Positions 1-33,048 of a DNA stretch of 33,048 nucleotides are shown piece by piece. The notes under the pieces were generated by a model, which did not search any database, was not told the DNA's origin, and worked only from the letters and a program-made list of their open reading frames with translations. Location: positions 1 to 33,048 of IMG/VR virus record IMGVR_UViG_3300005096_000130. The stretch is one strand, 5' to 3'. The position numbers and the translations under genes are program-made. Within the stretch, counting starts at the first letter, position 1. Every line of letters begins with the position of its first letter. This DNA comes from a virus.

Positions 1-21
1 TGTAAATTTTAATTTGGCCAT
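1..21 (-). CDS. 5' end of a leftward gene, truncated by the window edge
   Basis: Only seven codons are inside the window (MAKLKFT). The start is supported by the SD AAGGAG about 8 nt upstream and by the same structured leader found ahead of the other leftward genes. The MAK start resembles the MEK start of the neighbouring leftward gene, but function cannot be judged from seven residues. Confidence 0.6.
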
Positions 22-120
22 GATTAATTCTCCTTTTAAATAAGGGTGGGGTGGGTGAGTAGGCTATCTCGTCAATACCGGGTGCCTATTTCCGGTAGAC
101 CGGGCGGAGCCCGGTTTCGA
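22..120 (-). promoter_or_regulatory. Structured repeat leader, copy A
   Basis: Read leftward, this leader has stem I (ACCGGGC/GCCCGGT, 99-105 with 109-115, 3-nt loop), then stem II (ACCGG/CCGGT, 77-81 with 92-96) with loop core TAGGCA. TGACGAG, TAGCCTA, a C-rich tract and the SD AAGGAG follow. TAGGC in loop II can pair with GCCTA (60-64), which would make a pseudoknot. There is no U-run, so it is not an intrinsic terminator. It is nearly identical to copy C and, outside the two stems, to copy B. A role in translation or RNA-level control is inferred. Confidence 0.7.
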
Positions 121-125
121 ATTGT

Positions 126-953
126 TTATTGGTTAAGGATATTTAGTACTGCGTTCATTTTCTCGATTGAGAGCATTCCGGTGGTGATATTAAAGGTTTT
201 GCCATCATTGGTACTGATTCGGTGAATACCGTTTACAAAATCATATCCGTTCATTTTGTGACGTTTGTGAGCGCCGTGCCCGAATGTGGTGTATCGGTGA
301 CTGAATTCGGTCGCATTGGGGAATGCAGCTTTTATCCTGTTTATTATAGCCTTTGCTTTGCTTTGCTCGTCATTGGCCTTTGAGTCTTTTAACTCTAAGG
401 TTGTGAAGAGTTCTTCGCATTTTTTGTGAAGTTTTTCGGCAATATTTTTTGCGTCAAACCCGTTCATTAAACGGTTAGCCGCAACGCTATGCTTGTCGGT
501 GGCGATACGGAGCACATTTTTACCTTTGTAATAGTGGAATCTTCTTCCTGAGCCTGTGACTTCGTAGGAATATATGGTGCATTTGTGTGCGCCCTTTTTG
601 CGTTCTATCTGGTAGTCTGTACCCACGAATCTTTTTACAGAGGATAAAGTATAGGTTTTATCCAGTTTGCGAAGGTCTTTCAGGAGCTTATTCCATTGCT
701 TGGTTTTTCGCAACTGGGCTTCCTGAGCAGCCTTTTCACGAGCTATTTTACGTTCACAAGGCTTACAGATAGTGCCTTCTTCAATCAATTTGAAGCATAC
801 ATGACATTCCTTTGCATCCCTTGCAGCTTCAAACTTATCCAGTGAGCATTTACCCTGATCAAGTTCTTTCATCCTGTTAATAAGTGTTTCAAGGGCTTTG
901 GTCTTTGGGGCGATTGCTTCCATTTCTTTGCGTGTGATTAAAGTCTTTTCCAT
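126..953 (-). CDS. Hypothetical zinc-ribbon protein with duplicated GAHK motif
   Basis: I do not recognise this 275-residue protein as a named family. The N-terminal third is helical and charged and contains a CxxC-x9-CxxC zinc-ribbon-like cluster (C50, C53, C63, C66). The rest appears to contain two related segments. Each has GAHK (residues 121-124 and 227-230) followed about six residues later by Y-E/D and then a basic, aromatic stretch. This could be a duplicated nucleic-acid-binding module, which is an inference. It starts at ATG 953 with AAGGAG about 8 nt upstream and is preceded by leader copy B. It lies in the leftward array of small, probably early or regulatory genes, opposite to the structural operon. 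Confidence 0.8.
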   Translation of the reverse strand: MEKTLITRKEMEAIAPKTKALETLINRMKELDQGKCSLDKFEAARDAKECHVCFKLIEEGTICKPCERKIAREKAAQEAQLRKTKQWNKLLKDLRKLDKTYTLSSVKRFVGTDYQIERKKGAHKCTIYSYEVTGSGRRFHYYKGKNVLRIATDKHSVAANRLMNGFDAKNIAEKLHKKCEELFTTLELKDSKANDEQSKAKAIINRIKAAFPNATEFSHRYTTFGHGAHKRHKMNGYDFVNGIHRISTNDGKTFNITTGMLSIEKMNAVLNILNQ

Positions 954-1058
954 GATTAATTCTCCTTTTAAATAAGGGTGGGGTGGGTGAGTAGGCTATC
1001 TCGTCAGTTATACTTGCCTAAGGTATAAGACCGGGCAGAGAAGAGAGCCCGGTTTCGA
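954..1058 (-). promoter_or_regulatory. Structured repeat leader, copy B (covarying stem)
   Basis: The SD-proximal half is identical to copy A through TGACGAG. Stem I (ACCGGGC/GCCCGGT, 1030-1036 with 1047-1053) is kept but has a 10-nt loop instead of 3. Stem II has a wholly different sequence (TTATAC/GTATAA, 1008-1013 with 1023-1028) yet is still perfectly paired. Its loop keeps TAGGCA, complementary to the downstream GCCTA. Replacement of both stem strands with pairing preserved is strong evidence that the RNA structure is selected. Confidence 0.75.
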
Positions 1059-1064
1059 ATTGTG

Positions 1065-1403
1065 TTAATAATAAGTGCAATAAATTAAAGCTCTTCGGCC
1101 TGTTACCAAGCCCTTGCCACAGTTCTTATAAGCACGATAACCGCCTTTTGATCCAATAAATAGTTGTAGGCGAGTTGGATGATTGAAGCCGTATGTGCCC
1201 GGCAGTCCATTGTCAAACGACATTTGTAGGATGACTGTCTTATAGTCTGTTGGAAGGACTTCGCATTCACGTACTTGATATTTGCCATCCCCATCACCAG
1301 CATTATTCATCCTTGTTACATATTGGTGGGTGAGGTTGCAAATCGCATACTCTAATGCGTGTTCTTGGCTGTTAGACATTTTGATATCTAATGTCGTTCT
1401 CAT
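1065..1403 (-). CDS. Hypothetical small protein in the leftward array
   Basis: This 112-residue protein is not recognised. It has no membrane segment or signal peptide. The C-terminal half is rich in Gly, Tyr and basic residues (GSKGGYRAYKNCGKG) and could be a small beta-rich fold. It starts at ATG 1403 with AAGGAG about 9 nt upstream, directly behind leader copy C. It is co-oriented with the zinc-ribbon gene and ends just before leader copy B, so each gene in the array carries its own translation-control unit. Confidence 0.7.
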   Translation of the reverse strand: MRTTLDIKMSNSQEHALEYAICNLTHQYVTRMNNAGDGDGKYQVRECEVLPTDYKTVILQMSFDNGLPGTYGFNHPTRLQLFIGSKGGYRAYKNCGKGLVTGRRALIYCTYY

Positions 1404-1498
1404 GATAAAATTCTCCTTTCAAATATAGGTGGGTGAGTAGGCTATCTCGTCAATACCGGGTGCCTATTTCCGGTAGACCGGGCAGAGCCCGGTTTCGA
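1404..1498 (-). promoter_or_regulatory. Structured repeat leader, copy C
   Basis: This copy matches copy A in stem I (1477-1483 with 1487-1493), stem II (1455-1459 with 1470-1474), the loop TAGGCA, TGACGAG and TAGCCTA (1438-1444). The C-rich tract next to the SD is shorter. It leads the 112-residue gene. Confidence 0.7.
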
Positions 1499-1504
1499 AT
1501 TATA

Positions 1505-1749
1505 TTAATTCACTTCTCCGTATGATAAAATCCCATCTTTTGTCACATAGAACAAATCGTGATAGAGGGTGCGCTCCCTCGTGTCTTGCTCTGCGATTAT
1601 TTTTCCTTTTTTTACGAGACTACCAATTACGCCTTTGACGGTGGGTAGCTGTAAATTTAAATCCTTCGCGATTTTTTGATACCGCTGCTATATTCTGTTT
1701 CGCAGTGTTGTTTTACCATTGCCAATACTATTTTTTCTAATTTAGTCAT
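1505..1749 (-). pseudogene. Winged-helix-like DNA-binding protein with a frameshift in a homopolymer
   Basis: The start at ATG 1749 has the SD AAGGAG. The reading frame opens MTKLEKIVLAMVKQ and stops after about 30 codons. In the -1 frame an excellent continuation runs to a TAA at 1505-1507. It contains IAKDLNLQLPTVKGVIGSL (helix-turn-helix) followed by a wing-like KKGKI stretch and ends in YVTKDGILSYGEVN. The two frames meet at six T's on the + strand (1672-1677). A seventh would join them into a protein of about 81 residues resembling small winged-helix regulators. Possible causes are a real lesion, a homopolymer sequencing error or ribosomal slippage. The slippery context (C AAA AAA T) is poor, so an indel is favoured. 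Confidence 0.6.
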
Positions 1750-1845
1750 TTTTTATTCTCCTTTATAAAATGGGTGGGGTAAAAAGAAAGGTTTCGGCTA
1801 TAAAAGCCTCGTCAGTGGTGCTTATAACTTACACCAGACCTTTTT
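1750..1845 (-). promoter_or_regulatory. Diverged structured leader, copy D
   Basis: This keeps the SD (AAGGAG), a CCCCACCC tract and the invariant TGACGAG (1808-1814), but the stems differ: TGGTG/CACCA (1816-1820 with 1832-1836) and GGCT/AGCC just downstream of TGACGAG. An A-rich stretch ending in GGT, upstream in the transcript, can also pair with ACCTTT closer to the SD. It leads the winged-helix gene and appears to be the same type of element in a more diverged form. Confidence 0.5.
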
Positions 1846-2083
1846 TCTTTCGTGCCGGCATCACCTCTGTGGGTCTTCTTCTGCCCCGGCTGTCAGCCCT
1901 CTGCGTTTGGATGTCCAAGAAGCCTTATTCTGAGTGTTTGCGGTAGTGGAGATAAGGAGCCTTGGGCCAAATCATCAGTGAAAAATTTAATTTTCGGCTG
2001 ATTTTGGAAAGTTAAGATGTTTTTTTGGGTTTACTCGCTGGCTCCGTTTCCCGTGAGCCTCTTACCCTTTCCTATGTGATTTC
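1846..2083 (-). other. Gene-free structured region, probable 5' leader of the leftward transcript
   Basis: No convincing gene is seen on either strand. The region holds two hairpins: CCAAATCATCAG with CTGATTTTGG (1967-1978 with 1998-2007, also pairing GAAAA with TTTTC inside), and GGCTC/GAGCC flanked by GGGT/ACCC (2027-2067). A ten-codon reading frame (MPARKKKGLV, leftward) sits behind a weak SD and is not counted as a gene. If the promoter at 2084-2112 is used, the leftward transcript would have a leader of about 330 nt. Confidence 0.4.
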
Positions 2084-2112
2084 AATATACGTTAGTTAAA
2101 CACAAAAGTAAA
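2084..2112 (-). promoter_or_regulatory. Candidate sigma70-type promoter for the leftward array
   Basis: Read leftward, TTTACT (2107-2112) is followed by a 17-nt spacer and TATATT (2084-2089), matching the -35 and -10 consensus at 4/6 and 5/6 positions. It lies in AT-rich DNA upstream of the leftward genes. Predicted transcription start is near 2077. Confidence 0.45.
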
Positions 2113-2358
2113 GTATTTTTTTTAAACTTTTTTTAAAAAAATATATGAATATAAAAACAGACTCTTAAAAAAATAGAGTGAAAATAATCTAAGTAAAAAG
2201 TTATAAAACCCTTTTTATTTTTTGGTCATTAAGGTAAACTAAAAAACAGCCTAAATATTAAATATCATTAAGGATAACACTACTTTAGGACTAAAAATGT
2301 AATTTTGAACCTTTAAATAAAAACGGCCTTTAATAATTAAAAGAGAAAACAGTCCATT
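2113..2358. other. AT-rich divergent intergenic region
   Basis: No gene is seen. The DNA is very A/T-rich with poly-A and poly-T runs and a small inverted repeat ACTCT/AGAGT (2161-2165 with 2175-2179). It separates the leftward array from the rightward structural operon and presumably carries the late promoter and any operators. Confidence 0.5.
2305..2334 (+). promoter_or_regulatory. Weak candidate promoter for the structural operon
   Basis: TTGAAC (2305-2310) is followed by an 18-nt spacer and TTTAAT (2329-2334), about 25 nt before the terminase small subunit start. The match is only moderate, and late phage promoters often need a phage activator. Confidence 0.3.
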
Positions 2359-2916
2359 ATGGCGACTAAAAGAACAAAACGTAAACCTGGCAATCCAACT
2401 TTATACGATCCTGAAGTTCACCCAGATCGTGTAAGAAAACTCTGTCTCCTTGGATTAATAGACCAAGATATTGCGGAAGTATTTGAAATTAATGTAGTTA
2501 CACACTATGCTTGGAAAAAAAGACATGCAGAGTACGCAAAGGCTATAAAAGAAGGGAAAGATCAAGCTGATTCAGAGGTTGCCAAATCAATGTATAAACG
2601 AGCAACCGGATTTACTGTACCGGAAGAAAAGATATTCTGCTCGAGAGATGGTGAGGTTATAAGGGTGCAAACAAACCATTATTACCCTCCTAATGTAACA
2701 GCGGCAATTTTCTGGCTTAAGAACCGACAGAAAGATATATGGAGAGATGTACAACGGCATGAGCATTCTGGGAAAGATGGTACTCCAATAGAGCATAGAG
2801 TCCGGGTGAGTAGACTGGATTTGTCTGATTTTACACAAGCCGAGTTAGACCTATTGGATAAATTTGGGGCCCTGGATAAGGAGAAAGATAGTGATGGTCC
2901 AACAAGCCCAAAATAA
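2359..2916 (+). CDS. terS: Terminase small subunit
   Basis: This 185-residue protein is the DNA-recognition subunit of the packaging motor. The basic N-terminus (KRTKRKPGNPTLYDP) is followed at about residues 20-55 by a helix-turn-helix region (CLLGLIDQDIAEVFEINVV). A helical oligomerisation segment comes next, and then the phage TerS pattern AAIFWLKNRQKDIWRD near residues 115-130. Its C-terminus overlaps the start of the large subunit. Only a weak SD (AGAGA) precedes ATG 2359. It is the first gene of the rightward operon, as is usual for terS. Confidence 0.88.
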   Translation: MATKRTKRKPGNPTLYDPEVHPDRVRKLCLLGLIDQDIAEVFEINVVTHYAWKKRHAEYAKAIKEGKDQADSEVAKSMYKRATGFTVPEEKIFCSRDGEVIRVQTNHYYPPNVTAAIFWLKNRQKDIWRDVQRHEHSGKDGTPIEHRVRVSRLDLSDFTQAELDLLDKFGALDKEKDSDGPTSPK

Positions 2917-4462
2917 TTCTTCCTATGATGTGGTATTTGAACGGACCCAATGGCCTAAGCGAGCCCGGTTTCTTAGAGCATTGACTACTCCAGAAGCGGT
3001 AAAGGCTGAGCAATGCCGTAGGTCTTTCTATTATTTCCTCCATGAATTCTGGGATACTGTCTGTACAGATGACCCAATCTGGAATTGGCATATGGAGGTT
3101 ATCTGTGAGGAATTAGAAAAAGTTCTTGAAAGAGTAATAAAACACCAGACGAAAGCCTATGATCTGGTAATTAATATCCCTCCTGGAACAACCAAATCAA
3201 TTATATGTAGCGTTTTATTTGCGCCTTGGGCATGGTCGAAGGCTCCTTGGCTCAGATTTATTAATGTGAGTTATGCAGCTGACCTTTCTCTTGAGTTTGG
3301 TCAGCGTGCAAGAGATTGTGTAAAATCTGCTAAATATAAAGCGTATTTCCCTGAGATTCAGATAAGAAGGACAGAGGATACTAAAAGCTCGTTTCGGTTA
3401 GAGGAAGTGTCTTTTGCTTCTGATGGAACTATAGTGCAGAGAAAGCTTGCTGGCGGTAGACTAAGTACCAGTGTTGGAGGAACAGGAACCGGGTTCCATG
3501 CTCATATAATAATGGTAGATGATGCATTAAATCCTCAGCAAGCAGTCAGCGATAAGGATGTAAAGACTGCAAATGATTTCATAAGCCAAACGTTATCCAC
3601 AAGGAAGGTCGATAAGGCTGTAACGCCGACCATACATATTGCCCAGCGATTGCGTAAAGATGATCCTCCTGGTACCTTATTAAAGAAAGCTGAAAAAGAA
3701 GGCTTGTCTATCCGGCATATTTGTTTGCCTGGAGATATAAAGGGGGATTGTGCAGAAGTAAAGCCGAAATGCTTTAAAAAGAAATATATTGATGGGCTTC
3801 TTGATCCTATTCGATTAAGCCGGGCCGTATTGAAAAACCTTAAAATAGAGCTTGGTCAATATGGTTTCCTTGCCCAAATACAGCAAAGTCCGCGTAAAGC
3901 AACTGCTGGGATGTTTCAGATTGACCGGATCGAAACTGTTCCGCCTATACCTCGCAATCAGATAATTCATTCGGTCCGTTATTGGGATAAAGCAGCCACT
4001 CAAGATGGTGGAGCATATACTTGTGGGTGTAGGATGGCAGAGGTAGAAATAGAAGGGAAGCATAAGATTGCCATACTTCACATGGAACGAGGTCAATGGG
4101 CTACTCATATGAGGGAACGAAGAATTAAAACAATAGCAGAGATGGATGGCCCAGATACTTATGTATATCTTGAACAAGAGCCTGGTTCAGGCGGCAAGGA
4201 TAGCGTTATGCTGAGCCTTGAGATGTTGGAATCAAGCGCACCAGCATATGCGGACAGGCCTATTGGAGATAAGATATACAGGGCTGATCCATTTTCAGTG
4301 AGGGTGAATAATGGGGATGTGGTAATGGTAGAAGGAGCCTGGAATCAAGATTGTTTTGATGAGTTATCAGATTTCCCAGAAAGCAAATATAAGGATCAAG
4401 TGGATTCTATGTCAGGTGCCTATATGAAAATCCAGTTCGGAACAAGAGCGGGGGTATGGTAA
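2894..4462 (+). CDS. terL: Terminase large subunit
   Basis: This is the ATPase and nuclease of the DNA-packaging motor, 522 residues from ATG 2894. That start has AAGGAG about 10 nt upstream. GTG 2891 is also possible, while the TTG further upstream has no SD. The N-terminal ATPase has a Walker A-like NIPPGTTKS (about residues 94-102) and a Walker B-like IIMVDDALNP. The C-terminal RNase H-like nuclease shows RYWDKAAT, then YLEQEPGSGGKD, then a late acidic motif near QVDSMSGAY. It overlaps terS upstream and the portal gene downstream, typical of a translationally coupled packaging module. Confidence 0.93.
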   Translation: MVQQAQNNSSYDVVFERTQWPKRARFLRALTTPEAVKAEQCRRSFYYFLHEFWDTVCTDDPIWNWHMEVICEELEKVLERVIKHQTKAYDLVINIPPGTTKSIICSVLFAPWAWSKAPWLRFINVSYAADLSLEFGQRARDCVKSAKYKAYFPEIQIRRTEDTKSSFRLEEVSFASDGTIVQRKLAGGRLSTSVGGTGTGFHAHIIMVDDALNPQQAVSDKDVKTANDFISQTLSTRKVDKAVTPTIHIAQRLRKDDPPGTLLKKAEKEGLSIRHICLPGDIKGDCAEVKPKCFKKKYIDGLLDPIRLSRAVLKNLKIELGQYGFLAQIQQSPRKATAGMFQIDRIETVPPIPRNQIIHSVRYWDKAATQDGGAYTCGCRMAEVEIEGKHKIAILHMERGQWATHMRERRIKTIAEMDGPDTYVYLEQEPGSGGKDSVMLSLEMLESSAPAYADRPIGDKIYRADPFSVRVNNGDVVMVEGAWNQDCFDELSDFPESKYKDQVDSMSGAYMKIQFGTRAGVW

Positions 4463-5925
4463 TGGGGCTTGTTACAGTAGGTGGTTATCCAGGACAACCA
4501 ATTCAGCAGTTTGCACGAGATACTCAACAAGGGTTACAGGCATTCTCTGCTTTAATCCGGCGGGCAGCATATGCTACAAGTTTGGGTGAGACATTTGGCG
4601 GGGATCGTGACCTTTATACTGCACTGGGTTGGAAGAAAGATCTTGTGTTTCAGGATTATTACAACAAGTATGATCGCCTTGAAATAGCGAAACGAGTTAT
4701 CAACTTGCCTGTTAAGTCCACGTGGAAAGCTGGATTCACTCTCGTTGATCCAGCGGCTGAATCCGGGAAGGTTACGAAGTTTGTGCAGGAGTGGCAAGCC
4801 ATGGAGAAGCGTTTACGGCTTACTCGTCAAATGCGCCGAGCAGACAGGCTCACCAGAGTAGGACAGTTTGGAATACTATTGCTTGGATATGACGATATAC
4901 AGGCACAGGCAGAGTTTGCGCAACCTGTACGTTTTAAGTTGAATCCTATTGATACTGAGATTGCCGCTTCTCCACGGAACCTTATTTATACAAAGGCGTT
5001 GAGTGAAAATAACATTACTGTTGCGGAGTTCGATAAAGACGTAAACAGCGAACGATATTGGCTGCCTAAGATATATCAAATTCAGTTTGATCGACCGGAC
5101 GGCAGCAAAAGTGAATCTTTTCGGGTACATTGGTCCAGAATTCTTCATATTACAGAGGAAATATTTGAAGATGAAACTTATGGCATTCCTTCTTTACGTA
5201 GTGCATTCAACCGCTTTGATGATATCGAGAAGATTATAGGCGGTTCTGCTGAGATGTTTTGGAGGGGAGCTCGACCCGGTTATGCGGCGAATATAGATAA
5301 AGATGCTCGCATGGGCACTAAGGATAAGGCGGATTTCCAGGATCAGTTGAAAGAATGGGAACATGATTTGAGGCGGTTTCTTTACACCAGAGGGATCGAG
5401 ATGCAGTCTCTTGCACCACAAATATCAGATCCTACTCAGCATTTTGACATACAGATTTCTTTGATTGCTGCAGCTTTTAATATTCCTAAGCGGATTCTTT
5501 TGGGGAGCGAGCGTGGCGAACTTGCCAGCAGTCAGGATGAGCGCAATTACTATGCTGGCATACAGGATCGGCAAGTGGATCATGCAGAGCCGGATATTGT
5601 GCGGCCTTTTATTGATCGGCAGATTCGGGCAGGGTTGCTTCCTGAGGTAGAAGATTATGAAATACAATGGCCTGATTTATACTCTGTTAATGATGAGGAT
5701 CAGGCAGGAATCAGCGAGAAGCTGAGCAAAGCACTCACTCAGTATTTCAAAGTTCCTGGTGCTGAAGATCAAATGCCTTTTGCGATATTTTTACGAGAAG
5801 TAATGAAGTGGAATCAGACTACGGTTGATGAAGTTGTGGCTTATCGAGATCAGCTGGAGGGGAAAGAGGCTGATCAGATCGAAGCAGATGAAAATGCCAT
5901 TGCGGAAGAGGGCTCAAACGAATAA
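4456..5925 (+). CDS. Portal protein (DUF1073 type)
   Basis: The portal is the dodecameric ring through which DNA enters and leaves the head. This 489-residue protein fits the DUF1073/phage_portal_3 type. The N-terminal part has GWKKDLVFQDYYNKYDRLEIAK, followed by KRVINLPVKSTWKAGF. The late segment FNIPKRILLGSERGELASSQDERNYY has the pattern of the family's conserved C-terminal region. It ends in an acidic tail. It starts at ATG 4456 inside the end of terL, after a GGGGG SD. Its stop overlaps the start of the next gene (TAATG), as expected for portal and minor head genes. Confidence 0.88.
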   Translation: MVMGLVTVGGYPGQPIQQFARDTQQGLQAFSALIRRAAYATSLGETFGGDRDLYTALGWKKDLVFQDYYNKYDRLEIAKRVINLPVKSTWKAGFTLVDPAAESGKVTKFVQEWQAMEKRLRLTRQMRRADRLTRVGQFGILLLGYDDIQAQAEFAQPVRFKLNPIDTEIAASPRNLIYTKALSENNITVAEFDKDVNSERYWLPKIYQIQFDRPDGSKSESFRVHWSRILHITEEIFEDETYGIPSLRSAFNRFDDIEKIIGGSAEMFWRGARPGYAANIDKDARMGTKDKADFQDQLKEWEHDLRRFLYTRGIEMQSLAPQISDPTQHFDIQISLIAAAFNIPKRILLGSERGELASSQDERNYYAGIQDRQVDHAEPDIVRPFIDRQIRAGLLPEVEDYEIQWPDLYSVNDEDQAGISEKLSKALTQYFKVPGAEDQMPFAIFLREVMKWNQTTVDEVVAYRDQLEGKEADQIEADENAIAEEGSNE

Positions 5926-8732
5926 TGCCTATAACAGCCTTACATAGCCATACACACGATCAAAGACCAGAGGTATATATAGGCCTCGGTTATGATCCTA
6001 CGCGCACTACAGGGCTACGTCAGCGCTTCTCAGGAGCATTATCGAAAAGGTTCCGCTCCCTTAAAGGGATTATTCGCAAAGCGATTATTCGACAGGATTG
6101 TTTTGGGCTCACCCGATTGAAGGGTGTTGTTGGTTTAGCCAGTAAGCCATGGGAGCAAATGGCTTATCCTACTCATCAGCAGTTTGCATTCACTCGGACA
6201 CAAGATAAGGTTGTCGGGTTTATGGATTGGCTGAAGGAGCAAGAGAACACTGGTATACTGGAAGTTACCAGCCGAGAACAGCTTGGACGCTCAATTGATT
6301 CTGCTTGGACAAATAAATATATAAGGTCAGCGTATCAACGTGGAATTGAACGAGGACGACAGGAAATGAAGAATGGTGGGCACGATGTACGTACTGTTCG
6401 GGAGCTTCCTGGCGGCATTAATTATGCATTCAATCAGCCTTTTCATATGGATAAGGTAGGTGCCATCTACACTCGGACTTTTACCGAACTGGTAGGCGTT
6501 ACACAGGCAATGGACCAGCAAATAAGCAGGGTGCTTACGCAAGGGCTTGTGGATGGTATTGGACCGCTGGCTCTGGCTGGAAAATTGAACAATCGGGTTG
6601 ATAAGATAGGGATTGCCAGAGCACGGACGATCGCTCGTACAGAAGTAATCCGAGCACATCATGTTGCTACCATACAGGAATATCGCAATGCCGGCGTGCT
6701 GGGGATCAAGGTGCTTGCTGAATGGGCCACAGCTGGTGATAATCGAGTCTGCCCTCAATGTGCTTGGTTATCCAGTTCTACTACTCGATATGGGTTTGGC
6801 ATTTATGATTTGGATACGATTGAAGGGATGATTCCAGTTCACCCAAACTGTCGGTGCATTGCTCTTCCTCTTGATATTACAGAGAATAAGAAATTGCTGA
6901 AACAGGTTGGAGTGGAGTCAAAGGCTGAAGTCACAACAGATAAGGATTCTCTTTTGAGGGCAGAAGTTGAGAAGGATGCTGTTGCAAGTAATTTTAAAAA
7001 TACCGCTGATGGCGTCCTTTATTTGAAAGAGAAGGTAAAGATTGAAAAGGCACTTGCGAAAATAGGAGTCAGAGAGGGCGATTTTTTTGAGGCTCAGCAT
7101 TCTGTGCTTGGTCGATTTATAACAAGCACTGTTCGCCCAGAATTTAAAAGATATATAAAGGAGCTTATTCCTGATTATTCTGAGCTTGTAAAATCTTGGG
7201 GGTTTTCTACTCAGAAAAGATATCCTTCTCTTTTTAAATTAAGAGCAGCTGAATTAGAGAAGGGATTGGATTCTGTCGTTGCCAAGGGATTTACGAAAGC
7301 AGAGCTATTAAAGCCGGAGAATCAAAGTTATATTGAAGGCTTATCAAAAAAATATTATATTCGTATTCGAGCCCTTAATCAGGTGGTTATGGAGAATTAT
7401 CTTGGGCTTGAAAATGGTGTGATGCCACCATTGTATAGAGGGATAGATGGCAGAACAGGCCGCAAGATCGCAGATGCAATAAAGAAAGGCTTGGCAAAGC
7501 AAAGAATGCGTACGAAGTGGCAGATTAAAGAGGCGAGTCTGTCTGGATATACGTCTGGTGAAATTAATGTCGCGGATGGATATGGGGCAGCTAAGGGCGG
7601 AATCACGATGCGCAGATCAAATGTTCCAATTTCAGATGTAATTGTCCATCGTCGATTATTAAGTGGATTGTCAGAATTGTATGCATCTGAAGAAGAGTAT
7701 ATTTTACTTGGTGGTGAGCGATCTCTGCTTTTGGACGATATAAAATTGAAGGACAAGCCATTTGGTGTAATTACTGAAAAGGCAAAAATCCCGATGGCCA
7801 GTATAGAAGAGAAGGCTGCTTGCGTAGTATCAGGGATCACGCATAATGCTGCAGTTGGTTTCTTTGTGCATAAACCGCAAGCGTGCCGAGATTATACTCG
7901 GTCAGCCACCGGGAAATGGATACTACAAGGACAAGAAGTTGTGGGAGAAGAAGCAACCCGGCTCAATAAGATGGGTGTGCCGCCTGCATGGACTAATGTA
8001 GTTGTTTCCAAAGACCCTACAGCAAAGGTGCTTGCTATTGGACAAGACGCGGCCGGCAGGTGGCAGTATAGGTATAATTCTGACTGGATTAAAAAGAAGG
8101 CGCAAGAAAAGTTTAATCGGGTGAAGCTATTCAGCCGGACCATGCCTACGATAGATGCGGCAGTAGAGGATGGGATTGCAGCTGGACAACACGAAGCTTT
8201 TCTGTTGCGTCTCGAGCAGAAAACAGCCATCCGGGCGGGTTCCAGGACTGATTTCAAGGCAAAGAAGAAAGCATATGGGCTCACTACTTTGAAAGGCAGC
8301 CATGTAACAGTAGAAGGCGATAAAATAATCCTTGATTTCGTGGCCAAAGAGGGAATCCCGGCACATTATGAATTGACGGACAGTACGCTTGCTCATTGGT
8401 TACGTGAGCGTAAGGCGGCTCTTGGCAGCAATCAGGATAAGTATCTATTTGAGGAAATACCAGCAGATAAATTGAATAAGTATTTGAGGAGAGTATCAAA
8501 AGGTAAGTTTTCAATTAAGGATTTTCGTACGTATCACGGTACTCGGATTGCATTTGAAGAGTTGCAAGCGTACAAAGAAGAGGCCTTGGCAGGATTGACA
8601 GTTAAAAGACGTAAGGCGATCGTAAAAGAAGTATCTACTACAGTCAGTAAATTTCTTCACAACACACCTGTAATGGCAAAGAATTCTTATATCGATCCTA
8701 TGGTATGGGAGATAATAGGAGGTGCGGAATAA
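5925..8732 (+). CDS. Minor head protein fused to ADP-ribosyltransferase-like and type IB topoisomerase domains
   Basis: This 935-residue protein has three recognisable parts. (1) At about residues 170-315 is a Mu gpF/SPP1 gp7-like head morphogenesis domain (ARTIARTEVIRAHH, then CPQC at 276-279 and HPNCRC at 306-311). (2) At about 365-620 is an ADP-ribosyltransferase-like domain of the R-S-E type: LYRG (R505), SGYTS (540-544) and ExE at E589/E591. (3) At about 630-935 is a type IB topoisomerase. Its N-terminal signature is VPPAWTNVVV then GQDAAGRWQYRYN. Its catalytic residues are R770, K808, R868, N913 (the bacterial equivalent of the poxvirus His) and nucleophile Y922. Spacings of 38, 60, 45 and 9 residues closely match bacterial TopIB. 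Fusions of gpF-like proteins with ART domains are known. The added complete TopIB is striking. Packaging in the virion and injection are inferred. Confidence 0.9.
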   Translation: MPITALHSHTHDQRPEVYIGLGYDPTRTTGLRQRFSGALSKRFRSLKGIIRKAIIRQDCFGLTRLKGVVGLASKPWEQMAYPTHQQFAFTRTQDKVVGFMDWLKEQENTGILEVTSREQLGRSIDSAWTNKYIRSAYQRGIERGRQEMKNGGHDVRTVRELPGGINYAFNQPFHMDKVGAIYTRTFTELVGVTQAMDQQISRVLTQGLVDGIGPLALAGKLNNRVDKIGIARARTIARTEVIRAHHVATIQEYRNAGVLGIKVLAEWATAGDNRVCPQCAWLSSSTTRYGFGIYDLDTIEGMIPVHPNCRCIALPLDITENKKLLKQVGVESKAEVTTDKDSLLRAEVEKDAVASNFKNTADGVLYLKEKVKIEKALAKIGVREGDFFEAQHSVLGRFITSTVRPEFKRYIKELIPDYSELVKSWGFSTQKRYPSLFKLRAAELEKGLDSVVAKGFTKAELLKPENQSYIEGLSKKYYIRIRALNQVVMENYLGLENGVMPPLYRGIDGRTGRKIADAIKKGLAKQRMRTKWQIKEASLSGYTSGEINVADGYGAAKGGITMRRSNVPISDVIVHRRLLSGLSELYASEEEYILLGGERSLLLDDIKLKDKPFGVITEKAKIPMASIEEKAACVVSGITHNAAVGFFVHKPQACRDYTRSATGKWILQGQEVVGEEATRLNKMGVPPAWTNVVVSKDPTAKVLAIGQDAAGRWQYRYNSDWIKKKAQEKFNRVKLFSRTMPTIDAAVEDGIAAGQHEAFLLRLEQKTAIRAGSRTDFKAKKKAYGLTTLKGSHVTVEGDKIILDFVAKEGIPAHYELTDSTLAHWLRERKAALGSNQDKYLFEEIPADKLNKYLRRVSKGKFSIKDFRTYHGTRIAFEELQAYKEEALAGLTVKRRKAIVKEVSTTVSKFLHNTPVMAKNSYIDPMVWEIIGGAE

Positions 8733-8863
8733 TGGATGAGAAGCGTGAAAAAGAATTTAATGCTTGGTTGGAATCAATTCGGTTTGTGGATGGATCCGGG
8801 AAACTCAAGCCTATTATATTGAAAAATGACACTTCACCGGACCCAGAAGGTGATAGGGGATAA
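8732..8863 (+). CDS. Small hypothetical protein (43 aa)
   Basis: It starts at ATG 8732, overlapping the stop of the fusion gene (TAATG), with AGGAGG about 8 nt upstream. The strong SD and tight packing support it as a real gene despite its size. The protein is acidic and basic mixed (MDEKREKEFNAWLESIRFVDG), has no membrane segment and is not recognised. Confidence 0.55.
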   Translation: MDEKREKEFNAWLESIRFVDGSGKLKPIILKNDTSPDPEGDRG

Positions 8864-8866
8864 ATT

Positions 8867-9055
8867 ATGCCAGGACTTATACAGCTTGCGCCAACTGAAG
8901 AGACTGAAGGCGGAGATGTGATTCTCAATTTTGATGCTACGGAGGATTGTGCTGACTGGTTAAAGTCAGTTCGGCTTTTGAAAAAGAATACCTCTCAAGC
9001 AAGGCGTGAATTAAATAGAATGCGCCAGAACCCCTTATATCGTGAGGTGGCATAG
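8867..9055 (+). CDS. Small hypothetical protein (62 aa)
   Basis: It begins MPGLIQLAPTEETEGG and ends in a basic helical segment (KKNTSQARRELNRMRQNP). A GGGG SD lies about 7 nt upstream and its TAG stop abuts the ATG of the next gene. It sits between the minor head and protease genes and may be a small head-assembly or scaffold accessory, but this is inferred from position only. Confidence 0.6.
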   Translation: MPGLIQLAPTEETEGGDVILNFDATEDCADWLKSVRLLKKNTSQARRELNRMRQNPLYREVA

Positions 9056-10696
9056 ATGGCTACTTATACCCTTAATAAAATTGTACAGGATAAAGAACGA
9101 CATTTCACAGCGTTACGTGCTTCAATTAGAGGTTACGATGTACGGGAGCAAGATTATTTAGGTGAGCGTCATATAATTGCTCCGGTGGTGCTGATGGTTG
9201 AAGGTGTGCATCATGGGTCTGGGCCGGCAACCTATTATTCAGCAGAGGAACTTTCCAGATTTCCGAATGCGTGGAATGGGCGGCCTGTTCCTGTATTTCA
9301 CCCTGAGGATGGAGGAGGCCCAATATCATGTAACAGCCCAGAAGTAATTGAACAGCAGAATGTCGGTTGGTTATTTAATGTGCATTTTGCTGATGGCAAA
9401 TTAAAGGGCGAAATTTGGATTAATGTACGCAGGGCCCAGGAAATTGGCCCTGCTGTGCTTCAATATATAAGTTCCCAGCAACCGCTCGAAGTATCAACTG
9501 GCCTGTTTTCTGATACGACTGTACAATCAGGAGTGTGGCAAGGGGAGCAGTATGAAGCGATTGCTGAGAATATAAGGCCTGACCACTTAGCTCTTCTGCC
9601 CGGCAGCAGAGGGGCATGCAGTGTGGCAGACGGTTGTGGGGTAAGGACAAACCAAAACAAAGGAGGTGATTTGGGGGTGGCAAAAGAAGGGACTACAGAA
9701 GAAAATGTCTCTGACACGCAGGGTCTTTTGCAGCGTTTACTTGGGTTCTTCAAGAATGAAGGCGTAGATATCAAGGCTGCTCTGGAAACCAATGAGCAGC
9801 CTGGGTTTAGATCTATTGGCTCTCAATTACAGCGCATGCTTGATACGTTTGATAGTCCGGCTGTTGGTATGCATTATCTTGTTGATTTTTGGCAAGATAA
9901 TCTTGTTTACCGGGTTGAGCCTGGGAATCAAGCTCCGAGAGGAGCATCAACGGCCTGGTATCGGCGTGGGTACACAACGGACGATGCCGGCCAGCTTGTT
10001 CTTGGAAGCGATATCACTCAAGTAAATCCTCAGCCAAATTATATTGAGGTGGCAGAGGATGCTGATGCGAAAGCAAAGCGTGTACGGATAAATCAAAACA
10101 CTGAAGGTGGAACTGATGTAGAAAGCGGTTCTGTCGATACCAAAAAGGAGGATGAAGAATTGGCAACAAATGAGGAAGCAAAGAAACGCCCTGAAAGGGT
10201 TGATGCTCTTATCAACAACGAGGGCTCGCCTTATGTGGAAGCGGATCGGGAAAGTTTGTTGGGGCTTGAGGACGCTTGTTTTGATCAGGTGGAAATTACC
10301 GCGAACAAGTTTCTTGCCATCAAGAAGGAGTCCAAAGCGACCCCAGCAGTAGTGGTGAATGCTGCAGGAGCGCAGAATAATGAGCTTACTCCGGAGCAGT
10401 ATATTATCAACTCGGATATGCCGGAGGCAGTAAAACAAGCCCAGCTGAGTCTGTTGCAGGACCAGGCTTCCCAGCGAGCGAAGATGATTAAAACAATAAC
10501 TTCAAACAAGGCAGCTGTTTTTACGGAAGAACAGCTTGCTGTGATGGACCGGAAAACACTTGAGGGTATTTATGCGCTCTCATACAAACCTGTCCAGGTC
10601 GGGGCCGGAGGGCTCAGTGGAAGCGCTGATTCAGCAGAATTTGATGCTCCGCTTGAAATGCCCACAATAAACTGGGACCAGCAAGCAAAGCAGTAA
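9056..10696 (+). CDS. Prohead protease fused to scaffold (DUF2213 type)
   Basis: The N-terminal part of this 546-residue protein (about 1-200) fits DUF2213 prohead proteases. It has GRPVPVFHPED (H82), then PLEVSTGLF (S147), then NIRPDHLALLPGSRG (H177). These are the conserved motif positions; assignment of the actual catalytic set is not certain. The remaining 340 residues are acidic and polar, as in scaffolds, and include YLVDFWQDNLVYRVEP and two low-complexity linkers. Two internal strong SDs sit ahead of in-frame TTG codons (206 and 369), suggesting nested scaffold products. SD GAGGTGG precedes ATG 9056. It lies directly upstream of the decoration and capsid genes, as expected. Confidence 0.82.
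   Translation: MATYTLNKIVQDKERHFTALRASIRGYDVREQDYLGERHIIAPVVLMVEGVHHGSGPATYYSAEELSRFPNAWNGRPVPVFHPEDGGGPISCNSPEVIEQQNVGWLFNVHFADGKLKGEIWINVRRAQEIGPAVLQYISSQQPLEVSTGLFSDTTVQSGVWQGEQYEAIAENIRPDHLALLPGSRGACSVADGCGVRTNQNKGGDLGVAKEGTTEENVSDTQGLLQRLLGFFKNEGVDIKAALETNEQPGFRSIGSQLQRMLDTFDSPAVGMHYLVDFWQDNLVYRVEPGNQAPRGASTAWYRRGYTTDDAGQLVLGSDITQVNPQPNYIEVAEDADAKAKRVRINQNTEGGTDVESGSVDTKKEDEELATNEEAKKRPERVDALINNEGSPYVEADRESLLGLEDACFDQVEITANKFLAIKKESKATPAVVVNAAGAQNNELTPEQYIINSDMPEAVKQAQLSLLQDQASQRAKMIKTITSNKAAVFTEEQLAVMDRKTLEGIYALSYKPVQVGAGGLSGSADSAEFDAPLEMPTINWDQQAKQ
9671..10696 (+). CDS. Possible nested scaffold from internal TTG/GTG start
   Basis: AAAGGAGGTGAT, close to a perfect anti-SD complement, is at about 9659-9670, inside the protease gene. 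It is immediately followed by in-frame TTG 9671 and GTG 9677. Initiation here would make a protein of about 340 residues lacking the protease domain, analogous to the nested C/Nu3 arrangement of lambda. The GTG has the better spacing. Expression is inferred. Confidence 0.45.
   Translation: MGVAKEGTTEENVSDTQGLLQRLLGFFKNEGVDIKAALETNEQPGFRSIGSQLQRMLDTFDSPAVGMHYLVDFWQDNLVYRVEPGNQAPRGASTAWYRRGYTTDDAGQLVLGSDITQVNPQPNYIEVAEDADAKAKRVRINQNTEGGTDVESGSVDTKKEDEELATNEEAKKRPERVDALINNEGSPYVEADRESLLGLEDACFDQVEITANKFLAIKKESKATPAVVVNAAGAQNNELTPEQYIINSDMPEAVKQAQLSLLQDQASQRAKMIKTITSNKAAVFTEEQLAVMDRKTLEGIYALSYKPVQVGAGGLSGSADSAEFDAPLEMPTINWDQQAKQ
10160..10696 (+). CDS. Possible second nested product from internal TTG start
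   Basis: AAAAAGGAGG ends at 10151, and in-frame TTG 10160 follows after 8 nt. The product would be 178 residues beginning at LATNEEAKKRPERV and ending with the gene's normal C-terminus. This is the second internal SD plus TTG pair in the same gene, which makes chance less likely, but it is unproven. Confidence 0.35.
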   Translation: MATNEEAKKRPERVDALINNEGSPYVEADRESLLGLEDACFDQVEITANKFLAIKKESKATPAVVVNAAGAQNNELTPEQYIINSDMPEAVKQAQLSLLQDQASQRAKMIKTITSNKAAVFTEEQLAVMDRKTLEGIYALSYKPVQVGAGGLSGSADSAEFDAPLEMPTINWDQQAKQ

Positions 10697-10749
10697 AAGC
10701 TTGCCGTAATCGATAATAATATCCTTTTAAGCAAAGGAGGTGCAAAGAA

Positions 10750-11232
10750 ATGCCGAACACGAAGAAAACAATTGTTCTGGATGATCGCAATAATATCCGG
10801 GACGAGGCAACTGGGTCAGGCACTATTTATCCCGGTTACCTTCTGGAGAAAACCAGTGCCGGAAAATACAAGGCCCATGCCACTGTAAGTGGTAGTTGGG
10901 GTGGTGCCGTTGCGCTTGAGGATGCACTTCAAGGCAATGGTGTGGATGATGCTTATTCCAATGGAGATAAGATCATTGTTGGAGTATTCCATCGTGGTGC
11001 CGTTGTGAATCTGGTTCTGCAGGACGGTGAATCCGTTGCCATTGGAGATCAGCTTGATTCCAATGGAGACGGTACAATTCGCAAGGTCACAGGCGCCAGT
11101 TCTATCGCAGACCTTGAAGAATCCCAGTCCATTGTAGGTGAAGCCCTTGAAGCCCTTGATCTGTCCGGTTCCAGCGGGGCTGAGTCTTCTGCATTGCAGG
11201 GGGATCGTAGGCTTGCCGTGAGGCTGTGGTAA
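10750..11232 (+). CDS. Capsid decoration/cement-like protein
   Basis: This 160-residue protein lies immediately before the major capsid gene, where head decoration proteins usually sit. The sequence is beta-rich (GTIYPGYLLEKTSAGKYKAH, then GDKIIVGVFHRGAVVNLVL and GESVAIGDQLDSNGDG). That is the pattern of phage head-fibre/cement proteins with a small beta-barrel. An excellent SD (AAAGGAGG) precedes ATG 10750, consistent with high expression. The Ser/Ala/Leu-rich C-terminus is not informative. Confidence 0.7.
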   Translation: MPNTKKTIVLDDRNNIRDEATGSGTIYPGYLLEKTSAGKYKAHATVSGSWGGAVALEDALQGNGVDDAYSNGDKIIVGVFHRGAVVNLVLQDGESVAIGDQLDSNGDGTIRKVTGASSIADLEESQSIVGEALEALDLSGSSGAESSALQGDRRLAVRLW

Positions 11233-11244
11233 TTAATTCTTAAA

Positions 11245-11256
11245 CACAAATTTGTG
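11245..11256. repeat. Perfect 12-bp palindrome upstream of the capsid gene
   Basis: CACAAATTTGTG is a perfect dyad in the short gap between the decoration and capsid genes. It partly overlaps the adjacent hairpin, so the two could be alternative structures, or the dyad could bind a dimeric protein. Confidence 0.45.
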
Positions 11257-11276
11257 CATTCAAAATATTGAGTGCA
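11255..11276 (+). promoter_or_regulatory. Stem-loop abutting the capsid gene SD
   Basis: TGCATTCAA pairs with TTGAGTGCA around a 4-nt AATA loop (9 bp, one G-U). The AAAGGAGG SD of the major capsid gene begins two nucleotides later. A 5' hairpin here could stabilise or mark a processing site on the capsid mRNA, or limit upstream occlusion. It lacks a U-run, so it is not a terminator. Confidence 0.5.
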
Positions 11277-11293
11277 GAAAGGAGGATTGTAAG

Positions 11294-12415
11294 ATGCCTG
11301 AAATGATGGAAGTTATGTCGGATGTGCAGGTAGAAACAATGCACTTTGACAATGGCGCATTGGTAGCGGCAGGGCCGGTTGGCCAGTCGTTACTTGCGAA
11401 TGGGATGAACCCTGGAATACTGCGTCCGTATTGGGACCCAAAAGCCCGGAGGCCTGTTGCCAATGTGAATGGCCAGGTCCGTCCGGTGGCAAATGCCACT
11501 TTAAGGAAAGATGAATGGATTGAGCTGGATCAGGCGGTTCAGCGGGTCGCTCGTGAGCGACTCCGGGGTGTTGCTGACCTGGAAAGCAGAGGGCTTGTAT
11601 TTAACTTGAAGAATGGTCTTGGCACTACGGTCTTTGAGTATGAAACCATGAGTGATGCCGGTGCTGCTGATTTGAGCATGGATGGACTTCGCCGGACACA
11701 GAATGATCGGGTAGAGTATGGCCTGAAATATCTGCCTATCCCGATCGTTCACATGGATTTCAGAATCAATGCCCGGCAGCTTGAGGCCAGCAGAACCCGT
11801 GGCGATAATCTCCAGACCACCATGACTGAGCAGGCTACTCGCCGAGTGGCTGAAAAGCTGGAGGATATCCTGTTTAATGGGTCTGGGACATTCACCTATG
11901 GCGGCGGAACGATTTATGGTTATAAGGATTTCCCGCAGAGAGCACAGGTGACGTTGTCCACGAATTGGGATGCCTTGACCAAAGATTCCACCGGAACGAT
12001 TGGTGAGAAGATTTTGTCAGATGTACAGGATTGCATCAAAGCGGCCGGAGCAGCAAATCATTTTGGCCCGTTTATCCTGTATATCCCTAAAGCGTATGGT
12101 TACCTGATGGGGTCTGATTATACCACCGGGGATGGATCAGGTGGAAGTACGGCAGCGACCCGCACCATCCGGGAACGGCTGATGGCACTTGAGGAAATCA
12201 GTGATATCCGTATCGCTGATAAAATCGATGCCAATAATGTGTTCCTGGTGGAAATGAGCAGCGAAACCGTTCAGCTTATCAATGGCATGAATATTACTCC
12301 TGTGGAGTGGAAGACAGATGGCGGAATGGCTCTGTATTTCAAAGTCATGGGGATTAAGGTGCCGCTGATTCGTGCTGATTATGAGAACCAGAGCGGGATC
12401 GTACATCTGGCGTAG
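11294..12415 (+). CDS. Major capsid protein (DUF2184-like)
   Basis: This 373-residue protein is the HK97-fold shell subunit. The start at ATG 11294 is chosen because AAAGGAGG lies about 8 nt upstream; an upstream in-frame ATG (11252) would run through the SD and hairpin. Family-like features are an N-terminal arm (MNPGILRPYWDPKARRP), then VFEYETMSDAGAADLSMDG and VHMDFRINARQLEASRTRG. A central KLEDILFNGSGTFTYGG is followed by GLY-rich loops and IRIADKIDANNVFLVEMSS near the C-terminus. Size, position after protease and decoration genes, and the strong SD all agree. No obvious N-terminal delta domain of HK97 length is present, consistent with a separate scaffold. Confidence 0.87.
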   Translation: MPEMMEVMSDVQVETMHFDNGALVAAGPVGQSLLANGMNPGILRPYWDPKARRPVANVNGQVRPVANATLRKDEWIELDQAVQRVARERLRGVADLESRGLVFNLKNGLGTTVFEYETMSDAGAADLSMDGLRRTQNDRVEYGLKYLPIPIVHMDFRINARQLEASRTRGDNLQTTMTEQATRRVAEKLEDILFNGSGTFTYGGGTIYGYKDFPQRAQVTLSTNWDALTKDSTGTIGEKILSDVQDCIKAAGAANHFGPFILYIPKAYGYLMGSDYTTGDGSGGSTAATRTIRERLMALEEISDIRIADKIDANNVFLVEMSSETVQLINGMNITPVEWKTDGGMALYFKVMGIKVPLIRADYENQSGIVHLA

Positions 12416-12442
12416 TTAAGCCGGTTGTTAATCACGTTTATA

Positions 12443-12461
12443 TAGGTTTACCCACAACCTA
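12443..12461 (+). promoter_or_regulatory. Small hairpin after the capsid gene
   Basis: TAGGTT pairs with AACCTA around a 7-nt loop, between the capsid stop and the next SD. There is no U-run. It may mark an mRNA end or processing site. Weak on its own. Confidence 0.3.
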
Positions 12462-12482
12462 ATTCATCAAAGGAGAATGAAG

Positions 12483-12878
12483 ATGAAGCGCAAAAGAAAG
12501 CCTACTTTGCTTCCTTCTCAGGATAATGGTATTGTCCCGGAATTGCTGCAACCAATTCGGTGGCGTCGTAAACCCAATACTGGTGTACATTTCCGAGGTG
12601 GATACCAGCCTGTGAAACCTGGGGACACGGTCACAGCGACTCTAAAAGAGATCCGGCCATTTATCGATTGTTACGAAGCCTTAGAACCTATTCCTACTGG
12701 AGCGCCAGAAGAGGCGGTAGAGCCGGAAGGTGTTCCAGTGTTGGTACATAAAGGTGGCGGTCGGTATGATGTGATAAATTCGGCCACTAAAAAGCGGTAT
12801 AATGATGCGCTGTTGAATAAGGAGGAAGCCTTGGCATTCATCCAGACTGGCACCGAAGAACAGGAGCTGGAAGAATGA
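12483..12878 (+). CDS. Hypothetical protein after capsid, possible head accessory
   Basis: The start is ATG 12483 rather than 12477, because AGGAG ends at 12475 and only the later ATG has proper spacing (7 nt). The 131-residue product has a very basic start (MKRKRKPTLL). A beta-rich centre (VHFRGGYQPVKPGDTVTATL) is followed by a proline/glutamate linker. The C-terminal module GGGRYDVINSATKKRYNDALLNKEEALAFI resembles small domains seen in other phage head proteins. Function is not known. Its stop overlaps the start of the cassette gene that follows. Confidence 0.7.
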   Translation: MKRKRKPTLLPSQDNGIVPELLQPIRWRRKPNTGVHFRGGYQPVKPGDTVTATLKEIRPFIDCYEALEPIPTGAPEEAVEPEGVPVLVHKGGGRYDVINSATKKRYNDALLNKEEALAFIQTGTEEQELEE

Positions 12879-13675
12879 TTGCTTGGAAGCCACCGAAAAT
12901 ATGGCCCGGCGCAACTGTGTTTATCATTGGCGGTGGCCCAAGTATTACACAGGATCAATTAAAATTGCTTTGTGATTCCAAGAACCGTGGTAAATACAGG
13001 ATTATCGGGTGTAATAAAGCTTATCGGGAGGGCAGTTGGATTGATGCTATTTGGTGCGGGGATGATCGGTATTTTTTCAAGTATCGTAATGCCATGGTTC
13101 GTGAATATAATGGATTGCGTATCAGCCTGAGTAATGCTGCAGAACGAGATAAGCACTTTAAGTGGATGTGCAAGTTTCGTGGGGGCAAGAAACAAATGCG
13201 CCAGCTTGAAAAAATGATGAAGGACAGCCTTCTTGATCCTGTTGTATTCCGGACTTTGAAAAAAAATCCTACTACAGGGATCTGTCCTCTTCCTGGATAC
13301 ATATGCTGGAATAGTAATACTGGGTCATCTGCTATTAATCTTGCATATCATTTCGGGGCCCGGAAGATCGCGCTGATGGGCTTTGATATGCAATCTTTGC
13401 CAATCAAGAACCCCACATCAGCACAGCGTAAAACAGGGATTACTCGGCAGACTCATTATCACGAGGGTTATCCAGAATGGGGTGGTCCAAGTAAGAAATT
13501 ACCTTATAACCGATATCGTCGGCGGTTTCCTGTAATTGCCCAGCATGCGAAATTATTAGGGTTGGAGATCATCGATTGCAGCTTGAATGGTGCCTTGACC
13601 CAGTTTCCAAAGATTCCAGTTGAGCGGGTGATTATCGAGGAGTGTCAAGCCCATTCGTCAAATAATTTAATTTGA
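12875..13675 (+). CDS. Rossmann-like MAF/DUF115-type protein, possible glycan-modifying enzyme
   Basis: This 266-residue protein opens with a nucleotide-binding-like strand and loop (GATVFIIGGGPSITQDQL, residues about 12-29). A conserved-looking RIIGCNKAYREGSWIDAIWCGDD follows (quoted in two parts: RIIGCNKAYR and DAIWCGDD). A later part reads GSSAINLAYHFGARKIALMG then FDMQ. This layout resembles MAF-flagellin-type/DUF115 and sialyltransferase-like proteins. The substrate cannot be read from the sequence. It begins the accessory cassette and overlaps its upstream neighbour by 4 nt. Alternative: another Rossmann protein of unknown role. Confidence 0.55.
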   Translation: MIAWKPPKIWPGATVFIIGGGPSITQDQLKLLCDSKNRGKYRIIGCNKAYREGSWIDAIWCGDDRYFFKYRNAMVREYNGLRISLSNAAERDKHFKWMCKFRGGKKQMRQLEKMMKDSLLDPVVFRTLKKNPTTGICPLPGYICWNSNTGSSAINLAYHFGARKIALMGFDMQSLPIKNPTSAQRKTGITRQTHYHEGYPEWGGPSKKLPYNRYRRRFPVIAQHAKLLGLEIIDCSLNGALTQFPKIPVERVIIEECQAHSSNNLI

Positions 13676-13704
13676 CTTTGACAGGATAGAGTAGGAGAAG
13701 TCTG

Positions 13705-14370
13705 ATGCTTGGTAAGAATGCTCATATTATAGTGTGTGGATTCCCGCGAGCAGGGGTATCGCTGCTTTACTATATGCTTGCATGGGCACTTCCGGATGAG
13801 TTTAAACGATATCCGCGTCAGACTTCCGCATTTCGTGTTTTAAACGATCCTGGCCCAAAGCTGACCTTTGCTCCTTCTGATTTATTTTGGATTAAAGAAT
13901 TGGCTATCAGGTCGTCTGACGTCCGTTTTCTGGTGGTGGTCCGAGACCCGAGAGGCGTTTTGACCTCAAAAGATAGTTCTGGTCAGTATTGTATAGATTG
14001 GGATAAATCAGCCTTACCAAATATACTTGGCTTGAAACAGTTTTATGAGATGGCTGTTTCAGACGCTGTGTTATCCAATGAGCTGGTCTATCGCACCAGT
14101 TTCGAAGATATTGTTTGTCATTCACAACCAATGCGGGAACGGATATCTACCTTTTTGGGTATCCGGCTTTATGGTATCTTTGAGGAGTTCCATCTCCGTA
14201 AAGACCATCAGCATCTTAAGCCATTGGATTTCTCACGGGTTCATAGGTGGAAAAATGATAAAGGAGATATGGATCGGGTTCATAACCAGATTACCCGGTT
14301 CCCAGAAATCAAAATAGCACTTGATGTGCTTGGATATTCAGGAGGGCGTTCATGGCTGGATTGGCGATAA
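13705..14370 (+). CDS. Sulfotransferase-like protein
   Basis: This 221-residue protein has the PAPS-dependent sulfotransferase layout. The 5'-phosphosulfate loop is IIVCGFPRAGVSLLYYML near residues 8-25. The 3'-phosphate-binding strand and helix is FLVVVRDPRGVLTSKDSS near residues 72-89. It would transfer sulfate from PAPS to a sugar, lipid or peptide. The protein is short for the family, so acceptor-side elements may be reduced. SD AGGAGAAG precedes ATG 13705. It overlaps the methyltransferase-glycosyltransferase gene by 19 nt, implying coupled expression. Confidence 0.72.
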   Translation: MLGKNAHIIVCGFPRAGVSLLYYMLAWALPDEFKRYPRQTSAFRVLNDPGPKLTFAPSDLFWIKELAIRSSDVRFLVVVRDPRGVLTSKDSSGQYCIDWDKSALPNILGLKQFYEMAVSDAVLSNELVYRTSFEDIVCHSQPMRERISTFLGIRLYGIFEEFHLRKDHQHLKPLDFSRVHRWKNDKGDMDRVHNQITRFPEIKIALDVLGYSGGRSWLDWR

Positions 14371-15977
14371 AAAAGGAGCCGAGAGAGAATTGGATACCTT
14401 GCTTTTGCGAGGAAGTAAGAGGAGACTCCTTTGTAAAGAATGGGATTGATGTGGTGAAGTGCTCCTCTTGTGGGGTGATTCGGCAGATCAATCTCCCGTT
14501 TTCCACCCGAGAGGATCTGTATAAATATTATGAAACTGAATACACTTTAAATAAACTCCATACATATTCCCATGATTATAAGATAGCGAAAGATCGAGTT
14601 GATCGTTATAATGTGCTATTTCCTGGAGTGTTTCGGGGCCGAGGGCTTGATATTGGAGCTGGTAATAGTGCATTTGTGAAATTATTGGGCGAGAGCCGGA
14701 TCGATTGTGTAGGGTGTGAACCCCGATTGAAAGAGGATCAGGCCCACACTTACAAGGGACCATTCGAGGAAATTCATTATCCTACGGACCGATTTAATTT
14801 TATTACTTGCCATGATGTGATTGAACATACTTATGATCCGCAGTTCTTTCTGCAAGAGATTTTCCGGACGTTGAAGCCGGGTGGCATGTTTATTATGGAT
14901 ATGCCTGCATTTTTTGATGGTAAAGCTGGGGTTCATCATTGGAAGAAGGTGGAGCATATATGGTATTTCTCAATTCAGCAAATAGAGCAGTTATTACAGA
15001 TGGTGGGCTTCAAGATAATTCTAAAAGATCGTCCTATTGAAGGCAAGGTAGTATTCTATTGCTCGAAAGATGAGCAAGATCGATTGAAAATCCTTCTGCC
15101 TCCGGGAATAGGAGATACCTATTGGTCGATCGTGAAATTGGAATCTTTTTTGCGGAATCAAGGCGTTTCTATTGCGGACGCTGGTATTGCATGTGAGCCT
15201 GATGCAGATGGTCGGCATTCACGTTCATTTGATTTCATTTCAAAGTTCCCTTTTCTAAATGCGAGCGGGGATGTGGTTTCCCGGACGAAGAATGCTAAGA
15301 TTTGGAAAGAAGCATATATGCAGGCAGGCCGTACTATCTTTAAGCGGGTGGCAAATTATGATTACTTTATGGCTTACAATGGTGTTATGCGGCATGGCAA
15401 ATCATTATATGAGGTAGACCGTGATCTTGCAGTAGAGTGGTATCCTGATATGTATAAATCGTTGGAGGCCCGGATTGCTGAACGTGTATATCGGAAATCT
15501 TTTGGTGAGAGATATATTGTATTCTATTTTGTGTCGGCGGGTATGTATAAGAAATGGCTTGCCCAATATCCTGTAGAGCAGCTTGCTTATTGTATTAACG
15601 AGGTATGCCGACAGACCGGGTGTATTGCTATATTGGCCGGTGCTAAGTGGGATGTTTCCGATCCGGTAGTCAAGCGATTGAATTCATCTTGTGCCAATAT
15701 GATCAACCTTACGGGCACTACTTCTTTTGATCAGCTTGAAGGACTAATACGAGGAGCACAAGCAGTTGTGGGCTATCCTTCTGGCTTGACTATTATTTCC
15801 ACAATCTATAAAACCCAGACGGTTATGCTGTGGAATAACTATTTTAATCGGAAATTCTGGAAGAATGCATGCCCACCGGACAGCCTTGGAAATTGGTATC
15901 ATTTCGTAGATACTTATCAACTGAAAGATGAGCATCTGATCAGCATGATAATTCGTGCTGTAGGAGGTCTCACATGA
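14352..15977 (+). CDS. SAM methyltransferase fused to GT9-like glycosyltransferase
   Basis: This 541-residue protein has two parts. The N-terminal half carries a zinc-binding cluster (C17, C19, C37, C40) and a class I methyltransferase fold. Motif I is GLDIGAGNSAFVKLLG at about residues 98-113, followed by FITCHDVIEHTYDPQFF and LKPGGMFIMDMPAF, as in sugar C- and O-methyltransferases. The C-terminal half (about 245-541) looks like a GT9/heptosyltransferase: ILLPPGIGDTYWSIVKLESF, then AILAGAKWDV, then NLTGTTSFDQLEGLIRGAQAVVGYPSG. GGAGGG precedes ATG 14352. A methyltransferase-glycosyltransferase fusion suggests building of a methylated glycan. Confidence 0.75.
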   Translation: MAGLAIKKEPRENWIPCFCEEVRGDSFVKNGIDVVKCSSCGVIRQINLPFSTREDLYKYYETEYTLNKLHTYSHDYKIAKDRVDRYNVLFPGVFRGRGLDIGAGNSAFVKLLGESRIDCVGCEPRLKEDQAHTYKGPFEEIHYPTDRFNFITCHDVIEHTYDPQFFLQEIFRTLKPGGMFIMDMPAFFDGKAGVHHWKKVEHIWYFSIQQIEQLLQMVGFKIILKDRPIEGKVVFYCSKDEQDRLKILLPPGIGDTYWSIVKLESFLRNQGVSIADAGIACEPDADGRHSRSFDFISKFPFLNASGDVVSRTKNAKIWKEAYMQAGRTIFKRVANYDYFMAYNGVMRHGKSLYEVDRDLAVEWYPDMYKSLEARIAERVYRKSFGERYIVFYFVSAGMYKKWLAQYPVEQLAYCINEVCRQTGCIAILAGAKWDVSDPVVKRLNSSCANMINLTGTTSFDQLEGLIRGAQAVVGYPSGLTIISTIYKTQTVMLWNNYFNRKFWKNACPPDSLGNWYHFVDTYQLKDEHLISMIIRAVGGLT

Positions 15978-16603
15978 TCATATGCTGTGTTTTAAAATCA
16001 GGAGGGGTATATACCCCTATTTATGTTGACAGGTTGTATAAGGCATGTAGGAAGTTCCTGGTTGGGGATTTTGATTTTGTCTGCTTAACCGATTATGATC
16101 CTGAAGATTTTATACCGGGTGTCAAGACAATCCGGCTCAAGAAGAATTATCCTTCGTGGTGGAGCAAGATCGAGGCATTTCGGATCGAGGATGAGCAGGT
16201 TTTATACCTTGATTTAGATACTGTGATTGCTTCTTTTATTGGTCTTTACAATTTACAGAGATTAAGGCCGGTGGCAATGCTAAAGCCATTTAGGCAGCAA
16301 GAGAGGTGGGCTTCTGGTGTGATGTATTGGCAGGGGTCTTTAAAATTTGTATTCGATGAATTTATCTACGCAATTGACAGCCGGGTGCGCTGGGACCAAC
16401 GCTATATCTCAGCTAAGATTGAAGAGCATGTGATAACAATTAATCCGGTCCAAAAGGCAATTATGGTGGCATCCTATAAACATGATTGTAAGATAGGAGT
16501 TCCATTTGGAACTCAGCTCGTGTGTTTTCACGGATATCCTCGGCCACATCAAGTAACCAGCGAGCGGTGGTTGGACCGGCTATGGAGGGGCGATGCGAAT
16601 TAA
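15974..16603 (+). CDS. GT-A glycosyltransferase-like protein with DxD
   Basis: This 209-residue protein starts MIICCVLKSGGVYTPIYV. It has the nucleotide-sugar-transferase pattern FDFVCLTDYDPEDF, then SWWSKIEAF, then VLYLDLDTVI. D80-L-D82 is the expected metal-binding DxD. A later aromatic WASGVMYWQGS and a C-terminal VCFHGYPRPHQV complete a layout seen in small phage-encoded glycosyltransferases. A TAGGAGG SD precedes the start, which overlaps the upstream stop by 4 nt. Donor and acceptor are unknown. Confidence 0.7.
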   Translation: MIICCVLKSGGVYTPIYVDRLYKACRKFLVGDFDFVCLTDYDPEDFIPGVKTIRLKKNYPSWWSKIEAFRIEDEQVLYLDLDTVIASFIGLYNLQRLRPVAMLKPFRQQERWASGVMYWQGSLKFVFDEFIYAIDSRVRWDQRYISAKIEEHVITINPVQKAIMVASYKHDCKIGVPFGTQLVCFHGYPRPHQVTSERWLDRLWRGDAN

Positions 16604-17315
16604 AAACTGGACAGAAGAGCAGAGAAGATTATTGCGTGCTCCAATTCTTATTACAGGGTGTGCCCGGTCAGGCACCTCCCTTGTCGCTGGAGTAATCCAT
16701 TATTGTGGCGCTTGGATTGGCAAAGTGACAGGAAAAACGCGGTATAACCAAAAAGGCCAATTTGAAAATTCATTTATTCGAGACAGGATAGTGAAGCCGT
16801 ACATCACCAATCAAGGATATGATCCTTTGGGCCAGCGTCCTCTACCGAAGATCGATAAGTTACGAATCGATCCATATCTGCGTAATAAAGTAGAAACAAC
16901 TATTTATACCCAGGGTTATCGAGGTGAAACCCAGTGGGCATATAAAGGAGCAAAACTCTGTTTAATCTGGCCGAATTGGATCCTTGCATTTCCGGATGCA
17001 AAATGGATTATTGTGCGCAGGAAGGACGAAGAGATTGCAAATAGTTGCCTCAGGACAGGATTCATGCGGAAGTATTCGGATGCTATGGGGTGGTTAAGGT
17101 GGGTGGACCATCACAAAGCCCGGTTTGCTGAACTCAAACAGCAGACGGATTCCATCCGAGAGGTATGGCCTGAGAAGATGTTCAAGGGGAATTGGGCAGA
17201 GATTAAATCTGTGGTTGCTTGGCTGGGGTTGGATTGGAATCGTGAAATGGTACACGGATTTCTTGAGCCTCGGTTATGGAATAAGGGCAAAGGAAATGAT
17301 GGGGGTGGGAAATGA
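16593..17315 (+). CDS. Second sulfotransferase-family protein
   Basis: This 240-residue protein has a P-loop-like PILITGCARSGTSLVAGVI at about residues 17-35, matching the 5'-PSB loop of sulfotransferases. The 3'-phosphate region is likely WIIVRRKDEEIANSCLRTG at about 135-153. The sequence is only distantly similar to the first sulfotransferase of the cassette, so the two probably act on different sites or substrates and are not a recent duplication. GGAGGGG precedes ATG 16593, and both ends overlap neighbouring genes by a few bases. Confidence 0.7.
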   Translation: MRIKNWTEEQRRLLRAPILITGCARSGTSLVAGVIHYCGAWIGKVTGKTRYNQKGQFENSFIRDRIVKPYITNQGYDPLGQRPLPKIDKLRIDPYLRNKVETTIYTQGYRGETQWAYKGAKLCLIWPNWILAFPDAKWIIVRRKDEEIANSCLRTGFMRKYSDAMGWLRWVDHHKARFAELKQQTDSIREVWPEKMFKGNWAEIKSVVAWLGLDWNREMVHGFLEPRLWNKGKGNDGGGK

Positions 17316-17674
17316 CTGTACGAGTTGAATCATACGAAGTGCGAGATGTGATTGATACGTTTCTTGAAGATCCCCAGATTGATAAGTTTATTACTACTGC
17401 AAATATTATAGTAGATAATAATTGTGATTCTGGGCTTTCTGATGATGAGTTGAAGCAGATTGAATTATATGTCGCGGCCCATCTTGTATGTCTGCGTGAT
17501 CCCAGATTGCTTGAGGAAAAAACAACAGATTGGGCGTTGAAATATCAGCGGGGCGGTGTAGCCGGTAAGATGGGGCTTGAGCAAACCTCTTATGGCCAAA
17601 CTGCCCTTATGTTAGATCGCTCAGGCGGTTTGAAAAATACTAATGCTTCAAACGTGATTTTTGAAGCCTTATAA
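17312..17674 (+). CDS. Head-tail connector/adaptor (DUF4054-like)
   Basis: This 120-residue protein resembles small adaptor proteins that bind under the portal. An N-terminal helical region (RDVIDTFLEDPQIDKFITTANIIV) is followed by LKQIELYVAAHLVCLRDPRL. The family-like tail is YGQTALMLDRSGGL. Structural genes resume here after the glycan cassette, so in relatives without the cassette this gene would be expected to follow the capsid genes closely. It starts at ATG 17312 inside the end of the sulfotransferase gene. Confidence 0.72.
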   Translation: MTVRVESYEVRDVIDTFLEDPQIDKFITTANIIVDNNCDSGLSDDELKQIELYVAAHLVCLRDPRLLEEKTTDWALKYQRGGVAGKMGLEQTSYGQTALMLDRSGGLKNTNASNVIFEAL

Positions 17675-17698
17675 ATAACAAAGAAAGGAGTATAAACA

Positions 17699-18067
17699 AT
17701 GGCTTTCGTTCGAGACGCGACGCTTCAAAAAGGGCTGGAGGATGTCGCAAATAACTGTAACCGGCTGGACATCTGCTCCGATGCCACGGAACCGTCAAAT
17801 TTAACGAACAGTATCGGCCAGGTGGCCCTGACGGTTGGGGACGGAAATGGTGATTACGTAATTGCCGATGGCGATGTGAGCGGTAGAAAATTGGCCGTTA
17901 CTGCGCAAAATGTTCCTTGCACCGTGACGGCCACCGGAAAATGGTATGTGGTGTCGGACGGGACGACTGTCTATCTGTCAAATTCCATTGCGGACAAAGC
18001 TATGACGTCCGGAGCTGTTTACGAGTTTCCAGCAACAGACATACTGGAAATTGAAGACCCGGCATAA
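17699..18067 (+). CDS. Beta-rich phage structural protein of unknown role
   Basis: This 122-residue protein starts MAFVRDATLQKGLEDVANNC and continues with beta-strand-like segments (GQVALTVGDGNGDYVIADGDVSG, quoted as GQVALTVGDGNG and DYVIADGDVSG; then TATGKWYVVSDGTTVYL). Proteins of this appearance occur next to phage head and tail genes, but a precise role is not established here. AAAGGAG precedes ATG 17699. By eye its codons are richer in G/C than the cassette genes upstream. It opens the second accessory block. Confidence 0.65.
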   Translation: MAFVRDATLQKGLEDVANNCNRLDICSDATEPSNLTNSIGQVALTVGDGNGDYVIADGDVSGRKLAVTAQNVPCTVTATGKWYVVSDGTTVYLSNSIADKAMTSGAVYEFPATDILEIEDPA

Positions 18068-18078
18068 AGGAGTAGGTC

Positions 18079-18690
18079 ATGAGTAATCCGTTCGCAGGAA
18101 CAAGAGAATTAAGATTCACCGATTTTACCGGGGGCACGGATGATTGCCTTGATTATGCCAGCCATACGGATACGTCTTCGCTTTATTATGCGCCGCTGGG
18201 GAGCCGCGCTGAGGTGTGGTTGGATGATAATGTGCTAAAATACAAAGTGGAAGATACAGGTGCCACGCCTGATGGATACAATGTGATTAAGTCGGTTGCA
18301 GGCGGATATTCCGGGACGTTGCGGTGGCGGCTCTACGGCACGACATCCAGTAATTCAATACCTTTTACAAGTCAGCACTCGTCATGGCCCGACGGTCTGA
18401 CGGATGAAGAGATTTTTAGGGTCAATCTGGCGGCTGGTGAAAAGGCACGAATCACACGCATGGAGCTGGCGCAAAAAGGTGGAGGGGCGGCTGATGCGAG
18501 TCTGGAATTATCCATCGCGGAGTCTACGGACGGCGGGAGTGTCTGGACTGAGCTTGCGACAACTACAAGCCTGTCAACTGGCGCCCCGATTGCAACTTCA
18601 ACTGCCGGAGCTATACTGATTGTTCGCATGACAAATAATACAGGAGCGGCCAAAACTTGCTCTCTGTCTGTGATGATGGGGATAATATGA
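18079..18690 (+). CDS. Putative virion surface protein (203 aa)
   Basis: This protein starts MSNPFAGTRELRFTDFTGGT. It is Gly/Ser/Thr-rich with many predicted strands, including AEVWLDDNVLKYKVEDTGATP and SGTLRWRLYGTTSS. Its C-terminal half (ITRMELAQKGGGAADASLEL then VRMTNNTGAAKTCSLSV) looks like a jelly-roll-type beta-sandwich. A carbohydrate-binding or fibre role is inferred from composition and from its neighbours, an esterase and a SPRY protein. AAAGGAG precedes ATG 18079. The stop overlaps the next start (ATGA), implying coupled translation. Confidence 0.6.
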   Translation: MSNPFAGTRELRFTDFTGGTDDCLDYASHTDTSSLYYAPLGSRAEVWLDDNVLKYKVEDTGATPDGYNVIKSVAGGYSGTLRWRLYGTTSSNSIPFTSQHSSWPDGLTDEEIFRVNLAAGEKARITRMELAQKGGGAADASLELSIAESTDGGSVWTELATTTSLSTGAPIATSTAGAILIVRMTNNTGAAKTCSLSVMMGII

Positions 18691-19460
18691 CGACCATTGC
18701 CCGTGAAGTAAATATAGATGGTGTGTTAAGGCTTGATGCCGATGGGGTCGCTCAGGCTCAACGACCTTATGCGCTGTTTGCTGTTTGCGGGCAGAGTAAT
18801 GCGACAGGACAGGGGGATTCTGCAACTTCTGAAACTCCGTCGTCAGGCATTGAGATAAAAACATCGGGCACTCGTATCGATCCCATACGCGACCCTGTGG
18901 GACAGACAGACGGATATTTTGACCCTGCCAACACCGGGAGTGCGTGGCCTGCATTCTGTGGAAGATATTATAATAAAACCGGGCAGGTGCCGATAATTTT
19001 GTCTATTGCAGACGCTGGTGCCGGGTTACATTATAATATTTGCCTGAGTTATGATTCATGGCTGAGAGATTGCTATGCACCATCCAAGACGGCCATTGAC
19101 AATGCCCTGTCCACCCTGGTCGCGGCAGGCTACGATTTTGATTTCAGGGGGATAATTTGGTGGCAGGGGTACACGGACGGAAATGAGTGTGGATATAGCA
19201 CAGCTACGTACCAAGCTGACCTGGAAACTTTGTATGGTGATTACAAAGCTGATTATCCGGGATATGCAAAGTTTAAATTTTATGTCATGGAATGTCCAAA
19301 GAATATGCCGCTGATCCAGGCAGCAAAACAGGGCTTTGTTGCAAATCATGGCGATGCATATCTTGTGTATTCAAATAGCACGGACACAGTGCATCTGGAC
19401 CAGATTGGTTTAAATGCGGCGGGACATACTGTGGCGGAGACGATAGCGGGGATATTATAA
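18687..19460 (+). CDS. SASA/SGNH-type carbohydrate esterase
   Basis: This 257-residue protein fits the sialic-acid-type acetylesterase (SASA/DUF303, SGNH hydrolase) pattern. Block I is FAVCGQSNATGQGDS with nucleophile S37. The central block is GIIWWQGYTDG near residue 155-165. The catalytic DxxH is D233-TV-H236. It would remove O-acetyl groups from polysaccharide. ATG 18687 is chosen over 18657 because it overlaps the upstream stop and has GGGG upstream. About 25 residues precede the catalytic domain, with no signal peptide, as expected for a virion-attached enzyme that deacetylates host surface polysaccharide. Confidence 0.78.
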   Translation: MTTIAREVNIDGVLRLDADGVAQAQRPYALFAVCGQSNATGQGDSATSETPSSGIEIKTSGTRIDPIRDPVGQTDGYFDPANTGSAWPAFCGRYYNKTGQVPIILSIADAGAGLHYNICLSYDSWLRDCYAPSKTAIDNALSTLVAAGYDFDFRGIIWWQGYTDGNECGYSTATYQADLETLYGDYKADYPGYAKFKFYVMECPKNMPLIQAAKQGFVANHGDAYLVYSNSTDTVHLDQIGLNAAGHTVAETIAGIL

Positions 19461-20233
19461 TGGGAACAACCTGGAATCCAAGCGATAAATCGGCAAATGT
19501 AACCCTGTCAAGCGGGAACATGAAGGCAAGCAATACGGGGTATGGCGCTGTTCGGGCCACTAATAGTATATCTGCCGGGGCTAAGTATTTTGAAATATAT
19601 ATAAATAGCACGGCCTATACAGATATAGGAATTGGCCTGTCAAGCGCCAGTTTGGCCGCGCATGTTGGGTACGATGCGTCTGGATGGGGGTACGGTGCAT
19701 GGTCTGGATGGAAGTATCATGGGGGTAGCGCGGTTAGTGCATACGGCGCTAAATTTGTAACCGGCAATGTTATAGGTGTGGCCATTGATATGACTGCTGG
19801 TAAAATCTGGTTTGCCATCAATAACACCTGGCAAAATTCAGGCAACCCGGCAACGGGGGCAAATCCGGCATTTACAGGGATAGCCGGGAGCATATTCCCT
19901 ATGGTTTCAGGTCTTAGCAGTGGTGATGTAGTTACGCTAAGGGTTTCGAGCCTGGATTGTACATATTCCCCGCCGACAGGGTTTGAATATTGGGATTTGA
20001 TCCCAATGATTTCCGGGACACTTAAAACGAAAGAGTCTGATGCGTCCGGTGTTGCGGCTGATTACGCGATTGTAAAACGGTCCGACGGCTCCCTGCTTGT
20101 GGCGGGCACGGCGGCAGCGAACGGAACTTATGATGAGGTTACCGCTGATTTTATAACTGAATACGATATTATGTCACTGGACCCGAATGGAGTTTACAAT
20201 CCGAAAATAACTGAAAAGGTAGTGGGGGTATAA
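19460..20233 (+). CDS. SPRY-domain virion protein
   Basis: Residues about 1-175 of this 257-residue protein fit a SPRY/B30.2 beta-sandwich. Visible parts are KYFEIYINSTAYTDIGIGLS, then WSGWKYHGGS, then GNVIGVAIDMTAGKIWFAIN with NTWQNSGNPATG. The final VVTLRVSSLDCTYSPPTGFEY closes the domain. SPRY domains bind protein or glycan ligands and are common in phage tail or surface proteins. The last 80 residues (SGTLKTKESDASGVAADYAIVK) form a separate small domain. ATG 19460 overlaps the esterase stop, so the two are probably co-translated. Confidence 0.75.
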   Translation: MGTTWNPSDKSANVTLSSGNMKASNTGYGAVRATNSISAGAKYFEIYINSTAYTDIGIGLSSASLAAHVGYDASGWGYGAWSGWKYHGGSAVSAYGAKFVTGNVIGVAIDMTAGKIWFAINNTWQNSGNPATGANPAFTGIAGSIFPMVSGLSSGDVVTLRVSSLDCTYSPPTGFEYWDLIPMISGTLKTKESDASGVAADYAIVKRSDGSLLVAGTAAANGTYDEVTADFITEYDIMSLDPNGVYNPKITEKVVGV

Positions 20234-20472
20234 TGGCATCTATTTCGGGTGTGCATTCAGAAGACGGAGTTCCGATCATAGGATATAAGGTCACCTGCTA
20301 TGACTATGGAGCCAACACGATCGCAAACCTAACGGCCCTGGTGGACAGTCAGACAACAGCGGCTGATGGGTCATATACATTAACAACCCTGAACACGAAC
20401 CAGCATGTAGTCCGCATTGTTGATCCGAATGATGTGAAACAGGGTGTGGTTTTTCTGGCGACACCGGTGTAG
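20233..20472 (+). CDS. Small beta-sandwich-like protein ending in an amber codon
   Basis: This 79-residue protein (MASISGVHSEDGVPIIGYKV, then TTAADGSYTLTTLNTNQHVV) resembles carboxypeptidase-regulatory or Ig-like mini-domains. The D-G-S-Y-T turn is typical. It overlaps the SPRY gene stop and has GGGGG upstream. Its TAG stop (20470-20472) is followed by one codon and then the ATG of the next gene in the same frame, so the two may once have been, or still partly be, one polypeptide. TAG is a real stop elsewhere in the window. Confidence 0.6.
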   Translation: MASISGVHSEDGVPIIGYKVTCYDYGANTIANLTALVDSQTTAADGSYTLTTLNTNQHVVRIVDPNDVKQGVVFLATPV

Positions 20473-20475
20473 TCA

Positions 20476-21021
20476 ATGACCACAACAAATACCATATTCG
20501 CGTTGCCGACACCGCCTGCGGGTGATGCTGTTAATATCGCATTTGTGGAGAGCCTGAGTGCGGCGGGTGCCACAAGCGCAACGACCGGAACCACCGGAGT
20601 GGTGATTGTCGGGGTGCTGGAACTGAGTCCGGCCTCGGCATCATCGACTACGACATCGGCGTCCGGCGTGGTTCTCGTAACCCTGCCCCGGCAGACGGAT
20701 TCGGTCTTCGCGTTGCCGACGCCTCCATCCGGCGATGCCGTGGACATGGCGTTTGTGGAATTATTGGCCCCGGCCGCAACATCGAGCATTACTTTTTCGG
20801 CAAATCTTGGAGCGATTAGCTGGGGGCAGGGCATTGGTTGGGGGCAGGGTATAGAATGGTCCGGCCCGGCCGGGATTAAGGATGTTTTGATCTCGGAAGT
20901 AGCATGGAATATTCAGAATCAATTGGAGCGGGAAGTAGCATGGTGGATCAAAAATCAGAAAGAAACAGAAACGGCATGGAATATTCATGGAATATTCAGA
21001 ATCAATTGGAGCGGGAAGTAG
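20476..21021 (+). CDS. Repeat protein, truncated by an 11-bp duplication
   Basis: This is 181 residues as read. The N-terminal part holds two related segments starting IFALPTPPAGDAVNIAFVE and VFALPTPPSGDAVDMAFVE about 75 residues apart. Next comes a Gly/Trp linker (WGQGIGWGQGIEW). From about residue 143 there are 12-residue repeats of the form AWNIQNQLEREV and AWWIKNQKETET. Translation leaves the repeat frame at a duplicated CATGGAATATT (20975-20985 and 20986-20996) and stops at 21021. Removing one copy restores the frame to 21191 (234 residues). ATG 20476 has no clear SD, consistent with readthrough or coupling to the gene before it. Probably a fibre-like virion protein. Confidence 0.55.
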   Translation: MTTTNTIFALPTPPAGDAVNIAFVESLSAAGATSATTGTTGVVIVGVLELSPASASSTTTSASGVVLVTLPRQTDSVFALPTPPSGDAVDMAFVELLAPAATSSITFSANLGAISWGQGIGWGQGIEWSGPAGIKDVLISEVAWNIQNQLEREVAWWIKNQKETETAWNIHGIFRINWSGK

Positions 21022-21167
21022 CATGGCAAATTATTGCGGGATATCTTGAGGCTACGATAGCATGGAATATTCAGAATCAATTGGAGCGGGAAGTAGCATG
21101 GAATATTCAGAATCAATTGGAGCGGGAAGTAGCATGGTGGATCAAAAATCAGAAAGAAACAGAAACG
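20902..21167 (+). repeat. Tandem 36-bp coding repeats
   Basis: Seven tandem units each start GCATGG. Type 1 (encodes AWNIQNQLEREV): 20902-20937, 20974-21020 (with the 11-bp insertion), 21060-21095 and 21096-21131. Type 2 (encodes AWWIKNQKETET): 20938-20973 and 21132-21167. A 39-bp variant is at 21021-21059. Copies of each type are identical or nearly so at DNA level, which indicates recent expansion or gene conversion. Uninterrupted tandem order and coding phase rule out a CRISPR array. Confidence 0.85.
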
Positions 21168-21191
21168 GCATGGAATATTTTTGGTATTTGA
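20976..21191 (+). pseudogene. Out-of-frame continuation of the repeat protein
   Basis: In the frame reached after the 11-bp duplication, the DNA continues as WNIQNQLEREVAWQIIAGYL, followed by further 12-residue repeats and a final AWNIFGI and TGA at 21189-21191. An ATG at 20976 opens this frame but has no SD. It is best read as the detached C-terminal half of the upstream gene, with the same repeat types in the same order. Confidence 0.6.
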
Positions 21192-21307
21192 TTGCTGATG
21201 AGTCTACATTTGCAAATGTATGCATTGATTTGATCTCTCCAATTGCTGGGGTAGATTATGAGTTTGTAGGCAAATTACCTACTGGTAGCTATAATATTAC
21301 AACATAA
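21170..21307 (+). CDS. Small hypothetical protein after the repeats (45 aa)
   Basis: The frame from ATG 21170 reads MEYFWYLIADESTFANVC and ends GKLPTGSYNITT. The second part no longer derives from the repeats and reads like genuine protein, but there is no clear SD. It may depend on coupling to the repeat gene, whose restored frame ends at 21191 inside it. Longer starts within the repeats are only the repeats read in another frame and are not accepted. Confidence 0.4.
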   Translation: MEYFWYLIADESTFANVCIDLISPIAGVDYEFVGKLPTGSYNITT

Positions 21308-21319
21308 GGAGGAATATAA

Positions 21320-21790
21320 ATGTCAGGTTCACCAGCATATTACCTTACAGGCGGGGCCGCAAATACTGATCCGGATGCGTCTTTGGGTGGCGATATATCG
21401 AGCGAGGTGCTTTCTGCCACGGCACTTAACAACTTATTTGATCATGTTTCTCCAGCGGAAGCTTCCGCCGGGGATGTGGAATACAGGGTAATCGCGCTGA
21501 AAAACGATGGGGACGCGACCCTGCAGGGCCTGGAACTGTATATCAGCCAGGAGACCACAAGCGCGGACACGCAACTCGACATGGGGTATGACACGACCAC
21601 GCAGACGCTTGCGGACGAGTCAACAGCTCCGTCCTCCGTGACGTTTTCACACCCGCTTACTGGCGCGCGACTTTCGCTGCCGGATATTGCTGTTGGAGCC
21701 GAGATCAGGCTCTATTTCAGGCGAACGGTTAATTCTTCTGCAGCTAACAAAGTTTCTGATACTGGTAAATTTATGTTAGTGTACGCATAA
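21320..21790 (+). CDS. Phage structural protein, beta-rich (156 aa)
   Basis: An AAGGAGG SD precedes ATG 21320. The start MSGSPAYYLTGGAANTDPDASLGG is Gly/Ala-rich (quoted MSGSPAYYLTGG). The body has beta segments: GDVEYRVIALKNDGDATLQG, then LELYISQETTS and AVGAEIRLYFRRTVN. The VEYR-x3-LKN motif with later RLYFRRTV is reminiscent of small virion proteins of unknown function in other phages. It is codirectional between the accessory block and the tail genes. No enzymatic motif is present. Confidence 0.65.
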   Translation: MSGSPAYYLTGGAANTDPDASLGGDISSEVLSATALNNLFDHVSPAEASAGDVEYRVIALKNDGDATLQGLELYISQETTSADTQLDMGYDTTTQTLADESTAPSSVTFSHPLTGARLSLPDIAVGAEIRLYFRRTVNSSAANKVSDTGKFMLVYA

Positions 21791-21803
21791 ATGGGGGTAG
21801 AAC

Positions 21804-22172
21804 ATGGCTATGGATTGGACTGAGACAATCATTGAAATTCCGGACGGCACAGATTATTGGGGGCCATATAGATTTGATTTTAAGAGCTCGTCAAAACCAT
21901 TGATTCCGAGTGCGTTATCCATTGATTCATGTGAGGTTAAAGCATATGCGGGTAAGCAGGACAAGTCCGCCGATCTTTCGGCCGAGACCGAAATCACTTC
22001 ATATATCGTTGACACATCCACGGTTGTTTCAGGTCGGTATGTTGATGTTTATTTTCAGCACTCGGATGAGAGTGATGCTGTTGGGAAGAATACAATTGTA
22101 TTTTTTATCACTTTGTCTGGAGGTTCTGGAGCAGTCAGACCATTTTATTTTTATGGCGTGAAGATTTTTTGA
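21804..22172 (+). CDS. Phage structural protein of unknown role (122 aa)
   Basis: It begins MAMDWTETIIEIPDGTDYWG with PYRFDFKSSSKPLIP, an all-beta pattern similar to N-terminal modules of baseplate or fibre-attachment proteins. It ends VRPFYFYGVKIF. A weak GGGGG SD lies about 9 nt before ATG 21804. It is not assigned to a family with confidence; an adaptor for surface proteins is possible from its location. Confidence 0.6.
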   Translation: MAMDWTETIIEIPDGTDYWGPYRFDFKSSSKPLIPSALSIDSCEVKAYAGKQDKSADLSAETEITSYIVDTSTVVSGRYVDVYFQHSDESDAVGKNTIVFFITLSGGSGAVRPFYFYGVKIF

Positions 22173-22189
22173 TTTTTAAGGAGGTTTAA

Positions 22190-22531
22190 GTGCACAAGTC
22201 AACCACAGTAGTATATTGGGGTTCTCCAGAAACCGATGGCGGCGGCGGATTTACTTTTGCTGATGGAGTCGAAATTAAGGCTCGGTGGCTTGAGACAAAA
22301 CAGTTGCAGCTTGATCAGATAAACGGACAAGAGGTAATTATGCAAGCCGTAATTTATGCGGAACAAGCAATGGATCTAAAAGGGTATTTGATGTTGGGTG
22401 ATTTGAATGATTTGGATTCAGCAAGCATAGAGAATCCTATTGGCGAGTCTAATGCTCGGCAAATTCGGGCTACCAAATCAATTCACGATTCTCGGACCAA
22501 CCGGAATCTATATGTAGCATGGGTGGTGTGA
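22190..22531 (+). CDS. Head-closure/joining-like protein (113 aa), GTG start
   Basis: AAGGAGG precedes a GTG start at 22190. The product begins MHKSTTVVYWGSPETDGGGG and has short beta strands around VEIKARWLETKQLQLDQING. It lies directly before a gp10-type gene and a tail terminator gene, where head-closure (stopper) proteins are normally encoded, and its size fits. Sequence alone does not prove the role. Its TGA stop overlaps the next ATG. Confidence 0.6.
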   Translation: MHKSTTVVYWGSPETDGGGGFTFADGVEIKARWLETKQLQLDQINGQEVIMQAVIYAEQAMDLKGYLMLGDLNDLDSASIENPIGESNARQIRATKSIHDSRTNRNLYVAWVV

Positions 22532-23031
22532 TGTACTTAGATGGGCTAAATCAAGTGATGAATACTCTGAATGTAGAGATTCACAATATTGTGGGTCGAA
22601 GTCAGAAAGGACTGACTCGGGGTGCTCTAAAGATAAGGAGAGAAGCCCAAAAGAAAACTCCAGTGGTTACAGGCAATCTACGTGCATCTGCTTATACTAT
22701 TTCAGGAAAGGGTTCTATTACAAATGAGTTACCTTCGTTTAAAGGTAAAGACGCCCAAAAACTCCAGGAAGACCACTCAGCGGCGATTTCACAAGCTCAA
22801 TCTCGAGCGGCTATAACTACTGAGCCTTATGCTGAAGTCGGCTTCACGGCGATGTACGCACCCTTCATTCACGAAAATCCGAATGCTGGGCAAACTGGGA
22901 AAGGGGCTGATTCAAGTGTGCCGGCATATAAACGAGGCTCTGCTGTCGGCGAATGGAAATTCCTTGAAAATGCAATTGCTGAAAATCATGCAGAAATTCT
23001 TCGGTTGATCACACAGGAGGTTAAAAGATGA
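22531..23031 (+). CDS. HK97 gp10-like tail completion/joining protein
   Basis: This 166-residue protein is read from ATG 22531, which overlaps the upstream stop and has GGTGG upstream. ATG 22519 is in frame but lacks an SD. The family pattern is clear: LTRGALKIRREAQKKTPVVTG, then NLRASAYTIS, then EVGFTAMYAPFIHENPNAG and GEWKFLENAIAENHAEI. Proteins of this type join head and tail. It overlaps the next gene by 4 nt. Confidence 0.8.
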   Translation: MYLDGLNQVMNTLNVEIHNIVGRSQKGLTRGALKIRREAQKKTPVVTGNLRASAYTISGKGSITNELPSFKGKDAQKLQEDHSAAISQAQSRAAITTEPYAEVGFTAMYAPFIHENPNAGQTGKGADSSVPAYKRGSAVGEWKFLENAIAENHAEILRLITQEVKR

Positions 23032-23426
23032 GTTCGCCATCAGTAGATATAAAGGATATGTTGGTAGCAGATGGCATTGTCATTTTTAAATCAACTTGTT
23101 TTATCGGTGATTTCCCGGACGCGCCTGATTTATGCGCTACAATATCTGAATATAATGCAATACCAGTGAATTGCCTTCGCGAGAAAACGAATTTATTAGA
23201 AGTATTTATTAATATTCGTATCAGAGGTTCTGCAAGCCTTAGTGGATACGAAGCAGGTAGAAGTTTGGCTGTGTCTATATCTGCCGGTTTAGACATGACC
23301 ATTGACAGGAGCCAAGGCGGATATGTGTATACCATACAACAGATAAATGGTCCTTTTGCGGTAGGTAAGGACTCCCACAACCGTCTGATGTGGTCTACTA
23401 ATTTCCGTTGCTGGCGTAAATCTTAA
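23028..23426 (+). CDS. Tail terminator-like protein
   Basis: This 132-residue protein lies between the gp10-like and tail tube genes, the usual place of the tail terminator that caps the tail and binds the head. It has an alpha/beta pattern consistent with that fold: FKSTCFIGDFPDAPDLCATI, then LLEVFINIRIRGSASLSGYEAG, then YVYTIQQINGPFAVGKD. A CAGGAGG SD precedes ATG 23028. Confidence 0.7.
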   Translation: MSSPSVDIKDMLVADGIVIFKSTCFIGDFPDAPDLCATISEYNAIPVNCLREKTNLLEVFINIRIRGSASLSGYEAGRSLAVSISAGLDMTIDRSQGGYVYTIQQINGPFAVGKDSHNRLMWSTNFRCWRKS

Positions 23427-23447
23427 ATGTGAAAGGAGGTGCAATAC

Positions 23448-23873
23448 ATGACTACCGCAGCATCAACTGGCGTAGGTGCGATTTTTCGAAGGCTTGTGAG
23501 CTCCGTCTATGAAGTTATCGGTGAAATCAAGTCGATCACCGGACCGTCTCACACTCGGGAAACACACGATGTAACTACGTTGGATAGTACGGGTGGCTAC
23601 CGTGAATTCATCACCGGGTTCCGGGATGGCGGGACGGTGGTTTTGAACATGCTTTTTACTCGGAGCGTGTATGAGACAATGAAAACGGATTTCGAGAACG
23701 ATACGATTCAGGAATATGAAATCATCCTTCCGGATGATGAAAATACTTCTCTGAATTTTAGCGGCTACGTTACCGAAATGCCATTAACCATTGAAGAGAC
23801 ACCGATGTCTCTGTCGGTTACGATCAAAATATCAGGCAGCACGAACCTGAATTCTGGTTCTGGCTCGGCTTAA
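23448..23873 (+). CDS. Major tail tube protein
   Basis: The start is ATG 23448, about 8 nt after AAAGGAGG; an upstream in-frame GTG (23439) overlaps the SD and is rejected. The 141-residue product has the siphovirus tail tube pattern: EVIGEIKSITGPSHTRETHD, then VTTLDSTGGYREFITGFRDG and GTVVLNMLF. Its C-terminal part (MPLTIEETPMSLSVTIKISG) is the usual beta-sandwich ending. It precedes the G/GT chaperones and the tape measure as expected, and the strong SD fits a major structural protein. Confidence 0.85.
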   Translation: MTTAASTGVGAIFRRLVSSVYEVIGEIKSITGPSHTRETHDVTTLDSTGGYREFITGFRDGGTVVLNMLFTRSVYETMKTDFENDTIQEYEIILPDDENTSLNFSGYVTEMPLTIEETPMSLSVTIKISGSTNLNSGSGSA

Positions 23874-23940
23874 TTGTTGACGAGAGCTTACCCATAGTTC
23901 TTATTTAACCACAAAATATAACGACATAAGGAGTATTGAA

Positions 23941-24333
23941 ATGAGTTTACTAACAGGAAAGCAAATTTTAGATGCAAATGATCAGACTATCACTAAGGTA
24001 GAAGTGCCTGAATGGGGCGAAGAGGCCTTTGTGTTCGTGAAGACAATATCTGCTGGGGAGCGTGATGCGCTTGATAATTCCTTATTCGATTTTATCCCTG
24101 AAACCGGCCAGCTTTCTCGTAATGCAAATGATTATCGGGCGAAATGGTGCCAAGTGTGTATCTGTGATGAATCTGGCAATTCTCTATTCACGCCAGAAGA
24201 TATCCCTGCCTTGAGCGCAAAATCGTCTAAGGCAATTGCTCGGTGTTTCCGCAAGGCACAGGAATTGAATGGTGTCACGGACGACGAAGTTAAGCGATTG
24301 GAAAAAAACTCCGAGTCCGTCCAAGACTCCTAA
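23941..24333 (+). CDS. Tail assembly chaperone, zero-frame product (G-like)
   Basis: This 130-residue protein precedes the tape measure, as lambda G does. It starts MSLLTGKQILDANDQTITKVEVPEWG and has an ordered alpha/beta body (AFVFVKTISAGERDAL) (quoted in parts). It ends SESVQDS shortly after a slippery site. TAAGGAG precedes ATG 23941. Most ribosomes should finish here; a minority shift to make the longer chaperone needed to load the tape measure. Confidence 0.85.
   Translation: MSLLTGKQILDANDQTITKVEVPEWGEEAFVFVKTISAGERDALDNSLFDFIPETGQLSRNANDYRAKWCQVCICDESGNSLFTPEDIPALSAKSSKAIARCFRKAQELNGVTDDEVKRLEKNSESVQDS
24303..24309 (+). promoter_or_regulatory. Programmed -1 frameshift slippery heptamer
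   Basis: A AAA AAC is in the correct zero-frame phase (GAA AAA AAC) near the end of the G-like gene. Shifting back one base opens a frame reading LRVRPRLLIAHRIAWRMGYI into the downstream T-like segment, with no stop until 24746. The downstream coding match is clear. No strong downstream stem was identified by eye. Confidence 0.85.
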
Positions 24334-24746
24334 TAGCACACAGAATCGCGTGGCGAATGGGGTATATCGATGTTGAAGAGATGCTACATAAAATACCCGC
24401 ATGGAAATTGTCAAGGTGGGTGGCGTTCCTCAATATTGATCCTCAAGGAGAACAAAGGGCGGATTTACGAGCCGGAATTATTGCAAGCACTATTGCTAAT
24501 GTTAATCGGGGTAAAAACACAAAGCCATTCGTGGCAAAGGATTTTATGCCTGATTTTTCTGATGTCCGGCCGAAGGGCCAAACGGTGGCTCAAATGAAGG
24601 TAGTATTGCAGGCGATTAATGCAGCATCAAGGGATATAAAATTAACTCCAGCAGAAGCATACAAAATGGAACAGAGACGCATTAAAACTGAGGAACTCAA
24701 AAGACAACGCAGAGAACAGCGCAAGCTGAAACGAGAGGGTCTGTAA
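24309..24746 (+). CDS. T-like extension of the tail chaperone, made by -1 frameshift
   Basis: Joined to codons from 23941-24309 this gives a GT-like protein of about 268 residues. After the shift the sequence reads LLIAHRIAWRMGYIDVEEML. PAWKLSRWVAFLNIDPQGEQ and RADLRAGIIASTIANVNRGK follow, then PFVAKDFMPDF, a signature of phage tail chaperone C-terminal parts. The frame could also start at ATG 24357, but that has no SD and would lose the conserved LIAHRIA. The C-terminus is strongly basic (RRIKTEELKRQRREQRKLKREG). The stop overlaps the tape measure start (TAATG). Confidence 0.85.
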   Translation, partial: LRVRPRLLIAHRIAWRMGYIDVEEMLHKIPAWKLSRWVAFLNIDPQGEQRADLRAGIIASTIANVNRGKNTKPFVAKDFMPDFSDVRPKGQTVAQMKVVLQAINAASRDIKLTPAEAYKMEQRRIKTEELKRQRREQRKLKREGL

Positions 24747-27700
24747 TGGAGAACCTTGGCGGAATATATGCGACAATGGGATTGAAGACACGGGGTTACT
24801 TCCGGGAAACCGCACGGGTAAAACGTGATCTTCAATCCCTTGATTCCACAGCTAAACTGCATTTACAGCGGACAGCCAACCATTTTAAGAAAGTAACAGC
24901 TTCCTTGTTATCGATGAAAACTGCTTTTCTTGGGATGGGATTAGGGATAGTGATTCGGGATATCGTAAAGACCGGTGCCAAATTTGAGCAAACTATGGCT
25001 ACGGTTAAAGGCGTTACTCGAGCCACAGAGCAGCAATTCAAGGCGTTGACAGCAGAAGCCCGCTTAATGGGTGAGACTACTATGTGGACCGCTTCTGAGT
25101 CTGCTGAAGGCTTGAAATTCTTAGGTATGGCCGGGTTTGGTGTGGTAAAATCAATCAAAGCGTTGCCGGGAGTATTGGATCTTGCAACCAGTAGTGGTAT
25201 AGGGCTTGGGGAGGCAGCAGATATTGCATCAAATGCATTAACTGCTATGCGACTTCCTGTTGAAGAATTGAACCGGGTAAATGATACATTTGCTGCCACT
25301 ATTACAACATCCAATGTGGATACCAGGATGTTAGCGGAATCATTTAAGTATTCGGCTCCACTTGCGGCTGCCTATGGGTATCAGATAGAAACCTTAGCTG
25401 CTCTCATCGGTGAATTAGGTAATGCTGGCATACAAGGGACTATGGCAGGGACGCAGCTTGCTATGTCCATGCAAGCAGTAAGTAAAGAATTCAAATATTT
25501 CAATGAACAGGGAGTTGATACTGCTAAATATACAAAAGATCTTGTGGGAGCTTTGAAATTATTAGAAGACCAAAGCGCATCAGCAGATCAAGTAATGAAT
25601 ATTTTTAGTCAACGAGCAGGCCGAGCAATGCTTGCTTTATTAGGCGTTGGCACAGAAGCTATAGATAAATATATTGCTAAGATTAAAGACATGAAAGGAG
25701 CAAATAAAGACCTTGCAGATGTAATGCGGAGTACGACAATTGGTCGGTGGAAAACTTTCAAGTCTGTTTTGGAATCAATTAAAATAGACATATTTAATGA
25801 TCAAATGGGTGGCCTTAATTCTACTATCGAGAGTATGACTGAGTATTTAAAGGCACATCGTGATGAGATTAAAAATTTTGCTGACGACATTGTACGGATT
25901 GGAGGAAAGCTCAAACCTCTTGCTGGTGATCTTGCATCCTTTATAAGTTCGGCGGTAAATGGATATTCTAATCTTCCTGAATCAATTCAGACTCTTGGTG
26001 TAGTAGGTACAATTTTCTTCGGTAAACAAGGGCTTGCTGCGATAACTGCGATTAGTGTTGCAAATGATCTTGTAAGTAAGATGCTTGATGCAGTACGGGA
26101 AGCACAGTATAGTAGTCAAAAAGATCTGGCTACTATGCAACAGGACATTGATAATGCTATTCGTAAATATAAAGATCAAATTGCAAAAACACAGCGACTT
26201 GGGGGATTGGAGGAAAAATTAAAAAGTGAATATCCTGGTCGGGCCACTGAGATCAGTCACATACACGCAGCTGTAGTGAAAGCAAAATCAGAAGTAAACA
26301 CCCTTGAAAAAAGATTACTTGGATTCTGGACAAATGTGGCGAATTCTTATGGCCTTAAAATTGAATTGCCGCCTACAGTAAAACAGAAACAGGATGCAAT
26401 AAAACACGCAGAAGATTTAGCTGCTGCTCAGCGTAAAGCATACGCAGAAGCTGCAAAGAATTACAAGCTTCCCGAGATCGATGATATTCTCGCCTTTAAA
26501 GCTCCTTCAAAGCTGGGCAAACCTGCTAATGCTTTTGTCAAAGCGAATTCTACTATCCAGGATCTGCAAGATTCGTACAATAAATTAACGATGACTGAGC
26601 AGGAATATTTGTACTGGTCTTTAAAATCCAACAAAGAAAGGATCCTTGGAAGCAAAGTCTATCTTGGTGCTACCAAAGATCAGCAAATTGTCATCAAAAA
26701 TCTTATTGATTTAAATGAGAGTGCTGCTTTAAAAGCAGCGAAAGAGGCAAAAGCATTTTCAGGAGTTTGGAAGACAGCGATAGAGAATATTCAGAATGAA
26801 CTTACGGGTGCGTTTGGCGATGCTTTGCGCGGTGATCTGGACTCTTTCTCGGATTACTTTTCCCGATTTGCCGATGGGCTTTCGAATATATTTGCTAATC
26901 AATTTGTAGCAATGGCGATGAAGGATTGGAATTCGCTTTCTTTGGTATTGTCTGGCCAAATAAATTCCACCGCTCAGGAAGATACGATAGGATATCTTGG
27001 TATGGCCGCTGCAGGTATGCAAGCCATCCAAAGTGGCAATACGGGGCAAATGGTGGGCACTGGAGCAGGCATGGGTCTTGGTCTTTTATTCAGCGCCGGA
27101 AACCCTTTGATGGGAGCAGCCGGTGCATCCCTTGGTGGTATGTTTGGCGGACTATTAGGTGGGGATAAAGGCCCAAGTAAATTTGACCTCCTGATAGATG
27201 CCATTGAAACATTGACAGATCAGATTGAAGTTAACACCCGAACCCTTAAAGACCAGCTTTTTGAAATAACGGCCGCAACGAAAGCGCAAGAAGACTTCTA
27301 CGATTTCTTTACCAAACAAAAGGTAGGGGATAAAAAGATATTTGAAGCATTTTCTTTACCCCGCACCGGGTATGGAACATATGATATTTATAAGCCTGGA
27401 AAAGGGGCTACGGTTGGTGGAGCTATTGCAGGACCAATTGGGGCGCAAATTGGTAGTTGGTTTGGTGGAGGCAAAAAAACAAAATACTTGTCCGCCACAT
27501 CTGAAGAATTATCGGCAAGATTTTCTGATCTCTGGGATAAAGGCATTGGGGAATTTTACCGGGTTATGGACAATGCTACCCGCAACCTCTCTTCCCTCCT
27601 TGTGGAACTTGGTTACGACCGGAATGCACCGGGTGGTGCTGGTGCATTCGCTCATTTTACCGGGGGCGGGGCAGCAAAAGCGAATACTACAGCAGCAGAA

Positions 27701-29059
27701 GCAGTTGTTGCCCGTTTAGAGCAAGCTTTTGCTGAAATGGCGGTTGCAGGTAAAGGATACCTTGATACTATTGATGGCCTAAAAAATACCTATGAAGATC
27801 TGACGCAATACCAACAGGCCCTGATAAAATTTCACGACGAGTTTGGCACTATCGATGACGCTGGAAATGCGATTGAAGGGCTTGCTAAAGAAATGCAGAG
27901 CCTTGCGGAAGTGTCCAGTTTATTGCAACAGCAAGGATTATTGACAGCTGACCAGGTGCAGCAAATCGCCGAATTTCCGAAGCTGTATGGAGATATTTTA
28001 GGTGCAGTAAATCAGAAATATAAGGAGCTCCAACAGAGTGTGTTTACTGACTTCGTATATTGGAGCAGAAGTGCTATTGGTGGAGTCACTACCCTTGAGG
28101 GGATTCTGCATAATGAGAAAAATTCTTTTGACAATTATATTAAACGATTAGTTGATCTTGGAGCAGCTGAAAAGGATTTAGCTGCTGCTCGTGGCTGGCA
28201 AGAATTAATTGTAGCTAAACTCAAGATGCAGTATCGTATGGATACACTTGCACAAGCATATGGATTTGCCAGCTCTATGAATCCTAATAATACTAACTTA
28301 CTGAAAGCACAATTACAGCTCCTTAATCAGCAATTGGCAATGCTTCCTGCAGATGCTTATGATCAGCAGATAAGTTTATTGCAGCAGCAAGCGGGATTAC
28401 TTGAGCAAATTGCCGGCATTGAAAAGCAATCTTTGCAATCCCAAATCAATCAGATTAATGCGATTGATGCTACTTTATATGAGTTGCAAGGAGGGTCCAT
28501 GTCAGCCGGCACCAGCCGAGAATTCATGGATCTTCGATATCAGCAATTATTGGCAGATGCTCGATTAGGAGACAATCCACAAGCTTTAAATAGCTTATTG
28601 GGGTTTATCCCTAAATATACTGAATTTATGAAGGCTTTCAATGATGGGGCATATGCTGATTTTGTCAGTGGTCTTGTGACGGATTTAAAAGGATTAAAAC
28701 CGGATGATAAAACCTTGTCAGATCTATATGAGCAACTCCGTTCTATTGATGATCATACTGCAATATTTGAAGGATTGGATATCTCTTTTAAAAGTATTGC
28801 TGCCTCACTTGCCACTATTGTAGATGCATTAGGCGGAGATTCTACTGATATTATGCATGGGACTGATTCGATCCCGAATTTGTCTTCTTCTGCAGAGCAG
28901 GTTACAGGCTCTCGAGGCCTGCTTTCTTCCGGACGAGTCCAGCAAATCAATGTCAATCTTGTGGTAGATGGCCGGGTATTAGCACAGGAAGTAGTAAATA
29001 ATTTAGATGGGAGTGGGGTTGATACGATTGATCTGCTTCGATCTGTGGTGAATGGATAG
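24746..29059 (+). CDS. Tape measure protein
   Basis: This 1437-residue protein sets tail length. About residues 75-275 fit the TP901-type tape measure core: AKFEQTMATVKGVTRATEQQ, then LGMAGFGVVKSIKALPGVLD and GELGNAGIQGTMAGTQLAMS. Hydrophobic stretches lie near residues 405-445 and in a glycine-rich segment around 745-810 (GAGMGLGLLFSAGNPLMGAA), where such proteins carry membrane-active parts. Long helical Gln/Leu/Ala-rich coiled-coil regions fill the C-terminal third. The C-terminus (VNLVVDGRVLAQEVVNNL) is typical. At 0.15 nm per residue it predicts a tail of about 215 nm. It starts at ATG 24746, overlapping the chaperone stop. Confidence 0.93.
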   Translation: MENLGGIYATMGLKTRGYFRETARVKRDLQSLDSTAKLHLQRTANHFKKVTASLLSMKTAFLGMGLGIVIRDIVKTGAKFEQTMATVKGVTRATEQQFKALTAEARLMGETTMWTASESAEGLKFLGMAGFGVVKSIKALPGVLDLATSSGIGLGEAADIASNALTAMRLPVEELNRVNDTFAATITTSNVDTRMLAESFKYSAPLAAAYGYQIETLAALIGELGNAGIQGTMAGTQLAMSMQAVSKEFKYFNEQGVDTAKYTKDLVGALKLLEDQSASADQVMNIFSQRAGRAMLALLGVGTEAIDKYIAKIKDMKGANKDLADVMRSTTIGRWKTFKSVLESIKIDIFNDQMGGLNSTIESMTEYLKAHRDEIKNFADDIVRIGGKLKPLAGDLASFISSAVNGYSNLPESIQTLGVVGTIFFGKQGLAAITAISVANDLVSKMLDAVREAQYSSQKDLATMQQDIDNAIRKYKDQIAKTQRLGGLEEKLKSEYPGRATEISHIHAAVVKAKSEVNTLEKRLLGFWTNVANSYGLKIELPPTVKQKQDAIKHAEDLAAAQRKAYAEAAKNYKLPEIDDILAFKAPSKLGKPANAFVKANSTIQDLQDSYNKLTMTEQEYLYWSLKSNKERILGSKVYLGATKDQQIVIKNLIDLNESAALKAAKEAKAFSGVWKTAIENIQNELTGAFGDALRGDLDSFSDYFSRFADGLSNIFANQFVAMAMKDWNSLSLVLSGQINSTAQEDTIGYLGMAAAGMQAIQSGNTGQMVGTGAGMGLGLLFSAGNPLMGAAGASLGGMFGGLLGGDKGPSKFDLLIDAIETLTDQIEVNTRTLKDQLFEITAATKAQEDFYDFFTKQKVGDKKIFEAFSLPRTGYGTYDIYKPGKGATVGGAIAGPIGAQIGSWFGGGKKTKYLSATSEELSARFSDLWDKGIGEFYRVMDNATRNLSSLLVELGYDRNAPGGAGAFAHFTGGGAAKANTTAAEAVVARLEQAFAEMAVAGKGYLDTIDGLKNTYEDLTQYQQALIKFHDEFGTIDDAGNAIEGLAKEMQSLAEVSSLLQQQGLLTADQVQQIAEFPKLYGDILGAVNQKYKELQQSVFTDFVYWSRSAIGGVTTLEGILHNEKNSFDNYIKRLVDLGAAEKDLAAARGWQELIVAKLKMQYRMDTLAQAYGFASSMNPNNTNLLKAQLQLLNQQLAMLPADAYDQQISLLQQQAGLLEQIAGIEKQSLQSQINQINAIDATLYELQGGSMSAGTSREFMDLRYQQLLADARLGDNPQALNSLLGFIPKYTEFMKAFNDGAYADFVSGLVTDLKGLKPDDKTLSDLYEQLRSIDDHTAIFEGLDISFKSIAASLATIVDALGGDSTDIMHGTDSIPNLSSSAEQVTGSRGLLSSGRVQQINVNLVVDGRVLAQEVVNNLDGSGVDTIDLLRSVVNG

Positions 29060-29067
29060 GAGGAAAT

Positions 29068-29481
29068 ATGGCTGGTACAATGTATGATGAGTTAAATGAA
29101 GTGGATTCAGCTGAACCTGATTATGCTATCCCTCTTTCGGTTTCACCTCAGCGAACGTTGGTTGAAAAGGCTACCAGACGTCAGAAAGTATATCTGATGG
29201 ATGATGGAAGCCCGGTAGTTATTGAACGGGGTGATGGGAGTATTACATTCATCGTTACGCTTGTATGGCCTTCGATATCTGTATCAGATGCGAGAATAAT
29301 TTTTGATTATTGGACGGACTCAAACAAAGCCGATGGGATGAATAATACATTTGCTTGGAACCATCCTGACGACAGTCATCAATATTCTGTACGATTTATG
29401 ACTAATATTGCTAAAGAGATTCGGGAGAATGTAGGCGGGATTCAAACTGTTCAAATTTTAGTAGAAAAGTGGATATCCTAA
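29068..29481 (+). CDS. Tail tip/distal tail protein
   Basis: TAGGAGG precedes ATG 29068. This 137-residue protein directly follows the tape measure, the position of lambda gpM-like or Dit-like tip proteins. Visible strands include TRRQKVYLMDDGSPVVIERG, then TFIVTLVWPSISVSDARIIF and NNTFAWNHPDDSHQYSVRFM. The NHP-x-D motif before the final strands resembles small tail-tip proteins with a beta-barrel. An exact equivalence is not claimed. Confidence 0.6.
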   Translation: MAGTMYDELNEVDSAEPDYAIPLSVSPQRTLVEKATRRQKVYLMDDGSPVVIERGDGSITFIVTLVWPSISVSDARIIFDYWTDSNKADGMNNTFAWNHPDDSHQYSVRFMTNIAKEIRENVGGIQTVQILVEKWIS

Positions 29482-29482
29482 T

Positions 29483-31660
29483 ATGAGCGAAGCATATCAG
29501 ATCAGATGGCAGTTTAGCTTAACTGTAGATTCTAATAGTTATGTGTGGTATAGCCATGGTCTTCCTGGGGTCTTGCGCTGTTCTGATGTTGTAATTTCAA
29601 ATAATTATAATGGTATCAGGCGTATCCATACTTTTTCTGATTATAGATTTACAGTTAAGGATGAAGGATACACGATTGATGATTTTATCGGAGGTCGTCT
29701 ATGGTTATTTTTGCAAATCTATGAAAACAGTTCTCTCTATGGTCGTAAGGTTTTCAAAGGGACTGTGATTAAGGTTGAAAAGAATTATGGGGAAGTAACC
29801 CTCACTATTCGTGATAGAATGAAGTGTGCCCTTGAAGAGATGGCGCCAGAAGGCAAATTAGTGTCTGATATTTGGCCAAATGTAAGTCGCACTGATTTGG
29901 CTGTGCCAACTACCTTTGGGGTTGCTTATATAGATGCTCCTTGTATTTTAGATGATTCCAGCACCCCAGATAAATATTATTTGTTGGGATTTGAGCCGAT
30001 TGATTCTGCAGACAGCTATACAATTGAGCAGGTCCAAGCACCTGAGCAATATGGGGCTGCTGTTTGGACATGCGACGATATGTCTGCTGGCGAATATTCT
30101 TGTCCTCAAACAACTCTTACGGTTGATTCTATTAATTATATAGTATTCCAAGGTTTGATCCACGACAGTGATGGAGATAGTATTCCAGATTCAAATCTTC
30201 TTTTCCCATATTCAGGGACAAACTTGCCTTTTACAACTAAGTATTCTAATTCAGATACGGTAGCTTCTACTAATCCTGCAAATGTAATGGCGGACATTTT
30301 ATTCGGATTTACCCGAGGCAGCTGTGAAACTGCAATCTGGTATGATACTGTCGGGATTTCTTCCGCAAAATCTACCTATACAACATGGGGTCTCACTTTT
30401 AATGGAGCGATAAACAGAAGGGCTTCTCGAAAGAAGTATTTTGAATCTATGCTTATACAAGCGGCTTCTTTTGCCGTACATTTATATTCAGGGACATCTA
30501 ATGTTAAAGGGTATGCCTTGCAACCTTTTTCAAAGGCTTCGCAGGATACTTTTGATTCTTCTAACATCGTCCAGGATTCTTTTGAATACCAGAATATAAA
30601 AGATTACAAAAATAATTTTGATGGCGGCTATATCGCTATACCAAATGCTGGTGAGAGCCAAGAAAAACTTTACAAATATGCTGTCCCTCTGGATGGCGTT
30701 TCTTCTGTGGATAATCCAACTGATACTACACTTGAAATGCCATACTTACAAGATCCTGATGATGCTTACCGGGCTGGTGTGTTACACTATCAACGAGAAT
30801 TAGACAAGATTGCAAAGATTAAGTTTAAAACGCACCCTAAGCTGGTAATATCATCATCCAGATATCCGGATCAAGTAATAACAATTGATGGCACAGATTA
30901 TGGCGCCGATTCAGAATCGCTTCCGTATGATGCTGTAATACAATCAATTACTTTTAGTTTCACAAATGATTTAACTACTATAGAAGCAATAAGATACGGG
31001 CATGATTTGGATGATTGGGCTGATATTACTCCTGGGACATTGGCTGTAGCATCTTCTTCTGATTTAAATGCGTATTCCCGAGTATCAGCTGGGCCGGTTG
31101 TAGCTGTATCTTCTGGCACCGCCCCGAATAAACACGAGGGCGGTTTTCAGGTTGAATGGATACGAGCTTATGGTAGTGCTGGTTTACGATTGGGAGATGA
31201 CTCCGGCCAGGGCCCGCTCATAAACGACGGTGGCGCACTGACAAATGCATATCAGCCGGCGTTTTTGGTAGGGCTTTCTGCCACCCAGCTAAATATTCCA
31301 GCCAATTCCGGAGTAACCATCCATTATAATAATGAGAAGTATGATCAGGGGAATGATTTTAACACGACGACATATACGTTTACAGCCTCTGTTGATGGTA
31401 AATATCATTTTGATATTTTAATCCATCTATTAAATGTGGATACAGCAGCTACTTACTACCGAATATTATTGGGGACAACAATAAATAGTATTTACAAGTA
31501 TGAGTATGATTTAGTTTCTACTATGCATCTCACATATTCTATTGATGTTGAAATGAATGCAAATGACACTGCATATGTATCAATTTATCAAAGTGGCGGT
31601 AGCTCACAGACAGATATTAGTACAATTTCCACTTATTTTTCTGGCCATCTTGTGGCGTAG
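29483..31660 (+). CDS. Large tail-tip protein with C-terminal C1q-like domain
   Basis: The N-terminal part of this 725-residue protein is beta-rich (WQFSLTVDSNSYVWYSHGLP, then RKVFKGTVIKVEKNYGEVTL and TIRDRMKCAL), consistent with a tail hub or tip protein. A middle section contains repeated Asp/Ser/Thr segments. The last 130 residues form a C1q/TNF-like jelly roll: AFLVGLSATQLNIPANSGVT, then YDQGNDFNTTTYTFTASVDG, then KYHFDILIHLLNVD. In phages this domain typically ends receptor-binding proteins. It starts at ATG 29483, one base after the upstream stop, with a weak SD. It is the best receptor-binding candidate in the window. Confidence 0.72.
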   Translation: MSEAYQIRWQFSLTVDSNSYVWYSHGLPGVLRCSDVVISNNYNGIRRIHTFSDYRFTVKDEGYTIDDFIGGRLWLFLQIYENSSLYGRKVFKGTVIKVEKNYGEVTLTIRDRMKCALEEMAPEGKLVSDIWPNVSRTDLAVPTTFGVAYIDAPCILDDSSTPDKYYLLGFEPIDSADSYTIEQVQAPEQYGAAVWTCDDMSAGEYSCPQTTLTVDSINYIVFQGLIHDSDGDSIPDSNLLFPYSGTNLPFTTKYSNSDTVASTNPANVMADILFGFTRGSCETAIWYDTVGISSAKSTYTTWGLTFNGAINRRASRKKYFESMLIQAASFAVHLYSGTSNVKGYALQPFSKASQDTFDSSNIVQDSFEYQNIKDYKNNFDGGYIAIPNAGESQEKLYKYAVPLDGVSSVDNPTDTTLEMPYLQDPDDAYRAGVLHYQRELDKIAKIKFKTHPKLVISSSRYPDQVITIDGTDYGADSESLPYDAVIQSITFSFTNDLTTIEAIRYGHDLDDWADITPGTLAVASSSDLNAYSRVSAGPVVAVSSGTAPNKHEGGFQVEWIRAYGSAGLRLGDDSGQGPLINDGGALTNAYQPAFLVGLSATQLNIPANSGVTIHYNNEKYDQGNDFNTTTYTFTASVDGKYHFDILIHLLNVDTAATYYRILLGTTINSIYKYEYDLVSTMHLTYSIDVEMNANDTAYVSIYQSGGSSQTDISTISTYFSGHLVA

Positions 31661-31671
31661 GGAGTCAAAGA

Positions 31672-31917
31672 ATGAAAAAAGTAATGATCTTTTTTACTGA
31701 TGAGGAATGGGCGGCGTTCTCTGCGCGTGTCCATGATCCGAAAGGATGGCTCATTCATGCAGCCAAAAACCAAGCCAGAAAATGTGTTGACTGGGTCGTG
31801 GAGGAAGACCTTGGCATAATCGCCAGGAAGAAAACCCACGAAGAAAAATTGAATTTGCTAAAAGGTAAATCAATTAAGTCCCGAGCAGAACGGGACGAGA
31901 GGAGTTTTCCGGTATGA
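31672..31917 (+). CDS. Small hypothetical protein (81 aa)
   Basis: It starts MKKVMIFFTDEEWAAFSARV after a GGGAG SD and continues HDPKGWLIHAAKNQARKCVD. An amphipathic helix is followed by a basic C-terminus. Not recognised. It sits at the transition from tail to lysis genes and overlaps the next gene by 4 nt, so it is probably co-translated with it. Confidence 0.6.
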   Translation: MKKVMIFFTDEEWAAFSARVHDPKGWLIHAAKNQARKCVDWVVEEDLGIIARKKTHEEKLNLLKGKSIKSRAERDERSFPV

Positions 31918-32417
31918 ATGTACAGCTTCACGTCTTTGATATTGCTACTATTGTTGGACTTATATTGCCAGTGATTACAGGAGTTGGTATTTTCATGGCG
32001 ATGAAATTCGTTCCGAAATCTAAATGCGGAGATTATCGGATAGAAGATGCAAAAGCACTTGATACGCGATGCCATTCCTGTCATAGCGAAATGCAAATGT
32101 TGCAGAATACTGCGAATGATCGCTTATCTAAAAATCTTTGCCATAAAATAGAGAGGTCCAATCAAGCTACAATGGCAGGTTTTGGCGAGATTAAACTGTC
32201 AATTAGAAATCTTGCAGAGGATTTAAAAACAGAAATCCGCTCTTTGGATGACAAGCGACAAGAGGATCGCATAGAATTTGTAAGACATATCACAGAGAGT
32301 AATTTACTGTTTGAGGTGATGCGAATAGAACTCAATGCGTTGAAGGGAGGACAAGCAATCGATGAAAATAGTCAAAAAGATAGGTCGATATCTATTGAAC
32401 GTACTGATTGCAATTGA
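31914..32417 (+). CDS. Single-span membrane protein, possible lysis-cassette component
   Basis: This 167-residue protein has one strong membrane segment (DIATIVGLILPVITGVGIFM, about residues 9-30). A CHSCHSEM cysteine pair follows near residue 55, and then a charged coiled coil (LSIRNLAEDLKTEIRSLDDK). One N-terminal span plus a long helical periplasmic-like domain is compatible with a spanin-like or membrane-associated accessory, but holin or unrelated roles remain possible. GAGAGGAG lies upstream. It overlaps the next gene by more than 50 nt in another frame. Confidence 0.55.
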   Translation: MNVQLHVFDIATIVGLILPVITGVGIFMAMKFVPKSKCGDYRIEDAKALDTRCHSCHSEMQMLQNTANDRLSKNLCHKIERSNQATMAGFGEIKLSIRNLAEDLKTEIRSLDDKRQEDRIEFVRHITESNLLFEVMRIELNALKGGQAIDENSQKDRSISIERTDCN

Positions 32418-32625
32418 TATCTTAGGCAGCGTTCTTACTGGTGGCAATCCGAATGAGACGATTTCCTATCGAATAGGGCGCACGAAGGTCCGTCATGGAG
32501 GAATTCCGAAATCGAGGCTGTTTATGCGATTCATTGATTGGGGACTCGATAAAGTGGATAATAACCATTGTGTGGAAGCCTATTATAATAATATGCTTCA
32601 CAACCGACCTGAGCGGTCCAAATGA
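32362..32625 (+). CDS. Small membrane-anchored protein with GGNPNETIS motif
   Basis: This 87-residue protein has an N-terminal hydrophobic helix (YLLNVLIAIDILGSVLTGGN) and the motif GGNPNETISYRIG. This resembles a family of small proteins found in late or lysis cassettes of phages of Gram-negative bacteria, with the pattern GGDPDETISxR. Its C-terminal half carries a conserved-looking LDKVDNNHCVEAY. Exact function is unknown. GGGAGG precedes ATG 32362, inside the upstream gene. The stop overlaps the next start (ATGA). Confidence 0.65.
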   Translation: MKIVKKIGRYLLNVLIAIDILGSVLTGGNPNETISYRIGRTKVRHGGIPKSRLFMRFIDWGLDKVDNNHCVEAYYNNMLHNRPERSK

Positions 32626-33048
32626 AGGACGTATACCTAATAAGAGAGCCTTCTAATGATCAAGGTACGAAAGGCGTTCTGGTATCGCTTGAGGACGACT
32701 GGACATGCTTTTCTTTGGAGCTGCCATGGAAAGAAAATAAGCCTAATCGGTCTTGTATTCCTTGTGGGACTTATCAGTGTGTATGGACATATTCTCCGCA
32801 TTTTAGACAATATATGTATATTCTATTAAATGTGCCGGGCCGGACAGGGATTAGATTTCACTCAGGTTGTATAGCAGGAGATATACTGAAAGGCTATCAT
32901 ACGCATACTCTCGGGTGTATTTTGCTTGGTCGCCGTCGAGGGGTTTTAATGAATCAACTGGCAGTATTAATTTCCCGAATTGCTATAGGTAAATTTGAAC
33001 GATTAATGAAGCACGAACCTTTTAATCTTAAAATAATGGGGTTGGCTA
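32622..33048 (+). CDS. DUF5675-family protein, truncated by the window edge
   Basis: There are 142 codons to the end of the window with no stop. It fits DUF5675: LIREPSNDQGTKGVLVSLED, then CFSLELPWKENKPNRSCIPC with GTY. A VPGRTGIRFHSG motif and THTLGCILLG follow. The IRFH and GCILLG pair looks like an L,D-transpeptidase-type His and Cys arrangement, which is an inference. In phages it is often placed near lysis genes, so a peptidoglycan role is plausible but unproven. It starts at ATG 32622, overlapping the upstream stop. Confidence 0.8.
   Translation, partial: MKDVYLIREPSNDQGTKGVLVSLEDDWTCFSLELPWKENKPNRSCIPCGTYQCVWTYSPHFRQYMYILLNVPGRTGIRFHSGCIAGDILKGYHTHTLGCILLGRRRGVLMNQLAVLISRIAIGKFERLMKHEPFNLKIMGLA

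Follow-up and report, generated by a model that had tools for sequence, protein, structure and literature searches.

A head-protein gene with two enzyme-like domains

The stretch of DNA analyzed here (the window, 33,048 nucleotides) is a partial virus record in which a portal gene is followed by a gene for a fused head protein, a microprotein gene and, further downstream, a probable prohead protease gene (Table 1). The closest named relative of the portal is that of halovirus Hardycor1 (35%). Besides its phrog_760 match, the protease shows further, weaker matches to head maturation proteases and falls slightly short of the cut-off for DUF2213 (E 2.8e-4).

Table 1. Features of the portal-proximal region (positions in the window; residues of the fusion protein)
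Feature	Position	Strand	Details
Portal protein, 489 aa, immediately upstream of the fusion gene	4456..5925	+	phrog_146, E 2.2e-59
Fusion gene: MuF head protein, ADP-ribosyltransferase (ART)-like domain and type IB topoisomerase (TopIB), 935 aa	5925..8732	+
MuF domain, residues 198-312 (CPQC, HPNCRC)	6516..6860	+	Pfam PF04233, E 9.3e-14
ART-like domain, DraT-like, residues 474-621 (R505, G-Y-T-S, E589-x-E591)	7344..7787	+
Linker motif PMASIEEKAAC (family PMxx[IV][GE]xxxxC), residues 623-633	7791..7823	+
Type IB topoisomerase, residues 660-935 (pentad R770/K808/R868/N913/Y922)	7902..8729	+
Microprotein, 43 aa, MDEKREKEFNAWLESIRFVDGSGKLKPIILKNDTSPDPEGDRG	8732..8863	+	ATG overlaps TopIB stop
Probable prohead protease, long C-terminal region, 546 aa	9056..10696	+	phrog_760, E 1.6e-34

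The fusion gene is a single unbroken ORF, as originally predicted, and its start codon lies inside the stop codon of the portal gene (TAATG). The window is a metagenomic contig, in which an assembly error could have joined separate genes, but the same junction types are found across many independent contigs and metagenomes, namely MuF-ART (contigs L040, L041, L052, L053 and L061), ART-TopIB (L007) and MuF-TopIB (L002 and L037), and the start and stop codons of the fusion gene overlap those of both neighboring genes. Since each type of junction recurs elsewhere, the ORF is, so far as can be judged, no artifact of joining, and we consider a misjoin exceedingly improbable.

The N-terminal part bears out the Mu gpF-like domain of the original prediction: Phage_Mu_F scores 52.6 bits against a cut-off of 29.6, and residues 24-326 match the head morphogenesis family phrog_758 (E 3.1e-31). 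A MuF domain and a portal gene directly before it, as expected for MuF/SPP1 gp7 minor head proteins, are thus both present. For the ART-like domain, the expected R505, loop and E589-x-E591 were all found; in an alignment of seven relatives (30-45% identity), the R, E and E are invariant and the loop is conserved as G-[FY]-[ST]. Six of the seven members match DRAT (PF07357, best E 7e-8), while the window by itself stays below the cut-off (0.013). An AlphaFold2 model of the domain reaches a pLDDT of 84; Foldseek comparison of this model with the PDB and a PDB profile search with the domain gave no significant match. The motif analysis and the profile matches of the relatives point to an R-S-E ART-like domain nearest to DraT, confined to residues ~474-621 rather than the 365-620 first proposed.

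Profile, pentad and predicted fold identify residues ~660-933 as a type IB topoisomerase, in agreement with the complete enzyme originally predicted from signatures and pentad. Top1B_N_bact (PF21338, residues 675-708, E 1.6e-8) and Topoisom_I (PF01028, residues 719-918, E 1.3e-21) score 34.6 and 77.5 bits against cut-offs of 27 and 23.7, respectively, and the match to Deinococcus TopIB has an E value of 3.6e-31. The five pentad residues are invariant across 11 relatives. A model of the domain gave 22 significant structural matches, all of them TopIB (3m4a, E 3.5e-15). A tyrosine recombinase was rejected, since the best recombinase, XerH, reached only E 0.07 and the Pfam search of the fusion protein returned no integrase family.

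A viral TopIB family with a small partner

A search of IMG/VR with the TopIB part alone yielded 77 distinct viral TopIB proteins. Their partners are MuF or minor capsid proteins (25), portals (16) and portal plus MuF (1), so that head proteins of several unrelated types account for about 42 fusions, the remainder being solo (17) or of other architecture (18), with the reservation that these counts are not phylogenetically independent. The latter class contains some proteins with no recognized head domain, and solo and "other" genes frequently adjoin portal, MuF or scaffold genes; in some cases TopIB lies inside a long string of effectors or is encoded separately. The R, K and R of the pentad are found in 77/77 proteins, and the Y and N in 76/76 and 75/76 of those in which the residue is present. 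On the TopIB tree, partner changes comprise at least six switches between portal and MuF, and 29 across all labels; because the partner type changes repeatedly, we conclude that the TopIB module moves between head proteins. We also queried IMG/VR with the MuF domain of the window, which has 90 relatives there. Most of the loci of the best 80 of these 90 carry no TopIB, which makes TopIB an accessory.

The microprotein that directly follows the fusion gene, the position of the small ORF in MuF polymorphic toxins, belongs to a family of ~45-aa proteins whose HMM matches after 27 of 29 MuF-clade TopIB genes and at 0 of the 80 loci (best 80 of 90 relatives) retrieved with the MuF domain. A reverse search with the microprotein alone, based on a narrow alignment, recovered TopIB contigs (7/7) and nothing else. 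More broadly, an acidic small ORF comes after 41 of 70 TopIB genes versus 15 of 307 other genes. The microprotein follows TopIB also where the ART is absent, and the two constitute a linked two-gene module. It has no convincing match in Pfam or among the phage records, and nothing significant in a PDB profile search.

Two short peptides accompany the enzyme. In 13-14 fusions, involving several types of MuF protein, the PM motif immediately precedes TopIB, with one copy per protein and in a region predicted to be disordered. We rejected the idea that translation of a separate TopIB starts internally: there is no consistent ribosome-binding site upstream and the Pro preceding the Met is conserved, which is why we read PM as a protein motif. 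The motif may be a generic prohead protease site, although it does not recur in the other genes of the window. In the portal clade, a tag (HPRDxxGKF; 33 observed versus 0.65 expected) sits before TopIB and also before neighboring ART and pyrophosphatase effectors. On shared chains, in operons and through this tag, TopIB co-occurs with predicted injected effectors (ART, pyrophosphatase and 2H/Acb1-like).

The original prediction noted neither the breadth of this family nor the portal fusions or the linked microprotein. Its view that the architecture has no characterized phage counterpart holds for head protein plus TopIB, while MuF-ART fusions are already known (PMC5576092, PMC5512222, PMC9503650). 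Among 50,697 phage records, no head protein-TopIB fusion was detected; only two records match TopIB at all, neither seen as such a fusion. No paper on the combination was found in the literature searched, outside which most subscription papers lie. The arrangement is thus absent from the cultured phages and literature searched.

Possible roles of a head-borne topoisomerase

We propose, with a little less than even confidence, that the mobile two-gene module brings a TopIB with an intact active site into the head, where it would be accessory cargo that is probably delivered along with the DNA. In tailed-virus genomes, TopIB and its tiny partner would form a widespread accessory module inserted where the portal and minor head protein are encoded. 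The enzyme would be positioned within the head, at the DNA gate, by its MuF or portal moiety, with the ART sharing its chain in the window virus. At genome ejection, TopIB, whole or released at the linker, would accompany or act on the incoming DNA, where it may relieve torsional stress without ATP and aid first transcription or circularization. The prohead protease is, from its sequence, a candidate processor of the fusion protein; portal fusions would fix the enzyme to the particle unless cleaved. Delivery at DNA entry, also part of the original prediction, is plausible by analogy and from the company that TopIB keeps, and poxviruses, which probably use their encapsidated TopIB in this way, offer a precedent (PMC12188299, its references 72 and 73). 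The microprotein probably restrains TopIB in the producing cell, like the role proposed for the small ORF after MuF toxins, a guess based on its position. The fuller version, in which the virion delivers the pair as an effector of DNA topology plus its inhibitor, the enzyme being part of the portal vertex, silenced by the microprotein during assembly and active on entering the cell with the genome, is possible but more doubtful.

The company of ARTs, zincin-like proteases, 2H/Acb1-like anti-CBASS domains and pyrophosphatases in the same chains would also suit a delivered TopIB that, together with the ART, targets the host by relaxing its chromosome or disarming a topology-sensing defense. The microprotein would then be an immunity protein, in keeping with the small ORF that usually trails MuF toxins (PMC5576092) and the specific microprotein that trails TopIB here. 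However, TopIB has no known toxin role, the microprotein tracks it even in the absence of ART, and no link to a defense system was found; we hold this explanation to be unlikely.

We rate as rather improbable that TopIB stays at the portal in the particle, easing DNA torsion in packaging or ejection. The 16 portal-ring fusions would place up to 12 TopIB copies at the DNA channel, but the spread of the module is accessory, TopIB is sometimes a separate gene or part of a long effector string, and the disordered linker and effector-shared tags suggest a passenger rather than a motor part. Since most loci with the same MuF domain do without TopIB, torsion relief as a requirement for packaging, envisaged in the original prediction, is unlikely. 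A structural, non-catalytic DNA-binding domain derived from TopIB could recall SPP1 gp7, itself called DNA-binding in the title of a reference in PMC6316719, yet R, K, R and Y are invariant in every complete member of the 77 diverse proteins, which renders such a role very improbable.

Two scans of the contigs of ~85,000 genomes revealed no TopIB relative, so no lysogen or host can be linked to the window; viral contigs scanned with the portal gave no match either. The closest named relatives form a mixed set (halovirus Hardycor1, Brevundimonas phages and Croceibacter phages). If accessory delivery of TopIB is correct, many uncultivated tailed viruses package a topoisomerase of their own, which to our knowledge is otherwise a strategy of poxviruses. 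Head-packaged effectors would gain a new enzyme class, and a new microprotein family that may regulate TopIB; the topology of incoming phage DNA would become a testable question. These TopIB-head fusions are invisible in cultured-phage databases.

Comparison with known systems

MuF polymorphic toxins, including the EFV toxin of E. faecalis V583 (Jamet 2017, PMC5576092), share with the window a MuF domain, a C-terminal effector that may be an ART and a small downstream ORF. They are prophage toxins, whereas no prophage was found for the window, topoisomerase is not mentioned among them, and, unlike their small ORF, the partner protein here tracks TopIB. Strings of predicted injected enzymes are likewise joined to a head protein in polyvalent proteins that bear a MuF or portal domain (Iyer 2017, PMC5512222; PMC9503650), but these have no TopIB module, the word "topoisomerase" appearing solely within a reference title. 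SPP1 gp7 is also a MuF-family minor head protein encoded after the portal, though it lacks a C-terminal enzyme; it enters the procapsid via the portal, and only ~25% of virions without it can infect (PMC6316719). T4 Alt is a head-packaged, injected ART without fusion to MuF or TopIB, whereas the ART of the window is DraT-like. The predicted fold and pentad of the TopIB domain are those of the Deinococcus radiodurans (2f4q/3m4a) and poxvirus enzymes, and bacterial TopIB has, as in the window, an Asn at the position equivalent to N913. Poxviruses put TopIB in the virion, as proposed here, but the bacterial and poxvirus enzymes are free, whereas the viral TopIBs described here are mostly fused to head proteins or encoded alongside them.

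Domains and genomic slot of the fusion protein

The fusion gene occupies the usual MuF slot and overlaps both neighbours, its start lying across the stop of the portal gene and its stop across the start of a small ORF. The best solved relative of its product is the type IB topoisomerase (TopIB) of Deinococcus radiodurans (E 3.6e-31). The five catalytic residues named in the original prediction (R770, K808, R868, N913 and Y922) are found at those positions and are invariant across the first 11 aligned viral sequences. The TopIB assignment was also borne out by structure comparison, since an AlphaFold2 model of the linker plus TopIB matched TopIB structures at E 3.5e-15, all 22 significant matches were TopIB, and the nearest tyrosine recombinase reached just 0.07, which leads us to reject a recombinase reading.

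Features of the window and of the fusion protein
Feature	Location	Basis or detail
Small and large terminase, portal	upstream of fusion gene	
Fusion gene	window 5925-8732	single open frame, 935 codons
MuF domain	residues 198-312	Pfam, above curated cut-off
Bacterial TopIB N-terminal domain	residues 675-708	Pfam, above curated cut-off
TopIB catalytic core	residues 719-918	Pfam, above curated cut-off
Microprotein ORF	window 8732-8863	43 codons, family member
Second small ORF	window 8867-9055	
Probable protease, decoration protein, major capsid protein, then neck, tail chaperone and tape measure genes	downstream of fusion gene	
Sialyltransferase-like protein	within window 12875-17315	phrog_4603, E 2e-25
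P-loop protein resembling sulfotransferases	within window 12875-17315	by eye
Methyltransferase/glycosyltransferase-like protein	within window 12875-17315	
Glycosyltransferase	within window 12875-17315	phrog_1962

The ADP-ribosyltransferase (ART) proposed for the middle of the protein stood in part. Its R, G-[FY]-[ST] loop and E-x-E motifs are kept in relatives, namely the MuF proteins of L040, L041, L052, L053 and L061 and also L007 (L-numbers are IMG/VR loci fetched by TopIB-only or MuF-domain searches), and six of seven ART-domain members match DRAT (PF07357; best E 7e-8). The full fusion protein matched no ART family in Pfam, and a confident model of the domain (pLDDT 84) gave no significant match to known structures. 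The middle domain is probably a DraT-like ART, with weaker support than for TopIB.

The last four proteins of the table form a carbohydrate cassette between the capsid and tail genes, possibly involved in virion or host glycan decoration.

Fusion partners and spread of TopIB

Searches of IMG/VR with TopIB alone returned 11, then 28, then 209 matches, 80 loci being kept from the 209; after deduplication there were 77 TopIB proteins, including the window's, and all but one or two retain the catalytic pentad. Partners were assigned using Pfam, profiles built for the purpose and, for L162, L035 and L135, by hand. TopIB is joined to a MuF-type or minor capsid protein in 25, to a portal from either of two Pfam families in 16 and to portal plus MuF in one; 17 are solo proteins, and the remaining 18 carry N-termini of other kinds, in several of which ART, zincin-like, pyrophosphatase or 2H/Acb1-like domains occur. 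Solo genes adjoin a MuF or minor head protein in L006, L026, L166, L172 and L180 and a scaffold gene in L019, and L004 has the order portal-MuF-TopIB. On the TopIB tree there are at least six switches from portal to MuF or back, and 29 changes of partner across all labels, although labels also cluster; given this partner switching, TopIB is a portable module.

Among the best 80 of 90 IMG/VR relatives of the window's MuF domain, no MuF protein is fused to TopIB. Most are short, several are MuF-ART proteins, and TopIB is found on the portal in L071 and L083 and on a separate effector protein in L092; TopIB is therefore accessory. Only two of 50,697 phage records had a TopIB match, neither recognised as a head-protein fusion, and two scans of about 85,000 genomes yielded no TopIB relatives.

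Several loci show further arrangements. In L150, L173, L182, L144, L157, L159 and L160, TopIB shares one chain with 2H/Acb1-like (anti-CBASS), inorganic pyrophosphatase, rubrerythrin/ferritin-like or GNAT domains, and the 281-kb contig L183 has, besides its solo TopIB, another TopIB-like gene with a weaker match (12311-14002, E 6e-15). Intein-like insertions, some with homing-endonuclease-like regions, lie between HPNC and RC at a conserved site of MuF proteins (L047, L057, L060, L069, L076, L081, L084, L143 and L035); in L035 a LAGLIDADG-like insertion occurs together with TopIB.

Junction motifs and the small ORF after TopIB

In the window's clade, a PMxx[IV][GE]xxxxC motif in a region predicted to be disordered immediately precedes TopIB across several MuF types. 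The portal clade has a different tag, [HQ]PRDxxG[KR][FW] (33 observed versus 0.65 expected in shuffled ORFs), which also precedes the effector domain of separate neighbouring ART and pyrophosphatase genes; it lies at the N-terminal side of such effectors adjoining TopIB genes in L164, L175, L181, L185, L146 and L147. Both motifs are candidate processing or head-targeting sites.

The microprotein family (consensus ExDFxEWLxSIxFVDKxGKxLPxxLTxDxSxDPEGDR) lies directly 3′ of TopIB in 27 of the 29 MuF-clade members with enough downstream sequence, and in none of 45 other TopIB loci or 80 loci found with the MuF domain. Searching IMG/VR with the microprotein alone retrieved seven loci, all on already known TopIB contigs; searches of Pfam, PDB and phage records gave no convincing match. 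In the other clade this place is taken by different small ORFs, acidic ones, and counting any acidic follower gives 41 of 70 TopIB genes versus 15 of 307 other genes. With a charge of about −2.5, the window's microprotein is no more than mildly acidic and fails the charge filter for acidic followers, while fitting the family. Micro-ORFs after portal-clade TopIB (L155, L182, L157, L158, L154 and others) are acidic, one type ending in LGFDP and another having EFFxTVxYD, and are possibly its distant kin. The second small ORF of the window, which follows the microprotein (MPGLIQLAP...DWLKSVRLLKKNT), resembles a stretch of L007 near 7037.

Possible roles and known systems

At the sequence level, TopIB has a complete active site, is attached to a head protein and is linked to a microprotein. 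We propose that TopIB would be head cargo, relaxing DNA as the genome enters, and that the microprotein may restrain it. Instead of relaxing the entering genome, TopIB may act on the host or at the portal.

The literature searched gave no description of TopIB among head-protein-fused effectors, of its breadth or of the microprotein. Head-protein-fused effectors are nevertheless an already known class, and injection has been proposed for enzymes fused to MuF or portal (PMC5512222, PMC9503650). In SPP1, the portal takes gp7 into the procapsid and virions lacking gp7 are mostly non-infectious (PMC6316719), and vaccinia TopIB is packaged and acts in early transcription (PMC12188299 and its refs 72, 73).
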